64,000 nucleotides of DNA from contig BLLK01000055.1 of assembly GCA_021927905.1 (NCBI GenBank), forward strand, positions 124,001 through 188,000. Direction: 5' to 3'. Below the pieces are notes generated by a model. The model did not search any database and was not told the DNA's origin. It saw only the letters and a program-made list of their open reading frames with translations. The position numbers and the translations under genes are program-made. The stretch is from Chaetoceros tenuissimus (lineage: Eukaryota > Bacillariophyta > Thalassiosirophyceae > Chaetocerotales > Chaetocerotaceae). This document shows, one piece after another, positions 1 through 64,000 of this stretch (the first letter of the stretch is position 1; every line of letters starts with the position of its first letter).

Positions 1-87
1 ACATCTACCTCCAAAAAAGAAAGGAAATCAAAATTACAAAATCCGACTAAACGTCTATCCACAATTCCTTCCGATAGACCATCCATC

Positions 88-2289
88 ATGTCACCAGTTG
101 CAACAATAACTTCAGCAGATGATATTATCAATGACATACTCGGAGATGATGATGTTGTTTCCGTGAAATCGTCTTCAAGTCGTGGTTCTAGTAGGCAATC
201 TTTGAGCGCCCCAAGGACTAGGACATTTTCCTCTGATGATAGATCTTATCGAAGTGGCAACTCTACAAAGTCTAATACATCTAGAGGAGGAACTCGGAAA
301 TCCGCAAAGTCAAGTCTAGCCAATAGAGCAAAGTCAACACCAAAAGGAAGAGTATCCATGTCAAACAGTCGTGACGTATCTCCTTCCAAAGCATTTCCTG
401 GTTTGGATGCTACAAAATCAAGAAGTTTTGATGAATTTGGGAAGAAAGATCCCGAGACACCAAAAAGTACCAAGTCTAATGCCTCTGGTACAGTATTTGT
501 ACATGGTGGACGCACTGACAAATCTTGGTCGACTAGAGTCAATGCTGCACGCGAGGCAAATGTACTCAAGCACCAAGAGGAAACTGCAGGAATGAATCTT
601 GAGGGCGATAGGGAAGAAGAAATGCGCATTCGTGTCGTTGTACGAAAAAGACCGATGTCGAAAAAGGAAGCTTCAAAGAAAGATGAAGTTGATGTGATAC
701 ATCCACTTCGATATTCTGCTTATGGAAGAGTCTTGGTCTATCAACCAAAGACAAGAGTTGATCTGACCAAAGAAATTGAAACACTTCCATTTGCATTTGA
801 TAATGTATTTGCCGAAAACTCAAATAACATGCAAATCTATGATGAAACTATTAGACCACTTATTCCAGGAGCATTTGCAGGTCGCTGGGCGAGTGTCTTC
901 GCTTATGGCCAAACAGGAAGCGGAAAGACATTCACAATGATGGGGAGCACTTTGACCGGTATTAAAGCAAAGAACCAGAATGTCAAGCATGATGAAAATT
1001 ATGGGCTTTATGTTCTTGCAGCTCGGGACTTGTTTGAGTTTGCAAGTAGGAAGGAATACTCCCATTTGAAAATCGGAGCGTCTTTATTTGAAATCTACGG
1101 GGGAAAACTCTTTGACCTCCTCAACAATCGTAATCCTGTGAAATGTCTTGAGAATCACAAGGGAAGAGTATGCTTTCCTGGACTTAGCGAACATCCAATT
1201 AGGAATGCAGATGAACTCATGAAATTGATTGAGGCTGGTTCGAACAATAGATCAACAGGGAGTACGTCTGCAAATAGAGATAGTAGTAGATCCCATGCCG
1301 TTCTGCAATTACATTTGCGGAAAACAGTGGGCAAGAGAGAAAATGTTGAACATGGACGTTTGACTTTTATCGACTTGGCTGGAAGTGAACGTGGGGCTGA
1401 TACAAATAAAGCATCGCGTACGACCAGATTGGAAGGTGCTGACATCAACACATCTCTTCTGGCATTGAAGGAAGTTATTCGTGCATTAGCTACAGGAGAT
1501 TCTATGACACATATTCCTTTCAGAGGGAGCAAGCTTACACAAGTATTGAAAGAGAGTTTTGTAGGGAAGAACTCTCGAACAGTCATGGTGGCATGTGTTG
1601 CTCCAAATATTACAAATTGTGAACACACTCTAAATACTTTGAGATATGCTGATAGGGTGAAAGAGCGAAATCCTGAAAGTGGTCGCTTAGCGGATTCAGT
1701 TGCAAAAGCTTCGAAGATTGAAACGAAACCATTACTAGCCGAAGTAAATAATTTGGCAGAAGATGAGTCAAGACAGAAAAATATACCTGCTACTGATGGT
1801 GGCGATGAAGATGATGCTTACGAAGATGATGACAACTGGCTCTCAGACTTTGACAATGAAGATGATGATGACAACGAAGAATTTCTTAATGAAGGTATTG
1901 ATGAACTGAACGAAGTCCTCCGATCCCCAGTCGCAACAAGATTAGATGGGGAAAGTTTCTTTGTTGACAGTGACCTAGATATCAAGAATGAGATTAGTCG
2001 TTCACAAATCTCAAAGAAAGAAGCAGTTGCACCTCTCATTACTACTCATCGAACTATAATGACTGAAATGCTAGGTATGGTAAAGCAGGAAATGACTCTT
2101 GTCAACATGACAGATGCAGATAGAGAATTGATTGATGAATACTTGGAAGAATTGGAACATATTCAAGATCAGCAGCTTGCAATGATTTCTACTCTTCGAG
2201 AATCTTTGGTTCAATATTATGCACAAAGACCTTCAGTAGCTGATGACGATGATGACTCTTTTGATGATTTGAGATCACCAATAAGATAG
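88..2289 (+). CDS. Kinesin-13 (MCAK/KIF2-type microtubule depolymerase)
   Basis: Intronless, 733 aa. The motor is internal (about residues 178-525) behind a basic, Ser-rich N-terminal arm, which is the kinesin-13 layout. Visible motifs are the P-loop GQTGSGKT (about 274), switch I NRDSSRSH (about 396), switch II DLAGSE (about 429), and the family-typical end of the motor with LNTLRYADRVKE. Family members do not walk; they use ATP to remove tubulin dimers from microtubule ends, in spindles and at flagellar bases. After the motor comes a strongly acidic stretch (about 573-605) and a short helical C-terminus. The start is the first ATG after an AT-rich leader. The window also holds an XMAP215 polymerase gene at 7.8 kb, the usual functional antagonist. 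The class is well supported; the orthologue within kinesin-13 is not resolved. Confidence 0.93.
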   Translation: MSPVATITSADDIINDILGDDDVVSVKSSSSRGSSRQSLSAPRTRTFSSDDRSYRSGNSTKSNTSRGGTRKSAKSSLANRAKSTPKGRVSMSNSRDVSPSKAFPGLDATKSRSFDEFGKKDPETPKSTKSNASGTVFVHGGRTDKSWSTRVNAAREANVLKHQEETAGMNLEGDREEEMRIRVVVRKRPMSKKEASKKDEVDVIHPLRYSAYGRVLVYQPKTRVDLTKEIETLPFAFDNVFAENSNNMQIYDETIRPLIPGAFAGRWASVFAYGQTGSGKTFTMMGSTLTGIKAKNQNVKHDENYGLYVLAARDLFEFASRKEYSHLKIGASLFEIYGGKLFDLLNNRNPVKCLENHKGRVCFPGLSEHPIRNADELMKLIEAGSNNRSTGSTSANRDSSRSHAVLQLHLRKTVGKRENVEHGRLTFIDLAGSERGADTNKASRTTRLEGADINTSLLALKEVIRALATGDSMTHIPFRGSKLTQVLKESFVGKNSRTVMVACVAPNITNCEHTLNTLRYADRVKERNPESGRLADSVAKASKIETKPLLAEVNNLAEDESRQKNIPATDGGDEDDAYEDDDNWLSDFDNEDDDDNEEFLNEGIDELNEVLRSPVATRLDGESFFVDSDLDIKNEISRSQISKKEAVAPLITTHRTIMTEMLGMVKQEMTLVNMTDADRELIDEYLEELEHIQDQQLAMISTLRESLVQYYAQRPSVADDDDDSFDDLRSPIR

Positions 2290-2421
2290 TTTAAAAGTTA
2301 AACCTTATTTCTATATTGAAAAGGTACATCTCTATTTTACATACATACTATTCTAGCGTCATCACATATATACAACGTACCGGTACATGAAAAGTACAAT
2401 TTGGCCAAGGTAGAAACCTCC

Positions 2422-2848
2422 TTAGTTTTGAGAGTATGCCTTTGAATAGCTTCGGTGGCGTGCCTCTGGTGCTTGAGGAGTGTCTTTGGTAATTGGTTGG
2501 TCAGGTGTAGACGCTAACCATGATTGACCCAAGAAACCACGACGTGGCGCTGGTTCATTTTTGATAAACTGCACTTGTGGTTCGTCGCTCAGAGTGGCAG
2601 ACTCAGTCTCCGTAGATGGAACAGCTTCGTCTTGAGAAACATGATCAGGCTCTGTTTTTGCCGGTAATCTTTGAACGTATCCACGGTCAACAATGTATAC
2701 ACCAATCATGATGCCAATGAATAGTAACAAGAACAGTGAATACAAAGAGAGGTAGCTTCACAACAGCTGTGCCAATATCAGTAGAGGCTGGCACATCACT
2801 GACATCACAGTGGGCCCTCACACCGTGAGTAATCTTATCCAAATCCAT
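2422..2848 (-). CDS. Small single-pass membrane protein, reading frame interrupted
   Basis: Not recognised. An ATG at 2848 opens a frame beginning MDLDKITHGVRAHC that runs into a hydrophobic stretch and stops after 53 codons. In the +1 frame, from about 2755, a second open stretch continues with a better membrane segment (YSLFLLLFIGIMIGVYIVD) and a polar Pro/Glu-rich tail ending ...SYSKAYSQN. The two parts make sense as one protein of about 140 aa with one transmembrane helix, but joining them needs a +1 shift near 2745-2755. I found no GT-AG pair with the right phase. It may be a sequencing or assembly indel, a real disabling mutation, or a frameshift event. Function unknown. Confidence 0.45.
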
Positions 2849-3108
2849 ATTGATTTTTATGTATGAAGTAAGCAAGTGTGATGTGTGTGATTTTGGATAA
2901 AAATGCTCTTTCTGTCTCGAGACCACCCGTTTCAACGACGTAACGGCATTACGGAGTCGACCGTTAGTAGTGTGACAAACCCATACTTACACACTGACGG
3001 TTCGGATTATAATCCTATCCGACAATACTAATAAAAATAAATAATACATTCAAAATATTTAATGAATAAAGGAGGACTTATGAACAAACTGTTTTATGTG
3101 AAATGTGA

Positions 3109-4190
3109 CTACTTTCCTGCAACTAGTGCCATGAGCTCGTCTCTATCAAGCTCTTCCTCATCACCATCGTCGTACGCGACTTTATACCACTTTCTTCTCT
3201 TTCCAGGCAAGGCAACCACTCTACCTGTGTAATACTTTCCACGGAATTCTTTCTGGAAATTCATGCCTACGTGAATTTCAGTTGTAGTTGAGTTTGTCTT
3301 CTTTTTCTTTTGAGGTTCAATGTCATTTTGTTGTGGTTCATTGATCTCATTTGAAACCTTTGCGTTGGTATTATCTTTCTCCATTTTGTTGCCAAGTTCT
3401 GTTTGATTCTCTGTATTCAAATTACAAAATGAAATTAGTTAAAAGCTTTGAGTAGAGAGATCATTCAAATGATTGTCAGAATTTTCATGTGTCACTCACC
3501 ATCTTTGATGCTACGAAAAGGCTTATGTCCATTCTCAGCTCTGGCATGCTGATATACAAGAAGTTTCTTTACAGGATGTTCAATCAACCAGCCATGCCCA
3601 CGATCTCCCCCATTATTATATACAAATGTACTTGCATCATCCAGCATTTTCTCAAAGTCCATTCCTAAATGAATCTTTACATTCTTCAAAAACCTTTCGC
3701 CCGTCTGAGGATGAGTGACACCAATTCCTGCAACAAGTTTTTTGGTTGTGCCCATAACTCTGTTGACGTTAGACTCTGAATTACCTTGAAGAGTAGAAAA
3801 GTAAAACTCCATATCCTCTAGCCAATGTTGTTCCTTGGCCAATGCCTCTCGTGACTCCTGACTCACGTTTATGTCGGTGAGATCCATTGCTTTCTTTTTG
3901 ATTGCTGTCCTGCTCTTCTTTCTTGATGCAAGTGTCCGTTTCAATGCTTCTTCTTCATAGTCTAGAGATAAGAACTCGACAGGTTTCTTGGAGACTCTAC
4001 TGGATCTTCGTGTAGGTTCGTGAGATTGGATGACGGAAGTGGGTGATGCTTTACGTTTTGGTTTCTTTTTAGGACAAAGTAGTAGTTCTTTGTTCAATTC
4101 TAAAAGACCAAGTTCTTTGATTTTCTGCTCATTTCTTTGCCGTTTCAGTTTCACCTGCTCGAGGTATGGGTTGATTGGAGTAGTTGACAT
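3109..4190 (-). CDS. Tudor-like domain protein, two exons
   Basis: Exons 3500-4190 and 3109-3410 flank an 89-bp GT-AG intron (donor GTGAGT at 3499, acceptor ending TACAG); the phase fits and gives 330 aa. The N-terminal third is Lys/Arg-rich with nuclear-localisation-like KKKPKRK. A central region of unknown type contains a GHGWLIEHPVKKLLVY segment. The extreme C-terminus is a Tudor/PWWP-like barrel: GRVVALPGKRRKWYKVAYDD then GDEEELDRDEL. Such 'WYKVxYDDGDEEE' modules are common in stramenopile nuclear proteins and are thought to bind histone tails or DNA. A second gene with the same C-terminal module and near-equal length lies at 55.4 kb. Role in chromatin is inferred only from the domain and basic composition. 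Confidence 0.72.
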
Positions 4191-4782
4191 GGTAATTGTG
4201 TGCCTGTCGAATACTGGAGGGTTAAGTGGGTAACAATGCTCCTCAATTGTCTATTGGTACTATTAGAAAAATGCCGAAGCCAAAAAGATGAAGGTTTTTC
4301 CCGCCTCTCTCTCTTCTCACTCTTTAGTTCACTCTCACACAAACTTTTGGTCGCGCAGCTTTCGCGCAGGTGCGCCAAAGACTTTCATTTTTGAGAATTT
4401 TCGTAAAACCCTTTCCCTTGTACATTTTAGGACCGTCCAAAAACCTACCATAGTAACAGTTCCAATATCTAAAGAGGAAAATGTCAAACTATAGAGAATA
4501 CAATTAGGGAAAATGGATTTATAGTGCATGATTATAGAGAATGTATAAACGTACTTTATAAAGTCAGAAACATCTTATGCCAATGACGACTTGCTACATT
4601 GGCCGTCACATAAATCATAAAAAGCAATTTCATACTCCGTTAAACGAAGTACTGTATAATAAATACCCAAGCATGTTGTCGATAATACATTATTAGTGAC
4701 GAGTCACACTCTACTCTACTATTCTAAGATGCAATAAACACTATGTTACATTTAGACTATGGCAAGTGTCCTTCAACATAAC
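4191..4782. other. Intergenic, no gene seen
   Basis: AT-rich sequence between the start of the Tudor-like gene and the stop of the glycosyltransferase gene, both on the minus strand. It should hold the promoter of the former and the 3' UTR of the latter. Open frames here are short and lack protein-like composition. Confidence 0.5.
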
Positions 4783-5913
4783 TCAAAAGGGTGATTTATC
4801 AATTGTATGATTAAAATCGCAAAAGATGCAATTATTTTTGAAAATATCATCACATACTGTTCCAATGACGGTGAAGTTGTAATCTTTGGTAATACCATTA
4901 TTTAAGTGAACTGCAATAGTCTCTTCTCTTATTGGATTGTCCTCATCTTTCGGCGTTACAAAACATTTCTTGGTTTTGTATAGGCCATATGGATAAAAGA
5001 CGGAAGATGAAACTGCCCTGACAATGTTAGTTTGATTTTTGAGCGCGTTCCAGTGACGAGTTAGCAAATCAGGGCCAAATATTTCCCATAAACGTTTGTC
5101 ATAATTTCCACTTGCGATTGTTATAGCGTCATCTAGGCATTCTTGAATAAAGAGATTGTGTTTTTCAAACATCATTACTGCCCCATTCACTTTGTCATTC
5201 CCTCTTCCTTGGAATCCAAGAATGTTGATGAAATTGGAAGGAATGGGCCTGATAAAGTGGATATCTGTGTCAATATATATCCCTCCATGTTGCTCCAATA
5301 GCAGTAATCTTATCAAATCTGTTTCGTGGCTGTACCAAAACTTTCGTTTTCTTCTTTCATCTAGCACATCCAAAAAGGAAGCAATTTTTGTCTTATTTAA
5401 AAAGGTTGAGCCACGCAATATTTTTTCAAAGGAATAATTTTGTATTCTCATGTTGTAATTTGAATCTCGGAACCTATCAAACATAGAGTGCTGCGATGGT
5501 ATCGTCCTAGAATGAATAATGACCTCTGCATTTGGATGATGAAAATAGACTGCTTCTAAAGCTTTCATATTTCTCCAGTTAAAAGATTCTGGTGATGTGG
5601 TGACAATGAAGTGGAATAAGATTTGTGGGTCACTGTCAATTTTTTGTCTTTCTTGATTTTTGTGAGTTGCATCTTCTATATTAGATGGTAAAGTTCCATG
5701 ATCATCTCCACTTGTAGTATCTTTGTGTCTAGTTGGGTTATCTTTGACTTTTACCCCGTCGTCGTCTGTGGGTATAGGATCGTTGTCATCTGTATTGCCT
5801 TTCAAGTTTGGTTGCACGACTTTTTCAATTGCGAAGATATTCATCAATGCCGCCAATAACGCGATTGCCAAAAGGACAACCTTTGAGATACTCCTGCTTC
5901 CAATACCATTCAT
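4783..5913 (-). CDS. Type II Golgi glycosyltransferase (GT32-like, DXD motif)
   Basis: Intronless, 376 aa. One N-terminal membrane anchor (about residues 10-29, VVLLAIALLAALMNIFAIE) precedes an acidic stem and a lumenal catalytic domain. The core reads WYSHETDLIRLLLLEQHGG then IYIDTDIHF: this is the 'GGIYxDxD' signature of the sugar-binding-region glycosyltransferases (GT32, including alpha-1,4-galactosyl- and OCH1-type mannosyltransferases), with the metal-binding DTD near residue 213. Downstream NGAVMMFEKHN and a Cys-rich end fit the same fold. Family members transfer a sugar from a nucleotide sugar to glycans in the Golgi; the exact sugar and acceptor cannot be told from sequence. Confidence 0.8.
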   Translation of the reverse strand: MNGIGSRSISKVVLLAIALLAALMNIFAIEKVVQPNLKGNTDDNDPIPTDDDGVKVKDNPTRHKDTTSGDDHGTLPSNIEDATHKNQERQKIDSDPQILFHFIVTTSPESFNWRNMKALEAVYFHHPNAEVIIHSRTIPSQHSMFDRFRDSNYNMRIQNYSFEKILRGSTFLNKTKIASFLDVLDERRKRKFWYSHETDLIRLLLLEQHGGIYIDTDIHFIRPIPSNFINILGFQGRGNDKVNGAVMMFEKHNLFIQECLDDAITIASGNYDKRLWEIFGPDLLTRHWNALKNQTNIVRAVSSSVFYPYGLYKTKKCFVTPKDEDNPIREETIAVHLNNGITKDYNFTVIGTVCDDIFKNNCIFCDFNHTIDKSPF

Positions 5914-6106
5914 CTATTTTATCTCCTATATGGTGTAATCATTCAATCCATTAGTTTATGCTTGAGGAAATTCTCACCATAAAGGTGAAATCTATGCAGT
6001 GTTGAGAGTCTCGTACCTCGCTCCAAAACCTCCAACGTACCTTACTTCCAGTTTTGTCTGTCCGTCCCACCAAGCCTTCCACTTTGCTTAGTCACTTCAA
6101 ACTACA

Positions 6107-6264
6107 ATGAGAAAATGAGAAATGAGAAATGAGAAATGAGAAATGAGAAATGAGAAAATGAGAAATGAGAAATGAGAAATGAGAAATGAGAAATGAGAAA
6201 TGAGAAATGAGAAATGAGAAATGAGAAATGAGAAATGAGAAATGAGAAATGAGAAATGAGAAAA
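6107..6264 (+). repeat. Heptanucleotide tandem repeat (ATGAGAA)n
   Basis: About 22 uninterrupted or nearly uninterrupted copies of the 7-mer ATGAGAA, with one or two single-base expansions near the 5' end (AAAA instead of AAA). It lies between the start of the glycosyltransferase gene and the 3' end of the armadillo gene, in non-coding DNA. The unit is purine-only except for its T, so one strand is polypurine-rich. Confidence 0.95.
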
Positions 6265-6686
6265 GAAGACTCTGGACTCAATTTTTTATAATGCTTCTAC
6301 AATAAATTTGGAATGAATATATTGCAGAAAAGTTCATCATTATTTTCTTTTTTACTTCTCTATTTGAGTAACATTCGTCATCTGGAAAAAGTACTCCTAT
6401 TTGCAAATAATACGAAAGATTTAGAGAGATCGCCTGACATGAAGAAACAAGATGGAGTTGAGTCTCAGGTATAGTATAATTATTGAACTAGGTATGTGTC
6501 TATGTACACTTGAAATAAAGATAATATTCCAATAGATTACAGTACACAAAATACTAGAATAACACAGTACATCATTTTTCTTTTGACCAAAGCCATGCAT
6601 TACTTTTGATAACCTAAATCGATCGCATTTCTCAAAAGAAGAGAGGGGAGGGATAGAAAGTACTTCTTTTGTAAAACTAAATTGCT

Positions 6687-7325
6687 TCACTCAAAATAAG
6701 TGTCTATGAATTTCGAACAAATTTCAGATAAGCCATCATCAGTTGACAAATGTCTTAGCTGTCTCATCATACTCAATCCATCCGAAGTAATGACCTGCTT
6801 CTTGATTGCATCTAATTCTTCAGCAGTTCCATGATCAGATGCAACCCTTAGAATATTTTGTAAACCACGGATACCTCCTTTCACAGCTGTGTCATCTGGA
6901 GCAGAAAGAATTTGTGACATTGGAAGAATACATCCCTTTTCCACTAATTCCTTCACCTCTTTTGGTGTTCCATTCGATGTAGCAGCTGCTAGTGCAAGTA
7001 TAGCTTCTTTCCGAACTGGGATATGGCTTTGAGACGCCAACTCTATTAATCTCTCGAAACCTCCCACTTGCATTACTTTGTGAACATTATTGCCTTTCTT
7101 GTCGCACAACAATTTTCTCAACGTTTTGGTATGCACCATGTTAACAACATCATTGTCTCCTTGAATTGCTTTGACAAGTTTTGGGATATTTTTTGGCTTT
7201 TCTGCAATCTCTTCGATGGATTCAATAGATGCTTGTGTGTGCAGTGTCGGATCGGAGTTGCCATTAGAATTTGGCTTGATGACTGAAGGATCAGCTTGTG
7301 CTGGCTTGCTCGCTTTGGTTCCCAT
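6687..7325 (-). CDS. Armadillo-repeat protein with putative N-myristoylation site
   Basis: Intronless, 212 aa. After a polar N-terminus (MGTKASKP...) the protein is helical, with armadillo/importin-alpha-like repeats: GGFERLIELASQSHIPVRKE, ILALAAATSNG, KGCILPMSQILSAPDD and GGIRGLQNILRVA. Armadillo arrays are protein-binding scaffolds. Gly2 followed by Ser at position 6 matches the N-myristoylation pattern, so the protein may attach to membranes. It has too few repeats for an importin. Partner and pathway are unknown. Confidence 0.75.
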   Translation of the reverse strand: MGTKASKPAQADPSVIKPNSNGNSDPTLHTQASIESIEEIAEKPKNIPKLVKAIQGDNDVVNMVHTKTLRKLLCDKKGNNVHKVMQVGGFERLIELASQSHIPVRKEAILALAAATSNGTPKEVKELVEKGCILPMSQILSAPDDTAVKGGIRGLQNILRVASDHGTAEELDAIKKQVITSDGLSMMRQLRHLSTDDGLSEICSKFIDTYFE

Positions 7326-7798
7326 GTTGATTGGTTCGAAGCACTAAGAGATTGGATATAAACAGAGGTATTGAAAAGTGTCAGAGAAAAGTTATGAAAT
7401 TTGTTGGTGAGATGATGAATCAATCCAAGTTGTAATTTCAAAGTTGTTTTTTTCTTCTCACAATGATGAGTGAGAACCCTCACCTCTTCCATCATGTCCA
7501 TCAAATTTAGCCAAAAGCAAGGATGAAATTTTCCAACGCATCAATTTGAGAATTTTAATAATTTTAGTCAAAGACAGATGTCAGTGTGACAAAGCGGCAA
7601 AGATCTAAAGTGGCCATCCAGACTAGTCACAAAAGCAAGTGCTCCATCAGCAGTCGTGGCACTCTCCACACAACGGTGCCGTACATTTTCAAAAAAACTA
7701 AAATGTATCATCATTGCTATCAACAACAAAAAAATAGGGAGAGAAGTCTAATTACAACACGACCTACAACTCTCTAACTAACTTCTCCAAGGTCTACT
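7326..7798. promoter_or_regulatory. Divergent intergenic region, armadillo gene / TOG gene
   Basis: 473 bp separates the two divergent start codons and so should contain both promoters. No TATA box or other element stands out, and the short open frames have no protein-like character. Confidence 0.4.
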
Positions 7799-10700
7799 AT
7801 GGATTCGGGTTTTGGTGTCAAGTCAGATATTCCAAGCACCTTCACTGGAGAAAGAGGAGGGGAGGCAAATGATGCTGATCTATTGGCGGAATTAAGAGCC
7901 ATATCTATGAAGAATGCAAGTGCTGATAGATTTGCAGATGATGATGATGATAAGAATGAGGCTCAGATTGAAAAGGCTCCACTTGCTACAAAGAAAAAAG
8001 CTGTAAAAGAGCCTTCCAATAAATCAACACCTTCCAAAAATCGAGATGGAAGAGCAACTCCTCCTTGGAAAAAGAAAGGTTCTGCAAAGAAGAAACCCAT
8101 GACTCCAAGTGAAAAAGAGCAAAACAAAGAAGATACATCACCTACGACACCAAAGGAAAAGTCTCCGTCATCTAAAAAGGAATCGCTACCGAAATCAAAA
8201 TCTCCTTCACCCAAGAAGGATTCCCCATCACCAAAGAAAAAATCACCGTCAAGATTCTTTGGAGGGTTTCAGAAAAAGTCAAGTACTTTCACTGGTGAAA
8301 GAGGAGGTGCAGCTGAAGATGACGATTTACTGGCAGAATTGAGAGCTATATCCATGGGCAACTCAAGTGCTGATCGTTTTGGTGAAGAAGATGAAACTGA
8401 TCCATTTTCTCCTCCTGTGAAGAAAGCTATGCCAACTGAAAAACCATGGTTGAAGAAGAAGAAAAAGCCAGTGGCAAAGAAAGAAGAGACTAAGAAAGAA
8501 GAAGCATTGACGCCTAGAAAGAAGAGAAAAGATGGAGAAGTACCTCCTTGGAAGCAAAAGAATAGAATAGTGAAGAAACCATCGAACCCATTTGACGATG
8601 ATGAGGATAATGACATCAAGGATGAAACGAATGAACCGAAATCTTCGCCCGCAAAGTCACCTCGAGCTTCTCCTGCGAAAGCATCACCGCCAAAATTTGG
8701 TGGATTTGAGAAAGGACCAAGTACATTCACCGGTGAAAGAGGAGGTGCAGCTGAAGATGAAGATTTATTAGCAGAACTGAGAGCCATATCCATGGGAAAC
8801 TCTAGTTCCAATAGGTTTGCAGGAGATGATGATGAAGATTCACTTCCAGTTCCTCCACCGAGACAACCTGTGAAGAAGAAAACTCCTCCTGTAGCAAAGA
8901 AGAGTCCAGTACGGAAAAGCAATGCACCACCTCGACGTAATGCAGGAGCACCGCCTCCATGGAAGAAAACGGGAACTGCTTCAAGCCCTGTGAGAACGAA
9001 AAGACCAGTTGCAAGTGGTCCAAAGATGACAAGCAATGAAGTGAGGAACGTTGTCATTGAATTACCTCCCAAAAATAATGCTCCATCTGGTCCGGTAGAT
9101 GATATTGTAGTTTCTGCAGATAACGTGGCTGATTATGTTACTGACAAAAATTGGAAATTGAGAAAAGCGTCTTATGATGTGCTAGAAGAACTATTGGAAG
9201 AAAAGACAAAAGGAATAGATCCCATGAATACAATGGATGGAAGTGATATCCATCCATGTGTAACAGATGAATTAGTAGCTACCATGGCGAAAGATAGTAA
9301 TGCAGCTGCTCTTGACTCGGCATTGCGGTTTGTATTTGGTTTTGTTGACTACTGCAAAAACGGATGTAATCCTGATTTTATATCTATGCTATCCTCAGCA
9401 ATAATTACAGGACCTGCTTTATCTGCAACAAGGCCGTCAACCTCAAAGTCTGTAGATGCAGTTCTCATGAAAATAATGCAAGTTGGTCGTAATGAGCCTT
9501 CATCTATTCACATTGTTGTGGAACATTTGATTGAACATGGAATCACGTCAAAGAAACCAAAAGTAGTGATCAAATCTTCAGCCCTAATTCTCGATGGAGC
9601 GCTGGCTTTTGGAGCCGCCATGTTACCACTGGCAAAAGTAACTTCAAATTCAGAGAAGATGCTTTCTCATATGAATGGAGATGTGCGTGGAAACGGAATG
9701 AATATTCTTGCTGAAATTTGTAGGGCAGTCGGATCCAAGGATCCCCTTTCTAATATTATTGAATCGATGAAATCTTCACAAGTTTCTGAATTGGACGGAC
9801 TCTTGGAGAGTCAAAGTAATGCAACCCCTCCGCAAATTGGGTTGAGATATTCAGAATCTGCATCTTCTGCTAATGATGCATTAGTAGTCTTACAAGCTGG
9901 TGCAGAAGAAGATGCGGCTGAAAGATTTTTAGCACGGGAAGCAGTAAATATATTTGATGCTTTGAAGGGTACAGAATATAAGGCAAAGATGAAGGAAGCA
10001 AAATGGTCAGAGAAGGTTGGTGCTTTGGATATTTTACTCGAAGCTGGAGGAGAACAACCGTACAAATTGGTTCAACCTTCAACTTCAGCAAACTACAAAC
10101 CACTCATTTCTGAAATGAAAAAACTGCTCTCCCATACGCACTTTGCTGTGAAATCAAAAGCTATGCTTGTACTTGGAATGCTAGCAGAAGGAGTCGGTGA
10201 AAAATTGTATCCTAATCTGAGACCTCTACTTGTTCCACTTCTCGAGCTGTCCAAGGATAAGAAAGTCACCAAAGCCGTAGAAAAATGTGTAGACTCACTT
10301 TTTGACAATGTTCTCAGTTTTTCTCATTTGGTGGAAGAGGAAGATAGCCTCCGCGCTGTTCTAAATGAACAGAAACAGAAGAATACTTTGGTCCGTGTAA
10401 CGACTTTATCATTTTTACAAAGATGCATTTCAAGGTCTCATTCTTTGAAAAAGAGAGGTACATTTGATTCTTCACTTACACATCAGGTTGGAATGCTGTG
10501 TATTGAGAAACTGAACGATTCAGATGCTGGTGTCAGAAAAGAGGTCACCGAGTGCTTGAGAGCTATGAAGGATCACCCTGACGAAAACATCAGAAACACT
10601 TCGAATAGCATCATCAATGATCTCCAGCAATCACATCCCAGAGTCTACAAATCGCTTTCCTCAAAAACAAGTAATGGTGCTGGTGAAGCTAGACCACCTC

Positions 10701-13700
10701 TTGGTGGTGCTAGGGACCCTTCAAGGTCTAGATCTGTATCTAGATCTAGAGCTGCTGTTCCGAAAAGCAATGCTCCAAATGCAAAATCTTCTCCAAGACG
10801 AAGCTCCTCTCGACCGTCATCTGGTGCTCGAAGATCTGCTTTACCTCAAGGCTTTCGAAAATCTGGAACACCTGGATCTCCACAAAGAAAGAGTGCTCCT
10901 GCTAAAAAGAGTAGAGCAGGTACTACTAAGGGAACTAGTACATCGTCGCCAACTGCGGATTTCACTATAGACATAGATGAAAGTGGAATTCCTGATATAG
11001 AAGTATCCAAGCAATACATTTCATCCCTTGACATTCCAGATTGGCAAACAGTCGAAGAAAGTGGTGACGTGGTTACAGGATTACAGTCTTCTGATTGGAA
11101 GAGTCGAAAGGCAGCAATTGAGTCTCTGATTAATTTCTCCAAAACATCAAAAGCCAAATCGGATGGTGTACAATACGTATCCAAGGCCCTCGTTTTGGTG
11201 AAGAATTTCACCAAACAATTCAAGGATAGTAATTTCAATATTGCAAAAGCCTCATGTGAATTATTCCTTTCCATGTGCGATGTAATTCAAGAAAATGCTG
11301 TACCAATGGACGCCTGGATATGTAGAGATGCTGTGCTACTTTCTGTTACAAAGATTGCAGACAAAAAGTTTGCCCAAGTCGCCCCTCCTCTTCTCTCTCG
11401 CCTCTGTGAAGTTCAGCTTCCAGAAATAATCACCTGTTTAGCTATCACCGATGTAGAGAGCATCAAATCCCCATTGCCACATGAAGGTTTATTGAGTTGG
11501 GGTCAAACTTTTTGCGTAGAATTTGGTGCTCACTCGTTAAGGAAAAATACGAAAATTTTTATAGAATGGGTTTTGAAGGAGTGTGGTAGTACAAATGTAA
11601 AAGTGAAGACGGCTGCATATTCGCTCTGTGGAACACTCCATGTTCACCTTGGTCCTTCCTTCAAAGCTTTGTTGATGTCTACTGTCAGTGATGATGGTAT
11701 CCGGACTCAAGTAGAAAAGAAGATCGAATCCAATCCTTTTGATGCTTCTGCATCTACAATCGCTACTAGAAAATGTCTAGTCGCATCTGACACCGCAAAT
11801 GGAGGTAACAGTGGAGGCAATCATTCTGTTGCAATTGATTTACCAAAAACAGATTTAATGGCCAAACTTCCATCTGATATTATTGAAAGAATGGAGACCA
11901 AGAATGGGAAAGACGCTTGGAAGAAGAGAAAAGCAGCACTTGAAGAAGTTGCAGATGTCTGTGCACAATATAAGGGATTACTTTCCACTTCTTCTGAAAG
12001 TATGCGTGGCCTTGTAGACTTGTCGAGGGCGTTGAAATCGAGACTTGGAGACTCTCAAGGAAATTTGAAACCAATAGCTGCAAGAAATATCGCCATGATA
12101 TTGAACTCCGTGGACGGTACTTCTCAAGCAAAATTGGGGAGAATCGTTTATGCAGCTCTTATTCATCTTGGTATGAACGACAATAAGAAGATTGTGCGTG
12201 ATGCAGCACTAGAGGCAATAGAGCAAGGAATAAACCTTACTGATATCGATGGTGGTGGGATAAACCCACGTGCAATGGAACCTCTGATAGCAGGATTTGT
12301 TTCTGAATTAAACGAATCAGAATTTAAGGTACGTGAAGATCAAAGTGTGCCAATCTGAATTTCACCACAATGTTACTCATATTTCCTCTTAGGCTATTGG
12401 ACTCCCTGATATATTTAATATCTTGTTGAGTTGTGCAGATTTCTTCCCTACCCTTGCAAATATTTCAACATCAAAGGGTCGTACAACCTTGACTCAATTT
12501 GGCCAAACGTTGATCAGATGTCTAACTTCATCTAGATCTGAAACGAGGTCAGGAGCTGAGGCACTATTGCGAAAATGTATCGAGAATGGTGTTCTAAAAA
12601 TCACTCTGTTGGAAAAGGCTGTGTCAAAATTGCTGCCTGCTGAACAGAGGAAGGTTCAACCAGTCATAGAATCACTTTCATCAGTCGAAGTTGCAAATGA
12701 CACTAGACCGAGTAAAGGTGCCATGAGAAAACGCTCCGCTACACCAAGTAGCAGGCAAAGTGTATCAGGTAGACAAAGTACTAGTGGTCGGACTATCTCT
12801 TCTCGATCAACATCTGTATCTCGGAGTGGTAGACAATCTCTGGGAGGAGGCAGCACCACCAACACCGTGGAAATTTTACTCAATGATCCAAACTTTCATC
12901 CCCTTGTTTCCCTATCTAGCCCGTTTATACCGAAGCATCAACGTCTAATGAGACAGAAGGACAAAATCCCCGAATATCCAGAAGAACCATCCGGAAAAGA
13001 TGACTTGGCAGTCCTGAAAAAATCTTGGTCAAATTTTTTGCCTCCTGACAGTGTTGAGATTTTCTTTCCACAAAATGGCTTCCAAAAACAGGATGATGCG
13101 TCGGATGGTTGCATTCTTTTGTCACATACTCTTTCTCTCGTATCAAAAGCAAATGATACCAACATCGTTATCGAGCAATTAGACCTCATTCTGAGGTGGT
13201 TTACTTTGGCTTTATGCACCCGTGAGACAACAAGTGGAATGGAAGCTCTCCTCGGTTTCTTCAATGATCTAACTGTCTTACTACGTGCAAATAATTACCA
13301 ATTTTCAGATACAGAGAGTGCACTAGTTTTGCCGTACCTAATAGAGAAAGCAGGTGTTGCCAAGGTGAGAACTTTATTTTTCACTACTTTCAAATTCTAG
13401 AATTTCTATCTAACAACACATTTTAGGGACGATTCCGAGAGAAACTACGAGAATTATTAGATACTTTTGCAAATGGGGATCTATATTCACTTACGAAATA
13501 CGGATCGCAGACATGTGTTTCTGTTATCGAACGTACATCGAACTCAAAAGCACGTGGAATCGCCATCAAAGCACTCCAGCAGTGCACAGACTCCAACGGA
13601 TTGAATGCAATAGGGAAAAAAGGTATCATCATAACTGCAAAGGGTTTTTCTGAAGAAAATTTACCCGAGAATAAATCATTATATCTTGATCTAATAGAAA

Positions 13701-15967
13701 CAGTTCTTTCTAGAATGAATGGTGATACATCAAAATACTTCAAGATTTGTGGTACAACTGCGTTATCGAGTAAGGCGCGCGATGCTATCGAACAACGATT
13801 GCTCAGAGGTCCATCATCTCCTAGGCGAACTCCTGCCTCTACTTCGTCTGCATCGAAAACTCCTTCACAAGATAACAATGAAGTTGTGGACGAAGACGGT
13901 CCTTTTAAGTTTTCCTTCAACACCGCTGGATCCAAAGACTCCGAAGGTTCAAGAGTTTCTCTGCCTGAGGGTATGGCTCAACGTAGGGAAGCTTCCTCTG
14001 GCGCTGCTGCCTCTTTAAGACACCGACTACAACAGATTAGAGATAAACACGTGGGGGATGGCGATGTTGGCGACGAATTGAATGAGTTTATGCCATCAAA
14101 TATTGACCACTCAACAAAAAGTATGGGCCCCCCTGAGCCGTGTCCACTTTACGACGAGATTGTACAATCAGTAGAAACTCTTCTTGGAGAACCAACGCCT
14201 CTTCTAGAAATCAATGATCAATTTACGAAGGCTTTGGTTTCGTTACGCCAGTTGCACTCTTCATTATCTAACAGTAACAATGATAGTACAGGAACCGATC
14301 CTCAATTATTGTTACAGCTAAAGGAACACCTACAGTACAAAGTTGCTAATACTGTGAAGCTTTTGACAAGGTAAGCACTTTTGAACATTGTCACAACACT
14401 CCTTAGCTCGTTTCTCAAATTTCTTGCAACAGGGTGCTTGAGTTTGGCTTTCGATGCGGTACTCCAACTAATCGGGATGGTTTATCAGTACCTCTATTGT
14501 CTGTATCCATTGCAGGTTTGATGGCAATCTTTCTTGATGGAAAGCTAGCTTCGCAGGTTGTTCCTCAATCTTTGTCGCTTGTTATTTATCAGGGTACAGC
14601 AGCTCTCTTAGACAAGAGATTATCTGCAACTGCAACACCAGAGTCGTCTGGATTAGATTCATCTACTTCCAAAAAAATGGTTAAGGCTATTAACAAGGTA
14701 GGCCATGCTATGCTGTAGTCAGATGATAAAACATCACACTTTTTCTGGTACTTATCCTTACATTCATTCTTATTCTTAGCTTGCTATTCAAGCATCTTAT
14801 GGTGCCACAAGACATGTTTCTTTAATAACTCTGATTTCCCTACAACTCAAACTGTGCTCATCAAATGAGTCGGCGATGGGACAATCAGATGTGAAGACTA
14901 CAAACCATCGCATGTCAAGGATAATTACGAAACTGTTTGCTAGAGTTATTAAAGCAGAAGAAAGTGAAATATCACCTTTTTCTAGTAGAGACTTTAATAT
15001 CGGAAGTGTTTTGAGAACTATTGAAGAATCTATCCAAAAATGTAATGAAATATCACCTCAGAGGGATTCGACTATGCACTCAAGTGCTAGTGATCTCGAC
15101 TCATACAATGCAGATAGGATGTCTCCTTGTAGAGATTTGATCCAAACCTTCGTGCATCACTTGTTGAAAGCTAAGAACAACCAAGGAAAAATTGTAGAAC
15201 TCCGTAAATCTCTCGAGAGTGTTGGACTGACGGAGAAATCATTAACTGGAAAGGCTTTTACTGACTCTTGTGGGAAGATTGGTATTAGCCCTTTGTTCTC
15301 GGCATCTCTTTCGCGACAAAAAACTGTCTCTGTTTCATACGATGTCGATTACTTATCTGAGTTAATATTTGCTGTTGGAGGGGCTGAAGATGACCAAGAG
15401 AGAGTAGAAGCCATGGGAGATCTACGAGAATATGTCGAGGCTCATAAAGATATTGATATTGAATCTCACTTATCTGGAGTGTCTGGACCCTTTCGAAAGT
15501 ATATTTTGGAGCAATTGAGATCTCCTTTTAGACCTTTGATAACTCCATCAGAGAGATCCTTAGTATCAGGGATTGATTCATCGGTGATGTCCAATGTGAA
15601 TGTGTCCACGCGATCTGTTGTCTCTCAATGGAGCACTGGTAACATGTCAATGAGTGAGAAACTGCGTTATTTGAAAAGTAAAATCAATGCAGCAGAGGTG
15701 TCTCATAGTAAAGCTCACGATCTAGTTGAGAACAGTGAAGGTCCACCCTCACCACCACGACAACCATACAAAACGTATGAAAGCAGTCCTGAGCCTACAG
15801 GCCAAGGAGTTTCTTCTCTGCGCCAGCGCCTAGTCGCCGCTACAGAAAGGGCAAAGATGAGATCACCCGAACCGATGATGAACGAGAAACGACCATCTTC
15901 TGCAGTTGGCAATGCTGCCGCACTACGGTTGAGACTGGAGTCTGTGCGAGGTATCAATAGGGATTAA
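7799..15967 (+). CDS. XMAP215/Dis1/MOR1-family TOG-domain microtubule polymerase, five exons
   Basis: Exons 7799-12328, 12393-13364, 13427-14370, 14433-14697 and 14780-15967 join in frame through introns of 62-82 bp (all GT-AG) to give 2632 aa, longer than the roughly 2000 aa of animal and plant members. Helical HEAT/TOG arrays include WKLRKASYDVLEELLEE (about 452), WSEKVGALDILLEAGG (about 736), WKSRKAAIESLINFSKT (about 1100) and WKKRKAALEEVADVCAQ (about 1375); each W-K/R start is typical of the tubulin-binding edge of a TOG domain. Ser/Arg/Lys-rich linkers separate the arrays. The first 345 residues are unusual: a module beginning STFTGERGG occurs three times, each followed by acidic then PPWKxK stretches. 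Family members recruit tubulin and drive microtubule growth at spindle poles and plus ends. Family confidence is high; exact exon ends were inferred by eye. Confidence 0.9.
7838..9010 (+). repeat. Triplicated coding module inside the TOG gene
   Basis: Three copies of a unit of about 150 codons within exon 1. Each starts STFTGERGG followed by an acidic step, then DLLAELRAISM, then N-x-S-x-x-RF (residues about 14-45, 161-194 and 311-344). Each continues with an acidic patch, a Lys-rich stretch and a PPWK[KQ]-type motif. Copies 2 and 3 are nearly identical in the 33-residue core; copy 1 is slightly diverged (GEANDADL, KNASADRF). Confidence 0.85.
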
Positions 15968-16033
15968 CGTCTTTTTAAGAACTAAAACTTGAATAATATA
16001 TAGAAATGGTTTTTATTGAAATACATATTATTT

Positions 16034-16212
16034 CTATCCCGACTTTTCTCCTCTTGCAACCCTTTCAACTAAGTATTGAATCTTCTTCTGTTTGCATGTG
16101 GCAACATAGGTCCATTTGTCTCTATGATAAGGAATAATATTTTCTGGAAAAGAAAGACCTGGTTTTGTTGCTTTGAGTAATATTTCACTTTGATTGGTAT
16201 CCAGCTTCAAAG
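16034..16212 (-). other. Possible 3' exon or gene remnant
   Basis: A minus-strand open stretch ends with YHRDKWTYVATCKQKK and LVERVARGEKSG and looks protein-like, but no ATG precedes it. A pyrimidine-rich run ending TTTGAAG just upstream (about 16213) could be a splice acceptor, which would make this a last exon. I could not find a convincing upstream exon between here and the LRR gene. It could equally be a decayed fragment. Function unknown. Confidence 0.25.
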
Positions 16213-16453
16213 GAAAACATGAAAAAGAAGCTGTCAAAGAAGTGCCTCCTCTCCTCAGTGGAAAGTAAGTTTATTCAATGGTGTGACTCTTATCATCTAC
16301 GTATCTCCTGTTGCTCACACAAAATGTAATTCTATTTTGTAAATAAAAACTCATTCTAATAATTAACATTGCCTAATTTCTATCTCAGCCACAAATTACC
16401 TTCTCGATACGCTTTCAAGCATATCCAAGCAAACATCATTTTGCGAGTTTACT

Positions 16454-17344
16454 CTATTCAACTTCACCCATTGCCTTCATAAGATACTCACGAATAATCT
16501 CCTTTTCCGTCAAATCACAGTATGGGTTTTCTTTCAAGTATTGCGATGGAGAAATTCCTGCGCTATTCTTTTCTTTGAATGCTTTCAGTCCCTTCTCTTG
16601 GATGATTGTGTGAATAACTTCTTTCAATGGTTGGAACGAGGAGCATGCTCTATGAAGAGCGAATTTCTCGTCGTTATTCATGTTCTTGAGCCATTGATTC
16701 ATGTAGTTGCTTCTTCCATTTTCTACGTGAGGTTCAATTGCTATTCTCTTAACCCTTAAAGGATAAGGACGAGGACTAGGGCTATTAGGAGGAGGGCTAG
16801 GAGGGTACACACGTGATGCTATTCCAATCGCAGTACGTTGGAGGGTATTAATACCAAGTTCAGTATCCTGTGGAACATGGAAGATGGACAAATTTCGGTT
16901 GCCCTCAAATGCCATCGCACGAATTTCTCTGCAGCTCGGTGTCATAAAGACACTTGAAAGATTGCAACAGCTAAAAGCACATTCACCAATATATTCCAAG
17001 TGGATTGACCACTTTACAAAAACAAGACTTTCACAATCTTCGAAAGCATGCATTCCAACCCTGACGACGGTATTTGCAAAAATGACTCTTTTGATGTTTC
17101 TGCAACCATGGAAAGTTCTCTCTGGAATCTCAGTTACACACAATACAATTTGCTCCCATGAAAGCCGTTCCTTCATGTACTCCTTGCATTCATCTGATAA
17201 ACCTTGATCAGATTCTAACGATTCTAGAGTCCGGTCTCTTACCCTCATCCTTCTTACTAATTCCACTTCTAGCTCATGATTATAGAGTTCCCTCGATCCG
17301 TCATAGTACAGAGTAACAAGACCGTTAACAGTAGCAACCCTCAT
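16454..17344 (-). CDS. BspA-like leucine-rich-repeat (LRR_5) protein
   Basis: Intronless, 296 aa from the ATG at 17344 (MRVATVNGLVTLYYDG). A more upstream ATG adds 16 residues, but the shorter start is favoured because the paralog at 30.9 kb begins at the same place. Repeats of the BspA/LRR_5 type are visible: IPERTFHGCRNIKRVIFANT, GMHAFEDCESLVFVKW, IGECAFSCCNLSSVFMTPS and IRAMAFEGNRNLSIFHVPQ. The C-terminal 90 residues (NNDEKFALHRACSS... then GISPSQYLKENPY) look like an ankyrin-like cap. This class is greatly expanded in diatoms; it is assumed to mediate protein-protein binding and the ligand is unknown. No signal peptide. Confidence 0.82.
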   Translation of the reverse strand: MRVATVNGLVTLYYDGSRELYNHELEVELVRRMRVRDRTLESLESDQGLSDECKEYMKERLSWEQIVLCVTEIPERTFHGCRNIKRVIFANTVVRVGMHAFEDCESLVFVKWSIHLEYIGECAFSCCNLSSVFMTPSCREIRAMAFEGNRNLSIFHVPQDTELGINTLQRTAIGIASRVYPPSPPPNSPSPRPYPLRVKRIAIEPHVENGRSNYMNQWLKNMNNDEKFALHRACSSFQPLKEVIHTIIQEKGLKAFKEKNSAGISPSQYLKENPYCDLTEKEIIREYLMKAMGEVE

Positions 17345-17862
17345 GGTATTAGTTGCAACTTCTTCAAACAATAGGACGATGGAATTGTGCAAATGTCGAA
17401 TTTATGAGAGTTCTCGATGTAAGATCTGGACAGGGTGCAAGTCCGCCAGCTTTTACTCTGTTGGAAACAGACAGGTCTTGATCGTGAAAGGCAACCATCA
17501 CGCTTTGATAAATGGTCAGTCTATCTCAATCAAATAATTGACTGTGTAAATGATGAGTATGGGGCAGAAAGTCAAAGTCATTGTGCCGACGAGCTTTGAC
17601 TTAAATCAACCCCCTATTGTACTCCAGGGGGATTTTCATTATCTCACCATTTCGTACATTTACCCCCCCCCCCCTTAAATGGGTTGATTGTTTTGAACGG
17701 CTCTATTGTACGTACTGAACCACTACTGCGTATTGTATCTCTCATCTCTCTCTCTTTGTTGTACCTTTTCATCATTTAAGAAGAATAACTACATCCCCTT
17801 GTGAGCTTGCTGCATATAGTTACAATTGTGTTCATCTTCCTCTACCACGGTCTTGGCGGACA
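17345..17862. promoter_or_regulatory. Divergent intergenic region with a 12-C run
   Basis: 518 bp between divergent start codons. It contains a poly-C tract of 12 bases (17663-17674) and a CT-rich stretch (about 17741-17757) close to the plus-strand gene. No gene seen. Confidence 0.4.
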
Positions 17863-19092
17863 ATGATGTCGCCAAGGGCTGAACTAAGGAAAGTTAGATC
17901 ACCAATGATCTCATCTCAAGGCAATGTATTCTCGTTCTCCAAAAGGAATTCTACAACTACAACACCTGGAAAATCCTTGACACAAAAGGATGCATCTGTC
18001 AAGAAAGCTTTTGTGCTGAAACTATGTTTAGTCACAGTCATTTTTGCATCACTTTCAATATTGAGAAAAGGAAAACTTATTGAATCCTATGTGAATATAC
18101 TTGGTCCAGTACGACTTGTCACAGAATTCGATCGTCTGCGATTGATTGAATCGAAACCACCACAAAAACCAAAACAAAGGAGGCAGCAAGTCATTATTAT
18201 TATAGGTTCACCAGCTTTAAAATATAATGTCTTGGAAAGAGACTTGATAGAATGGAGTAAGGAGTACAAAATTAGACCATATACATATTCACTGCCTGAT
18301 TTGAATCCAGAACTGTATTCATACCGCAGTGGCTTTCAACCATTCGTCAATGCATTAAAATACAAAGTATTGTCGTCACCTAGAGGATTTGCGAAGCGAA
18401 ATCATACAAAAGGTCGAATTTTTCAAACTTTGCTACATGAGTTTCGAGATCAATTCAATTCGCATTGGATGCAGAACAAACATTTGATTATCGGATCTGA
18501 TGCTTTGAATTCTTTTGAAAGTAATATTATTCGTGAAAGAGTCGTGAATGTTTTGGAATCTATCATGCCTTGGAATGATGCACGATATTCATTGTACGGC
18601 TCTAATGAACGAATAACTGCTGTTGTATTGTACACATCGGAACGGGTAAAACAATTAAAGTCGATATGGAAACTTACAAACTCTAATCAACGATTTGCAT
18701 CTTGGTTGACATCTGAAGAAGGAAAACAGAATTTAGATATATTTTCTACTGCTAATGAGTTGAAGATGCGAGGTGCAAATGTGGTGGTTATGGATATTGA
18801 TGATATTTTCAATAGGAAAAGGAGTATCTCACATTCCTTTGCTTGTGAAATATTGGACTTGGCATGTACCAAAGATGGGCTACTTCAAAGTGTTCCCAAT
18901 GCAACTCATGATTTCAAAGAAGAGAATGACTCTACACTTTTTGATGACGGTGACAAATATGATGCCATTGAAAAGATATTACATGATTACGATTGCAGCT
19001 TTGGTTTTCTCAGCAAAAGCAAATGTTCAAGGAGTCATGGAAAGAAACTTTCTTTGAATCAACTTGTAGAATCAATCAGGAAAGCTTTGTAA
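17863..19092 (+). CDS. Uncharacterised type II membrane protein, possibly sulfotransferase-like
   Basis: Intronless, 409 aa. A basic N-terminus is followed by one membrane segment (about residues 48-66, AFVLKLCLVTVIFASLSIL) and a large, presumably lumenal, domain. After a Lys/Arg-rich linker a hydrophobic strand VIIIIGSPALKYNVLERDL resembles the first strand and loop of Golgi sulfotransferases but lacks a clear P-loop-like GxxRSGT core. Later parts (TAVVLYTSERVKQLKSIWK and ANVVVMDIDDIF) fit a Rossmann-like fold as in such enzymes. I do not recognise the family with confidence; the topology and fold suggest a Golgi enzyme. Confidence 0.6.
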   Translation: MMSPRAELRKVRSPMISSQGNVFSFSKRNSTTTTPGKSLTQKDASVKKAFVLKLCLVTVIFASLSILRKGKLIESYVNILGPVRLVTEFDRLRLIESKPPQKPKQRRQQVIIIIGSPALKYNVLERDLIEWSKEYKIRPYTYSLPDLNPELYSYRSGFQPFVNALKYKVLSSPRGFAKRNHTKGRIFQTLLHEFRDQFNSHWMQNKHLIIGSDALNSFESNIIRERVVNVLESIMPWNDARYSLYGSNERITAVVLYTSERVKQLKSIWKLTNSNQRFASWLTSEEGKQNLDIFSTANELKMRGANVVVMDIDDIFNRKRSISHSFACEILDLACTKDGLLQSVPNATHDFKEENDSTLFDDGDKYDAIEKILHDYDCSFGFLSKSKCSRSHGKKLSLNQLVESIRKAL

Positions 19093-19433
19093 AAGTAAGC
19101 ACAAGTGAAAACTGACTTTGAGCAAGGCATTGAGGAATACAAGCGCCAAGTACAATGCCGATCTGCGAGAAAGTGACCGTTCAACCTAAATATTCCGACA
19201 TGTGAGATCATGTTTATAAATAATGTAGAATAAAGTTTTGAAGCTGCCCCCCTCTTACTTATATCCAAAATTGACAGTGTTTGTTTTACGTGAAACTACA
19301 ATAAAAATGATTTGAGGATACCTTTTCTCTCCACACATTCAATAGATTAGCCGTGAAAGATTTTTTCATGTATAAGTCTATATTATGTCTTTAAGCAATT
19401 AAGTTACAAATGTTTAACATTATTGTTGGAACA
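19093..19433. other. Convergent intergenic, no gene seen
   Basis: 341 bp between the stop codons of two convergent genes; AT-rich 3' UTR-like sequence only. Confidence 0.5.
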
Positions 19434-22379
19434 TCACTTTTTGCTTTTAGTCTTGTCTTTGTTTCGACGAAAGAGTCCAAATCTCTTTTTCTTTTTACCT
19501 TCATTCTTTTTCATATCTCCAGATTCCTGTGACATAGTGGCACTTTTTGGTACACTATCATTATTCTTTTCTTGAGTTGTTGCATCTCTTGACTTGGACC
19601 GAGACCTCCTATCGAACGATAATTTGGATTTAATCTTGATGACCTGGTTCTTCTTCGGTGTCATATCTGGAACAGTAGTTGGAGGCGATCTTGGCCTTTG
19701 GAAAGATATCTTCTTCGCTAGTGTCGCTGGAGAAAACTGTTTCTTTGTCAATTTGGTATCAACTACTTCATATCCTTGTTGTTCGTTTGAAGCATGTCTG
19801 AGAGGACCAATATATCTCACGAAGGTAAGATCAATTAGACTTGGATTCTCGACAGTTGCCAAGATTCTACATATGTCAGTTACATTTTTGTGCATAACTG
19901 AAATTCCATTCACTGCTGCTAGTTGATCTCCTACTTCGACTTGGTCACCAATGAATGTTGTAGAGCAGTGGCCATTCTCAAAGATTCGCTTCACCCCACA
20001 GCATGTTGTGTTCTCAGCAAATTCCACTGTAAATGACGAAAGTTAGAAACGATGCACCAAGACGAGTTATGAAAAGACAATGGAAACCTACCTCCAATAG
20101 GGAGTCCAACTGAAGTCTTGACAACCTTCACATCCGTTTTAATATCTAGATCATGCAACTCGTCATAAATTGAGTCCTTGAAGTCATGAATGGTTCTTGC
20201 TGCACTAATTGACAAGTCCATCAAAGCTTTCTGGTTCTCTTCGTTTGTGTATGCTACCGTATTTTGTGTGAAGATTGTATTTGCAGCATAATCAACAATA
20301 CTGTCAATAATGGATACTTCGTCCACCTCTTCATTGGTTGCAATAATTTCCTTTGGATTCGACTCATTTTTCTTTTTGCTTGTTCCCATGAAACCACACA
20401 TTCCACTGAACATATTCTCACAGTAGTTGTAGGCCACTGCGAATGGATCCTTGCCTTGGTCGTCTTCCTCATAAGTACCAAAACTTCCTTCAGATCCATA
20501 ACTCAAATCATCCATATCTTGTAAATCATCACGATTGCCATTCTTCTGACTTCTTTTCTTCACTTCAAGACTACTATCATTTAGTAATGAGTCCTCTAAA
20601 GCATTTCCGTCCTGAGATGTATTATCATTCAAAGTATCCTCCTCATCTGAAAGTTTATCCTCCTCTTCTTCACGACGCTTGTGCCTTTTCTGTCTCTCCT
20701 GATAAAAAAGTCAGTTAGAAATATTCTATTACTGAAACATTTGGTATGATGCAAACCTTCATAGGACTCACCTTCTTTTCCTGTTTGTACTTTGTCTTGT
20801 ACTCTTTTTTGTATCGAAGTTGACGCCTCCCAGGATTTGTCGCCTTCCCGCTCCCAATGAACAAAAGATCCTTGACAAAATCTTCGCACTCACTCATATT
20901 GCTCTTGGTGTAAGTCGAATGCATACTTCTTCCTGCTAGAGTGTCATCATCATCATAGGTATAGTCTCCTGTATGTTCCGTATAATCTGTAATTTCGGTT
21001 GCCCCATCCGACTCATATTGTGAATCTACTGACTGCTCTTCCTCCTCTTCCGGCACAAATTCATGAACAGTATCCTTTTGAAAGGAAACAAGAGATTGTC
21101 TTTCATTCTTACTTCTAGTCTTTCGTGCATTAGGATGAAGTCCATCGAGAGATACGCTGACAGGCTCGACAGTCCCTGTAGCAGCAGCCTGATTTCTCTT
21201 TGACCAAGCTTGCTTGGTTCTATCTTTCAATGTGTCTGCTCTTTTCGCATTTCCATCCAAGTCTTCAATCGAACTGTCACTATCATTACCATCCATATCA
21301 GTGTTGCGCACACGTCTCTTACGATTGGCATTGTACGCAGCATTTGTTGATTTCGAAAGTTGATAACCCTTTTCTTGTTCCATAGGAGGGATTTCTTCTG
21401 GGGCAGCTTCATATTGCGATAAATCTGTTTTGTCATCTTGATAATTCTCCTTGGAACTAGTCTCTTCATCCTGACTCAAGTCATCATTCTTCTTCATGGC
21501 TTCATCTAGCCCTTGTACCTTGTCTGCATCCCAGGGATGATCACGCTTTTCCCTTTTTTGTGCAAGATCTGCATCCTCTTCCTTTACAAATTTGTTCTTG
21601 AGAATACCAACAGGTCCATCTTCTTTCAAACTCTGTCCAACTTCCATGTCTTCCAGTTTTCCAACAGAATCATCACTCAAATTAGGAACAGCCCCTTCAT
21701 CTTGCAAACGTTCTGTAGGTTTTTTCACTGCTTCTGTCGAAACGACTGAAGTATCATTGACGAAATGATCAAAATCACAACTCAAGGGTGTACCTTCTAC
21801 AATCATGTCTGATTCATAAGTTTCACAGTCACTGACATAGTGCTTGTTGGGTGTGTTTGGGTCATCTTCGTCAAAAGTTTTCGCCTCATTCCATAGTTGA
21901 TCGAAATCTGTCGTGAGTTGCACTGTTTCTTCCGCACCTGCTGGTACTTGCATCACAAGTGCTTGTGATTTTGACTTTGGAGAAGGTGGAGTAACTGCTG
22001 CTGCAACGTTGGATGTATTCTTGATTGATGTGCTTGCGTTGGCTGCTACTCGAGGAGGAGAGAGTTCACATTCATCTTCCATTGGAAGTACTTTTCGTTT
22101 TGTGATGAGTGGTATGTCATCTGTGTCATGCAAGTCTATTGCAGTGGTTGCAGAGGATGGGGGACGATATGTCAACTTGTTCGTTACAGGATGAGGAGAA
22201 GCGATGGAAGAGCCTTGTGAATCTGCAGGTGATGTGACAGATGCAGCTAATGATGGAGTAGGTGAAGTAAGTGTCTGCTTGAATTTGTAGTTGTAGGGAT
22301 TTGAGAGTTTAAGGTCTCGTGTTCTCTTGGGAGGTCCCTCACTGTAGTCATAATTCTTCCAGTCAATTCTTTGAGACAT
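19434..22379 (-). CDS. PDZ-domain protein with long disordered N-terminus, three exons
   Basis: Exons 20772-22379, 20092-20698 and 19434-20026 join in frame (GT-AG introns of 73 and 65 bp) to 935 aa. The first 500 residues are low-complexity and acidic. They contain a Thr/Tyr cluster (TEITDYTEHTGDYTYDD) and end in a basic helix (LRYKKEYKTKYKQEKK, continuing across the first junction into ERQKRHKRREEEE). The PDZ domain spans about residues 727-810 and is split by the second intron: SVGLPIG then VEFAENTTCCGVKRI, GDQVEVGDQLAAVNG and DLTFVRYIGPL, where LPIG is the carboxylate-binding loop. The C-terminus is basic and ends with KKKRFGLFRRNKDKTKSKK. PDZ domains bind C-terminal peptides of partners, often at membranes. 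A second PDZ protein with the same Thr/Tyr cluster and basic tail is encoded at 27.7 kb. Partner unknown. Confidence 0.82.
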
Positions 22380-23255
22380 GTTTTAGTACTGGAGTTATAT
22401 GTTGTAGATTCTTTTCTTTAGAACTCTTTCTATCGCTTTTCTCTGGAATGATTTTAGAGAACTTGATAGGCTTCGGTCTAGTCAATCAAGAGGATACTGA
22501 CGAAAAAGTTGAAGCAAATTAACTCGTAATAACTCTGAAAGAAGCAATCGATTGGAATGTCGGTAACATGTGAGAGAAGAGGGTAGGAAAGCGCACCTGC
22601 TCCGATCTTGAAAATTCAAAACGACTCAAGTTTCATTGACTCGTGTCAAGCAAGTCAAACGGTATAACTGTTTTGGTAACAGTCATTATTTGTAAAATGC
22701 AAGAAGCTTCATTTCTTCTTGATTTCATCCTTATAATGTATACTCCTTGACTACAATTCACTGCTCATTTATAACATTTTATTTGAAAATACTGGAAAAC
22801 ATTATATATGACTTTGTCTATATATGTGTTTGTGTCCACTAGTATAATGTTGATAGAAAGGTTCAACCGAATACAAAATGCCAAGATAAAGTAGAGGTGA
22901 TTGCAACATGCATACACTCAGCCAGTGAAATGGTATATTTATATATATGATTACTCTTGGCATGAACGTGATATTTCAAATAGTGTAGCAGACAAGAAAC
23001 ATTTACGAGTACGTTTTCTTTCGTTTTTTCTTTTATGGATCTGACTCACTCTCCGGGTCTTCTATTCTTTGCCTGTCTTTCCCTTTCTCTTTTGTATCTC
23101 TAATTCCAGTTCATGTGTCCAGCTGGAGCTGAAACAAGAAAGCGACCACGATTGATTGAATTAGTTACAATACTCATCAACATTCTTTGAGTTTCCATTG
23201 AGATTACCATATCATTATCATAGTCAAGCTTACACCCAACATCTATTTATTGATC
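22380..23255. promoter_or_regulatory. Divergent intergenic region, PDZ gene / plastid ubiquitin gene
   Basis: 876 bp with no protein-like frame. It should carry the promoters of both flanking genes. Pyrimidine-rich stretches occur around 23010-23100, upstream of the ubiquitin start. Confidence 0.4.
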
Positions 23256-24313
23256 ATGAAGACCACAGCTATTCTTCTTTCTTTGCTAGCAGCAACATCA
23301 GCAGCAACCTTTCCACAGGCACCAGCCTTCACTCATACCCGTTCTTTGAACTCGCTCCTCTCCATCAGAGGAGGAATGCAACTCTTTGTAAAGACACTCA
23401 CTGGTAAAACTGTTTCCATTGAAGTCGAAGAAGGAGAGTCTATCGAAGATGTCAAAGCCAAGATTGCAGAGAAGGAAGGAATTCCTAAAGAACAACAGAG
23501 ATTGATTTTCGGTGGACAGCAGTTGCAAGATGCAAAGACTCTTCAGGATTATGACGTGGGCGACGATAGTACTTTGCATTTAGTATTGAGATTGGTGAGT
23601 AAAAGGAATTGTGTCTAAATATAGAAGTGAGAGGAATGGAGAGTGAAGCAATCCATGAGTACTATAGAAGCGAATGTAATGCGGCCTGCCGCACATACCT
23701 TGTACTTTTATCGTTCTTTTGCTGCAGGATCTATGGTTTTGCTCCTTCCTTCCTCGTTCGTTCTACATGACTCTACTTTTTCACTTTTTCAACAAAACCC
23801 TAACTTACCCTTTAGCGTGGTGGAATGGAATTTTCAAATATTCCTAAAACCATCCTCTATTTCATTGAATAGCGTGGAGGTTTGTCTTTCAAACGAATTC
23901 TAAACAAAGTCACTGGCAAAGAAGCATTTGAGGTAGATGAATCATTTGTTATGGAACAAATTGGAGATCAAATTGATGATGAAGAAAGAGAACTAATCAA
24001 TAAATTTGTAGAGCAAAGTCAAGAGGAGCAACTGCAGACAAAGTTGGAGGCGACAGAGAAGGATACGGCAGTACAGGGAGCCTTTTACCGAATTTGTAAT
24101 GTTCCAAAGAAGGAGTGTGATGATAGTCCTTTGGGGGATATTGAACATCCAGAACGTATTACAAGTAGGAAGAGGAGTGTTTTTGCACATGAAGGACAAA
24201 TGATTCAAACAGATGGAACTGGAAAGAATACGAAATTGAGCAAGGTGTACAAGAGAGGAGATAACAGGGGTGCTCTATTGGGTGCTTTGAAAAGAATGAA
24301 GTTGAATATCTAA
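23256..24313 (+). CDS. Signal-peptide-bearing ubiquitin with C-terminal extension (periplastid/SELMA type)
   Basis: Exon 1 (23256-23594) encodes a signal peptide ([16 protein letters not shown]), a short transit-like linker containing ATFPQAPAF, then SIRGG directly before Met1 of a ubiquitin. The exon stops after residue 73 (...LHLVLRL) at a GTGAGT donor. The missing Arg-Gly-Gly is supplied by either of two downstream acceptors in the same frame. Acceptor 23815 gives RGG plus a 15-residue tail and a stop. Acceptor 23872 gives RGG plus a 144-residue charged tail, for 259 aa in total (23256-23594 and 23873-24313). Ubiquitin lysines 6, 11, 27, 29 and 33 are kept; K48 is Gln and K63 is Asp. In algae with secondary red plastids, a ubiquitin with plastid-type presequence works in SELMA, the ERAD-derived system that moves preproteins across the second outermost plastid membrane; that role is inferred. 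The tail has no recognised domain. Confidence 0.85.
23816..23872 (+). other. Alternative exon start: second in-frame acceptor, each restoring RGG
   Basis: Two AG acceptors 57 bp apart (23814-23815 and 23871-23872) are each followed by an in-frame Arg-Gly-Gly (CGTGGTGGA and CGTGGAGGT). The first has a branch-like CTAAC and pyrimidine tract (ending ACCCTTTAG). The second has CTAAA and CTCTATTTCATTGAATAG. Using the first adds [15 protein letters not shown] after RGG, and the frame then stops at a TAG that is itself part of the second acceptor. Confidence 0.7.
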
Positions 24314-24571
24314 CCAACACTTACATAACGCAGATGAATATAGATACAATAATTTAAATACAAAACGTTAGACAGTTACAGTTTGATATTTTAATCTCAC
24401 AAATGGACTTGGAAGAAAGTAACTTTTTCTCTATTTCTGAGACAGACCAAGACTTTGTACTTTGTACTTTGCGGGATGTGGGAAACATTCGGACTTCCAG
24501 TTATGATCATTGACGGAATCAAAACATCCAACACACAGCCAAATTCAATATGAAACCACTAAGCCTGAAAA

Positions 24572-25163
24572 TTATCTTGCGTACACTCCATTAATACAAT
24601 CTGTGATGAAGGTGTAGAAAAACCAAACTACTACTGAAGCCCAAGCACCCGACAAAGCTAATTGCTTTGGACTAGTGTTCGCATTGGCATAATCGTATTT
24701 TGGTTTTCCTTTCTTTTCTTGCAACTTTTGGTATGTCCAATCCTTTTTTGAATGAAATGCGGTTAATAATAGATATTTCTAATATGAGTTTGGTGAACTA
24801 TTGACTAACCTGAGCATTTTCCAAGTATGCATCCATATTTCCTTGAGCTTCTTTACGATCGCAACCTTCAGATGCCATATATTTCAACACAGCCTGATCG
24901 TACATGTCTGGCGTAATGATTCGCTGTAAGAAAGGCTTTGGACCTGCTCGGATCAATGAACCAACCGGTCCATATGATGATCCCTCTTCTTCTTCAGGCT
25001 TAGTTGCATACCATCTCTGCTCAGTTTTATCAAATCGAGGTGCCATAGACAAAGCTGTGGGAGAAAAGGGGATGGAACTCTTTTCTGATGATGTGAACGC
25101 AAATGCATTTTCGATGCAAACTGCAGCTACGAACGCTAATAAAGTCCAACTAGAAAAATTCAT
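24572..25163 (-). CDS. Plastid-targeted small membrane protein, two exons
   Basis: Exons 24810-25163 and 24572-24742 (67-bp GT-AG intron, phase 0) give 174 aa. The N-terminus is a signal peptide whose predicted cleavage site, ENAFA then FTSS, carries Phe at +1, the diatom hallmark for import across all four plastid membranes into the stroma; a Ser-rich transit part follows. The mature part begins near APRFDKTEQRWYATKPEE and ends with one membrane helix (GAWASVVVWFFYTFITD). The second exon is short but clearly coding (DWTYQKLQEKKGKPKYDYAN). Probably a thylakoid or inner envelope protein; I do not recognise the family. A TGACGTCA element lies about 170 bp upstream. Confidence 0.78.
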
Positions 25164-25333
25164 TGTTCTTTTCTATTGGTACTAGCTATGACTAGGAAAT
25201 TTCGATATAATTGTATGAGGTAAAAATAATACTCATAGACACACTGATCAGATGATAAGAGGAAAGGTAAGGTACGTAATACGAAAAGAGATGGGAAATT
25301 GAAGAAGAATTTTCATATCTTGACAATTCTGTA

Positions 25334-25341
25334 TGACGTCA
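25334..25341. promoter_or_regulatory. TGACGTCA palindrome (bZIP/CRE-type site)
   Basis: A perfect 8-bp TGACGTCA in the divergent interval between the plastid protein gene (start 25163, minus) and the gene at 25559 (plus). In diatoms, CRE-like TGACGT elements in carbonic anhydrase promoters mediate CO2/cAMP responses through bZIP factors. Its location 171 bp upstream of a plastid gene is suggestive, but function is inferred from the motif alone. Confidence 0.5.
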
Positions 25342-25558
25342 TAAAAGGCCTGCATTTTGAAAGAAGTCATAGTTTTTGAACTTTCTTTTTTCTCTTACGT
25401 ACATTCCCCGTTCTCACACTTCTCACAAAAAGATGTTGTCTTGATGATTCCATATTTATTCGAACTGAATATTCAAAGATCCCCAAGCCAATCATATACC
25501 TTATATTTCACCATTGTAAGATAGAGTAGCAGAAAATTCAATTACAGTTTGAGATAAA

Positions 25559-26134
25559 ATGTTTTCAACATTTGTCACTACCTTCACTTTTCTTCTATGG
25601 ATCGGATTCTTTTTCTCGGAGTCTTCGTGTTCTACTACGTGCATTGGTAATACTACAACATTATTCACTGCCCAATCTATGAATAGTTTGGCATTCTTGA
25701 AGGAGTTAATTGCTTTAAAAGATACCATCGATGAAGAATTCTTTGAAGAACAAGTTGATGCTTCTCATGGTACTGATCATACCAGCATCGTTGAATATAC
25801 TGGCAGACTCTGGTTCTTACGCAAAACCCCGATAAGATTCCAAGAACATATAAGTTTCAGCGGTTCATCGAAATGTGGAAAAGAATCATCTATACAATGT
25901 ATTTCAAAATATAAAACCAATTCCAAAAGTTCCTGGATTGATTGTTCAAGAGTGAATTGTTCTTTTCGTGAGATAGAGGATGACGAAGGTAGGATTAAGT
26001 TGGAATTGGATGTGACAAGCAATGTTTTAATTCAAATTCCTCTATTTGGGATGCGAAAAAAGATTGCATCTCATATTAGTAATACATTTGAGAAGGCTGT
26101 GCAGTCTTTTTTAGAGAAGAGAAAATCCCCATAA
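25559..26134 (+). CDS. Hypothetical membrane-anchored or secreted protein
   Basis: Intronless, 191 aa, not recognised. A hydrophobic N-terminus (TFVTTFTFLLWIGFFFSESSCS) is a signal peptide or anchor. The rest alternates strands and ends in a long helix (KKIASHISNTFEKAVQSFLE), a layout reminiscent of START/SRPBCC-like lipid-binding folds with their C-terminal helix; this is a weak structural guess. Several Cys residues (three in positions spaced for disulfides) fit an extracytosolic location. Confidence 0.6.
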   Translation: MFSTFVTTFTFLLWIGFFFSESSCSTTCIGNTTTLFTAQSMNSLAFLKELIALKDTIDEEFFEEQVDASHGTDHTSIVEYTGRLWFLRKTPIRFQEHISFSGSSKCGKESSIQCISKYKTNSKSSWIDCSRVNCSFREIEDDEGRIKLELDVTSNVLIQIPLFGMRKKIASHISNTFEKAVQSFLEKRKSP

Positions 26135-26225
26135 CACAGAAAAAGAAAAGGAAATTGACAATCAAAGAAACCCATACAAATTTCCAAAAAAGAATTGTTT
26201 TTGAATGTTATCATTAGAGTGGCAA

Positions 26226-27464
26226 CTACGCGCGAAGAATGAGGTCGCTCCAAAGTTCGTCTTGGCATTGAAAGTCCATCGTCAAATGAAATCTTTCCTG
26301 GCCAGGTGTTCTTTTGTCAAGCCAGTAACAAAAGTCAAACGAGAGAAAGTCAAACAATCTTAAGTTTCCTTCCTCTCCTATACCACGAAGGAGTTTCCCA
26401 CCGCCAGATATCAGTCTAGTGTTTAAAACAGAACATCTCCACAAATTATCATTCGACGTAGTCGTTTCAAAATTGTAAAATTCACCAATATGACTATCTT
26501 CTTTGTACATTTGTTTCATTTTCTGTATCTGACTATATCCAGAGTCTTTTTCCCAGCCTTTTCCTTCAGTAATTTCTTTAATGGTTGCTTGAATATCCAA
26601 AGTTACTGACATGATGAGAGTTTCTTTTGACATGGGAGTAAGGAGACTGACATTGAACTTCCAGACACGTGTATCGTCGGCTGCTGTGGATAGTAAATAA
26701 TTTGGAGCACGGCGTCCATGGCTCATGGGATGGATAGTTGAGGAATGTGTCAAATCTCCTAATGATTTCGATGCGAATGGATCGATGGATGTACATCTCA
26801 TATATTCTTGATGCTCATTTTGGTTATAAACACTGCCAACATCAATTCTATTGATTGGCCTCATTCCGCTCCATTTATGGCGATCGTCACAATAAATATC
26901 AAAAATAAGAACCTTTGGTACAGCATCGGCATTTTTACCAAGAGTTGTAAACGTTACTCTTTCACCCCTTCTAAAAATGCATTGCTGTTGTGGTGCACCA
27001 TTTTCTCTATTGTATAGAAATTGAGCTATTGAGCTTCCAAATGATCCAGCCACGGAATCAATCAAGGAAGAGGGACTTTGGTATGCTTGCCATTCCATGT
27101 CGAGCTCTGACATTGATCGTGGGTCGTCTAAAGCCAATGCATCTGCTGAATACATTTTGCGCTTCCACCATTCTGTTTCGTCTGTTTCCCAGTACCACGC
27201 GCAAGAACAAGAGTGCTTCCAAGATTGATATCTACGCTTCACTTCTGCCCTGGCCCACTTTTGAATTTCCTTGGAACATACCATCACCTTGCAAACATCT
27301 TTGATAGGAAGATATCTCATTAGATCTCCTTGGCAAGTTTCTAGCAAAATGCAAAGTTGCGGTATGTGCAGAAAAGGTCCTCCTGATTTCTTCGTTTGCA
27401 TTTTGTCTATCATTGGGATGGCATTGCTACTTGCAACCTCTAGATTTGAGACACGTAGAGTCAT
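26226..27464 (-). CDS. F-box-like protein, otherwise uncharacterised
   Basis: Intronless, 412 aa. Residues about 37-70 (LCILLETCQGDLMRYLPIKD then VCKVMVCSKEIQKWA) resemble an F-box: a helix-turn-helix region with LP-x-x-D followed by hydrophobic and K-x-W positions. The remainder is a Trp- and Cys-containing domain (CSCAWYWETDETEWWKRKM) and beta-rich blocks with no family I recognise. If the F-box is real, the protein would link a substrate to an SCF ubiquitin ligase. The 3' end overlaps no other gene but sits only 91 bp from the stop of the convergent gene at 26134. Confidence 0.6.
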   Translation of the reverse strand: MTLRVSNLEVASSNAIPMIDKMQTKKSGGPFLHIPQLCILLETCQGDLMRYLPIKDVCKVMVCSKEIQKWARAEVKRRYQSWKHSCSCAWYWETDETEWWKRKMYSADALALDDPRSMSELDMEWQAYQSPSSLIDSVAGSFGSSIAQFLYNRENGAPQQQCIFRRGERVTFTTLGKNADAVPKVLIFDIYCDDRHKWSGMRPINRIDVGSVYNQNEHQEYMRCTSIDPFASKSLGDLTHSSTIHPMSHGRRAPNYLLSTAADDTRVWKFNVSLLTPMSKETLIMSVTLDIQATIKEITEGKGWEKDSGYSQIQKMKQMYKEDSHIGEFYNFETTTSNDNLWRCSVLNTRLISGGGKLLRGIGEEGNLRLFDFLSFDFCYWLDKRTPGQERFHLTMDFQCQDELWSDLILRA

Positions 27465-27681
27465 GAGGATTTCACTTTAATGGACAAACGAGTAGAGACA
27501 AGAAAAATGAAATGAAGAGAAAGATTTTATGCTTGTCATTTTTTCCTCATCATTAGGCCTACGTAAATTTAGAGCCTAGTCGTACATAATCCGTCATTGT
27601 TTTACCGCTCGTAAATTGATTAGCTCGTCATTGGTGGTACTACCATAAATTGTAAAATCACAATCATTTATTTTATTATTT

Positions 27682-30342
27682 TTAAGCGTTGAGAAGAGCA
27701 TCCCCTTTCTTTCCAGTGGGAAAGGCACCTCCACTATTCTTCTTATTCTTGTCCTTCTTCTTGAACATTCCTCTGAATAATCCCTTCTTCTTCTTTTTTC
27801 CAACAGCCTGCTCCTGATCTTGATCAATATCAAAAGGATTAACATTGTCTTCCTCTTCGTCGTGCATAGGGTATTGCTGCTGTGTAGATCTTTCCGGAGA
27901 TCTTTGTGATTGCATTGTAGATGCTTCATTTGTTGCGGGAGTCATGTGAGAAACAGGAGACATTGCAGGTTTGGCATGGATATGGTGGACATCGATCTCA
28001 GAACCACTTGGATTCACTTCTAGAGCTGGATTATTCCGTAAGCTCTCTGGTAGGTCTTCGAGGTTTCCTTTATCGTTATTTGCTTTAAGTAAAGCCTTGG
28101 TTTCAAGCAATTCAAGCAAAATGGCTTCACGTCCTTCATATGCACGCATAATTGTAGAAACGCGGTCAATTTGACCCGCAACGGTTGTTTTCCCATAAAC
28201 ATAATTAAGAAGTTCAGATACTTGTGCAATAACCTCGGGAGAAGTACCATCTATAGAATCATAGTCTTCGGATCCAGAGAATTCGGAGTGATCATCCTGA
28301 TCTCCTCTTGACATATCCCCTCTATCATTTGAAGACTGAAATTGATGCATATTTTGAGGTGCCCATGCATCTGATCCATCGGTTGTCGATTGTCCATGAT
28401 CACCACTTGAGGAGTGAGAAAATCCACCTCCTCCAAAAGCTCTGAAGCCATCATATTGCTCATCATCTGTACTTTCTGATTTGCCCTTTTCTTCAGACTT
28501 TGTTTCTTCTACTTCCGGCTTGTTCGCAGCATACCTTGCATCTAACTTCCTGATGAGATGCTGCTCTCTGCCTTTATATTTATCAAACAGTTTTTCCAAT
28601 AGTCGGAGCTTTTCTGGTTCATTTTCTTGAAGTAATTTCTTCACAGCATGGCGATAAAACTTATCTGGATTCATTTGAATAGATTCGTCTCTTGTCAACC
28701 CTAGTTCTGGCTTGAAATCTTTTCCATATCTTTCTACCAAATCATCTGGAACAGTTCTTTTCATCTGAGCAGCAGATCGCAAGTTCTCAAGTAACAAAGA
28801 AGGACCTCCCACGCTTTCCATAACAGATACTTGTTCTTCCACCTGATCATCATATGTAATTTCTGTAAATGGCACATTGAGAGGGGGTTCAATATTTTCA
28901 TTATTGTCCATTCCCATTCCAGTAGGATCAAAGCGACTAGACGGTCCTTTACGAGGAGATGTAGATTTCGATGGCGACGAATTACCTCGACGTGATGGTG
29001 ATTGATATCGCTGTGGAGAGCCTCCACCGACACGACGGGAAGGAGAAGTTCTACGTGGAGATCCAGAACCTTGTCTGCGTGGAGAAGGCGGTAGTCTGTT
29101 TGCCATTCCTTCCATATTCATTGCATCATCATTATCCATAGACAATATTTCCGGAGTTTCAGGCTCCGAGTATGGAATAGCATTGGATCCAGGAAAGTCG
29201 TCACCACTATTAATTTGAGGTGGAGGCGGTGCATCAAATGAAACAGGAGCATGTCTATTATCTTCGCGTCTAGAAGACTTCATTTGTGCTTTTTTCCTTC
29301 TTTTTTCATCTTCCACACTTTTTTTCAAGCGCTCTGTATTTTTCTTTCTTGATTCTTGCCATTTCTTCTTTTTCTGTTCAAGATAATCAGTTTCACGTGA
29401 ATCATAAGTCTGATCGTCCATCGAGTTATAAGTCATGTCATCATCCGAATCATCTCCCCCACCACCGAGCATCGGTGCACAAACAGTATCAATCAACATG
29501 TCTAAGAACGATTCTGATGCATATTTGCGATTTCTTCTTCCTCTTCTACGATTTGGTCTGGTATCTTCTGTATAATCTGTCTGCTCAGTATAAAACGTTT
29601 CGTCACCTGAGTACATACTCTCCTCATCTCTATTATCAGGTCTACGTCTCCCAGGTGAAGGGTTCTTTCCACGTCTTTTCGGTGAGTCATCTACGGTATC
29701 ATCCACAGTGCCTTCATCATTGGTAGTATGACTAGGTGCAACATTAACATCCCATTTGACAGCACTTGCCTTTGCATCTCCATCTGTAGATCTTCCCTTT
29801 TCCTTTTTAGGTCTGCGAAATAGCAAGTCTACATTCTCTGCATCAGCTTCGATGATAAAGTCCATGATATCATCAAATGTCAATCTAGACATGGGTTTAT
29901 GATTGATGGAAAGAAGCTCGTCGCCAACTTGCAACATACCCGAGAGGGCAGCTGCTCCAGTACGTGGTAGGTCACAGATACGTACTCCTCGCTGTTGGGA
30001 GGGGTTGTGTGGATCCTCCATAGGTTCGAATACAATTCCCATAGGTTTTTTCAAAGTAAGCCGGATCAATCCATTAGTGGACGGTGTCTGTTTGATGCCT
30101 GGAGTTCCTCCATCATTGTTCATTCCAATAGGTGTGGCTGGAGTTGGAGTGCCCATCCCTTGATTTGCATTTGGGTTGAATTTTCCATAGGAGGGTCCTG
30201 GTTGCTGTTGCATAGAGTTGTTGAGTCCATGAATGCGATTGGATAAATTGGGACTGGATGCGTCCATGGAGCCTAGTCGTGGTGCATCTACAGATCCATA
30301 CTGATAGGAGTTGCTATTGTCCACTGCTGCTCCTCCATACAT
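27682..30342 (-). CDS. PDZ-domain protein with disordered arms
   Basis: Intronless, 886 aa. The PDZ domain is near the N-terminus (about residues 91-178): LIRLTLKKPMGIVFEPM, then GVRICDLPRTGAAALSGMLQ, VGDELLSINHKPMSRLTFDD and VDLLFRRP, where KPMG is the carboxylate-binding loop. It is followed by a Tyr/Thr/Glu cluster (ETFYTEQTDYTEDT), a basic coiled-coil (KKKKWQESRKKNTERLKKSV), an Arg/Ser/Pro-rich part and two helical segments. The C-terminus is basic (GLFRGMFKKKDKNKK). The Tyr/Thr cluster and the KKK...GLFR tail recur in the PDZ protein at 19.4-22.4 kb, so the two may share partners or localisation. Function unknown. Confidence 0.8.
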   Translation of the reverse strand: MYGGAAVDNSNSYQYGSVDAPRLGSMDASSPNLSNRIHGLNNSMQQQPGPSYGKFNPNANQGMGTPTPATPIGMNNDGGTPGIKQTPSTNGLIRLTLKKPMGIVFEPMEDPHNPSQQRGVRICDLPRTGAAALSGMLQVGDELLSINHKPMSRLTFDDIMDFIIEADAENVDLLFRRPKKEKGRSTDGDAKASAVKWDVNVAPSHTTNDEGTVDDTVDDSPKRRGKNPSPGRRRPDNRDEESMYSGDETFYTEQTDYTEDTRPNRRRGRRNRKYASESFLDMLIDTVCAPMLGGGGDDSDDDMTYNSMDDQTYDSRETDYLEQKKKKWQESRKKNTERLKKSVEDEKRRKKAQMKSSRREDNRHAPVSFDAPPPPQINSGDDFPGSNAIPYSEPETPEILSMDNDDAMNMEGMANRLPPSPRRQGSGSPRRTSPSRRVGGGSPQRYQSPSRRGNSSPSKSTSPRKGPSSRFDPTGMGMDNNENIEPPLNVPFTEITYDDQVEEQVSVMESVGGPSLLLENLRSAAQMKRTVPDDLVERYGKDFKPELGLTRDESIQMNPDKFYRHAVKKLLQENEPEKLRLLEKLFDKYKGREQHLIRKLDARYAANKPEVEETKSEEKGKSESTDDEQYDGFRAFGGGGFSHSSSGDHGQSTTDGSDAWAPQNMHQFQSSNDRGDMSRGDQDDHSEFSGSEDYDSIDGTSPEVIAQVSELLNYVYGKTTVAGQIDRVSTIMRAYEGREAILLELLETKALLKANNDKGNLEDLPESLRNNPALEVNPSGSEIDVHHIHAKPAMSPVSHMTPATNEASTMQSQRSPERSTQQQYPMHDEEEDNVNPFDIDQDQEQAVGKKKKKGLFRGMFKKKDKNKKNSGGAFPTGKKGDALLNA

Positions 30343-30871
30343 GTTGGAAAGTGTATAGGATTGCTAGAAGCAAAGTATAATGTGTAATGAGAAGGGATGA
30401 AGAGAATTCTGTGCCTATTACTTGCTACTCGGTTTAGAAAGAGAGCATGCAGGCTACACTTCAAAGTTTGTTCTTTGGTTTTTCGTTTTTACACGGCTCA
30501 AATTTCATGTTTCGTTGGTACAATGCGCAATGTCGCCAAATTTTCAAGAGTCAATCAATTCAAATTTGATGAAATTGGTATAAATAGTCGTTTGGAGAAA
30601 CCGTTGATTCCATCATTCGTGTGAAATGGATCTTGGAAACAGCTTCATATAGGATAGTCATAATAGGTTTTTGGCTTTTTTGGAACAAATGGCCTTACTT
30701 ACAAAACTATCCACAAAGATACAGAGAAAACGATAATATCTGTTATCTGTCATCTCCAATCTCTCACACTCAGTCTATTACCATACCGTACTTTTTTCCA
30801 CTGAAAGATTTGAATAGGTAGATGAAAACATTTAAAGATTGAGAAGGGAAATAAAAAGTTGAGGTAATAGT
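30343..30871. promoter_or_regulatory. Divergent intergenic region
   Basis: 529 bp between the PDZ gene and the LRR pseudogene starts. AT-rich; no protein-like frame seen. Confidence 0.4.
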
Positions 30872-31755
30872 ATGAGGATTGCTATTGTCGATGGTCTCGT
30901 GACGCTATTCTATGATGGATCGGAGCCACTCTACAATCAGAGACTAGATCATGATCGTGGTTTGTTCTTGCACAAGCTGAAAATGCAATGCGTAGTGCTG
31001 AACGTTTACTCAATAGGTCAGAAAGAGTACCTGGCTTGGAAGCGATTAATTTATCTGAATCTGATGAATGTAAGAGGTATATCAGAGAGAGACTCTCTTG
31101 GCAGCAGATAATTATTGTCGATGGCGTTACTGATATACCAGCATCTACTTTTTTTGGTTGCAAGAATATCGAAAAAGTCATCTTTGCCAATACTGTGATT
31201 AGAATTGAAAGGAGGGCTTTCTCTGGTTGTTCCAGCCTTGTTTCTATAAAGTTGCCAACCAACCTAGAGTACATTGGTGCATATGCATTTAAACGTTGCA
31301 ACCTTTCGAGCGCATTTGTTCCACCGACATGTCGAGAAATTTGCAGATACGCATTTACAGGCAACCGGAATTTGTCTATCTTCCATGTTCCACAGGATAC
31401 CGAACTAGATAGAGAAGGCATCATTCAAAACACTGCACTTGCAAGAGCATCACCCATTGTACCAAATAGAATTGGAATTTACTACACTTCACTGCAAAAA
31501 ATTGAAATGAATCGATGGATCAAGACCATGAATAACGACGAGGAATTCGCTCTTCATAGAGCATGCTCCTCGTTCCAACCATTGAAAGAAGTTATTCTCA
31601 CAATCATCCAAGAGAAGGGACTCAAAGCATTCAAAGATAAGAATAGCGCAAGAATTTCTCCATCAAGATACTTGGAGGAAAACCCATACACTATTTTGAC
31701 CGAGAAAGAAATCATCCAGGAATACCTATCGATAATGATGGGAGAAGTTGAATAG
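30872..31755 (+). pseudogene. BspA-like LRR protein paralog, broken by a frameshift
   Basis: Paralog of the LRR gene at 16.5 kb. It begins MRIAIVDGLVTLFYDGSEPL in one frame and continues from about 30958 in another (from FVLAQAENAMRSAERLL to the end ...SIMMGEVE). The LRR repeats (CKNIEKVIFANTVIRI, GCSSLVSIKLPTNLEYIG, CNLSSAFVPPTC) and the ankyrin-like tail are complete. No intron fits between the two frames, and the intact paralog has none here, so the break is a one-base deletion or a sequence error in roughly 30955-30990. Downstream codons remain protein-like, so the break must be recent or artefactual. Confidence 0.75.
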
Positions 31756-32379
31756 AGTCACAAATAATTCACTGTAATGAATCTTTTAGAAATAATTACT
31801 GGACTAGTTTGCCTTTCATTTATCGAGCAAGACGCTGTCTATTTTAATCAATAATGATTTTTAAAATACATTTATTCCCGAAATGTGCCTTTATGTTTTC
31901 AAGGGAGAAAGCAGATGAGATGAAAGGGGAAATATGTTCATTGTGTTTTATTTAAGCAAAAACATCAAAGCTTCAGGATAACTTGTAATAAGTATGTCTA
32001 TATTGGTATTATCTCCAGACGTCATTGTGTCGACTAGAAAACCCGTACACTTACAAAACTATAGATAGGGCGGCTTGGTATCCACTGAAAGTATCAAAGT
32101 ACGTCGTCACTACTATTGATGTGGATGTGTATGGTACAGAATATTATTGTATCCACCTTCATCACAAAGCCTTCTATAGCAACAACAACATCAGGCTCTC
32201 TACTACACTTGAGTTAAACAGCAGCAAATTTGCAATTGTTCAATAATCTTCTTTGACTGGGCTTGGGTCTTTTATTCCTTAGTCACACACAGCTTGAGTA
32301 CTCATTTTTAAGCGGCTGTCGGTCTCTCTTTCCTTCTAGATTACAAAGTACTTGCTAAAACATTACTTTCCTACACACA
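31756..32379. other. Intergenic, no gene seen
   Basis: 624 bp between the LRR copy and the ABC-F gene. It contains GACGTCA (about 32019), a partial CRE-like site. Open stretches are short and not protein-like. Confidence 0.4.
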
Positions 32380-34617
32380 ATGAAGATAATATCCAGCCTT
32401 CTTTTGCTGCTGCAATCATGCAGTTCCTTCTATGTACATAATCCAACAATACATCCAAAACCATCTTCCACAGAAATCTTTTCTTCAGTGCAAACATCGC
32501 AACCTCTTCCTCCAGCAATCACAATTGATTCTGTAACTTGCTCCCATGATGGAGGATCCACATATCAGCTACAAGATGTAAACTTTGTATTAAAGCGCGG
32601 AGGAAGATTTGGACTTGTAGGACGCAATGGATGTGGAAAGTCTACTCTCTTGAAAATTATTGCAGAATCCACAGCTGAAGTTGATAGTGGCAGAGGAGGG
32701 AAAAGATTGAATCAAGATGAAGGTGTAGTCTACAGTGGAAATGTAGAGAAGAATCGTGGTATCAAAGTTGCCTATGTAGAACAAGAACCACCTACTCCCT
32801 CCGATGTTACTGTTGCCGATGCATTACTAGGAATAGTTGCAACAGGTGATGCTCAGTCCACGGGATCGAAAAATGTATATGAAGCAGTAAGAAACTATAG
32901 ATTGGCTGCCATGAATGCAGAACAAGATCCTGATATGTTTGCAAAATGTATGACTGATATGGATGCTTTGGATGGGTGGTCAGTCTTGACCAAAGCAGAT
33001 GAAGTTGCTACTCGACTACGTGTCAAACATTTAGAATTGTCTCCATTGTCTACTTTATCAGGAGGGGAACGAAAGAGAGTTGCCTTAGCTGCGGCATTAG
33101 TGCAAGAGCCTGATGTTCTTTTGTTAGATGAACCAACAAATCACCTTGATCTCAGTGCAATTCGATGGATATCAGAACTGCTAAAGGAGAAGAACAAAAT
33201 CACATTATTGACAGTGACACATGATAGAGCCTTTCTGGAAGATGTATGTGATACCATTTTAGAATTGGATCGTGGTTCATTATATTCTTACCAAGGTAAC
33301 TACGCTCACTTCTTGGAGAAAAAGGCCGAAAGGTTGGCTAACGAAGATGCGGCTATACAAGCTGCAAAGAGTAAATACAGAGTTGAGTTGGACTGGATGA
33401 GGAGGCAGCCACAAGCGAGAGAAACAAAACAAAAGGCGCGTATTGACGCATTCTACAAATTGGAAAAGTCGACAAAACCTCGTGTTGTTGATCCTCATCT
33501 TGACTTAGGTGGTGATGATGGGACACAAAGACGACTTGGAAACAATATTTTGAAATTGAAAAATGCGTCTTTGAAGTTTGGAGATCGTATAATTTTAGAT
33601 GATTTCTCTTATAACTTCAATAATGGAGACAAGATCGCTGTGGTTGGAGCTAATGGAGTTGGTAAATCTACGTTTATCAAGATCCTCATAGAGCAGCAGC
33701 CTCTTGATACAGGATCACTTGAGCTAGGAGAAACTGTAGTATTTGGAATTTATGATCAAAAGGGTATAGAGATTGAAGGAGAAAAGACTGTTTTGGAATT
33801 CATGAAAGAACGTGTAGAAGCAAGAGACGGAAGCTCCATGGCTGAAGCACCACAAGAAGCTATGAAGCTCTTGAAGCAATTCCAATTCTCTCGTCAAAGA
33901 TGGAACGAACGAGTATCGATGTTGAGTGGAGGAGAACGTCGTAGGTTACAACTCATGTCAGTATTGACGAAGCGTCCAAACTTTTTGGTGGTGAGTAAGA
34001 TTACTCCTACTAAATCATACATACATTCCAAGATGGATGCATTAAATTCATTTTCTCTCACATTTCCTCTTGATTACACACAGCTTGACGAGCCTACAAA
34101 CGATATTGATCTTGATACTTTGACTGCACTTGAAGATTACCTTGAAGAGTACAAAGGCGTCTTGGTTATTGTTTCTCATGATCGTTTCTTCACAGATAAA
34201 GTGACTGATCATCTATTTGTTTTTGAGGGTAATGGAATCGTAAAAGATTTCACAGGAACGTTGACTGACTACGCAGAAGCGTTGGTAGAGATTGAAGAGT
34301 TGAATGGAGAAGGCGCAAATGCGGTGAAAGATGATATGAAAACAAATTACAAAGAAGACAAAGAAACACGCGTCAAGAGAATGAACCAACTCAAATCTGA
34401 CAAGAAAGAGATGAATAATATCGAGAACAAAATGGAAAAACTAAAGAAAGAGATTGCAAGCTTGGAATTGAAGATCGAAGAAAGTTCAGACGAAGGATGG
34501 ACTGTACTTGCAGACTTGACTGACAAAATGAATGTATGTAAACAAGAGCTAGATGATAAAGAAATGCGATGGCTCGAGCTTGCTGAGGCAATTGAAGAAG
34601 CTGAATCTGAACGCTAA
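32380..34617 (+). CDS. ABC-F ATPase, plastid-targeted
   Basis: Exons 32380-33990 and 34084-34617 join to 714 aa. The intervening 93-bp GT-AG intron (GTGAGT...TTGATTACACACAG) has no in-frame stop and keeps the frame, so an unspliced reading gives 745 aa. Two ABC modules without membrane segments are the ABC-F layout: Walker A GRNGCGKST (about 85) and GANGVGKST, signatures LSGGERKRV and LSGGERRRL, Walker B LLLDEPTNHLD and, across the junction, FLV then LDEPTNDID. An acidic/basic coiled-coil closes the protein. ABC-F proteins act on ribosomes as translation factors. The presequence (MKIISSLLLLLQSCSS then FYVHNP) has Phe after a Ser-rich signal-peptide end, the diatom rule for stromal import, so a role at plastid ribosomes is inferred. 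Confidence 0.9.
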   Translation: MKIISSLLLLLQSCSSFYVHNPTIHPKPSSTEIFSSVQTSQPLPPAITIDSVTCSHDGGSTYQLQDVNFVLKRGGRFGLVGRNGCGKSTLLKIIAESTAEVDSGRGGKRLNQDEGVVYSGNVEKNRGIKVAYVEQEPPTPSDVTVADALLGIVATGDAQSTGSKNVYEAVRNYRLAAMNAEQDPDMFAKCMTDMDALDGWSVLTKADEVATRLRVKHLELSPLSTLSGGERKRVALAAALVQEPDVLLLDEPTNHLDLSAIRWISELLKEKNKITLLTVTHDRAFLEDVCDTILELDRGSLYSYQGNYAHFLEKKAERLANEDAAIQAAKSKYRVELDWMRRQPQARETKQKARIDAFYKLEKSTKPRVVDPHLDLGGDDGTQRRLGNNILKLKNASLKFGDRIILDDFSYNFNNGDKIAVVGANGVGKSTFIKILIEQQPLDTGSLELGETVVFGIYDQKGIEIEGEKTVLEFMKERVEARDGSSMAEAPQEAMKLLKQFQFSRQRWNERVSMLSGGERRRLQLMSVLTKRPNFLVVSKITPTKSYIHSKMDALNSFSLTFPLDYTQLDEPTNDIDLDTLTALEDYLEEYKGVLVIVSHDRFFTDKVTDHLFVFEGNGIVKDFTGTLTDYAEALVEIEELNGEGANAVKDDMKTNYKEDKETRVKRMNQLKSDKKEMNNIENKMEKLKKEIASLELKIEESSDEGWTVLADLTDKMNVCKQELDDKEMRWLELAEAIEEAESER
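33991..34083 (+). other. Frame-preserving 93-bp intron in the ABC-F gene
   Basis: Begins GTGAGT and ends ACACACAG. It splits the second Walker B between RPNFLV and LDEPTNDID. Length is 31 codons with no stop, so retention would insert 31 residues directly before the catalytic Asp-Glu and should inactivate the second site. Confidence 0.85.
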
Positions 34618-34703
34618 ATTGAAAATTATAGTTGCTATCTCTCTATTTCCAGATGAATCTATTTTGTACATAAGCAATTGCATCTACTATGAACTAATAG
34701 GAA

Positions 34704-37070
34704 TTATGTCTTATGCAGTACAAATGCCTTCCCAGTTGCTTTTTGCGTTGCCTTCAATGCACCAAAAGTAGAACTATGTTTCCCAGACTTCTCGGACTGT
34801 TCACGTTCGATTTGTTGTAGTTTCTTTTCTTCCTTTCTCTTTGAACTACCATGTCCATGAAATTGATAGCACAGTTGGCGGAATGCCTCCTTTCTAGTCA
34901 ATAGTCGACCATGCTCGTCGCGGTATTCAAGTTTCACTTCTCTGTTTGCAAGCTCAATGTCCTTTTCATGTGGTCGTCCATTTAATCCGGTAGTGTCAAG
35001 CTTCACAACCTTCTTCAGATCAATCTTCTCGTAATCTTCATAAGTTCTTTCATCTTTCGCACGCCCTCTTAGCTCTTCTCTACAAGAGCTTTTACCAAGT
35101 TCTCCCGTCTGCTTCAGCAGGCCAAGGAAAGCTGACATTCCGCGACCTACACCTGCACTCGCGCTAGTTCCTTCAAAAGTATCAGTTTCATCTGGCTCAT
35201 CTTTCACTTCACGAGCCAACTCCTCCAATGTTTGAATGTTATCTTCTTCATCTGACTTGTCTTCTCTCATCGTAACATCCTCATTGGCTAAAGAATTATC
35301 CGTATCTTGATCTTGCGATGTATTGCTAACATTCTGCTCCTCATTATTCTTCTTTTCTTCCTTCTTGACATTTTTCTGAAAACGAAGAGACCGTGTGAAT
35401 TCCTTTGTAGTACCGATCTCAAACGTAATACCACCTTCTCCATTGTTGAGTGGCTTCTGATTCGTTGCATCACGAGTGGATTTTAGAGCATTAACAACAG
35501 CCAATGCACCCTCAGAATTATCATTTCCATTACTTTGAGTCATGCTCTGTGAGTTGAATTCTCGAAGCCTTTGCAATCTTCGAGCCTTTGATAAAGCTGC
35601 ATTTAAGAAAGCATCATCTTCCTCCTCTTCTATCTCATTATCATTGATTGGAACATTATCGACGGTATTGAAAACTGCTTTTGACCTAACATTCCCCTTT
35701 TCCATTATAGAATGGAATTTGGTCTGTCTTTCCTTCATCAAACCCTCTTCAACTTGTACATCCTTTGCAACTTTATTGGTTTCATTCTCATCATCGCTTT
35801 CCAAATCACGACGTCGCTTCCTCTTTCGCTGTTTGTTACCAGACACTTTCGAAGAAGCCATCAATTCATCCAAAATATTTCCTTGTCCATTTTCATTGTC
35901 TGTTTCAGTATTCGCAATAGAGTCAGTTTTATCAGCTATTTCGTTACCATCATCAGTGTGTTCCTTACTTTTCTTCTTCTTCTTCTTCTTTTCCTTCTTG
36001 AGTTTTTTCATGACTTTCTTCTCCTTCTTTTTCCGGCGTTTCTCTAGTAGCTCTTCATTTAGATTCATAGTCTCCTCTTCTTCTTCATATGACATGAAAT
36101 CAGATTGATGAACAACATTTTTCTCTCCTCCTGATTGCAGAGAAATACTTTTTCCAGACATGCCTGCAAATAAATCATGTCCTTCCTCTCCATTTTTCTG
36201 TTCCTGTTCAATGTTTGACGACAATTTGAATCCTTTGTTTGTATCATTCTTATCTATTTGGCCAGCTATTCCATGATGTCTCGCTGTTGATCCTCCAAGA
36301 ACCATAGCCTGTGAACCTCCCAATTCTTCAAATTCATCATCATCATACCCTGCATATCCTCCAGCATGTCCAAGCCCCATTTCGACCATTCGTTTTCGTT
36401 TGAGATTATCCTGTACGGTAGATGTTTCTGCCATGTTGATATTTTCGAGAGCATTATTTCCATCCTTTTCATTATCTAGAATGGATTGATCCTGCAATGT
36501 CAAAATGGTTGTTCCAACTTCGAAATCAGAAGTCTGATGCGATACTTGCAAGTTCTGGTCTTCAAAGTCCTGACTGGAATAATCCTTACTTTTGGTGGCT
36601 CTTTTATCAGAACTAGTCCTAGACTTTTGTGTTTGGGTTCGCATCCGATCGGCCCAGCTGAGTGCATCTACATTCTCTACAGAATTTTGTTCTTGTTGTA
36701 GTTTTTGAATTCCAGCCTGTACTTCTCGTTGTAGTTTGGCTTTTTCAATCCTTTCCTTGACTTGTTCTTCTTCTCTAGTATTTTTAGCTGGAGCATGAAT
36801 GGCATCTTTAGGTTTCCGTCCTTTTTCGGTGGAGGATGAGTCATTGGATCGAAGAGGTGGTAGACCTAATTTCTCTCTAAGTGCATTGGACTCTTGAATA
36901 GATAGCGATATTTCGCCATCATTTGAGTTTTGTGCAGATGCATTACTTGTATCTGCAGTGCTGTGGTTGTTATTGGAGGTAGTAGATGAAGTACGAAGTG
37001 GTTTTAGACCCAGTTGCTGTCGTAATTTATTGGTCTCATCGATGGAGAGTTCAATCACTTCTTCCGACAT
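34704..37070 (-). CDS. SART1: SART1/Snu66, U4/U6.U5 tri-snRNP protein
   Basis: Intronless, 788 aa. Two HIND motifs at the N-terminus, IELSIDETNKLRQQLGLKP (about 6-24) and ISLSIQESNALREKLGLPP (about 54-72), are the known binding sites for the ubiquitin-like protein Hub1/UBL5 in Snu66, which modulates splice-site choice. A Lys/Glu-rich charged middle includes KKEKKVMKKLKKEKKKKKKK. The C-terminal third is the conserved SART-1 region: GRGMSAFLGLLKQTGEL, DERTYEDYEKIDLKKVVKLD, GRLLTRKEAFRQLCYQFHG and the final GALKATQKATGKAFVLHKT. The protein is needed for tri-snRNP assembly into the spliceosome. Two degraded copies of its 3' half are found at 53.5 and 58-59.6 kb. Confidence 0.93.
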   Translation of the reverse strand: MSEEVIELSIDETNKLRQQLGLKPLRTSSTTSNNNHSTADTSNASAQNSNDGEISLSIQESNALREKLGLPPLRSNDSSSTEKGRKPKDAIHAPAKNTREEEQVKERIEKAKLQREVQAGIQKLQQEQNSVENVDALSWADRMRTQTQKSRTSSDKRATKSKDYSSQDFEDQNLQVSHQTSDFEVGTTILTLQDQSILDNEKDGNNALENINMAETSTVQDNLKRKRMVEMGLGHAGGYAGYDDDEFEELGGSQAMVLGGSTARHHGIAGQIDKNDTNKGFKLSSNIEQEQKNGEEGHDLFAGMSGKSISLQSGGEKNVVHQSDFMSYEEEEETMNLNEELLEKRRKKKEKKVMKKLKKEKKKKKKKSKEHTDDGNEIADKTDSIANTETDNENGQGNILDELMASSKVSGNKQRKRKRRRDLESDDENETNKVAKDVQVEEGLMKERQTKFHSIMEKGNVRSKAVFNTVDNVPINDNEIEEEEDDAFLNAALSKARRLQRLREFNSQSMTQSNGNDNSEGALAVVNALKSTRDATNQKPLNNGEGGITFEIGTTKEFTRSLRFQKNVKKEEKKNNEEQNVSNTSQDQDTDNSLANEDVTMREDKSDEEDNIQTLEELAREVKDEPDETDTFEGTSASAGVGRGMSAFLGLLKQTGELGKSSCREELRGRAKDERTYEDYEKIDLKKVVKLDTTGLNGRPHEKDIELANREVKLEYRDEHGRLLTRKEAFRQLCYQFHGHGSSKRKEEKKLQQIEREQSEKSGKHSSTFGALKATQKATGKAFVLHKT

Positions 37071-37503
37071 TTTTCGTATTTGATAACGATTGATAGATTG
37101 GATTACGGATTACTTATTATGAGTGCAGATCGATGTTTGATAGATAAGTATCATACTCTTCAAATGATACATAAACACAAAAACTTTTGGATTTTCTTTG
37201 AATGTGATATGGGAAACGGAAGAACAAAAAAGAAAGAAAGAAGGAGGATAATAGAAGAAAGAAGGTCAACTATATATCTAGCTAGATAATGAAAATCATA
37301 TCTAGCTACATACGTATATGTATTTTTAGGCTTCTCTTCTTGAGCGAACGAACTCAAAGATGAAGATACTTACACATCTAGCACACAATGTTCTTTTTTG
37401 ACAGGACCGGATGATTCGACTACTCTTATTAGATCAACTACTTTCCAGATAGAGTTGCCGCTTTCAGAATTCATTCAGTTTCACCTTTGTCTCCTTCTTC
37501 ATC
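37071..37503. promoter_or_regulatory. Divergent intergenic region
   Basis: 433 bp between SART1 and the OSCA gene starts, including an AG-rich tract (about 37221-37265) and TATATCTAGCTAGATAATG-like palindromic sequence around 37270. No gene seen. Confidence 0.4.
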
Positions 37504-40233
37504 ATGATGGATGGATTGACGTACCAAGGGCTTGATCAGAGCCTGCTTCCCTCACGTTTGCTGATTGAAGCTGAAGTTGATGATGTTGGCGATGTCACTT
37601 CTACTAAAGTCATTGCAGAAACGTTTAAAATCTATGGATCTGTGTTCCTTGGTCTATTCGCACTCTTTATTGTGCTGCGCTCCAAGTTCCCATTGACCTT
37701 TACATACAACTCGAGATCACTTAAATACATGACGCCTCTATCAAAAGATAGACATGGAACCTTTAACTGGATCTACAAGATTTTCAAATTCACAGATGAT
37801 GAAATCTTTCAGCACTGTGGTATGTCGGCTATTGTCTACATACGCTTCCTACGTCTTGGACTCAAGGTATCTGGTGTTGGTATTCTCTGTTCCTTCTTTT
37901 TGATTCCTGCAAATCTATATGGTTGCAATTTGATCGAGGATGTAACTCAAGCATGGAATGGTACAGATGGTATCAAATACAATGAGACATGTCTAGGAAT
38001 TACGGACAATGTCCGAAAGGTTTCTTTTGGTCATCTATCAGATTCTTCAAACAGTGCCTTTGCTACTACAGTCGCTGCATATGTCATGTTTGGTTCTGCC
38101 ATGTACTTTATTTTTGATGAATTTGAATGGTTCACCAAAAAAAGGCATGAGTTTTTGACTAGTCAGAGATGTGATAATTACAGTGTTTATGTGGAACACA
38201 TCCCAAAAGAATATCAGACCGACGATAAGCTCAAGGCATATTTTGAACAATTGAATTTGCATGTTATCGATGCAAAAATGGTGAGAGATATCGAAATGCT
38301 CGAGAAAAAAGTAGCTGAGAGAGAAAGCGTCTTGGATAGTCTTGAACACGCTGTGAATATTAGAGATGTGAAGAAAGTCGAACCAACCATTACAAAAATT
38401 GGCAAAACTGGACCAATGAAACGAAATGCAATTCAGAATTATTCCAAAGAGCTTAACTCCTTGAATGAAGACATTTCATCTTATGTTGACAAAGTTGCAA
38501 AGAAGAAGCAGAAAGAGGAGGAAATTGAATACACGTACGAAGCTGGTACAAACCCACCCGTGGATACCATTGCCGAGAATCCTTTCCCAATTGTGTTGAA
38601 AGAGGATACCCCTCTCATTGTTGATTCATTGAAGGAAGACTCGATGAAGAAGGGTCATAGAAAAGGAGCTTCATCTTTAAGTGCATTTGGTAAGAAAGCT
38701 TTTGAAACTGCAAAAGCCGGGGTAGGTGGAGCTGTGGGTGGGGTTGCTAGCTTGGCGCTGAACATGTTTGAAGGAGAGGATCTAGGTCAAGTAAGAGATT
38801 CGGGTTTTGTTACCTTTTCCTCTCTCCTTGCTGCCAACCAATGTACACAATCAGTACATTACGCTGTTCCATTCAAGTTTGTCACTACAAGAGCTCCTCG
38901 TCCGGAAGATATAGTTTGGACTAATATTGGCAAGAGTCACAAGGAGCAGACTGTAAGCAAATTTCTTGCTCAAGTTGCAACTGCAGCTACTTGTTTATTT
39001 TGGACCATCCCCGTGTCATTCATCTCTTCTTTTTCAGAAGTTGAAAATTTGACAGCGCTTTTACCCTTTCTTGAAAAGTCAATAGAGAAAAACCCATGGC
39101 TAAAAGAGTTCTTAGCTATGATTGCACCATTACTATTGGTCATCCTCACGAGTCTACTGCCAGCAATCTTGACAGTTTTTTGCAAGAAAGAAGGACATAT
39201 TGGGAGTGACAGTCTCAATGCCTCGCTACTATACAAGCTTGCATTGTTTATGATTATCCAAATCTTCTTTGTTCAAAGTATTAGTGGAAGTATTTTTGAA
39301 AGTCTAGAAGTCATGCTTCAGGATAATACAAAGATCATCACGCAGCTTGCGGAATCTATTCCAGGACAAGCTAAGAGCTTCATCCAATTTGTTCAAGTGC
39401 AAAATTTTCTTGGTTGCGGACTTGAGCTGCTTCGTGTTCCAAGAGTAGTGATGGCTTTAATAAGAAATAAAGTGGGACCAAATTTGACGGAGGAAGAAAA
39501 GGCAAAACCATTCCTCGGAATTCTACCAATGAGCGAATCGGAAGAACTCGACTATCCTATGCTGTTTGCCGAGCTTATTCTTTACTTCATGATCAACCTT
39601 GTGTACTCTTCCATTGCACCGATCATATCGTACATCATGTTTTTGGCTTTTTTGGTTTTGACCTTAGTATATAGACACCAATTGATCTATACATACAATA
39701 GAGAGAACGATGATGGAGGACAATTGTGGGCGTCTGCAATCATGCTTTTCATTACCTGTATGCTCATTTCAGAAGTTGTCCTCATTGGTATTGTTCTACT
39801 AAAGAAAGCATTTATCGCAGGCATGTTATTGATCCCTCTCATCATCATCACTTTTTTGTTCACGGGATACATCAAGCAACAACACTTTCGAGTTACAGTT
39901 TTCGCTCCAACTACACTTTGCGCATCTGTTGATAAAGCAAACATAGATATGGATTTGGGATTTCTCAAGAACAAATATGTTCAACCTGCATTGAATACAA
40001 AGGACGAGTATCCGGATAATATCGCCATTGAAGACGTCAAGGCATATGGAAATAATGAAGATGCTCTTGGTCGCGACAATGAAACTGACGATGTGGAGTT
40101 CTTGGGCGCGGGGCTCGAGACCAGCACATTCGAACCTTTAGACAAGATCGAGACGAATACAAATGTCATGAAACCAATCGAACATTTAGGTGAAGTCAAG
40201 TCACTTGGAAGTGGGGATTTTGATGATGGTTAG
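37504..40233 (+). CDS. OSCA/TMEM63 (CSC1-like) mechanosensitive cation channel
   Basis: Intronless, 909 aa; the ATG at 37507 would serve equally. Family layout is complete. First come three N-terminal membrane helices (VFLGLFALFIVLRS; VSGVGILCSFFLIPANLYG; TTVAAYVMFGSAMYFIFDEF). Then a cytosolic domain begins YSVYVEHIPKEYQTDDKLKAY, with an unusually long charged insertion, followed by the pore region of seven or more helices (FWTIPVSFISSFSEVENL; AMIAPLLLVILTSLLPAIL; ELILYFMINLVYSSIAPIIS; LFITCMLISEVVLIGIVLL). These channels open on membrane tension or hyperosmotic stress and pass Ca2+ and other cations. The C-terminus is acidic and lacks further domains. Homology is clear; subcellular site is unknown. 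Confidence 0.92.
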   Translation: MMDGLTYQGLDQSLLPSRLLIEAEVDDVGDVTSTKVIAETFKIYGSVFLGLFALFIVLRSKFPLTFTYNSRSLKYMTPLSKDRHGTFNWIYKIFKFTDDEIFQHCGMSAIVYIRFLRLGLKVSGVGILCSFFLIPANLYGCNLIEDVTQAWNGTDGIKYNETCLGITDNVRKVSFGHLSDSSNSAFATTVAAYVMFGSAMYFIFDEFEWFTKKRHEFLTSQRCDNYSVYVEHIPKEYQTDDKLKAYFEQLNLHVIDAKMVRDIEMLEKKVAERESVLDSLEHAVNIRDVKKVEPTITKIGKTGPMKRNAIQNYSKELNSLNEDISSYVDKVAKKKQKEEEIEYTYEAGTNPPVDTIAENPFPIVLKEDTPLIVDSLKEDSMKKGHRKGASSLSAFGKKAFETAKAGVGGAVGGVASLALNMFEGEDLGQVRDSGFVTFSSLLAANQCTQSVHYAVPFKFVTTRAPRPEDIVWTNIGKSHKEQTVSKFLAQVATAATCLFWTIPVSFISSFSEVENLTALLPFLEKSIEKNPWLKEFLAMIAPLLLVILTSLLPAILTVFCKKEGHIGSDSLNASLLYKLALFMIIQIFFVQSISGSIFESLEVMLQDNTKIITQLAESIPGQAKSFIQFVQVQNFLGCGLELLRVPRVVMALIRNKVGPNLTEEEKAKPFLGILPMSESEELDYPMLFAELILYFMINLVYSSIAPIISYIMFLAFLVLTLVYRHQLIYTYNRENDDGGQLWASAIMLFITCMLISEVVLIGIVLLKKAFIAGMLLIPLIIITFLFTGYIKQQHFRVTVFAPTTLCASVDKANIDMDLGFLKNKYVQPALNTKDEYPDNIAIEDVKAYGNNEDALGRDNETDDVEFLGAGLETSTFEPLDKIETNTNVMKPIEHLGEVKSLGSGDFDDG

Positions 40234-40433
40234 AGAATGCCGAGACACAGACACACATAAGGGGGAATGATGATATCAAGGACAAAGATAATAATGCGAT
40301 TAATCATCTAAAGAAAGAAATACATTTGTTTTCGTAGAACTAGATTGGATTCTTTAATAACATGACAATTCCAATGAAAAGAAATTGTTGGTAACTACAG
40401 CAAATCTCTACAATGGTTGTGCTTTCATATACT

Positions 40434-41587
40434 TTAATCAGTCCAATCTATCCTAATAGGGCGCCCCATAAGAGTCTTTCCATTCAAAGTTGCTCCCTTT
40501 TCGCAAGCTTCAGTGTTCCAAAATTCAACGTAGCCACATCCTTTATATGGAAACAATCATTTTGAGATTTACTTGTCTTTTAAAAGAAGTCTCATCTAGA
40601 TAACCCACTCACCTTTGAAATCACCACTATCACGGTGATGTAACCACCGAACAGCTTTCACTTCTGCATCTACATTTGCAAAGAATTTAATTATAGTATC
40701 GTCATCAATGTCAAATGATAGATTTCCAACAAAAAGTTTCACACAGTTTTCAGGCTTTTCGCTCATTGCTATTCGCGACAAATTTGTTTGTTAGTAAAAT
40801 GCACTTCCCAAAAGTTTAAACAATAGCTATTGTACTTACCCTTTACACCAGTTCCACCAGCCTGTCCGCCATTTCCAGTGACTTCCTTCGCTTTTGGTGG
40901 CCATTGATCACCTTCTCTAGCTGGAGCAAAGTTAATACGAATAGGTCTCCCCATCAACTTCTGTGTATTCTTTTCTTTCACTGCAATAGCTCCACATTTG
41001 CTAGTCTTCATCTCAATAAACGCAGATCCATAAAATTTACCAGTTTCTTTATCAGTGATCCATTTTACATGTGTCATGACTGCTGGTGCTAGGAAATCTC
41101 TTAGAGAATGTTCGTCAACTGCAAAAGGTAGATTTCCAAGAAATAAGCGAGTATAACCACTTGGATTTCCTGGGCATGGAGCGTTCTTTTCTTCTCCTGC
41201 TTCATCATTACCTTCAGGTTCCTCTTCTTCAACTTGTGGTTCATCAGTATCCAAATCTTCAACTTTTTGCTTCTTTTCCAATGTTTCTGTATCATCACCA
41301 TCATCAATACTCTTTTTACGCTTTTTCTTTTCCTTCTTCTTTTTCTTTTCCTTCTTCTTCTTGTCTTTCTTAGATTCATCATTTAGCTTAATTTCACCAT
41401 CTTCCCCTAATGATACCTTTCCCTCGGATTCAAGAGCCTGTACTGATTTCTTGAATTTCTTCTTTGCTACTTTATCATCGGAGTCAGTTTGAAGTTGTAG
41501 TAGAATTTGCTTTCTGAGCTTTTTCACATTAGTGGATGAGTCGCTCAAAGCAGCAAGAATCTTGTTACATATATCATTATCTGCCAT
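40434..41587 (-). CDS. Two-RRM RNA-binding protein (nucleolin-like), three exons
   Basis: Exons 40840-41587, 40613-40768 and 40434-40540 join in frame (both junctions phase 1; introns of 71 and 72 bp) to 336 aa. The start is ATG 41587 (MADNDICNKILAALSD). An N-terminal helical segment of about 60 residues resembles a DEK-C/SRP-type bundle. It is followed by a Lys-run (KKDKKKKEKKKKKEKKKRKK), an acidic stretch, then RRM1 (RLFLGNLPFAV, FYGSAFIEM; about 164-240) and RRM2 (KLFVGNLSFDID, then GCGYVEFWNTEACEKGA, ending GRPIRIDWTD). RNP1 and RNP2 positions are recognisable in both. Acidic/basic tracts plus tandem RRMs suggest a nucleolar rRNA-processing role; this is inferred. Confidence 0.85.
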
Positions 41588-41857
41588 CTTATTTGTATTT
41601 ATGATAATATTTAAGGTATATACAATAATGTAGCATCTGGGCAAATCAAATGATACTCAAAGCAGTGTTATCAATCATCGTCTCTCATTTATTTGAAATG
41701 ACTGGTGGTGGTTCATTCTCCAAAAATGGTGTCTTCATAGCTATTTAGCCAGAGACGCATTGGTTGAGAAAAAAACAACTTTACGCAAAACAGGTGGATG
41801 CGATGGTGCACTCAGCAAACAGTTTCATTCAAAAACTTGGCAAAAGATGTGCTTTGA

Positions 41858-41865
41858 AGAAAAGG
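41858..41865 (+). repeat. Left 8-bp direct repeat (candidate target-site duplication)
   Basis: AGAAAAGG immediately precedes the first element copy; the same 8 bp follow the last copy at 45556-45563. Joining the flanks gives a contiguous empty site, GAAGAAAAGGTTGAG. Confidence 0.75.
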
Positions 41866-43091
41866 GGCAGATTTTTTTGAATGTAAGGTAGAGTTTTTGA
41901 TTTTTTCGGAGAAAGGAAAAAGAAGAAAGAAGAGGGAAAAGGAGAAGGAGGAAAGAGGAGGGAGGAAGTTCAATGCCTTCTTTCCACTTTTTTCTGTCAC
42001 ATTTTCAATTGCATCTCTCACGCAAATTACTTGCCTGTCATGTTACAATCTAATTGCTTTTCATAAAAGAATAAAATTACATCAAATGCATATCTATATG
42101 AGAATTATAATTTCAAAAGCGCGTATATTTATGTAGATATTATCGCTACGAAGAGAAACAATTCTTTCCGATATGGGAATGACTCATCTGCACAGTTGGT
42201 GTTTTTGAATCTTTGCTCTCCTCATTATTGCTCCATTATTCTATTTCTATATCTTCCAAACTATTCTTAATCTTGTAACTATCCAACTTGAAATGAAAAT
42301 TGCAATCTTGTAGATAGCAAGCGTTTGTAATATTTTTTTCTTATGTCGGACAATTGATCGAACAAGGCTGGCTGTATCATTATTTGATACTGACGAAATA
42401 CCTTTGCGACATGATATTCACCAGGCCCTCAGTAAAGATTGGAATTCATTAGAATATTTGAAATGAATGTCTTTTGCAAGCTTTTAACTTGAAGATAGCA
42501 TCTGCTGGCAGTGATCCTCATGATACCAGGCGATTGATTGAATAGTGTCATCAAAATCTTCTTCTGGTTCAGAAATTGCTGGTATGCAACAGCACGAATT
42601 TCTTCAACGTAAAGTTCTCGGTTAATGCTCATTCTATCATTTCGCCCATTTCTTTCCTTTCGTTGCTTTTGCAATTCTTCTTGCTCTATTCTTTCTGTAT
42701 CAGTCGTAAGAGTTGTTCTTCTCATTCTTTTATTTTTTCCTTCTTCTCCTTTTCGTGATATACCTTCGTTTTACTTCATAGAACCTGCGGCACCATATCC
42801 TCGTTGATTTTTTATTCCAGGTGGAAGGCATCCTCCTGCCATAGGTATTTAATATTCAATTTATTCGAAGTCAAGTAGTGTAATGAGATATGTACTTAAT
42901 CAAGTAGATGAGATGTGATGCGTGATGAGCACAACGGATCTATGAAAATGGGACTGATCACAGAGGGCTTAAGATGTCGCCAAGGGGCTTAAGATGTCGC
43001 CGCGGTCGCCGAGTTTTTTAGCAGTATATGCAATACGAGGGCCTCCTACGCAACGGCTGTCGCAGCCACCTTGAAATAAAAGCAATCTGCC
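41866..43091 (+). mobile_element. TIR element, copy 1 (1226 bp)
   Basis: Begins GGCAGATTTTTTTGAATG and ends AAAGCAATCTGCC, so the tips are inverted repeats (GGCAGATT / AATCTGCC, continuing imperfectly). It carries no recognisable transposase. It contains a minus-strand coding-like stretch (about 42429-42842, with an in-frame stop), a tandem 20-bp subterminal repeat near the right end (GGCTTAAGATGTCGCC twice, about 42966-43000), and a small hairpin GGCTGTCGCAGCC. The features resemble a non-autonomous DNA transposon. The 8-bp flanking repeat fits hAT-like elements, but the terminal sequence is not one I can assign. Confidence 0.7.
42429..42842 (-). pseudogene. Element-borne reading frame with an in-frame stop
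   Basis: From ATG 42842 (MAGGCLPPGIKNQRGYG...) the frame meets TAA at codon 24, then stays open for 114 codons (...MRRTTLTTDTERIEQEELQ..., SINRELYVEEIRAVAYQQ). The last part overlaps a different frame that also looks coding (EPEEDFDDTIQSIAWYHED, stop at 42484-42486), which suggests a missing splice or a frameshift. The same stop is in all three element copies, so it predates their amplification. No homology recognised. Confidence 0.4.
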
Positions 43092-43097
43092 AGAAAA
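43092..43097 (+). other. 6-bp spacer between copies 1 and 2 (AGAAAA)
   Basis: Junction TCTGCC-AGAAAA-GGCAGA, a perfect hairpin formed by the two element tips. The spacer equals the first six bases of the flanking 8-bp repeat. Confidence 0.9.
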
Positions 43098-44323
43098 GGC
43101 AGATTTTTTTGAATGTAAGGTAGAGTTTTTGATTTTTTCGGAGAAAGGAAAAAGAAGAAAGAAGAGGGAAAAGGAGAAGGAGGAAAGAGGAGGGAGGAAG
43201 TTCAATGCCTTCTTTCCACTTTTTTCTGTCACATTTTCAATTGCATCTCTCACGCAAATTACTTGCCTGTCATGTTACAATCTAATTGCTTTTCATAAAA
43301 GAATAAAATTACATCAAATGCATATCTATATGAGAATTATAATTTCAAAAGCGCGTATATTTATGTAGATATTATCGCTACGAAGAGAAACAATTCTTTC
43401 CGATATGGGAATGACTCATCTGCACAGTTGGTGTTTTTGAATCTTTGCTCTCCTCATTATTGCTCCATTATTCTATTTCTATATCTTCCAAACTATTCTT
43501 AATCTTGTAACTATCCAACTTGAAATGAAAATTGCAATCTTGTAGATAGCAAGCGTTTGTAATATTTTTTTCTTATGTCGGACAATTGATCGAACAAGGC
43601 TGGCTGTATCATTATTTGATACTGACGAAATACCTTTGCGACATGATATTCACCAGGCCCTCAGTAAAGATTGGAATTCATTAGAATATTTGAAATGAAT
43701 GTCTTTTGCAAGCTTTTAACTTGAAGATAGCATCTGCTGGCAGTGATCCTCATGATACCAGGCGATTGATTGAATAGTGTCATCAAAATCTTCTTCTGGT
43801 TCAGAAATTGCTGGTATGCAACAGCACGAATTTCTTCAACGTAAAGTTCTCGGTTAATGCTCATTCTATCATTTCGCCCATTTCTTTCCTTTCGTTGCTT
43901 TTGCAATTCTTCTTGCTCTATTCTTTCTGTATCAGTCGTAAGAGTTGTTCTTCTCATTCTTTTATTTTTTCCTTCTTCTCCTTTTCGTGATATACCTTCG
44001 TTTTACTTCATAGAACCTGCGGCACCATATCCTCGTTGATTTTTTATTCCAGGTGGAAGGCATCCTCCTGCCATAGGTATTTAATATTCAATTTATTCGA
44101 AGTCAAGTAGTGTAATGAGATATGTACTTAATCAAGTAGATGAGATGTGATGCGTGATGAGCACAACGGATCTATGAAAATGGGACTGATCACAGAGGGC
44201 TTAAGATGTCGCCAAGGGGCTTAAGATGTCGCCGCGGTCGCCGAGTTTTTTAGCAGTATATGCAATACGAGGGCCTCCTACGCAACGGCTGTCGCAGCCA
44301 CCTTGAAATAAAAGCAATCTGCC
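43098..44323 (+). mobile_element. TIR element, copy 2 (1226 bp)
   Basis: Same length, orientation and ends as copy 1, shifted by exactly 1232 bp. All predicted reading frames inside are identical to those in copies 1 and 3 where compared, including the interrupted frame at 43661-44074. Confidence 0.75.
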
Positions 44324-44329
44324 GGATGG
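44324..44329 (+). other. 6-bp spacer between copies 2 and 3 (GGATGG)
   Basis: Junction TCTGCC-GGATGG-GGCAGA. Same length as the other spacer but unrelated sequence, so the spacers are not part of the repeated unit. Confidence 0.9.
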
Positions 44330-45555
44330 GGCAGATTTTTTTGAATGTAAGGTAGAGTTTTTGATTTTTTCGGAGAAAGGAAAAAGAAGAAAGAAGAGGG
44401 AAAAGGAGAAGGAGGAAAGAGGAGGGAGGAAGTTCAATGCCTTCTTTCCACTTTTTTCTGTCACATTTTCAATTGCATCTCTCACGCAAATTACTTGCCT
44501 GTCATGTTACAATCTAATTGCTTTTCATAAAAGAATAAAATTACATCAAATGCATATCTATATGAGAATTATAATTTCAAAAGCGCGTATATTTATGTAG
44601 ATATTATCGCTACGAAGAGAAACAATTCTTTCCGATATGGGAATGACTCATCTGCACAGTTGGTGTTTTTGAATCTTTGCTCTCCTCATTATTGCTCCAT
44701 TATTCTATTTCTATATCTTCCAAACTATTCTTAATCTTGTAACTATCCAACTTGAAATGAAAATTGCAATCTTGTAGATAGCAAGCGTTTGTAATATTTT
44801 TTTCTTATGTCGGACAATTGATCGAACAAGGCTGGCTGTATCATTATTTGATACTGACGAAATACCTTTGCGACATGATATTCACCAGGCCCTCAGTAAA
44901 GATTGGAATTCATTAGAATATTTGAAATGAATGTCTTTTGCAAGCTTTTAACTTGAAGATAGCATCTGCTGGCAGTGATCCTCATGATACCAGGCGATTG
45001 ATTGAATAGTGTCATCAAAATCTTCTTCTGGTTCAGAAATTGCTGGTATGCAACAGCACGAATTTCTTCAACGTAAAGTTCTCGGTTAATGCTCATTCTA
45101 TCATTTCGCCCATTTCTTTCCTTTCGTTGCTTTTGCAATTCTTCTTGCTCTATTCTTTCTGTATCAGTCGTAAGAGTTGTTCTTCTCATTCTTTTATTTT
45201 TTCCTTCTTCTCCTTTTCGTGATATACCTTCGTTTTACTTCATAGAACCTGCGGCACCATATCCTCGTTGATTTTTTATTCCAGGTGGAAGGCATCCTCC
45301 TGCCATAGGTATTTAATATTCAATTTATTCGAAGTCAAGTAGTGTAATGAGATATGTACTTAATCAAGTAGATGAGATGTGATGCGTGATGAGCACAACG
45401 GATCTATGAAAATGGGACTGATCACAGAGGGCTTAAGATGTCGCCAAGGGGCTTAAGATGTCGCCGCGGTCGCCGAGTTTTTTAGCAGTATATGCAATAC
45501 GAGGGCCTCCTACGCAACGGCTGTCGCAGCCACCTTGAAATAAAAGCAATCTGCC
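44330..45555 (+). mobile_element. TIR element, copy 3 (1226 bp)
   Basis: Third head-to-tail copy, ending AATCTGCC at 45555. It is followed directly by AGAAAAGG (45556-45563), the right member of the flanking direct repeat. The interrupted frame is at 44893-45306. Confidence 0.75.
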
Positions 45556-45563
45556 AGAAAAGG
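45556..45563 (+). repeat. Right 8-bp direct repeat (candidate target-site duplication)
   Basis: AGAAAAGG, matching 41858-41865 in all eight positions. Confidence 0.75.
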
Positions 45564-45904
45564 TTGAGACTTAAGACCTCTTTGATGTACTCATCCTCTT
45601 TATTTATTTTGCGTACGTATTGTCTCGTGGTACAGAATCTAGTTCTTAGATAGCTACTTCTCTAGCTGAATATTACTTTTATTTGATGGAGGACGACGAC
45701 GGAGGAGGAAGATGGAAGCATTTTGGAGAGCATCTTAAAATAGATTTCATTTTATTCTAGGTTATTGTTGTACTTGTAGGTTTCAATTCAATATTACTTT
45801 TGCAGCTGAATGGAAGGTCAAACAAATTGAGCATCCAACAAGGCGTATAGTTTCTCGAAGACGATTTTCAAAAAATTTCCAAAAAAAACAGATACTAGGC
45901 AATA
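45564..45904. promoter_or_regulatory. Upstream region of the TPR-like gene
   Basis: 341 bp of AT-rich sequence between the element array and the next gene; no frame seen. The array has therefore inserted into the divergent promoter interval between the RRM gene and the TPR-like gene. Confidence 0.4.
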
Positions 45905-47329
45905 ATGAGACTATTTATTGGGAACCAAAATCTACTCAGAAGATTTGTTGCTCCCAAGTCTATCTTCTTGCAACATAACAGAGCATCAAGACTGTTCTCT
46001 ACATCAACAATTAAATGTTCACTGATATCTTCTATACCAAAAAATACTCTTGACTCCATCAGTTCTCTACCCGAAATTTCAGATGTGTTGCTCAAAATTA
46101 AATCGAAAAATTCTCCGTCATCAAGTCATATTGAAGGAATTGACAGATCATCAGAAATTTTCCAGCAAATTAATCCAAATGGAGAAGAATACAAAGCTGT
46201 GCAGATTTTAAAGGTTCAGGTATTGTCTCAGTTGTACCAATTTGACCAAGCGATTCAAACTATTGATGAAATACAAGAGAAATGTATCTTGAATGATGAA
46301 GAGACATTTCAGCTATCCCTTGCAAAAACGAAATCACTTTTCTACAAAGGTTCTTTCGACAAAGCTATTGAAATAAGTACCAATCTTTGTGATTTCGTTC
46401 CTCAAATGAATGGAAATGATTCCACGTATGTAGCACTACGGCAAGGAATAGCGTTGAATGCTCAAGCTTTATGTCGGTTGGTAAATATTGGTTTGAAAGA
46501 TGAACAGGTTGCGATGGCTCAAAAAGAGGAATATAATCAAGAAATATCCTCAAAGCTTGGTGAAGCAACTGAAATTCAAGAAATATGTGCTATGTCATCG
46601 AAAATATTGGAACGGAATGCAGAAATGGGCAGCAATCTTCATTTGAATCTAGCATGTGCTGCATCATATTCAAACCAAGGGATTGCTGAACTCACTACAT
46701 CATTGGTCCAATCGAAATCAATGCAATATTTAGTTCCCATGGATTCGGCTATGAACTCATGGAGAAGTGCTTTGAGTATTTTGGAAGATATAGAACGTGA
46801 TTCAACTGTATTGAATGCATTGGGACATGAAGAAATTATATTCATGAAGTCAACCAAAGCAAGAACATATGCAAACATGACGTGGGCTTTACTATTCAGT
46901 GACGCTTATGCAAGTACTGGCAATTCATCAGTGAATGAAGAAACTTTGAAGCTTGCCTCTGAATATGCTGGTTTGGCTCTAAAGATTAATGATGAGATAG
47001 AAAATGCAGATCAAAATCTTGGGCGAATCCTTACTTTAGTTGCATCTTGCTATGCAAGGGCAGGATCAGCTGTTACTGCCGAAGGCTTATTTCAATCTTC
47101 AATGGATATATTAGAAGAAAACACATTGCATCCATTCATCACTCTTGATGCAAGAAACGCATATTTAAATTATTCCAACTTGTGCAAGAATTGGGAGAAG
47201 AGGAGTGCTGATGCTAAGAAATACAAACAGTTGGCACTCGAATATGATGATAGTCTTATAGGATCTTCATGGCACGGAATTTGTTCTCTATACAGTGGTC
47301 TTCATTTGTTTGGGACGTCTGAGTTGTAA
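45905..47329 (+). CDS. TPR-like helical protein, probably mitochondrial
   Basis: Intronless, 474 aa, not recognised by family. The N-terminus is rich in Arg, Leu, Phe and Ser without acidic residues (MRLFIGNQNLLRRFVAPKSI ... RASRLFSTSTIK), as in mitochondrial presequences. The rest is almost wholly helical, with pairs such as LYQFDQAIQTIDEIQEKCIL, FYKGSFDKAIEISTNLCDFV and YAGLALKINDEIENADQNLG that match tetratricopeptide-type hairpins. Such proteins are assembly or translation scaffolds. No enzymatic motif. Confidence 0.65.
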   Translation: MRLFIGNQNLLRRFVAPKSIFLQHNRASRLFSTSTIKCSLISSIPKNTLDSISSLPEISDVLLKIKSKNSPSSSHIEGIDRSSEIFQQINPNGEEYKAVQILKVQVLSQLYQFDQAIQTIDEIQEKCILNDEETFQLSLAKTKSLFYKGSFDKAIEISTNLCDFVPQMNGNDSTYVALRQGIALNAQALCRLVNIGLKDEQVAMAQKEEYNQEISSKLGEATEIQEICAMSSKILERNAEMGSNLHLNLACAASYSNQGIAELTTSLVQSKSMQYLVPMDSAMNSWRSALSILEDIERDSTVLNALGHEEIIFMKSTKARTYANMTWALLFSDAYASTGNSSVNEETLKLASEYAGLALKINDEIENADQNLGRILTLVASCYARAGSAVTAEGLFQSSMDILEENTLHPFITLDARNAYLNYSNLCKNWEKRSADAKKYKQLALEYDDSLIGSSWHGICSLYSGLHLFGTSEL

Positions 47330-47616
47330 CCAATGCTTTGGAGAAAATGAATATTAACAAAACTAAGATATGACGAAAAGTAGAATTATTTTTATGAACA
47401 CGTGGGATGAATTAAATGAATTGCTGTTTTGAACGAGTAAGGTACTTTGACTACAAACATGAAGCATGAACAACATTAGAGCTCATTTTTCTAAATATTA
47501 AGCATTTTCTAGAAACTTCTATATCGGTTTCATCATAGACTTTAAGTACATCAGGTGGATTGTTTAGAATGATGAGTTTCCGGGAAAGTGCATGATTTCT
47601 TAAAATTGCATAGATT

Positions 47617-48324
47617 TTAATCGCTGTCACTATTAGAATCACTTGAATCGTCTCCTAAAGAAAACGGATTTTTATAAGGCTGTCGTGAAGCTTGCACTTC
47701 TTCAGTATCAACACTGCTATCATCAGATTCTTTCTCGCCGTTGTGTTTAGTCTCTACATTGTCCATGTCTCCTATTTCATTCTCGTTATTGCTGTCAACA
47801 GTCTCGATCACATTGCCTTCTTCGATATGCACGTTATCCAAATCATTATCAATGTCATCTATCGATTTCATATTAGTACCTAAATCATTTGAATTTGGAG
47901 CTGATTCCCTCATAAACTTGGCTTCCACAGCGCAATTTTTCAATGAGTACCTTTCTGCTTCCTTTGCCGATTTCGCTTCTCTGACTCGGACTAGTATTTT
48001 ATCATTCTTTAGCAGACCCTCTTCTCTACACCGTTTCAGCACGTACAGACGTCTATTATTCAGTGAGAAGTACCATGGTCCAAGACCATCATTTTCATCA
48101 GGACCAACGATTACTTGAATGGGTGGGAGATCTTCTGGTTTCAACTCTCCGCGCCGAATGGACTCGAGAGTATCCAATACCGATCGACCACAGCCACTAA
48201 AGTAGGGCCTAATTTTCGAGTATTGAAAACGAACACGAGCTGGGTCGACATCTAAAAAGCCTGCACCTGCAGTTTGAGCATTTGCATTAGTAGATTTCTT
48301 CTTTTTATTTCGACTTTTCCCCAT
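47617..48324 (-). CDS. ParB/sulfiredoxin-fold protein with acidic tail
   Basis: Intronless, 235 aa. After a basic N-terminus (MGKSRNKKKK) the conserved part reads RVRFQYSKIRPYFSGCGRS, then LPPIQVIVGPDENDGLGPWY, FSLNNRRLYVLKRCREEGLL and NCAVEAKFMRE. A strand-loop with S-G-C-G-R-S, the 'NNRRLYVLK' segment and PPIxV are typical of the ParB/sulfiredoxin (Srx) superfamily, here in a small eukaryotic lineage. Srx repairs over-oxidised peroxiredoxins using a Cys in the same loop, but the motif differs enough that catalysis is unproved. The C-terminus is a highly acidic tail with Ser-Asp repeats. It is divergent from the gene at 48634. Confidence 0.65.
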   Translation of the reverse strand: MGKSRNKKKKSTNANAQTAGAGFLDVDPARVRFQYSKIRPYFSGCGRSVLDTLESIRRGELKPEDLPPIQVIVGPDENDGLGPWYFSLNNRRLYVLKRCREEGLLKNDKILVRVREAKSAKEAERYSLKNCAVEAKFMRESAPNSNDLGTNMKSIDDIDNDLDNVHIEEGNVIETVDSNNENEIGDMDNVETKHNGEKESDDSSVDTEEVQASRQPYKNPFSLGDDSSDSNSDSD

Positions 48325-48633
48325 TTTATTTGCTTATGAGTACTTTGTTGTTGAGATGAGTGAATGAATCGACCTCCAATAAGTACTCAAATGTAGTATT
48401 TGAGTATTATTATAAAAAAACATTATCTGAAATAATGAGGGTGACATCAATAAAAATAGCAACATTTTGTACAGCTTTTTTGAGCTGCTCACAGCCATTC
48501 ATTTTTGTTTTGGAAAATCGGCGCCATCTCACACTACAGTACACTACTTACTTACACACAACACGAACATTATTTTCATTACTGCAATACAACTTCTGTC
48601 TATTTTTAAATACTATTAACTGATCACAACAAT
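48325..48633. promoter_or_regulatory. Short divergent intergenic region
   Basis: 309 bp between two divergent start codons, so the two promoters must lie here and may be shared. No element recognised. Confidence 0.4.
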
Positions 48634-49683
48634 ATGGGTAGAGTCGCAAGATACAAAAAAGGAAAAGCATCTTTGAATAGCTATGCTGGTTCAGAATATA
48701 CATGGGGCACTGGTGAAGTTTCAACAAAAAAGAAAAAACGTAGTCTCACAGCTGAAAAACACCGAAAAAGAAAATTGAAACGAAGAAAAGGTATTCATGA
48801 TGATGGCGGATTTGACCTCCCGCCAGAGGGCGATGATTTCGATATGAGTGATTTTGTTGTGAAGAAGCAGAAAAAGAAGAGTCTTGATGATTTACTAGGA
48901 CCACCACAAAAGCATAAAACAGTCGTTCCATCTAACATGAAAAGAGCTAGCGATGATCATCCTACTGGTGGGGAAGAGGGTAATATCCCTGTTGCAAAAA
49001 TTACTAATGAATCTGTCAACATAGGTAATACGACAAAAAAGATTCACATTCCTCTCGACGACAAGGAAGAGCTCAGAGCAGCAAAATTATTGAAACTTGA
49101 TCCAAAAACTGGAAAATCCCTTTCTAAAGCAAACACAAGAGAAACAAAGATTGAAGGTCGTAGGCCTGGAGAGAGTATGAATACCTTCAAAAGACGTCTC
49201 AAAGATGAAACTCAGATAGCTCTTGCCAATAACTACAAGAAAACAAAGGAATCCGAAGCTGACATTGAAAAGAAACTAGAAAAGGCTCAGCGTAAAAAAG
49301 AATATGCCAGGTTGAGAAAATTGAAGAAGAAAGGAAAGTTAGCCACTTCAGACGACGATGTAGACGATTTCAATAATGATTTAGCAAGACTGAGGGCTCA
49401 AAAAGCTGCAAAGTCTACTGACGGATTCATCACTGGTGAAGAGGCAGTGAGATTCCTTGAACAAGCCGAACAGCCACCTATATTCAATCAGCTGCCTAGG
49501 GGTGCAAATAACAAACTCAAATTGAAAATGAAGGGTGTTAAAGAAGATAAAAAGCCTGGATTAGATGAAGAAAAAATTGAAGCAGAGCAAAATGCAATGG
49601 AAATCATGCGGAGAAAAGTCCAAGCACAATATGCGCTTATGAAGGCGAAACGGAAACAAGAAGGAGGAAAGTTTCATCTGTAA
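48634..49683 (+). CDS. CCDC137-like basic nucleolar protein
   Basis: Intronless, 349 aa, very rich in Lys and charged coiled-coil. It starts MGRVARYKKGKASLNSYAGS, followed by KKKKRSLTAEKHRKRKLKRR, a strong nuclear/nucleolar signal. The segment GRRPGESMNTFKRRLKDETQ matches the conserved core seen in CCDC137-type proteins, which are nucleolar and linked to ribosome biogenesis; this assignment rests on that one motif and on composition. A basic helix (AMEIMRRKVQAQYALMKAKR) closes the protein. Confidence 0.5.
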   Translation: MGRVARYKKGKASLNSYAGSEYTWGTGEVSTKKKKRSLTAEKHRKRKLKRRKGIHDDGGFDLPPEGDDFDMSDFVVKKQKKKSLDDLLGPPQKHKTVVPSNMKRASDDHPTGGEEGNIPVAKITNESVNIGNTTKKIHIPLDDKEELRAAKLLKLDPKTGKSLSKANTRETKIEGRRPGESMNTFKRRLKDETQIALANNYKKTKESEADIEKKLEKAQRKKEYARLRKLKKKGKLATSDDDVDDFNNDLARLRAQKAAKSTDGFITGEEAVRFLEQAEQPPIFNQLPRGANNKLKLKMKGVKEDKKPGLDEEKIEAEQNAMEIMRRKVQAQYALMKAKRKQEGGKFHL

Positions 49684-49696
49684 TCATTGACTTATT

Positions 49697-51718
49697 TTAT
49701 TTAGTTTTTAATCTCTCAAAAAGACCAATTTTTGCCCTTAAAAAACTGTAACGTATCCATAGACCTAGCCTTTTCATTCCTTTTACGTTCTTGGATTCAT
49801 GTTCATAAGTGGCTTGAGCAGCAAATTTACCAGCTATAACAATATTGTTCACTGGAGAACCTAATGAGGTGTCGATATGCCTAAGACAATCATTCATTTT
49901 AAATAGTAATAGCATTTGCCTTGGGACCATATCCAACATTTGAATGATTTCCTTCAGGTATTGTTGTGCATAGCCTCTGATCATTGCAGTATCAGCGTTA
50001 GTATCCATAGATTCTTTTGCCTTGAAGGATTTTGTTTTATTCCTCTCAATGACTTCATCAAAGGGTCGTGAAGTAAGCATTGCGGCAAGAAGTGGATACA
50101 TTTCTTCCACTCCTAGTTTAGAACAACTTCTCTGAATACCTTCGATATCAGCTACCAATAATGACTTCCATAAATTTGCATACGTGATACGAAAATCGTC
50201 ATCAATTTGTTTATACAATCCATGATCGAATAATACAAGTTCTGGCTTTCCTGATTCTGACACCCGCCAAAACACATTTTCTGCATGGGGATCTACGCGT
50301 ATTAATATGAAACATTAGCACAAGCTCTCAACAGAATATAAAGATTCCCATACAAATTCGGACTTACCACAGTGAATATGACCACTTTTAAATATCTGAG
50401 ATTGAAATACTGAAGAAATGAGATTTGCCAATTCTTTCTTGTTTACTCCTTTATTCTCAATCTCTTTCAAATTGGTAACAGAATATCCTTCTTCAAAGTC
50501 CATGACGAGGACCCTTTCCGTCGTTATATTCCAGTGAACTTTGGGAACCACACATTTTAGTCCACTTTGCTTCAAGTACATGACTGCTTCTTCGGCATTC
50601 TTTCCTTCGTGAGTGAAATCCAACTCTTTAGGAAGGTTCGGAGCAATTTCATCACAAATCCAACCCCATTTGAATTCGTCAAATTGATCATCTATCAAAC
50701 GAACCATTGTTTCGAGTGCAATCAAATCTCCTTTCGAAGTTTCTCTCAATCCTCTGTGTTGTACTTTTATCGCAAGCTTCTTTCCCGTGCCCTTTTCCTT
50801 TGCAATATGAACTTGTGCTAAACTTGCAGAGGCAATTGGTTCTTTTTCAAAATACTCAAACAAGTCTTCTGGGTATTGCCCTAGTTCTTCCTTGACTACT
50901 TCTCTCACATCTTCATACTTTGTAATGGGAGCTTCACCAAATAGACAATGAAGTGTTGTAATATATGCAGGCGGTAGTAAATGATCTAGATTTGCAAGGT
51001 GTTGCCCAACTTTGATGTAAGTTCCACCATTTTTTCGACACAGATCTCGAAGACGGCGAGCAGCTCTTGCATGAACAGTCATATCTTTCTCGTCATTGGT
51101 ACCATTATTCAATGATTCCATGTAGTCATTCAATTCTTTCTCAGCCACACCTAACCGCTTTGCTGTATTAAGAACTTTCAATCGCCTTTGCTCTTTCTTG
51201 GCCTTCAATTCATCCTTTGGAAGCTGGAGAGGGTCTTCATCTGCTCGAGCATATTTTCTCTGCGCTTCTTGTAATTCACCTGATAAAATTTCAATACTTC
51301 TTTCTAATTTTTTCATCTTTGCATCACCAAACTCTGCATCAAAGCCCCATGCGTTCAAGACATTATCCATGGGCTCTTTCAACTGCTCTAATTTGTACTC
51401 CAGAATAATCATCAAAACAGTGTGAATGAGTCTAAATGCTCGTGTAGTCGCCTCCAACACAGGTTTTATATTCATATCATCACTAGACTTTGTGTATAGA
51501 TCAACCATTGAAGAAGATTCGGACAAAGGTAGTATAGATGTTGTGCTGGTAGCAAGCTGCTTATTCATATTCTTGACTGGTTCATCTCTTGCCGAGGAAG
51601 CTTCACAGAGAGAAAACTTGTCAGGTGTACCACAACAATCATAAATCTCGAGTCCACATCCCACTACAACTCCTCTTTTGACTACTTTTGGAATACGAGA
51701 AAAAGATATCCTCCACAT
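49697..51718 (-). CDS. ABC1/ADCK (UbiB-family) atypical kinase, two exons
   Basis: Exons 50368-51718 and 49697-50292, joined across a 75-bp GT-AG intron (phase 1), give 648 aa. The family signature is complete. It has a KxGQ-type motif (GGTYIKVGQHLANLDH), an Ala-rich nucleotide loop (EPIASASLAQVHIAKE), the ATP-binding Lys (KLAIKVQHRG), a catalytic HCDPHAEN split by the intron (HC then DPHAEN) and LFDHGLYK in place of DFG. ABC1/ADCK proteins support coenzyme Q metabolism in mitochondria or plastids; the DHG form is as in ADCK1-like members. The N-terminus has no clear transit peptide, and the reading frame stays open a little upstream of the ATG, so an extra 5' exon cannot be excluded. Confidence 0.88.
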
Positions 51719-52208
51719 CTTTGGAACACTCTTACTGTATTTAGGTTTGAAGTTTGGCTTCGAAATAGGTGGTGCATATGCTGTATCAATAGATGGTACA
51801 GTTAGTTATTTTACGGTGTGAAAGCAGAAAGAAAGAAATGGTTGCAGCGTCAGCATTCAGCATGCATGTGAGTCAGTCGTCATTGTGTGAAACCGCCAAA
51901 CACGACATGGTCGAGAGGATGATACCTTGTACGTGCAATGTACTCACCATTAAAAAGGACAATGACGTGAATGACGACAAAACTAGACTTTTTATGACTT
52001 CTTTCACTGTTCTTTTCTCGAACAAATGTCTCTTCTTGGCCGCAGCTACATACTTGCAAAGGGTATTCTTATCTGTCAAAATTTATCTTTTCAAAACATT
52101 CTAATCTGTTCAAATCAATCTATCAAAATTAATCAATAGATCGACAGATTCTCAGTCACGAAGCAAGTTTGAACGCAGAACTTCCTTCATAAAAACTTAA
52201 AATTGACC
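51719..52208. other. Divergent intergenic, possible 5' exon trace
   Basis: 490 bp between the ADCK and RING genes. The ADCK frame stays open upstream to about 51809 without an ATG (for example YSKSVPKM just before the start), so this may include an upstream exon after an acceptor near 51787 (GATACAG). Otherwise no gene is seen. Confidence 0.3.
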
Positions 52209-53325
52209 ATGACAAATACTCGCGAACCATTCCCCCCTGAGTTCTACGAAGTAGCTGGTAACATGACACTTCCCACTGAAACTTTTACAGTAAAAACGCA
52301 TTTCAAAACTATCCACGGAACAGTAGTCAAAACAAAAGTAGGTATTCCTATAAATTCCAATGGGGCGATGGTACTAAGACTAAGTTGAATAAAACTCAAC
52401 TTACTACTGCCAGAGCTCTCTCTCGAGCATTGAATCGTAATAATGATAATCATTCTTCTTCGAGTAATATCGCCTATGAGTTCGGTGTCCATTATGGAGA
52501 TAGAGATCTTGAGGAAATTGACATTGAAATTAAACTTCTTTACTTTATTCCGGGTCAACCTCAAAAACGTCTTCGACCTGGATATGCCGTGGAAGTAGTG
52601 GGTGAGAACGATGGTAAAAACATGTATATTTCTATGGATACTATTCAGAATAACAACAATCGTGAACTAGCAGAAGCAATAGCAGTAGCTGTAGAGAATG
52701 GTAAGTTTTAATCTTTTGGAGTTTCTTGTTTTAAATCCACTTGGAAATTCTTACTGACAGAACTCAAACCTAAATCAGCACTTCCTGGCGATGATGAAGA
52801 CATAGAGGATGAAACTTTTGTGCTTGAAGCAAATGATGGTCCCAATGTTGACGAAGCTGCACTTAACCTTAAACGTGGAAATCAACAGCATGAAGAAAAC
52901 TTGAACTCTGACGAGACTGGAACAGAGGAGGAAAGCTCAGAAAGAAAAAGGGCAAGAAGAGAGCTTCCAACTGGAAATGACAGTGATGTGCTGTCAAATA
53001 ACAGTCCAGAAATTAGCCAGGGTACGTGTGTTACGTTTCAACATTCTCTCAATTCAAATCTTCTCACTAACAATATTCAATTTTAGAAGCTGGAAAATTG
53101 GCCTCTCTAAAGGAGCTGTTGAAGTGTCCTATTTGTATTGAAACATTGAAAGATCCATGTATCATTCCAGAGTGTACACATCGGTTCTGCCATGAATGTA
53201 TTAAAGAGGCACTTGATAAATCTGGGAATGAATGCCCGTTTTGTCGAGGACGTGTAACAAGTAAGAGGTCACTACGCAAAGATGAGCTGGTTGCGAATTT
53301 AATCAGAGAGATGAACGAAGATTAA
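52209..53325 (+). CDS. RING-finger E3 ubiquitin ligase with a novel N-terminal domain; one frameshift
   Basis: Exons 52209-52700, 52761-53021 and 53087-53325, joined by 60- and 65-bp GT-AG introns. The C-terminus is a C3HC4 RING: CPICIETLKDPCII, CTHRFCHECI, CPFC. It would recruit an E2 and ubiquitinate a substrate. A glutamate/aspartate-rich linker precedes it. The N-terminal domain (LPTETFTVKTHFK ... then IAYEFGVHYGDRDLEEID, RPGYAVEVVGE) is shared with two neighbours at 59.8-60.2 and 60.5-62.4 kb. It is split by a frameshift: from ATG 52209 the frame ends after 59 codons, while the paralog-like continuation (FQWGDGTKTKLN...) is in another frame, so one base is missing near 52340-52360. It may be a recent pseudogene, a sequence error or programmed -1 shifting. 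Confidence 0.72.
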
Positions 53326-53513
53326 ATTCAATTCAAATTGATTCGTTTCTCAGGTCCTTTTTACTCATGAGGTCGTCTATATTGGTCTGACAGACTTTGT
53401 TCTAAACTTAAGAAGTAATAAAATCATGTAATGAAAAAAGTATTTATGAAAATGGAGTAAATGAAAATATATTGTACAATAGAATTGCAACTACTAACAA
53501 CGAATAATAGGAA

Positions 53514-53806
53514 TTATGTCTTATGCAGTACAAATGCTTTCCCTGTGGCTTTTTGCGTAGCCTTCAATGCACCCAAAGTTGAACTATATTTCCGAGCCTT
53601 CTCTGACTGTTCATGTTCGATTTGTTGTAATTTCTTTTCTTCTTTTCTCTTTGAACTACCATGTGGGTGAAATTGATAACACAATTGGCGGAATGCCTCC
53701 TTTCTAGTCAATAGTCGACCATGCTCGTCACGATATTCAAGCTTTAATTCTCTGATTGCAAGTTCAATGTCCTTTTCATGTGGTCATCCATTCAATCCGG
53801 TAGGCA
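53514..53806 (-). pseudogene. SART1 3'-end fragment, truncated and with a nonsense codon
   Basis: About 290 bp encoding the last 96 residues of SART1 (HGRLLTRKEAFRQLCYQFHP, ATGKAFVLHKT). It has a stop (AATGGATGA) where the intact gene has NGR in NGRPHEKD. Upstream the SART1 match ends abruptly. Homology continues past the stop codon into the 3' flank, so this is a DNA-level copy. Confidence 0.88.
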
Positions 53807-54084
53807 AAATTGATGCAAACTTGAGAAAAGGATAACCCAAAAGCCCATAGTTTTGATTTGCACTCTATCGTACTTTGATTCGTTCTTTGACAGAGAACTA
53901 GCCATGCTTTTGATCGTTCACATACTGCTGCTTTTCTCTTCTTACCCTCTTCTAAACTTGCCTGATGAAAGAGAGCTAGTAGTAGATGATCACATTTGAG
54001 CTTCTTTCCAACTTCTGCATATAATTCAGGCATAGATGTCTGGTAACCCATTGGGACTGAAAGAAGACTTTTGGTACTGGCCAT
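53776..54084 (-). pseudogene. Unrecognised gene start fused to the SART1 fragment
   Basis: From ATG 54084 an open frame (MASTKSLLSVPMGYQTSMPE, then DHLLLALFHQASLEEGKK) runs into antisense-frame SART1 fragment sequence and stops. The helical part has a diverged relative at 57.5-57.7 kb. The gene was probably truncated by the SART1 rearrangement. Function unknown. Confidence 0.4.
53830..53998 (-). repeat. Diverged direct repeat, copy A
   Basis: Matches 57516-57690 in the same orientation (for example DHLLxALxxQ...EEGKK in minus-strand translation, and AGTACGATAGA-type DNA). Homology is broken by indels. Confidence 0.55.
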
Positions 54085-54748
54085 AGAAGCTATTGAAACT
54101 TTAACCGTCCTTTCTACTATTCTTCTGAGGATTTTTCAATCTATTTGCTCCATCTGCACCTTTGCATTGTCAACGAGATCAACTCCCAACTAGCTTTTCC
54201 CAACGTATTCTATTGGCGGTAATTCCTGAGGATTGGGTGGTCCAATTTTACTCCGTGAATACAGATATAGTACACAGCAGTTGACGCATCGAAAGAACTT
54301 CTTGCGCAGAGGATATAGGAATGTGTAAGTATTGCGAGATGCACGCTATTCAAATAAAATGTAAACGCAATCTTTTTATTCGGCAACATACTACATAGCG
54401 GTGAACGTTTTGCTGATTTTAATTGACGGTGTGGGCGGAGCCCACCCCCTTCAGAGAAAATAGGGTAAAAATTGAGCAAAAAGTAATAAAAAATGGGTAT
54501 CTTCTACGTCATTGTCACACATTTCATCGCCAAAAAAAATCCAACAACACAACACTTCGTTAACGAGCTCACATCTAATGAAGTATCACATATTTTCTTT
54601 CAAAATTTTACGTTTACATACTTCTTCATCATTACTACTAGTGATATGGTTTGTGGGTCACTATATAGAGTATGCGATCGTTCAGCGAAGATAGAACTAG
54701 AAGTGTACATGTAGCTAGAGAGAAAGAAAGAAAGTAGACACTAGTTGT
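54085..54748. other. Rearranged intergenic, no gene seen
   Basis: 664 bp with no protein-like frame that I could support. An open plus-strand stretch at 54493-54714 has the composition of non-coding DNA. Confidence 0.35.
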
Positions 54749-54977
54749 TATTCCTCATCGTCCTCCTCATCGTCCTCTATGAAACAGTCTTCATTACGCA
54801 AAAATAATGCAGCTGCTATGATACGCTTCCTTCCTTCATATGTTAGAGTACAAGATTCATCTTCAACATGATTATCATATGGGGAAACAGGGGGAAACAA
54901 GGGAACAAGAATTTGAAACTTTGCAAGGAAAGAAATGGAGTGAAGTTTGCAAAGAATCTCACTTGAAAATACACGTG
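54749..54977 (-). other. Possible terminal exon of an unrecognised gene
   Basis: Open minus-strand stretch of 76 codons ends TYEGRKRIIAAALFLRNED then an acidic end and TAA (54749-54751). It is preceded by a strong acceptor-like TTTTCATTCCAG (to 54978). Upstream exons were not identified; the gene may be decayed. Confidence 0.3.
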
Positions 54978-55439
54978 CTGGAATGAAAATATGAATATAC
55001 AGAAAAGTCAGACAAGGCTGTCAAAGTTTTGAATGTTTTAGAGAATCGATGTGGCAGCAGACAGATTCTAGAAGGGGTGTATGACTATGTGAACTTGGTT
55101 GTAATTCCTGAATCCTGAATTCAAAGCTTGTAATCATTTTTATACACTTTAATCCACTTGAAGTTACCGTAATGTAACTGTCATAAACGCGTGAGCAGGA
55201 ATTCATACTGACAAGAGGTATCTGGTCTGGTGACTAAGGATCATGTATAACAAGTCTGTGCTCGTGCTATTGAGTTTCGTAAGGTCAAGGCGAATTGGTG
55301 GTAAAGGTTCAAAATAATAGGTTCTTACGAGTATACTAAGTTCAAAGTATTGATATCAGAACGTATTATAAAATTTACTATTGACTACATTTTCCCCCTA
55401 TAGTTGATGACATTCTCTTGCAATCAAACATTTGCTTTT
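54978..55439. other. Intergenic, no gene seen
   Basis: Downstream of the Tudor-like gene and upstream of the exon-like stretch. AT-rich, no protein-like frame beyond a few codons. Confidence 0.35.
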
Positions 55440-56503
55440 TCAGCAAACAACTTCTTTATTTGCATTCTGATCCCTTAGATTCATTCCGTCGATTAATTGA
55501 TCTTTTTCAAATTCTTCCTCGTCTCCGTCGTCGTATTTTATCCACCAATAGCCCCTCTCTCTGTCATACTTTGTGACGCTTCCAAAAAAGAGTTCTGGAT
55601 CATGGTTGAAAAAGTATTTTGCCACTCGTGCCCCGATGTAGCCTTCTGGAGTTGACTTTGAATTGATTAAATTCAAACCTTGGTTCCTGTAAGCTTTGAT
55701 GTATTCTATGAAATTGCTAGGAAGGCTTTCTTTTGAGCTCAAACTTCGGGTCTTGTGTCTCTTTTGTGTTTGTTTGTCCTCTTTCTTTCTATTCTTAAAT
55801 GCAAGCGCAACCGCGAAATGAACCAGATCGTGCACACTTTTTACTTTGGAAACGTCAATGTTTGTGGACATGGATGCTGCAAGGACAGTTGAAACATTGG
55901 TAACTTTGGAGAAATCTTCCGCTTTCAACTCAATTACTTCAATGGAACAACTCTCAAGAATGTTCCGGTATAAAAGAGAATGTTCAGGGACATCGCTTAC
56001 GAGGAAAAAGATTGCCTTGTGGCCTCGTTCCAAGTTCTTGATATTCATTCGCATTTCGAGAGTATAATGTTGGTTATTGCAATCAAGTCCGAACATACGA
56101 GAACTTGCTTCAGGTGCAAGAAGATATTTCTTGAAAACAGCAAGACGATCCTCCATGTTTTCGAGATCTTTAATGCGGTTCTGAAGGAGGTGAATCGAAG
56201 ATCCCCATGACAAAGTTGGGAGAAAGGTATGCTCTTTTCCATGAAGAGCGACACGACATTCTGCAAAAGTATCAACCAATGAATAGAATTCTTTCACTTT
56301 ACCTCTAATGGCAAAGGGACTACAAGCTTTGATGCCTTTGATTACAGAATTGAGTATCAGAGAGAGGCGATAGATTTGGTGTTTTTTTCAAAAACAAACT
56401 TACTGTCTTGAGCTTTTCTCTTTCGATTGACGGTATTGATTGTAGCAACTTGTCTTGTCTTTGTTTTGCCTTTGTTTTTGTTTCTTTTGTTAGACTTGGG
56501 CAT
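55440..56503 (-). CDS. Tudor-like domain protein 2, two exons
   Basis: Exons 56404-56503 and 55440-56335 join (68-bp GT-AG intron, donor GTAAGT, phase 1) to 331 aa. An upstream in-frame ATG at 56677 would extend it. The N-terminus is a basic nuclear signal (MPKSNKRNKNKGKTK then VNRKRKAQ). The C-terminus is a Tudor/PWWP-like barrel: GARVAKYFFNHDPELFFGSV, RERGYWWIKYDDGDEEEF, EKDQLID. This matches the module at the end of the gene at 3.1 kb; the middle (residues about 40-240) is unlike it and has no recognised domain. Chromatin binding is inferred. Confidence 0.7.
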
Positions 56504-56902
56504 TTTAGATTTGGTTTGGCTTTTCGTCAATTCTTTCTTTCTACTGTGGGTTTTGTTTTTGGTCTTTGGAAATTTATGAGAGCAAAAGCAAAAGGGGGAA
56601 AAATCAAATTCGATTCCGATTTGTCTGTCGTTCGTTCGTGTCGGATTTGGAACAAAAGTGTTACCTGGGAGAGTCATGTGTGAGAGTCATCCGACAAGTC
56701 ATTGGAGATTTTATCTTTTAGAATGGAAATAGTATTGAATAAGAGATTCGATTAACAAAATTATCAATTAAAAGTAGAATCAGTCAACCTTTGATGATTT
56801 CCTTTTTGCATCTACTCAAGTAAAATCCAATACAAAAGATGTAATTATTCCATGATAGATTCGATTCTTTCTTTCAAAAATATTTCAGCAACTTGTCTTG
56901 TA
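56504..56902. other. Intergenic, no gene seen
   Basis: About 400 bp upstream of the Tudor-like gene. A basic minus-strand stretch (56504-56677) could be an N-terminal extension of that gene. Confidence 0.35.
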
Positions 56903-57363
56903 CTATTGAATTCTAGAATTAGAACCATGCAACATCATTCGTAATAGTGCATGCATTTTCGAAAGGAGGTCAAGACCATCGGAAGGCAATTCTTCGATAA
57001 AAGGTGTAAGAGCTGATGCAGATTGTGACCAAAGGGTGGGATTTGAAATGTGTAAATATACTTTCTTGTGTATTGAGCTTGCATCTCTGCAAGACATACA
57101 TGGATATCCTTCAACTACAGAAAAGGAAAAGTATCACTGGCATACTTTTCACAAATCTATGCATACATCAATTCCAACTTCTTCGCTTTTTCACCTGCAA
57201 GACATTGAATAGCCGATTGGATCTTGCCCAAGTACCTTGGATCGATGTGCTCATTTATTTCAGTTTCATATTCAACAGCATCAAATAGCTGAGAAAGGTC
57301 CGGTACTGCCAACGCAGCCAAAGCTGTAGGATTGGACGACGATGAGAAATCTTTTTCACCAAA
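56903..57363 (-). other. Two-exon gene remnant or partial gene
   Basis: Minus-strand stretch 57167-57363 (EYETEINEHIDPRYLGKIQS, then AGEKAKKLEL) joins 56903-57086 (DASSIHKKVYLHISNPTLW, FIEELPSDGLDLLSK) across an 80-bp GTATGC...CTTGCAG intron in phase. It makes a clean 124-residue reading. There is no ATG; the frame begins after a stop at 57364-57366, so the 5' part is missing or in another frame. Not recognised. Confidence 0.45.
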
Positions 57364-57515
57364 TCATTTCTCTCTTCCCTAGATTGAACTAGATACGGTG
57401 ATGCAATCACACCATTGCTTTTCTTTCACGTAATTGCTTATATCTGTGATAAATTAAATGAAGTCATTCTTCTTAAATGAAGTCATTCTACTTCTACTTG
57501 GAGTCACGACAAGAA

Positions 57516-57690
57516 AAGGCTGCCCATAATTTGGATGTGCTTTCTATCGTACTTCGTACTTTGACGAAATTTTCCAACAGAGACCTAATCACGCTTTTGA
57601 CCGTTCGCATGCAGCTGCTTTTGCCTTTTTTGCCTTCTTCTCGATTTCCCTGATCGAGAAGAGCTAATAGATGATCAACACCTGTGCTAA
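57516..57690 (-). repeat. Diverged direct repeat, copy B
   Basis: Relative of 53830-53998 (DHLLALLDQGNREEGKK in minus-strand translation), with frameshifts relative to copy A. Probably a decayed coding segment. Confidence 0.5.
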
Positions 57691-57972
57691 TTCAGAGGTT
57701 ATCTCTAATAGAGTGCTCTTTATTTTGGAAGATACTTTCAGCTTTCAGCTAGCAGTTCATACAAAGTTCAGTTGAACCTCAGGTTTTCCCATCATTTGAC
57801 CTTTTCAGTACATGCAGTACGTACATACACAAATATTTGACGTCATTGTCTCTAGGTATGTGCGGACATCATACATCATCATTTTACACCTTTTCGTTCT
57901 TTAGAGTGTGTTTCTCTAGGTGACTCCAAACAGTATTTTCTTACTATTACACTCGCTATTTTCCCATTTTAC
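57691..57972. other. Intergenic with a TGACGTCA site
   Basis: No protein-like frame. A perfect TGACGTCA palindrome lies at 57838-57845, but no intact gene is near it, so it may have no function here. Confidence 0.35.
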
Positions 57973-59609
57973 AGCTACGATGCTGAATTGGGAGAATCGC
58001 AGGGCTACGGTTCTTGGAGGATCAACAGCGAGGCATCATGGAACAGCTGACCAAACAGATTAGAAGAAAGAGCGATACAAACAATTGATTCAAATTATCG
58101 TCAAACATTGAAGAGGAACAGCTCAATGAATGGGGAGGAAGAACATGATCTCTTTCAGGCTTGTCTGGAAAAAGTATTTCTTTGCAATCTGGAGGAGAGA
58201 AAAATGCCGTTCATCAAACTGATTTCATGTCATATGCAGAACAAGAGGAGGAGACTATGAATCTCAATGAAGAGCTAGAAAAACGTCGGCAAACTCATGT
58301 AAAAACTAAAAAGAAAAGTAAGGAAAACAATGATGATGGAAATGAAATAGCTGGTAAAACTGATGCTATTGCGAATAGCGTAGTAGACAATGAAAATGGG
58401 CAAGGAAATATTTTGGATGGATGAAATGATGGCTTCTTCGAAAGTAAAAAATATTTTGGATGAAATATGGCTTCTTCGAAAGTAATGGAAATGGCGTCGT
58501 GATTTGGACATTGATGTTGAGAATGAAACCAGTAAAGTTGCAAAGGATGTACAAATTAGAGATGATTTGATGAAGGAAAGACAGACCAAATACTATTCTA
58601 TAATGGAAAAGGGGGACATTAGGTCCAAAGCAGTTTTCATTACCGTCAATAATTTTCCAATCAGTGATGATCAAGATGGGGACAATGATGCTTTCAAAGG
58701 CTCAAAGATTGCAAAGGCTTCAAGAATTTAACTTACAGACAAAGACTCAAAGTAAAGGAAATGAGAATTCTAAGCTTCATTGGCTATTGTCAATGCTTTT
58801 AAATCCACCATCGGATCAGAGGAGAAGGTGGTATTACTTTTGAGAAACAAAAACTCCTCAACAGAGGAGAAGGTGGTATTACTTTTGAGGTTGATACTAC
58901 AAAGGAATTCACACGGTCTCTTCGTTTTCAGAATAATGTGAAGAAGGATGAAAAGAAAAAGAAGGAGGAGGAGCAGCAGAATTTTGGTAATGTGCCGCCA
59001 AAGGAAACTACTGATAATTCTTTAGCCATCGAGGTTGTTACGATGAAAGAAGATAAGTCAGATGAAACAGATAACATGCAAACATTGGAGGTGTTGGCTC
59101 GTGAAGTGAAAGATGAGCCAGATGGAACTGATACTTTTGAAGGAAGTAGCACTAGTGTAGTTGTAGGTCGTGGAATGTCAGCTTTCCTTGGTCTACTGAA
59201 GCAGACTGGAGAATTTGGTAAACGCTCTTGTAGAGAAGAGCTTAGAGGACGTGCAAAAGATGAAAGAACTTATGAAGATTACGAGAGTATTGATCTGAAG
59301 AAGGTTGTTAAGCTTGACACTACCGGCTTGAATGGACGACCACATGAAAAGGACATTGAGCTTGCAAACAGAGAAGTAAAGCTTGAGTATCGCGACGAGC
59401 ATGGTCGACTATTGACTAGAAAGGAGGCATTTCGCCAATTGTGCTATCAATTCCATGGACATGGTAGTTCAAAGAGAAAAGAAGAAAAGAAACTACAACA
59501 AATCAAACGTGAACAGTCAGAAAAGTCTGGGAAACATAGTTCTATTTTTAGTGCATTTAAGGCTACGAAAAAAGCTACAGGGAAAGCATTTGTACTGCAT
59601 AAGACATAA
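57973..59609 (+). pseudogene. SART1 second degenerate copy (3' two thirds)
   Basis: Corresponds to about residues 245-788 of the SART1 gene at 34.7 kb, on the opposite strand. It lacks the 5' third with the HIND motifs. Open pieces (58161-58424, 58504-58731, 58938-59609) match in different frames. Two internal duplications are visible: a partial repeat around 58406-58484 and a 28-bp repeat (58817-58844 / 58862-58889). The final 220 residues (VGRGMSAFLGLLKQTGEFGK to the end) remain intact. Homology runs past the stop for about 70 bp, so it was copied as DNA. Not expected to function. Confidence 0.9.
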
Positions 59610-59845
59610 TTCCTCTTATTAGTTGTTAATAGTTGCAATTTCTTATGCACAATATATTTGTATTTACTCCTTTTTCATTAATACTTTTTCATTACATGAT
59701 TACTCTTATTACTTATTTAGTTTAGAACGAAGTCTGTCAGACCAATATAGACTACCTCGTGAGTAAAAAGGACCTGAGACTCAAATCAATTCGAATCAAA
59801 TTATCCAATAGGAAATGATCTTACTTGTGATCTGGTCATTCTTGG
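59610..59845. repeat. Inverted-duplication arm (3' flanks)
   Basis: Reverse-complement match to 53326-53513 (for example GGTCCTTTTTACTCA and ATATTGGTCTGACAGA). It shows that the SART1 3' end and the adjoining RING-family 3' flank were duplicated together in inverted orientation. Confidence 0.75.
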
Positions 59846-60229
59846 TCAACGAACATCTGCCATTTCAGATTCCAGCACGGAATCCATCTTGCACTTGTCA
59901 ACGAAGGATCTGGTTTGATCAAGTACAAATTCACAAATATATCCTGGTGGTAGAGACCTGTGCCCCTGAACAGGACAAACAATTCTTACTTGTTCACGTA
60001 CTACTTGTCTGCCTTCATAATAGAAGTCCATGGCAATGTCATAGTTTTGAAAGCGAGGATCTGGGGCATCACCATGTAGCTCCTGATAGAGGTCTCGACC
60101 ATCTTCAATTTGTTGGGGGCTTTCTTCTGTGATTTCTCCGCCCTTCCAATAATCAAGTCCATTTCTAAGTTCCCCATGATAGGTCTTGTAGTCCAAGTCT
60201 ACTTCATGTACTCGATTTTGATTGTTCAT
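59846..60229 (-). CDS. RING-family N-terminal-domain protein without RING
   Basis: Intronless, 127 aa. Resembles the N-terminal domain of the RING gene at 52.2 kb and of the neighbour at 60.5 kb: GRDLYQELHGDAPD, NYDIAMDFYYEGR, QVRIVCPVQGHRS and PPGYICEFVLDQ. No RING follows; just after the stop the DNA aligns with the RING gene's 3' end, so the RING was probably lost in the duplication. Whether it is expressed is unknown. Divergent from the gene at 60.5 kb. Confidence 0.55.
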   Translation of the reverse strand: MNNQNRVHEVDLDYKTYHGELRNGLDYWKGGEITEESPQQIEDGRDLYQELHGDAPDPRFQNYDIAMDFYYEGRQVVREQVRIVCPVQGHRSLPPGYICEFVLDQTRSFVDKCKMDSVLESEMADVR

Positions 60230-60526
60230 GATACAAGTTTCTTTCTACAATATATGTGCAAAGATATGTGAAAAGAAGAAGGGGGAGCTACAGCACATCA
60301 AGCAGGAACATTTTCTGAAATAAATCGACTGATTTCCGATTCAACGCTTTGAAAGAGGGAAGTCCCACAAGATTATCTGTTCCTTTTATTTCGATTTGGT
60401 GAGCGCGCGCAAGATGTCAGTCAGCTGTCAGAACTTTTAAGTTTGTTGGCGATGCTTGTTCTTTCACCTTTCCTTTTCTATTCATAAAGTACAGATATCC
60501 AAAAAGAAATCATCTGAATCTAACTC
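60230..60526. promoter_or_regulatory. Short divergent interval of two paralogs
   Basis: 297 bp between the two divergent starts. It includes a GC-alternating GAGCGCGCGC (about 60401-60410); no other element was recognised. Confidence 0.35.
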
Positions 60527-62371
60527 ATGGCTGACAACGCACAACTTGAACTTCCCACTGAAATTATTACAGTTTGGACGCTGCTCAAGCTTTGTTTTGG
60601 AAATGCTGATGCAACTTCAAATATATATGGAGAACATAAAACAATGTGGAGTGACAGAAGCAATGGTTTCCCGTTAGACACAAGTGAGTTTCGTAAAGGT
60701 AGTGCTCTCTATGAAGCGATTAAGCAATATTGGAATCATCCTCCATCTCAGTATAATGTTGCCTGTTTCTATGGAGAAGTAGATGACCATGGTCAACCAA
60801 TAACCTTTCGGCATCGGTGTAGAATAGTTGATCTTATCGAAGGCACACGTTTTGTTGAAGCTGGTTATATCGTTGAATTAGTTGGTGAGGATGTTGATCC
60901 GAATCCCCAAAAAAGCTACATTTTGAAAGATGATGTGGATGAAGCTTTGGAAGAGTACTACAATAGAAGAAGAATCGAAGCTGAAGTAGCTCAAATAGAG
61001 GAGGAGGATGAAGATCAAAGAATCGAAGCTGCAGTAGCTCAAGTAGACGAAGACAATGAAGATCAAAGAATCGAAGCTGCAGTAGCTCAAATAGAGGAGG
61101 ACGATGAAGATCAAGCTCCTCCTGTTATGCAAGAAGCTGGTTTAGTCGACAATATCGATGAAAATCAAGCTTCTCCTGTTATACAAGAAGCTGCACCTTC
61201 TGAAGTGAATGAAGAGAAGGAAGAGGATACTTCTGGACTCGATGATAATTTGGAGGAGGACGAAAGTCCAAGCAAGGACCGCCAACTCAGCAAGAAGGGC
61301 AAAGAAGAATCTTCCGATCTCAATGAAGACCACGATTTAGAAAGTAGAAGTGAAGGTGCAAGCAAGGATCATCTTTCTGCAGCTCGAATAGAGGATCGAA
61401 ACAATTCCTCTGAAGTCAGCGACGAACATGAACAAGACAATGAACCTGAAGGAGCACAACCAGCTGAGCCTGATCAAGATGAATTTATGGATATCTTTCT
61501 TGAGGACATTAATATGGAAAGATTGACAAGTCCTGTCAATCGACTTCTCGGGGAAGTTCAAATTCCGAGCCCTTACAGAAACTGTGAAGCCGAAGCTCGC
61601 ACAGCTGTCGCAAATAATCTCGTACATCTCCATCATTCCCCAATTCTCACTTCCATAGAGCAGTCTCCCCAAAACAATGCCGCAACTACTCAAAATGATG
61701 ATGAAAATACTTCAAACTTTGACAATACTTTGTTTTCCGGTTCAACTATTCAACCACCTCCCAGACCATCCTCGGCGCCTCCGGTTTTGATTCATCCCCG
61801 ACCTTCTTCTGAACCATCAGCAATTGGTACTGCGAGACCTTCCATCCCCACAGCTACATCAAATCATGGACGTACTATTCCTACTGCTGCTCAAAATAAT
61901 AATTTACTTCAACAATTCAGTTTAAGTACAGCACAACAGCAACTCACTATTAATGAAAATCTACGAAGAGGTGACGAAGAAGAACATCATCCTCCTGTCA
62001 TGCACGAAGCTGAAGTACCTCCAGTACAAGAACAAAACAATGAACTCGGACAAGCACCAGTTCAAGAAAGAAATCATCAAGAAGAATCAGCACAAGACTC
62101 AGATGATGAATCCAATGGCAATATGTCATATGTTGCAGGTCGAGCAAGGTTTTATAGTGAAGATGACAGTAGTATTGACAACTTTGTCTTTGAAAGTGGA
62201 TGGGGAAGCGAATATGATGGCGACGAAGGTCCTGATCCAGGCGTTGTAGAACCTCATGAGGCAGCCAGATTTAGAAGGTTAGAACAAGAAGAACGAGAAC
62301 GTCAACAACGACTGCAAGAACAACGCCAACAGCAGCAACAACAACAAAATCAACGGAATCAGCAGAACTAA
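60527..62371 (+). CDS. Acidic, Gln-rich protein with the RING-family N-terminal domain
   Basis: Intronless, 614 aa. Residues about 1-130 match the shared domain: LPTEIITVWTLLKLCFGNAD, GSALYEAIKQYWNHPPS, YNVACFYGE and AGYIVELVGEDVD. Three 16-residue repeats of the type RIEAAVAQ-acidic-DEDQ follow (60971-61114). Then comes a long acidic and Pro/Ser-rich disordered stretch and a Gln-rich C-terminus with coiled-coil character (RRLEQEERERQQRLQEQRQ). No RING. The composition suggests a scaffold or transcriptional co-regulator; this is inference. Divergent from the small paralog at 60.2 kb. Confidence 0.65.
   Translation: MADNAQLELPTEIITVWTLLKLCFGNADATSNIYGEHKTMWSDRSNGFPLDTSEFRKGSALYEAIKQYWNHPPSQYNVACFYGEVDDHGQPITFRHRCRIVDLIEGTRFVEAGYIVELVGEDVDPNPQKSYILKDDVDEALEEYYNRRRIEAEVAQIEEEDEDQRIEAAVAQVDEDNEDQRIEAAVAQIEEDDEDQAPPVMQEAGLVDNIDENQASPVIQEAAPSEVNEEKEEDTSGLDDNLEEDESPSKDRQLSKKGKEESSDLNEDHDLESRSEGASKDHLSAARIEDRNNSSEVSDEHEQDNEPEGAQPAEPDQDEFMDIFLEDINMERLTSPVNRLLGEVQIPSPYRNCEAEARTAVANNLVHLHHSPILTSIEQSPQNNAATTQNDDENTSNFDNTLFSGSTIQPPPRPSSAPPVLIHPRPSSEPSAIGTARPSIPTATSNHGRTIPTAAQNNNLLQQFSLSTAQQQLTINENLRRGDEEEHHPPVMHEAEVPPVQEQNNELGQAPVQERNHQEESAQDSDDESNGNMSYVAGRARFYSEDDSSIDNFVFESGWGSEYDGDEGPDPGVVEPHEAARFRRLEQEERERQQRLQEQRQQQQQQQNQRNQQN
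60971..61114 (+). repeat. 48-bp coding repeat, three copies
   Basis: Three tandem 48-bp units encoding 16 residues each: AGAATCGAAGCTG[AC]AGTAGC followed by acidic codons. Copies 2 and 3 differ at only a few bases. Confidence 0.9.
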
Positions 62372-62679
62372 CGGCATAAATAGGAAAGCTACTATTTTCC
62401 CGTAGTTTTCCACATTATACTTATTGTTACAACTTGTATAGAAAGTTTGTAGTTACTACTATAATATAAGAATTCATATTTACAAGTAGTATTTCCGCTT
62501 CAGGTAAAAATCATGTTACTTAGAAAACAAGGTAACCATTATTTACTCTTGTCTACAATGTTGCCAAGTCAAGATAGTTCCATAAACAAGTCCCATAATA
62601 GACAACAAACCACGTTCCTTCAAAGTAGGAAAAGAAGAATTACTTGTCCAAGCAGCAGTAACAAATATCGATCTATTAA
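62372..62679. other. Intergenic, no gene seen
   Basis: Beyond the acidic/Gln-rich gene. Open stretches are short and not protein-like. Confidence 0.35.
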
Positions 62680-63350
62680 AAGATGGCAAATCAATCTTTT
62701 AAAAATTTGTCATTTGGAAAATCTATCATGCAAAGCATTTGCAATCTTGGTCATGTACCCACCACAAAGCACATTGTATCCATCATATCCATTCCAATCG
62801 CATTCAACATGGCAAAACTGCTTCTTAGTAAAACATGGCTGGTCATTCTCTCAATGAATTCATGAATGACAATTGATCAGTTGCCAGAAAAGATAGAGTA
62901 ACAAATTGGAGCTAGATATTCCAAACTCTTGTCTTTTTGTTGCAAAAGGATGGTATGGAATCCAGCAAGACCAACAAAATAGGAAGAAATGACTCCAAGT
63001 AGATACACAAAGAGCTTGTCGCATCATGGTTGCAAAGTTTGAGTACAAGACCATGGCAACATTTGCTACTCCCGTCTGAATGTGAGGATAAAGATGAATC
63101 TACTCTTTCCATCTGCTGGAATATAAACTGTTTTAGGCTTTTCTTCAATAGAGATGAAGACGTGTGATTCTCCGATTTGTCCCGGATTGAATCTTTTGGT
63201 GGGATATATTAAAGCGGATCCCTTCTTGAAGAAACCCCCTTGGAATCTTCAAGCTATGGAGTCATCTTCTGTCGTTACTTCAATTGTTCCAGAACTGATG
63301 AAATACGCATTCTTTTCGCTCGATAATTATCTTTGTTTTACATCAAACGC
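62680..63350 (-). pseudogene. Decayed minus-strand membrane-protein-like coding stretch
   Basis: In minus-strand translation, protein-like segments occur with frame breaks and stops between: KGSALIYPTKRFNPGQIG, VFISIEEKPKTVYIPADG, YLLGVISSYFVGLAGFHT, then RSSFAMLNAIGMDMMD. Several hydrophobic stretches suggest membrane helices. It may be a pseudogene of a transporter-like or multispan protein, but I recognise no family and cannot rule out coincidence. Confidence 0.3.
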
Positions 63351-63355
63351 ATGAT

Positions 63356-64000
63356 CTAGTGAATAATGCTTTTTGAAACATTCTCTCCTATGTTCATGTT
63401 TGAAAAGCCAGAAAGGTAATGTTTTAGATTTTCCGAACTTTCATCACAATGGCCGATTCTTCTCTGTCTGAAGCACGCTTTTGTTTTATTGTTGAGATGT
63501 GTTGTGTTTTGGCTTCTGTGCGTTATTCTGAGATGTATGTACGACATGGTCGTGTTTACGTCCACATTGTTTCTAAGTTAGCTAGAGACTAACAATGACG
63601 AGCGTCGTAAAAAACATGAAAGCTTCTTCTTTCCTCTTCCTTTCTTCTTTCCTACTTTACCCAAATCTGAGATTTCCGCGCGACGCTGCTCTCTAGCCTT
63701 CAAAGAGCTTTGTCGGGTGGGTGAGGACTCGTCTAATGCAACAGAGAAGGCTGCGAACTAGGAGGAGTTGATGTACTTCTTGCAATCATAAGAAAGTGAG
63801 TTCTAGTAGTTGAGATGCCTCTACTGCATGAGTGCTGCTGGCTGTCTCGGCTGTGCCTGAAAGCTATGCTACGCAAACGGTCCTGGGAAGTGATTCCCAT
63901 TCTCCGCCTACGTGGCAGTGGAATTCGCAGGCTTTGTTGGCTTGTCGCTAGCTAGCTAACACTACTCGTTCTCGTATTTACCAAACTCTGACAATAGTAA
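63356..64000. other. Terminal interval, no gene seen
   Basis: No intact or protein-like frame. The base composition becomes more balanced towards the end (about 63661-63960). An upstream region of the next gene may start here. Confidence 0.4.

Follow-up and report, generated by a model that had tools for sequence, protein, structure and literature searches.

Two in-frame splice acceptors that would each rebuild the Arg-Gly-Gly end of a probable periplastid ubiquitin in the diatom Chaetoceros tenuissimus

We analyzed a ubiquitin gene in a 64,000-nucleotide stretch of the Chaetoceros tenuissimus genome (the window; G+C 39%). Two TAG acceptors lie 57 nt apart and in frame, and Arg-Gly-Gly (RGG) is rebuilt by either, as a first-pass annotation of this DNA had noticed. 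The best explanation, to which we give a probability of roughly 45%, is that the gene encodes a SELMA ubiquitin, that both acceptors are used, and that the same ubiquitin would thus be made with or without a C-terminal tail.

The reading frame starts at the ATG at 23256. Exon 1 (23256-23594, plus strand), read directly from the sequence, codes for a leader and for ubiquitin residues 1-73; it ends in ...LVLRL before a donor at 23595, just where the first-pass annotation had placed its end. The features are as follows:

23256..23375, plus strand: leader of 40 residues, with RGG immediately before the ubiquitin Met (read from the sequence)
23376..23594, plus strand: exon 1 part of ubiquitin, residues 1-73 (PF00240, E 9.5e-28 on the joined precursor)
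23595..23600, plus strand: splice donor GTGAGT, among the common donors of ab initio introns
23791..23847, plus strand: upstream unit of a proposed 57-bp tandem duplication, 31/57 identical to the downstream unit
23800..23804, plus strand: branch-site-like CTAAC, with its A 12 nt from where the short intron ends
23813..23815, plus strand: acceptor 1 (TAG), scoring 4.72 (24th percentile among 80 ab initio introns)
23816..23872, plus strand: short-form exon 2 with RGG, a 15-residue tail and the stop TAG; the exon itself would extend further downstream
23848..23904, plus strand: downstream unit of the proposed 57-bp tandem duplication, 31/57 identical to the upstream unit
23870..23872, plus strand: acceptor 2 (TAG), also the short-form stop codon, score 5.85, 36th percentile
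23873..24313, plus strand: long-form exon 2 with RGG, a conserved 143-residue tail and the stop TAA (121 relatives at E <= 10)

Acceptor 1 is followed by CGT GGT GGA, which reads RGG. Acceptor 2 is followed by CGT GGA GGT TTG and opens a frame of RGG plus 143 residues that stops at the TAA at 24311-24313; the tail had earlier been counted as 144 residues, one too many. The short form agrees with its first description, with a 15-residue tail and a stop codon that is the TAG of the second acceptor. The short precursor would have 131 aa and the long precursor 259 aa, and the intron to acceptor 2 measures 278 nt. Because two AGs are able to close the same intron, they form by sequence a candidate alternative 3' splice site pair. 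The leader of a SELMA ubiquitin is expected to be bipartite; read by eye, the 40-residue leader here has a hydrophobic stretch near its N-terminal start.

We compared the ubiquitin domain, matched by PF00240 in the joined precursor (E 9.5e-28), with a ubiquitin encoded elsewhere in the same genome (L001, which resembles ubiquitin-L40) and found 27 changes, including K48Q and K63D. The SELMA periplastid ubiquitin is known as PUBL in Toxoplasma and has a homologue in Phaeodactylum tricornutum. Passages of a review (PMC5756292) describe the SELMA periplastid ubiquitin as having lost K63, and K63 is absent here with L001 as the reference. The Toxoplasma protein PUBL, as described in parts of PMC5487736, begins with a leader, carries RGG ahead of its ubiquitin domain and requires its C-terminal diglycine. 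The gene in the window resembles SELMA ubiquitin and PUBL in its N-terminal leader, the RGG just before ubiquitin, the divergent ubiquitin, the lost K63 and the C-terminal diglycine, which splicing at either acceptor would rebuild. It differs from Toxoplasma PUBL, whose ubiquitin domain is placed at the C terminus in those parts of PMC5487736, by a conserved 143-residue tail after ubiquitin and by a second acceptor, the use of which would remove that tail. The leader, K48Q, K63D and a conserved family of relatives together indicate that the gene product is probably the ubiquitin of periplastid (SELMA) plastid protein import, and they bear out the earlier naming of the gene as a plastid-type ubiquitin.

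No second copy of the gene was found in its own genome (41,027,912 bases in 68 contigs), searched by DNA and by tail. Ubiquitin-like stretches lie inside larger reading frames at other loci of this genome (L004, L005, L006, L007 and L008), each with a comparable lysine-rich run (GGGKK...) after it; they may be diverged ubiquitin copies that make up a dispersed family.

We searched for relatives with long-form residues 110-259 as the query, and 121 proteins matched at E <= 10, 120 of them listed. Among the 120 relatives listed, 95 have LVLRLRGG with 128-171 tail residues after it; the motif is present once in 85 of these 95 and twice in the other 10. The relatives named include Chaetoceros neogracile, C. 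dichaeta (by taxid), Cyclostephanos, Stephanodiscus, Thalassiosira, Cyclotella, Skeletonema and Mediolabrus; seven tail relatives among the matches listed come from the mmetsp source, where the record names term them transcripts. Leaders are present in the aligned set of relatives too, with RGG before ubiquitin in most. By this comparison the long form is a conserved precursor, and acceptor 2 is almost certainly used because it rebuilds the precursor form kept in the relatives.

The remaining 25 listed relatives, which have no LVLRLRGG, consist of two with a ubiquitin domain (P0203 and P0237) and 23 ubiquitin-less frames. In nine ubiquitin-less frames, the residue preceding RGG is Q (seven frames) or K (two frames), which fits prokaryote-style calls on genomic DNA that continue into exon 2 from the last intron bases (CAG or AAG). 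The intron directly before RGG thus appears to be ancient, with acceptor 2 in the window as its continuation. Some other features of single relatives were seen. P0159, P0163, P0217, P0219 and P0223 have a tandem double ubiquitin before the same tail. P0237 (Stephanocyclus meneghinianus by record name) reads LVLRLRALGKG, with the diglycine missing, where P0215 reads LVLRLRGGIKSLLDRALGNG, as if P0237 had been annotated from an acceptor 27 nt further on. One tail relative, P0182, is labelled Alexandrium tamarense, a dinoflagellate.

The tail has 12 invariant columns over 97 relatives, and no Pfam family matched it above the cut-off. A profile built on 20 of the 120 relatives listed found 0 matches at E <= 1 among solved structures. 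The AlphaFold2 model of the tail, which drew on 97 of these 120, has a mean pLDDT of 59.4 and a pTM of 0.26, values too poor for a fold search, and there is no confident prediction of the tail fold. Ubiquitin-ribosomal protein fusions comprise ubiquitin-L40 and ubiquitin-S27a. Like them, the long form is a ubiquitin precursor with a C-terminal partner past the diglycine; unlike them, it bears a leader, and its tail is without a Pfam family above the cut-off. We considered membership in this group and rejected it, as neither L40, S27a nor any other ribosomal family was found in the tail above the cut-off; the weak L29 match in the relative P0126 (E 0.22) falls below it.

Can acceptor 1 work as well? 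We scored both acceptors with a model derived from 80 introns predicted ab initio in 264 kb, with thresholds relaxed after stricter settings kept none. Both scores are ordinary, that of acceptor 2 being slightly higher (5.85 versus 4.72 for acceptor 1), and 22% of YAG sites score as high as acceptor 1 and 12% as high as acceptor 2. The AGs at 23624 (6.07) and 23727 (7.64), at which RGG is impossible, score above both acceptors; the acceptor model is therefore weak and decides nothing between the two. The A of CTAAC lies 12 nt upstream of the point where the short intron ends, inside the 10-25 nt range that is commonest in the intron set, and the 88 nt upstream of acceptor 1 are free of AG. Acceptor 2 has only a CTAAA at 25 nt, and acceptor 1 lies 57 nt before it; its pyrimidine share is 0.64 versus 0.59 for acceptor 1. 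RNA structure across the acceptors was nowhere above that of shuffles (z 0.37). Judged by its signals, acceptor 1 is capable of functioning.

In the main competing account, splicing uses acceptor 2 alone, and the upstream TAG-CGT-GGT-GGA, left over from a duplication or arisen by chance, stays silent in the 278-nt intron. We regard this as a serious contender, if short of an even chance. The slightly higher score of acceptor 2 speaks for it; the good branch site of acceptor 1 and the AG-free 88 nt that precede acceptor 1 speak against it. Two further lines of evidence bear on this rival: the origin of the twin site and its distribution among relatives.

We compared the region with itself at different shifts. 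At shift 57, 31 of 57 positions match, and at 119 other shifts at most 28 do. Shift 57 was best at four of the five lengths tried and tied at the fifth (length 30), its lead being a single match at each of lengths 20, 40 and 50. Much of the match comes from an 11-nt core; outside the core 21 of 46 positions are identical (p about 0.03 under two nulls). The two copies of TAG-CGT-GGN-GGN have two differences, both at third positions. As the core copies differ at third positions only, they hint at selection on the upstream RGG codons, and this retention of RGG between worn flanks argues against the use of acceptor 2 alone.

We also asked how often chance would place such a site. A YAG followed by R-G-G codons occurs in the window, on both strands, at the two acceptors and at one other site. 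Base composition predicts about 7e-4 second YAG+RGG sites in 250 nt and gives a chance of 8e-5 for TAGCGTGGNGG. A blunter control is weaker: matches of 10/12 or better that are anchored on an AG occur in the 250 nt upstream of 258 of 12,807 YAG sites (2.0%) and in 2 of the 80 ab initio introns. With low composition odds and this weaker control, chance is an unlikely, though not overwhelmingly unlikely, source of a second RGG-bearing acceptor. Chance as the full account is disfavoured by the self-match and by the composition odds, but less strongly in view of the 2.0% of YAG sites with comparable upstream matches, a figure that also counts for the use of acceptor 2 alone. The twin site is most likely a worn tandem duplication of about 57 bp. 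The small tandem event proposed in the first-pass annotation thus survives as the best account (31/57), but what it produced is an alternative 3' splice site and not an alternative exon.

An upstream in-frame RGG is present in none of four informative relatives, those in which 20 or more codons can be read ahead of RGG (P0144, P0145, P0146 and P0168). In P0126, a closer relative, only 17 codons are readable before RGG, too few to tell. Since 0/4 relatives have it, the duplication is probably lineage-specific, and the short form is therefore unsupported by conservation, a point in favor of acceptor 2 alone. DNA of the relatives was not found in viral_contigs or genome_contigs, and the 20-nt stretch at the upstream acceptor has no exact match in viral_contigs. 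The short form, if made, would have been added in this lineage, and we put its use at about even odds.

Taken together, these results suggest how a SELMA ubiquitin with two working acceptors could have arisen and how it might act. The conserved precursor has the order leader-ubiquitin-RGG-tail. A tandem duplication of ∼57 bp around the acceptor would have placed a further RGG-rebuilding acceptor upstream in this lineage, and splicing at this acceptor 1 would give a short precursor that stops at the TAG of the old acceptor. The shared leader would bring both precursors to the periplastid compartment, where a deubiquitinase would cut after RGG and leave an identical 76-residue ubiquitin from each; the conserved tail would be released from the long precursor only, and the choice of acceptor would set the amount of tail per ubiquitin. 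PF00443, searched for deubiquitinases, has 31 matches in the C. tenuissimus genome. Such processing is not to be assumed because the RGG preceding ubiquitin in Toxoplasma PUBL was not seen to be cut, and cleavage there was unneeded, according to passages of PMC5487736. A stronger version of this scheme holds that the duplicated acceptor carrying RGG acts as a splice switch, which varies the ratio of periplastid ubiquitin to tail in a regulated manner while ubiquitin itself is kept; we consider this version unlikely.

Use of acceptor 1 could have other meanings. It may be low-level splicing noise, harmless since ubiquitin would still be made; the ordinary scores of both acceptors and a short product that would still terminate in RGG are consistent with this, but nothing distinguishes noise from regulated use, and we find this account improbable. 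Alternatively, splicing at acceptor 1 could be followed by read-through of the TAG, and the precursor would then contain RGG twice. As the 57-nt segment keeps the frame, translation past the TAG would resume in that of the tail, but read-through adds a step for which there is no need, and we give it very little credence.

Among four candidates, no protein bearing this leader matched at E <= 10; this search says little on the short form because the leaders of relatives also failed to appear. The main text of a 2025 C. tenuissimus transcriptome paper contains none of the terms ubiquitin, SELMA, splic-, isoform or CTEN210. In a limited search, no title concerned a tail-bearing or twin-acceptor periplastid ubiquitin of diatoms, and prior publication is possible.

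Alternative 3' splice sites form a general category, and the gene shares with it one intron with two in-frame acceptors. Unlike in the usual case, indispensable codons (RGG) are present in both copies here, and either choice of acceptor would therefore leave ubiquitin whole. If both acceptors are used, ubiquitin would have been uncoupled from its fused tail through duplication of its three final codons along with a splice site, a simple way for an obligatory fusion to become adjustable. In any case, the conserved tail is a concrete puzzle of diatom plastid import.

Downstream of the ubiquitin gene, a convergent neighbour on the minus strand (24572-25172) looks like a gene for a plastid protein. 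Its frame at 24798-25172 (minus strand) encodes a leader with NAFAF, and the frame at 24572-24778 (minus strand), which has a hydrophobic stretch, is perhaps the second of two exons.
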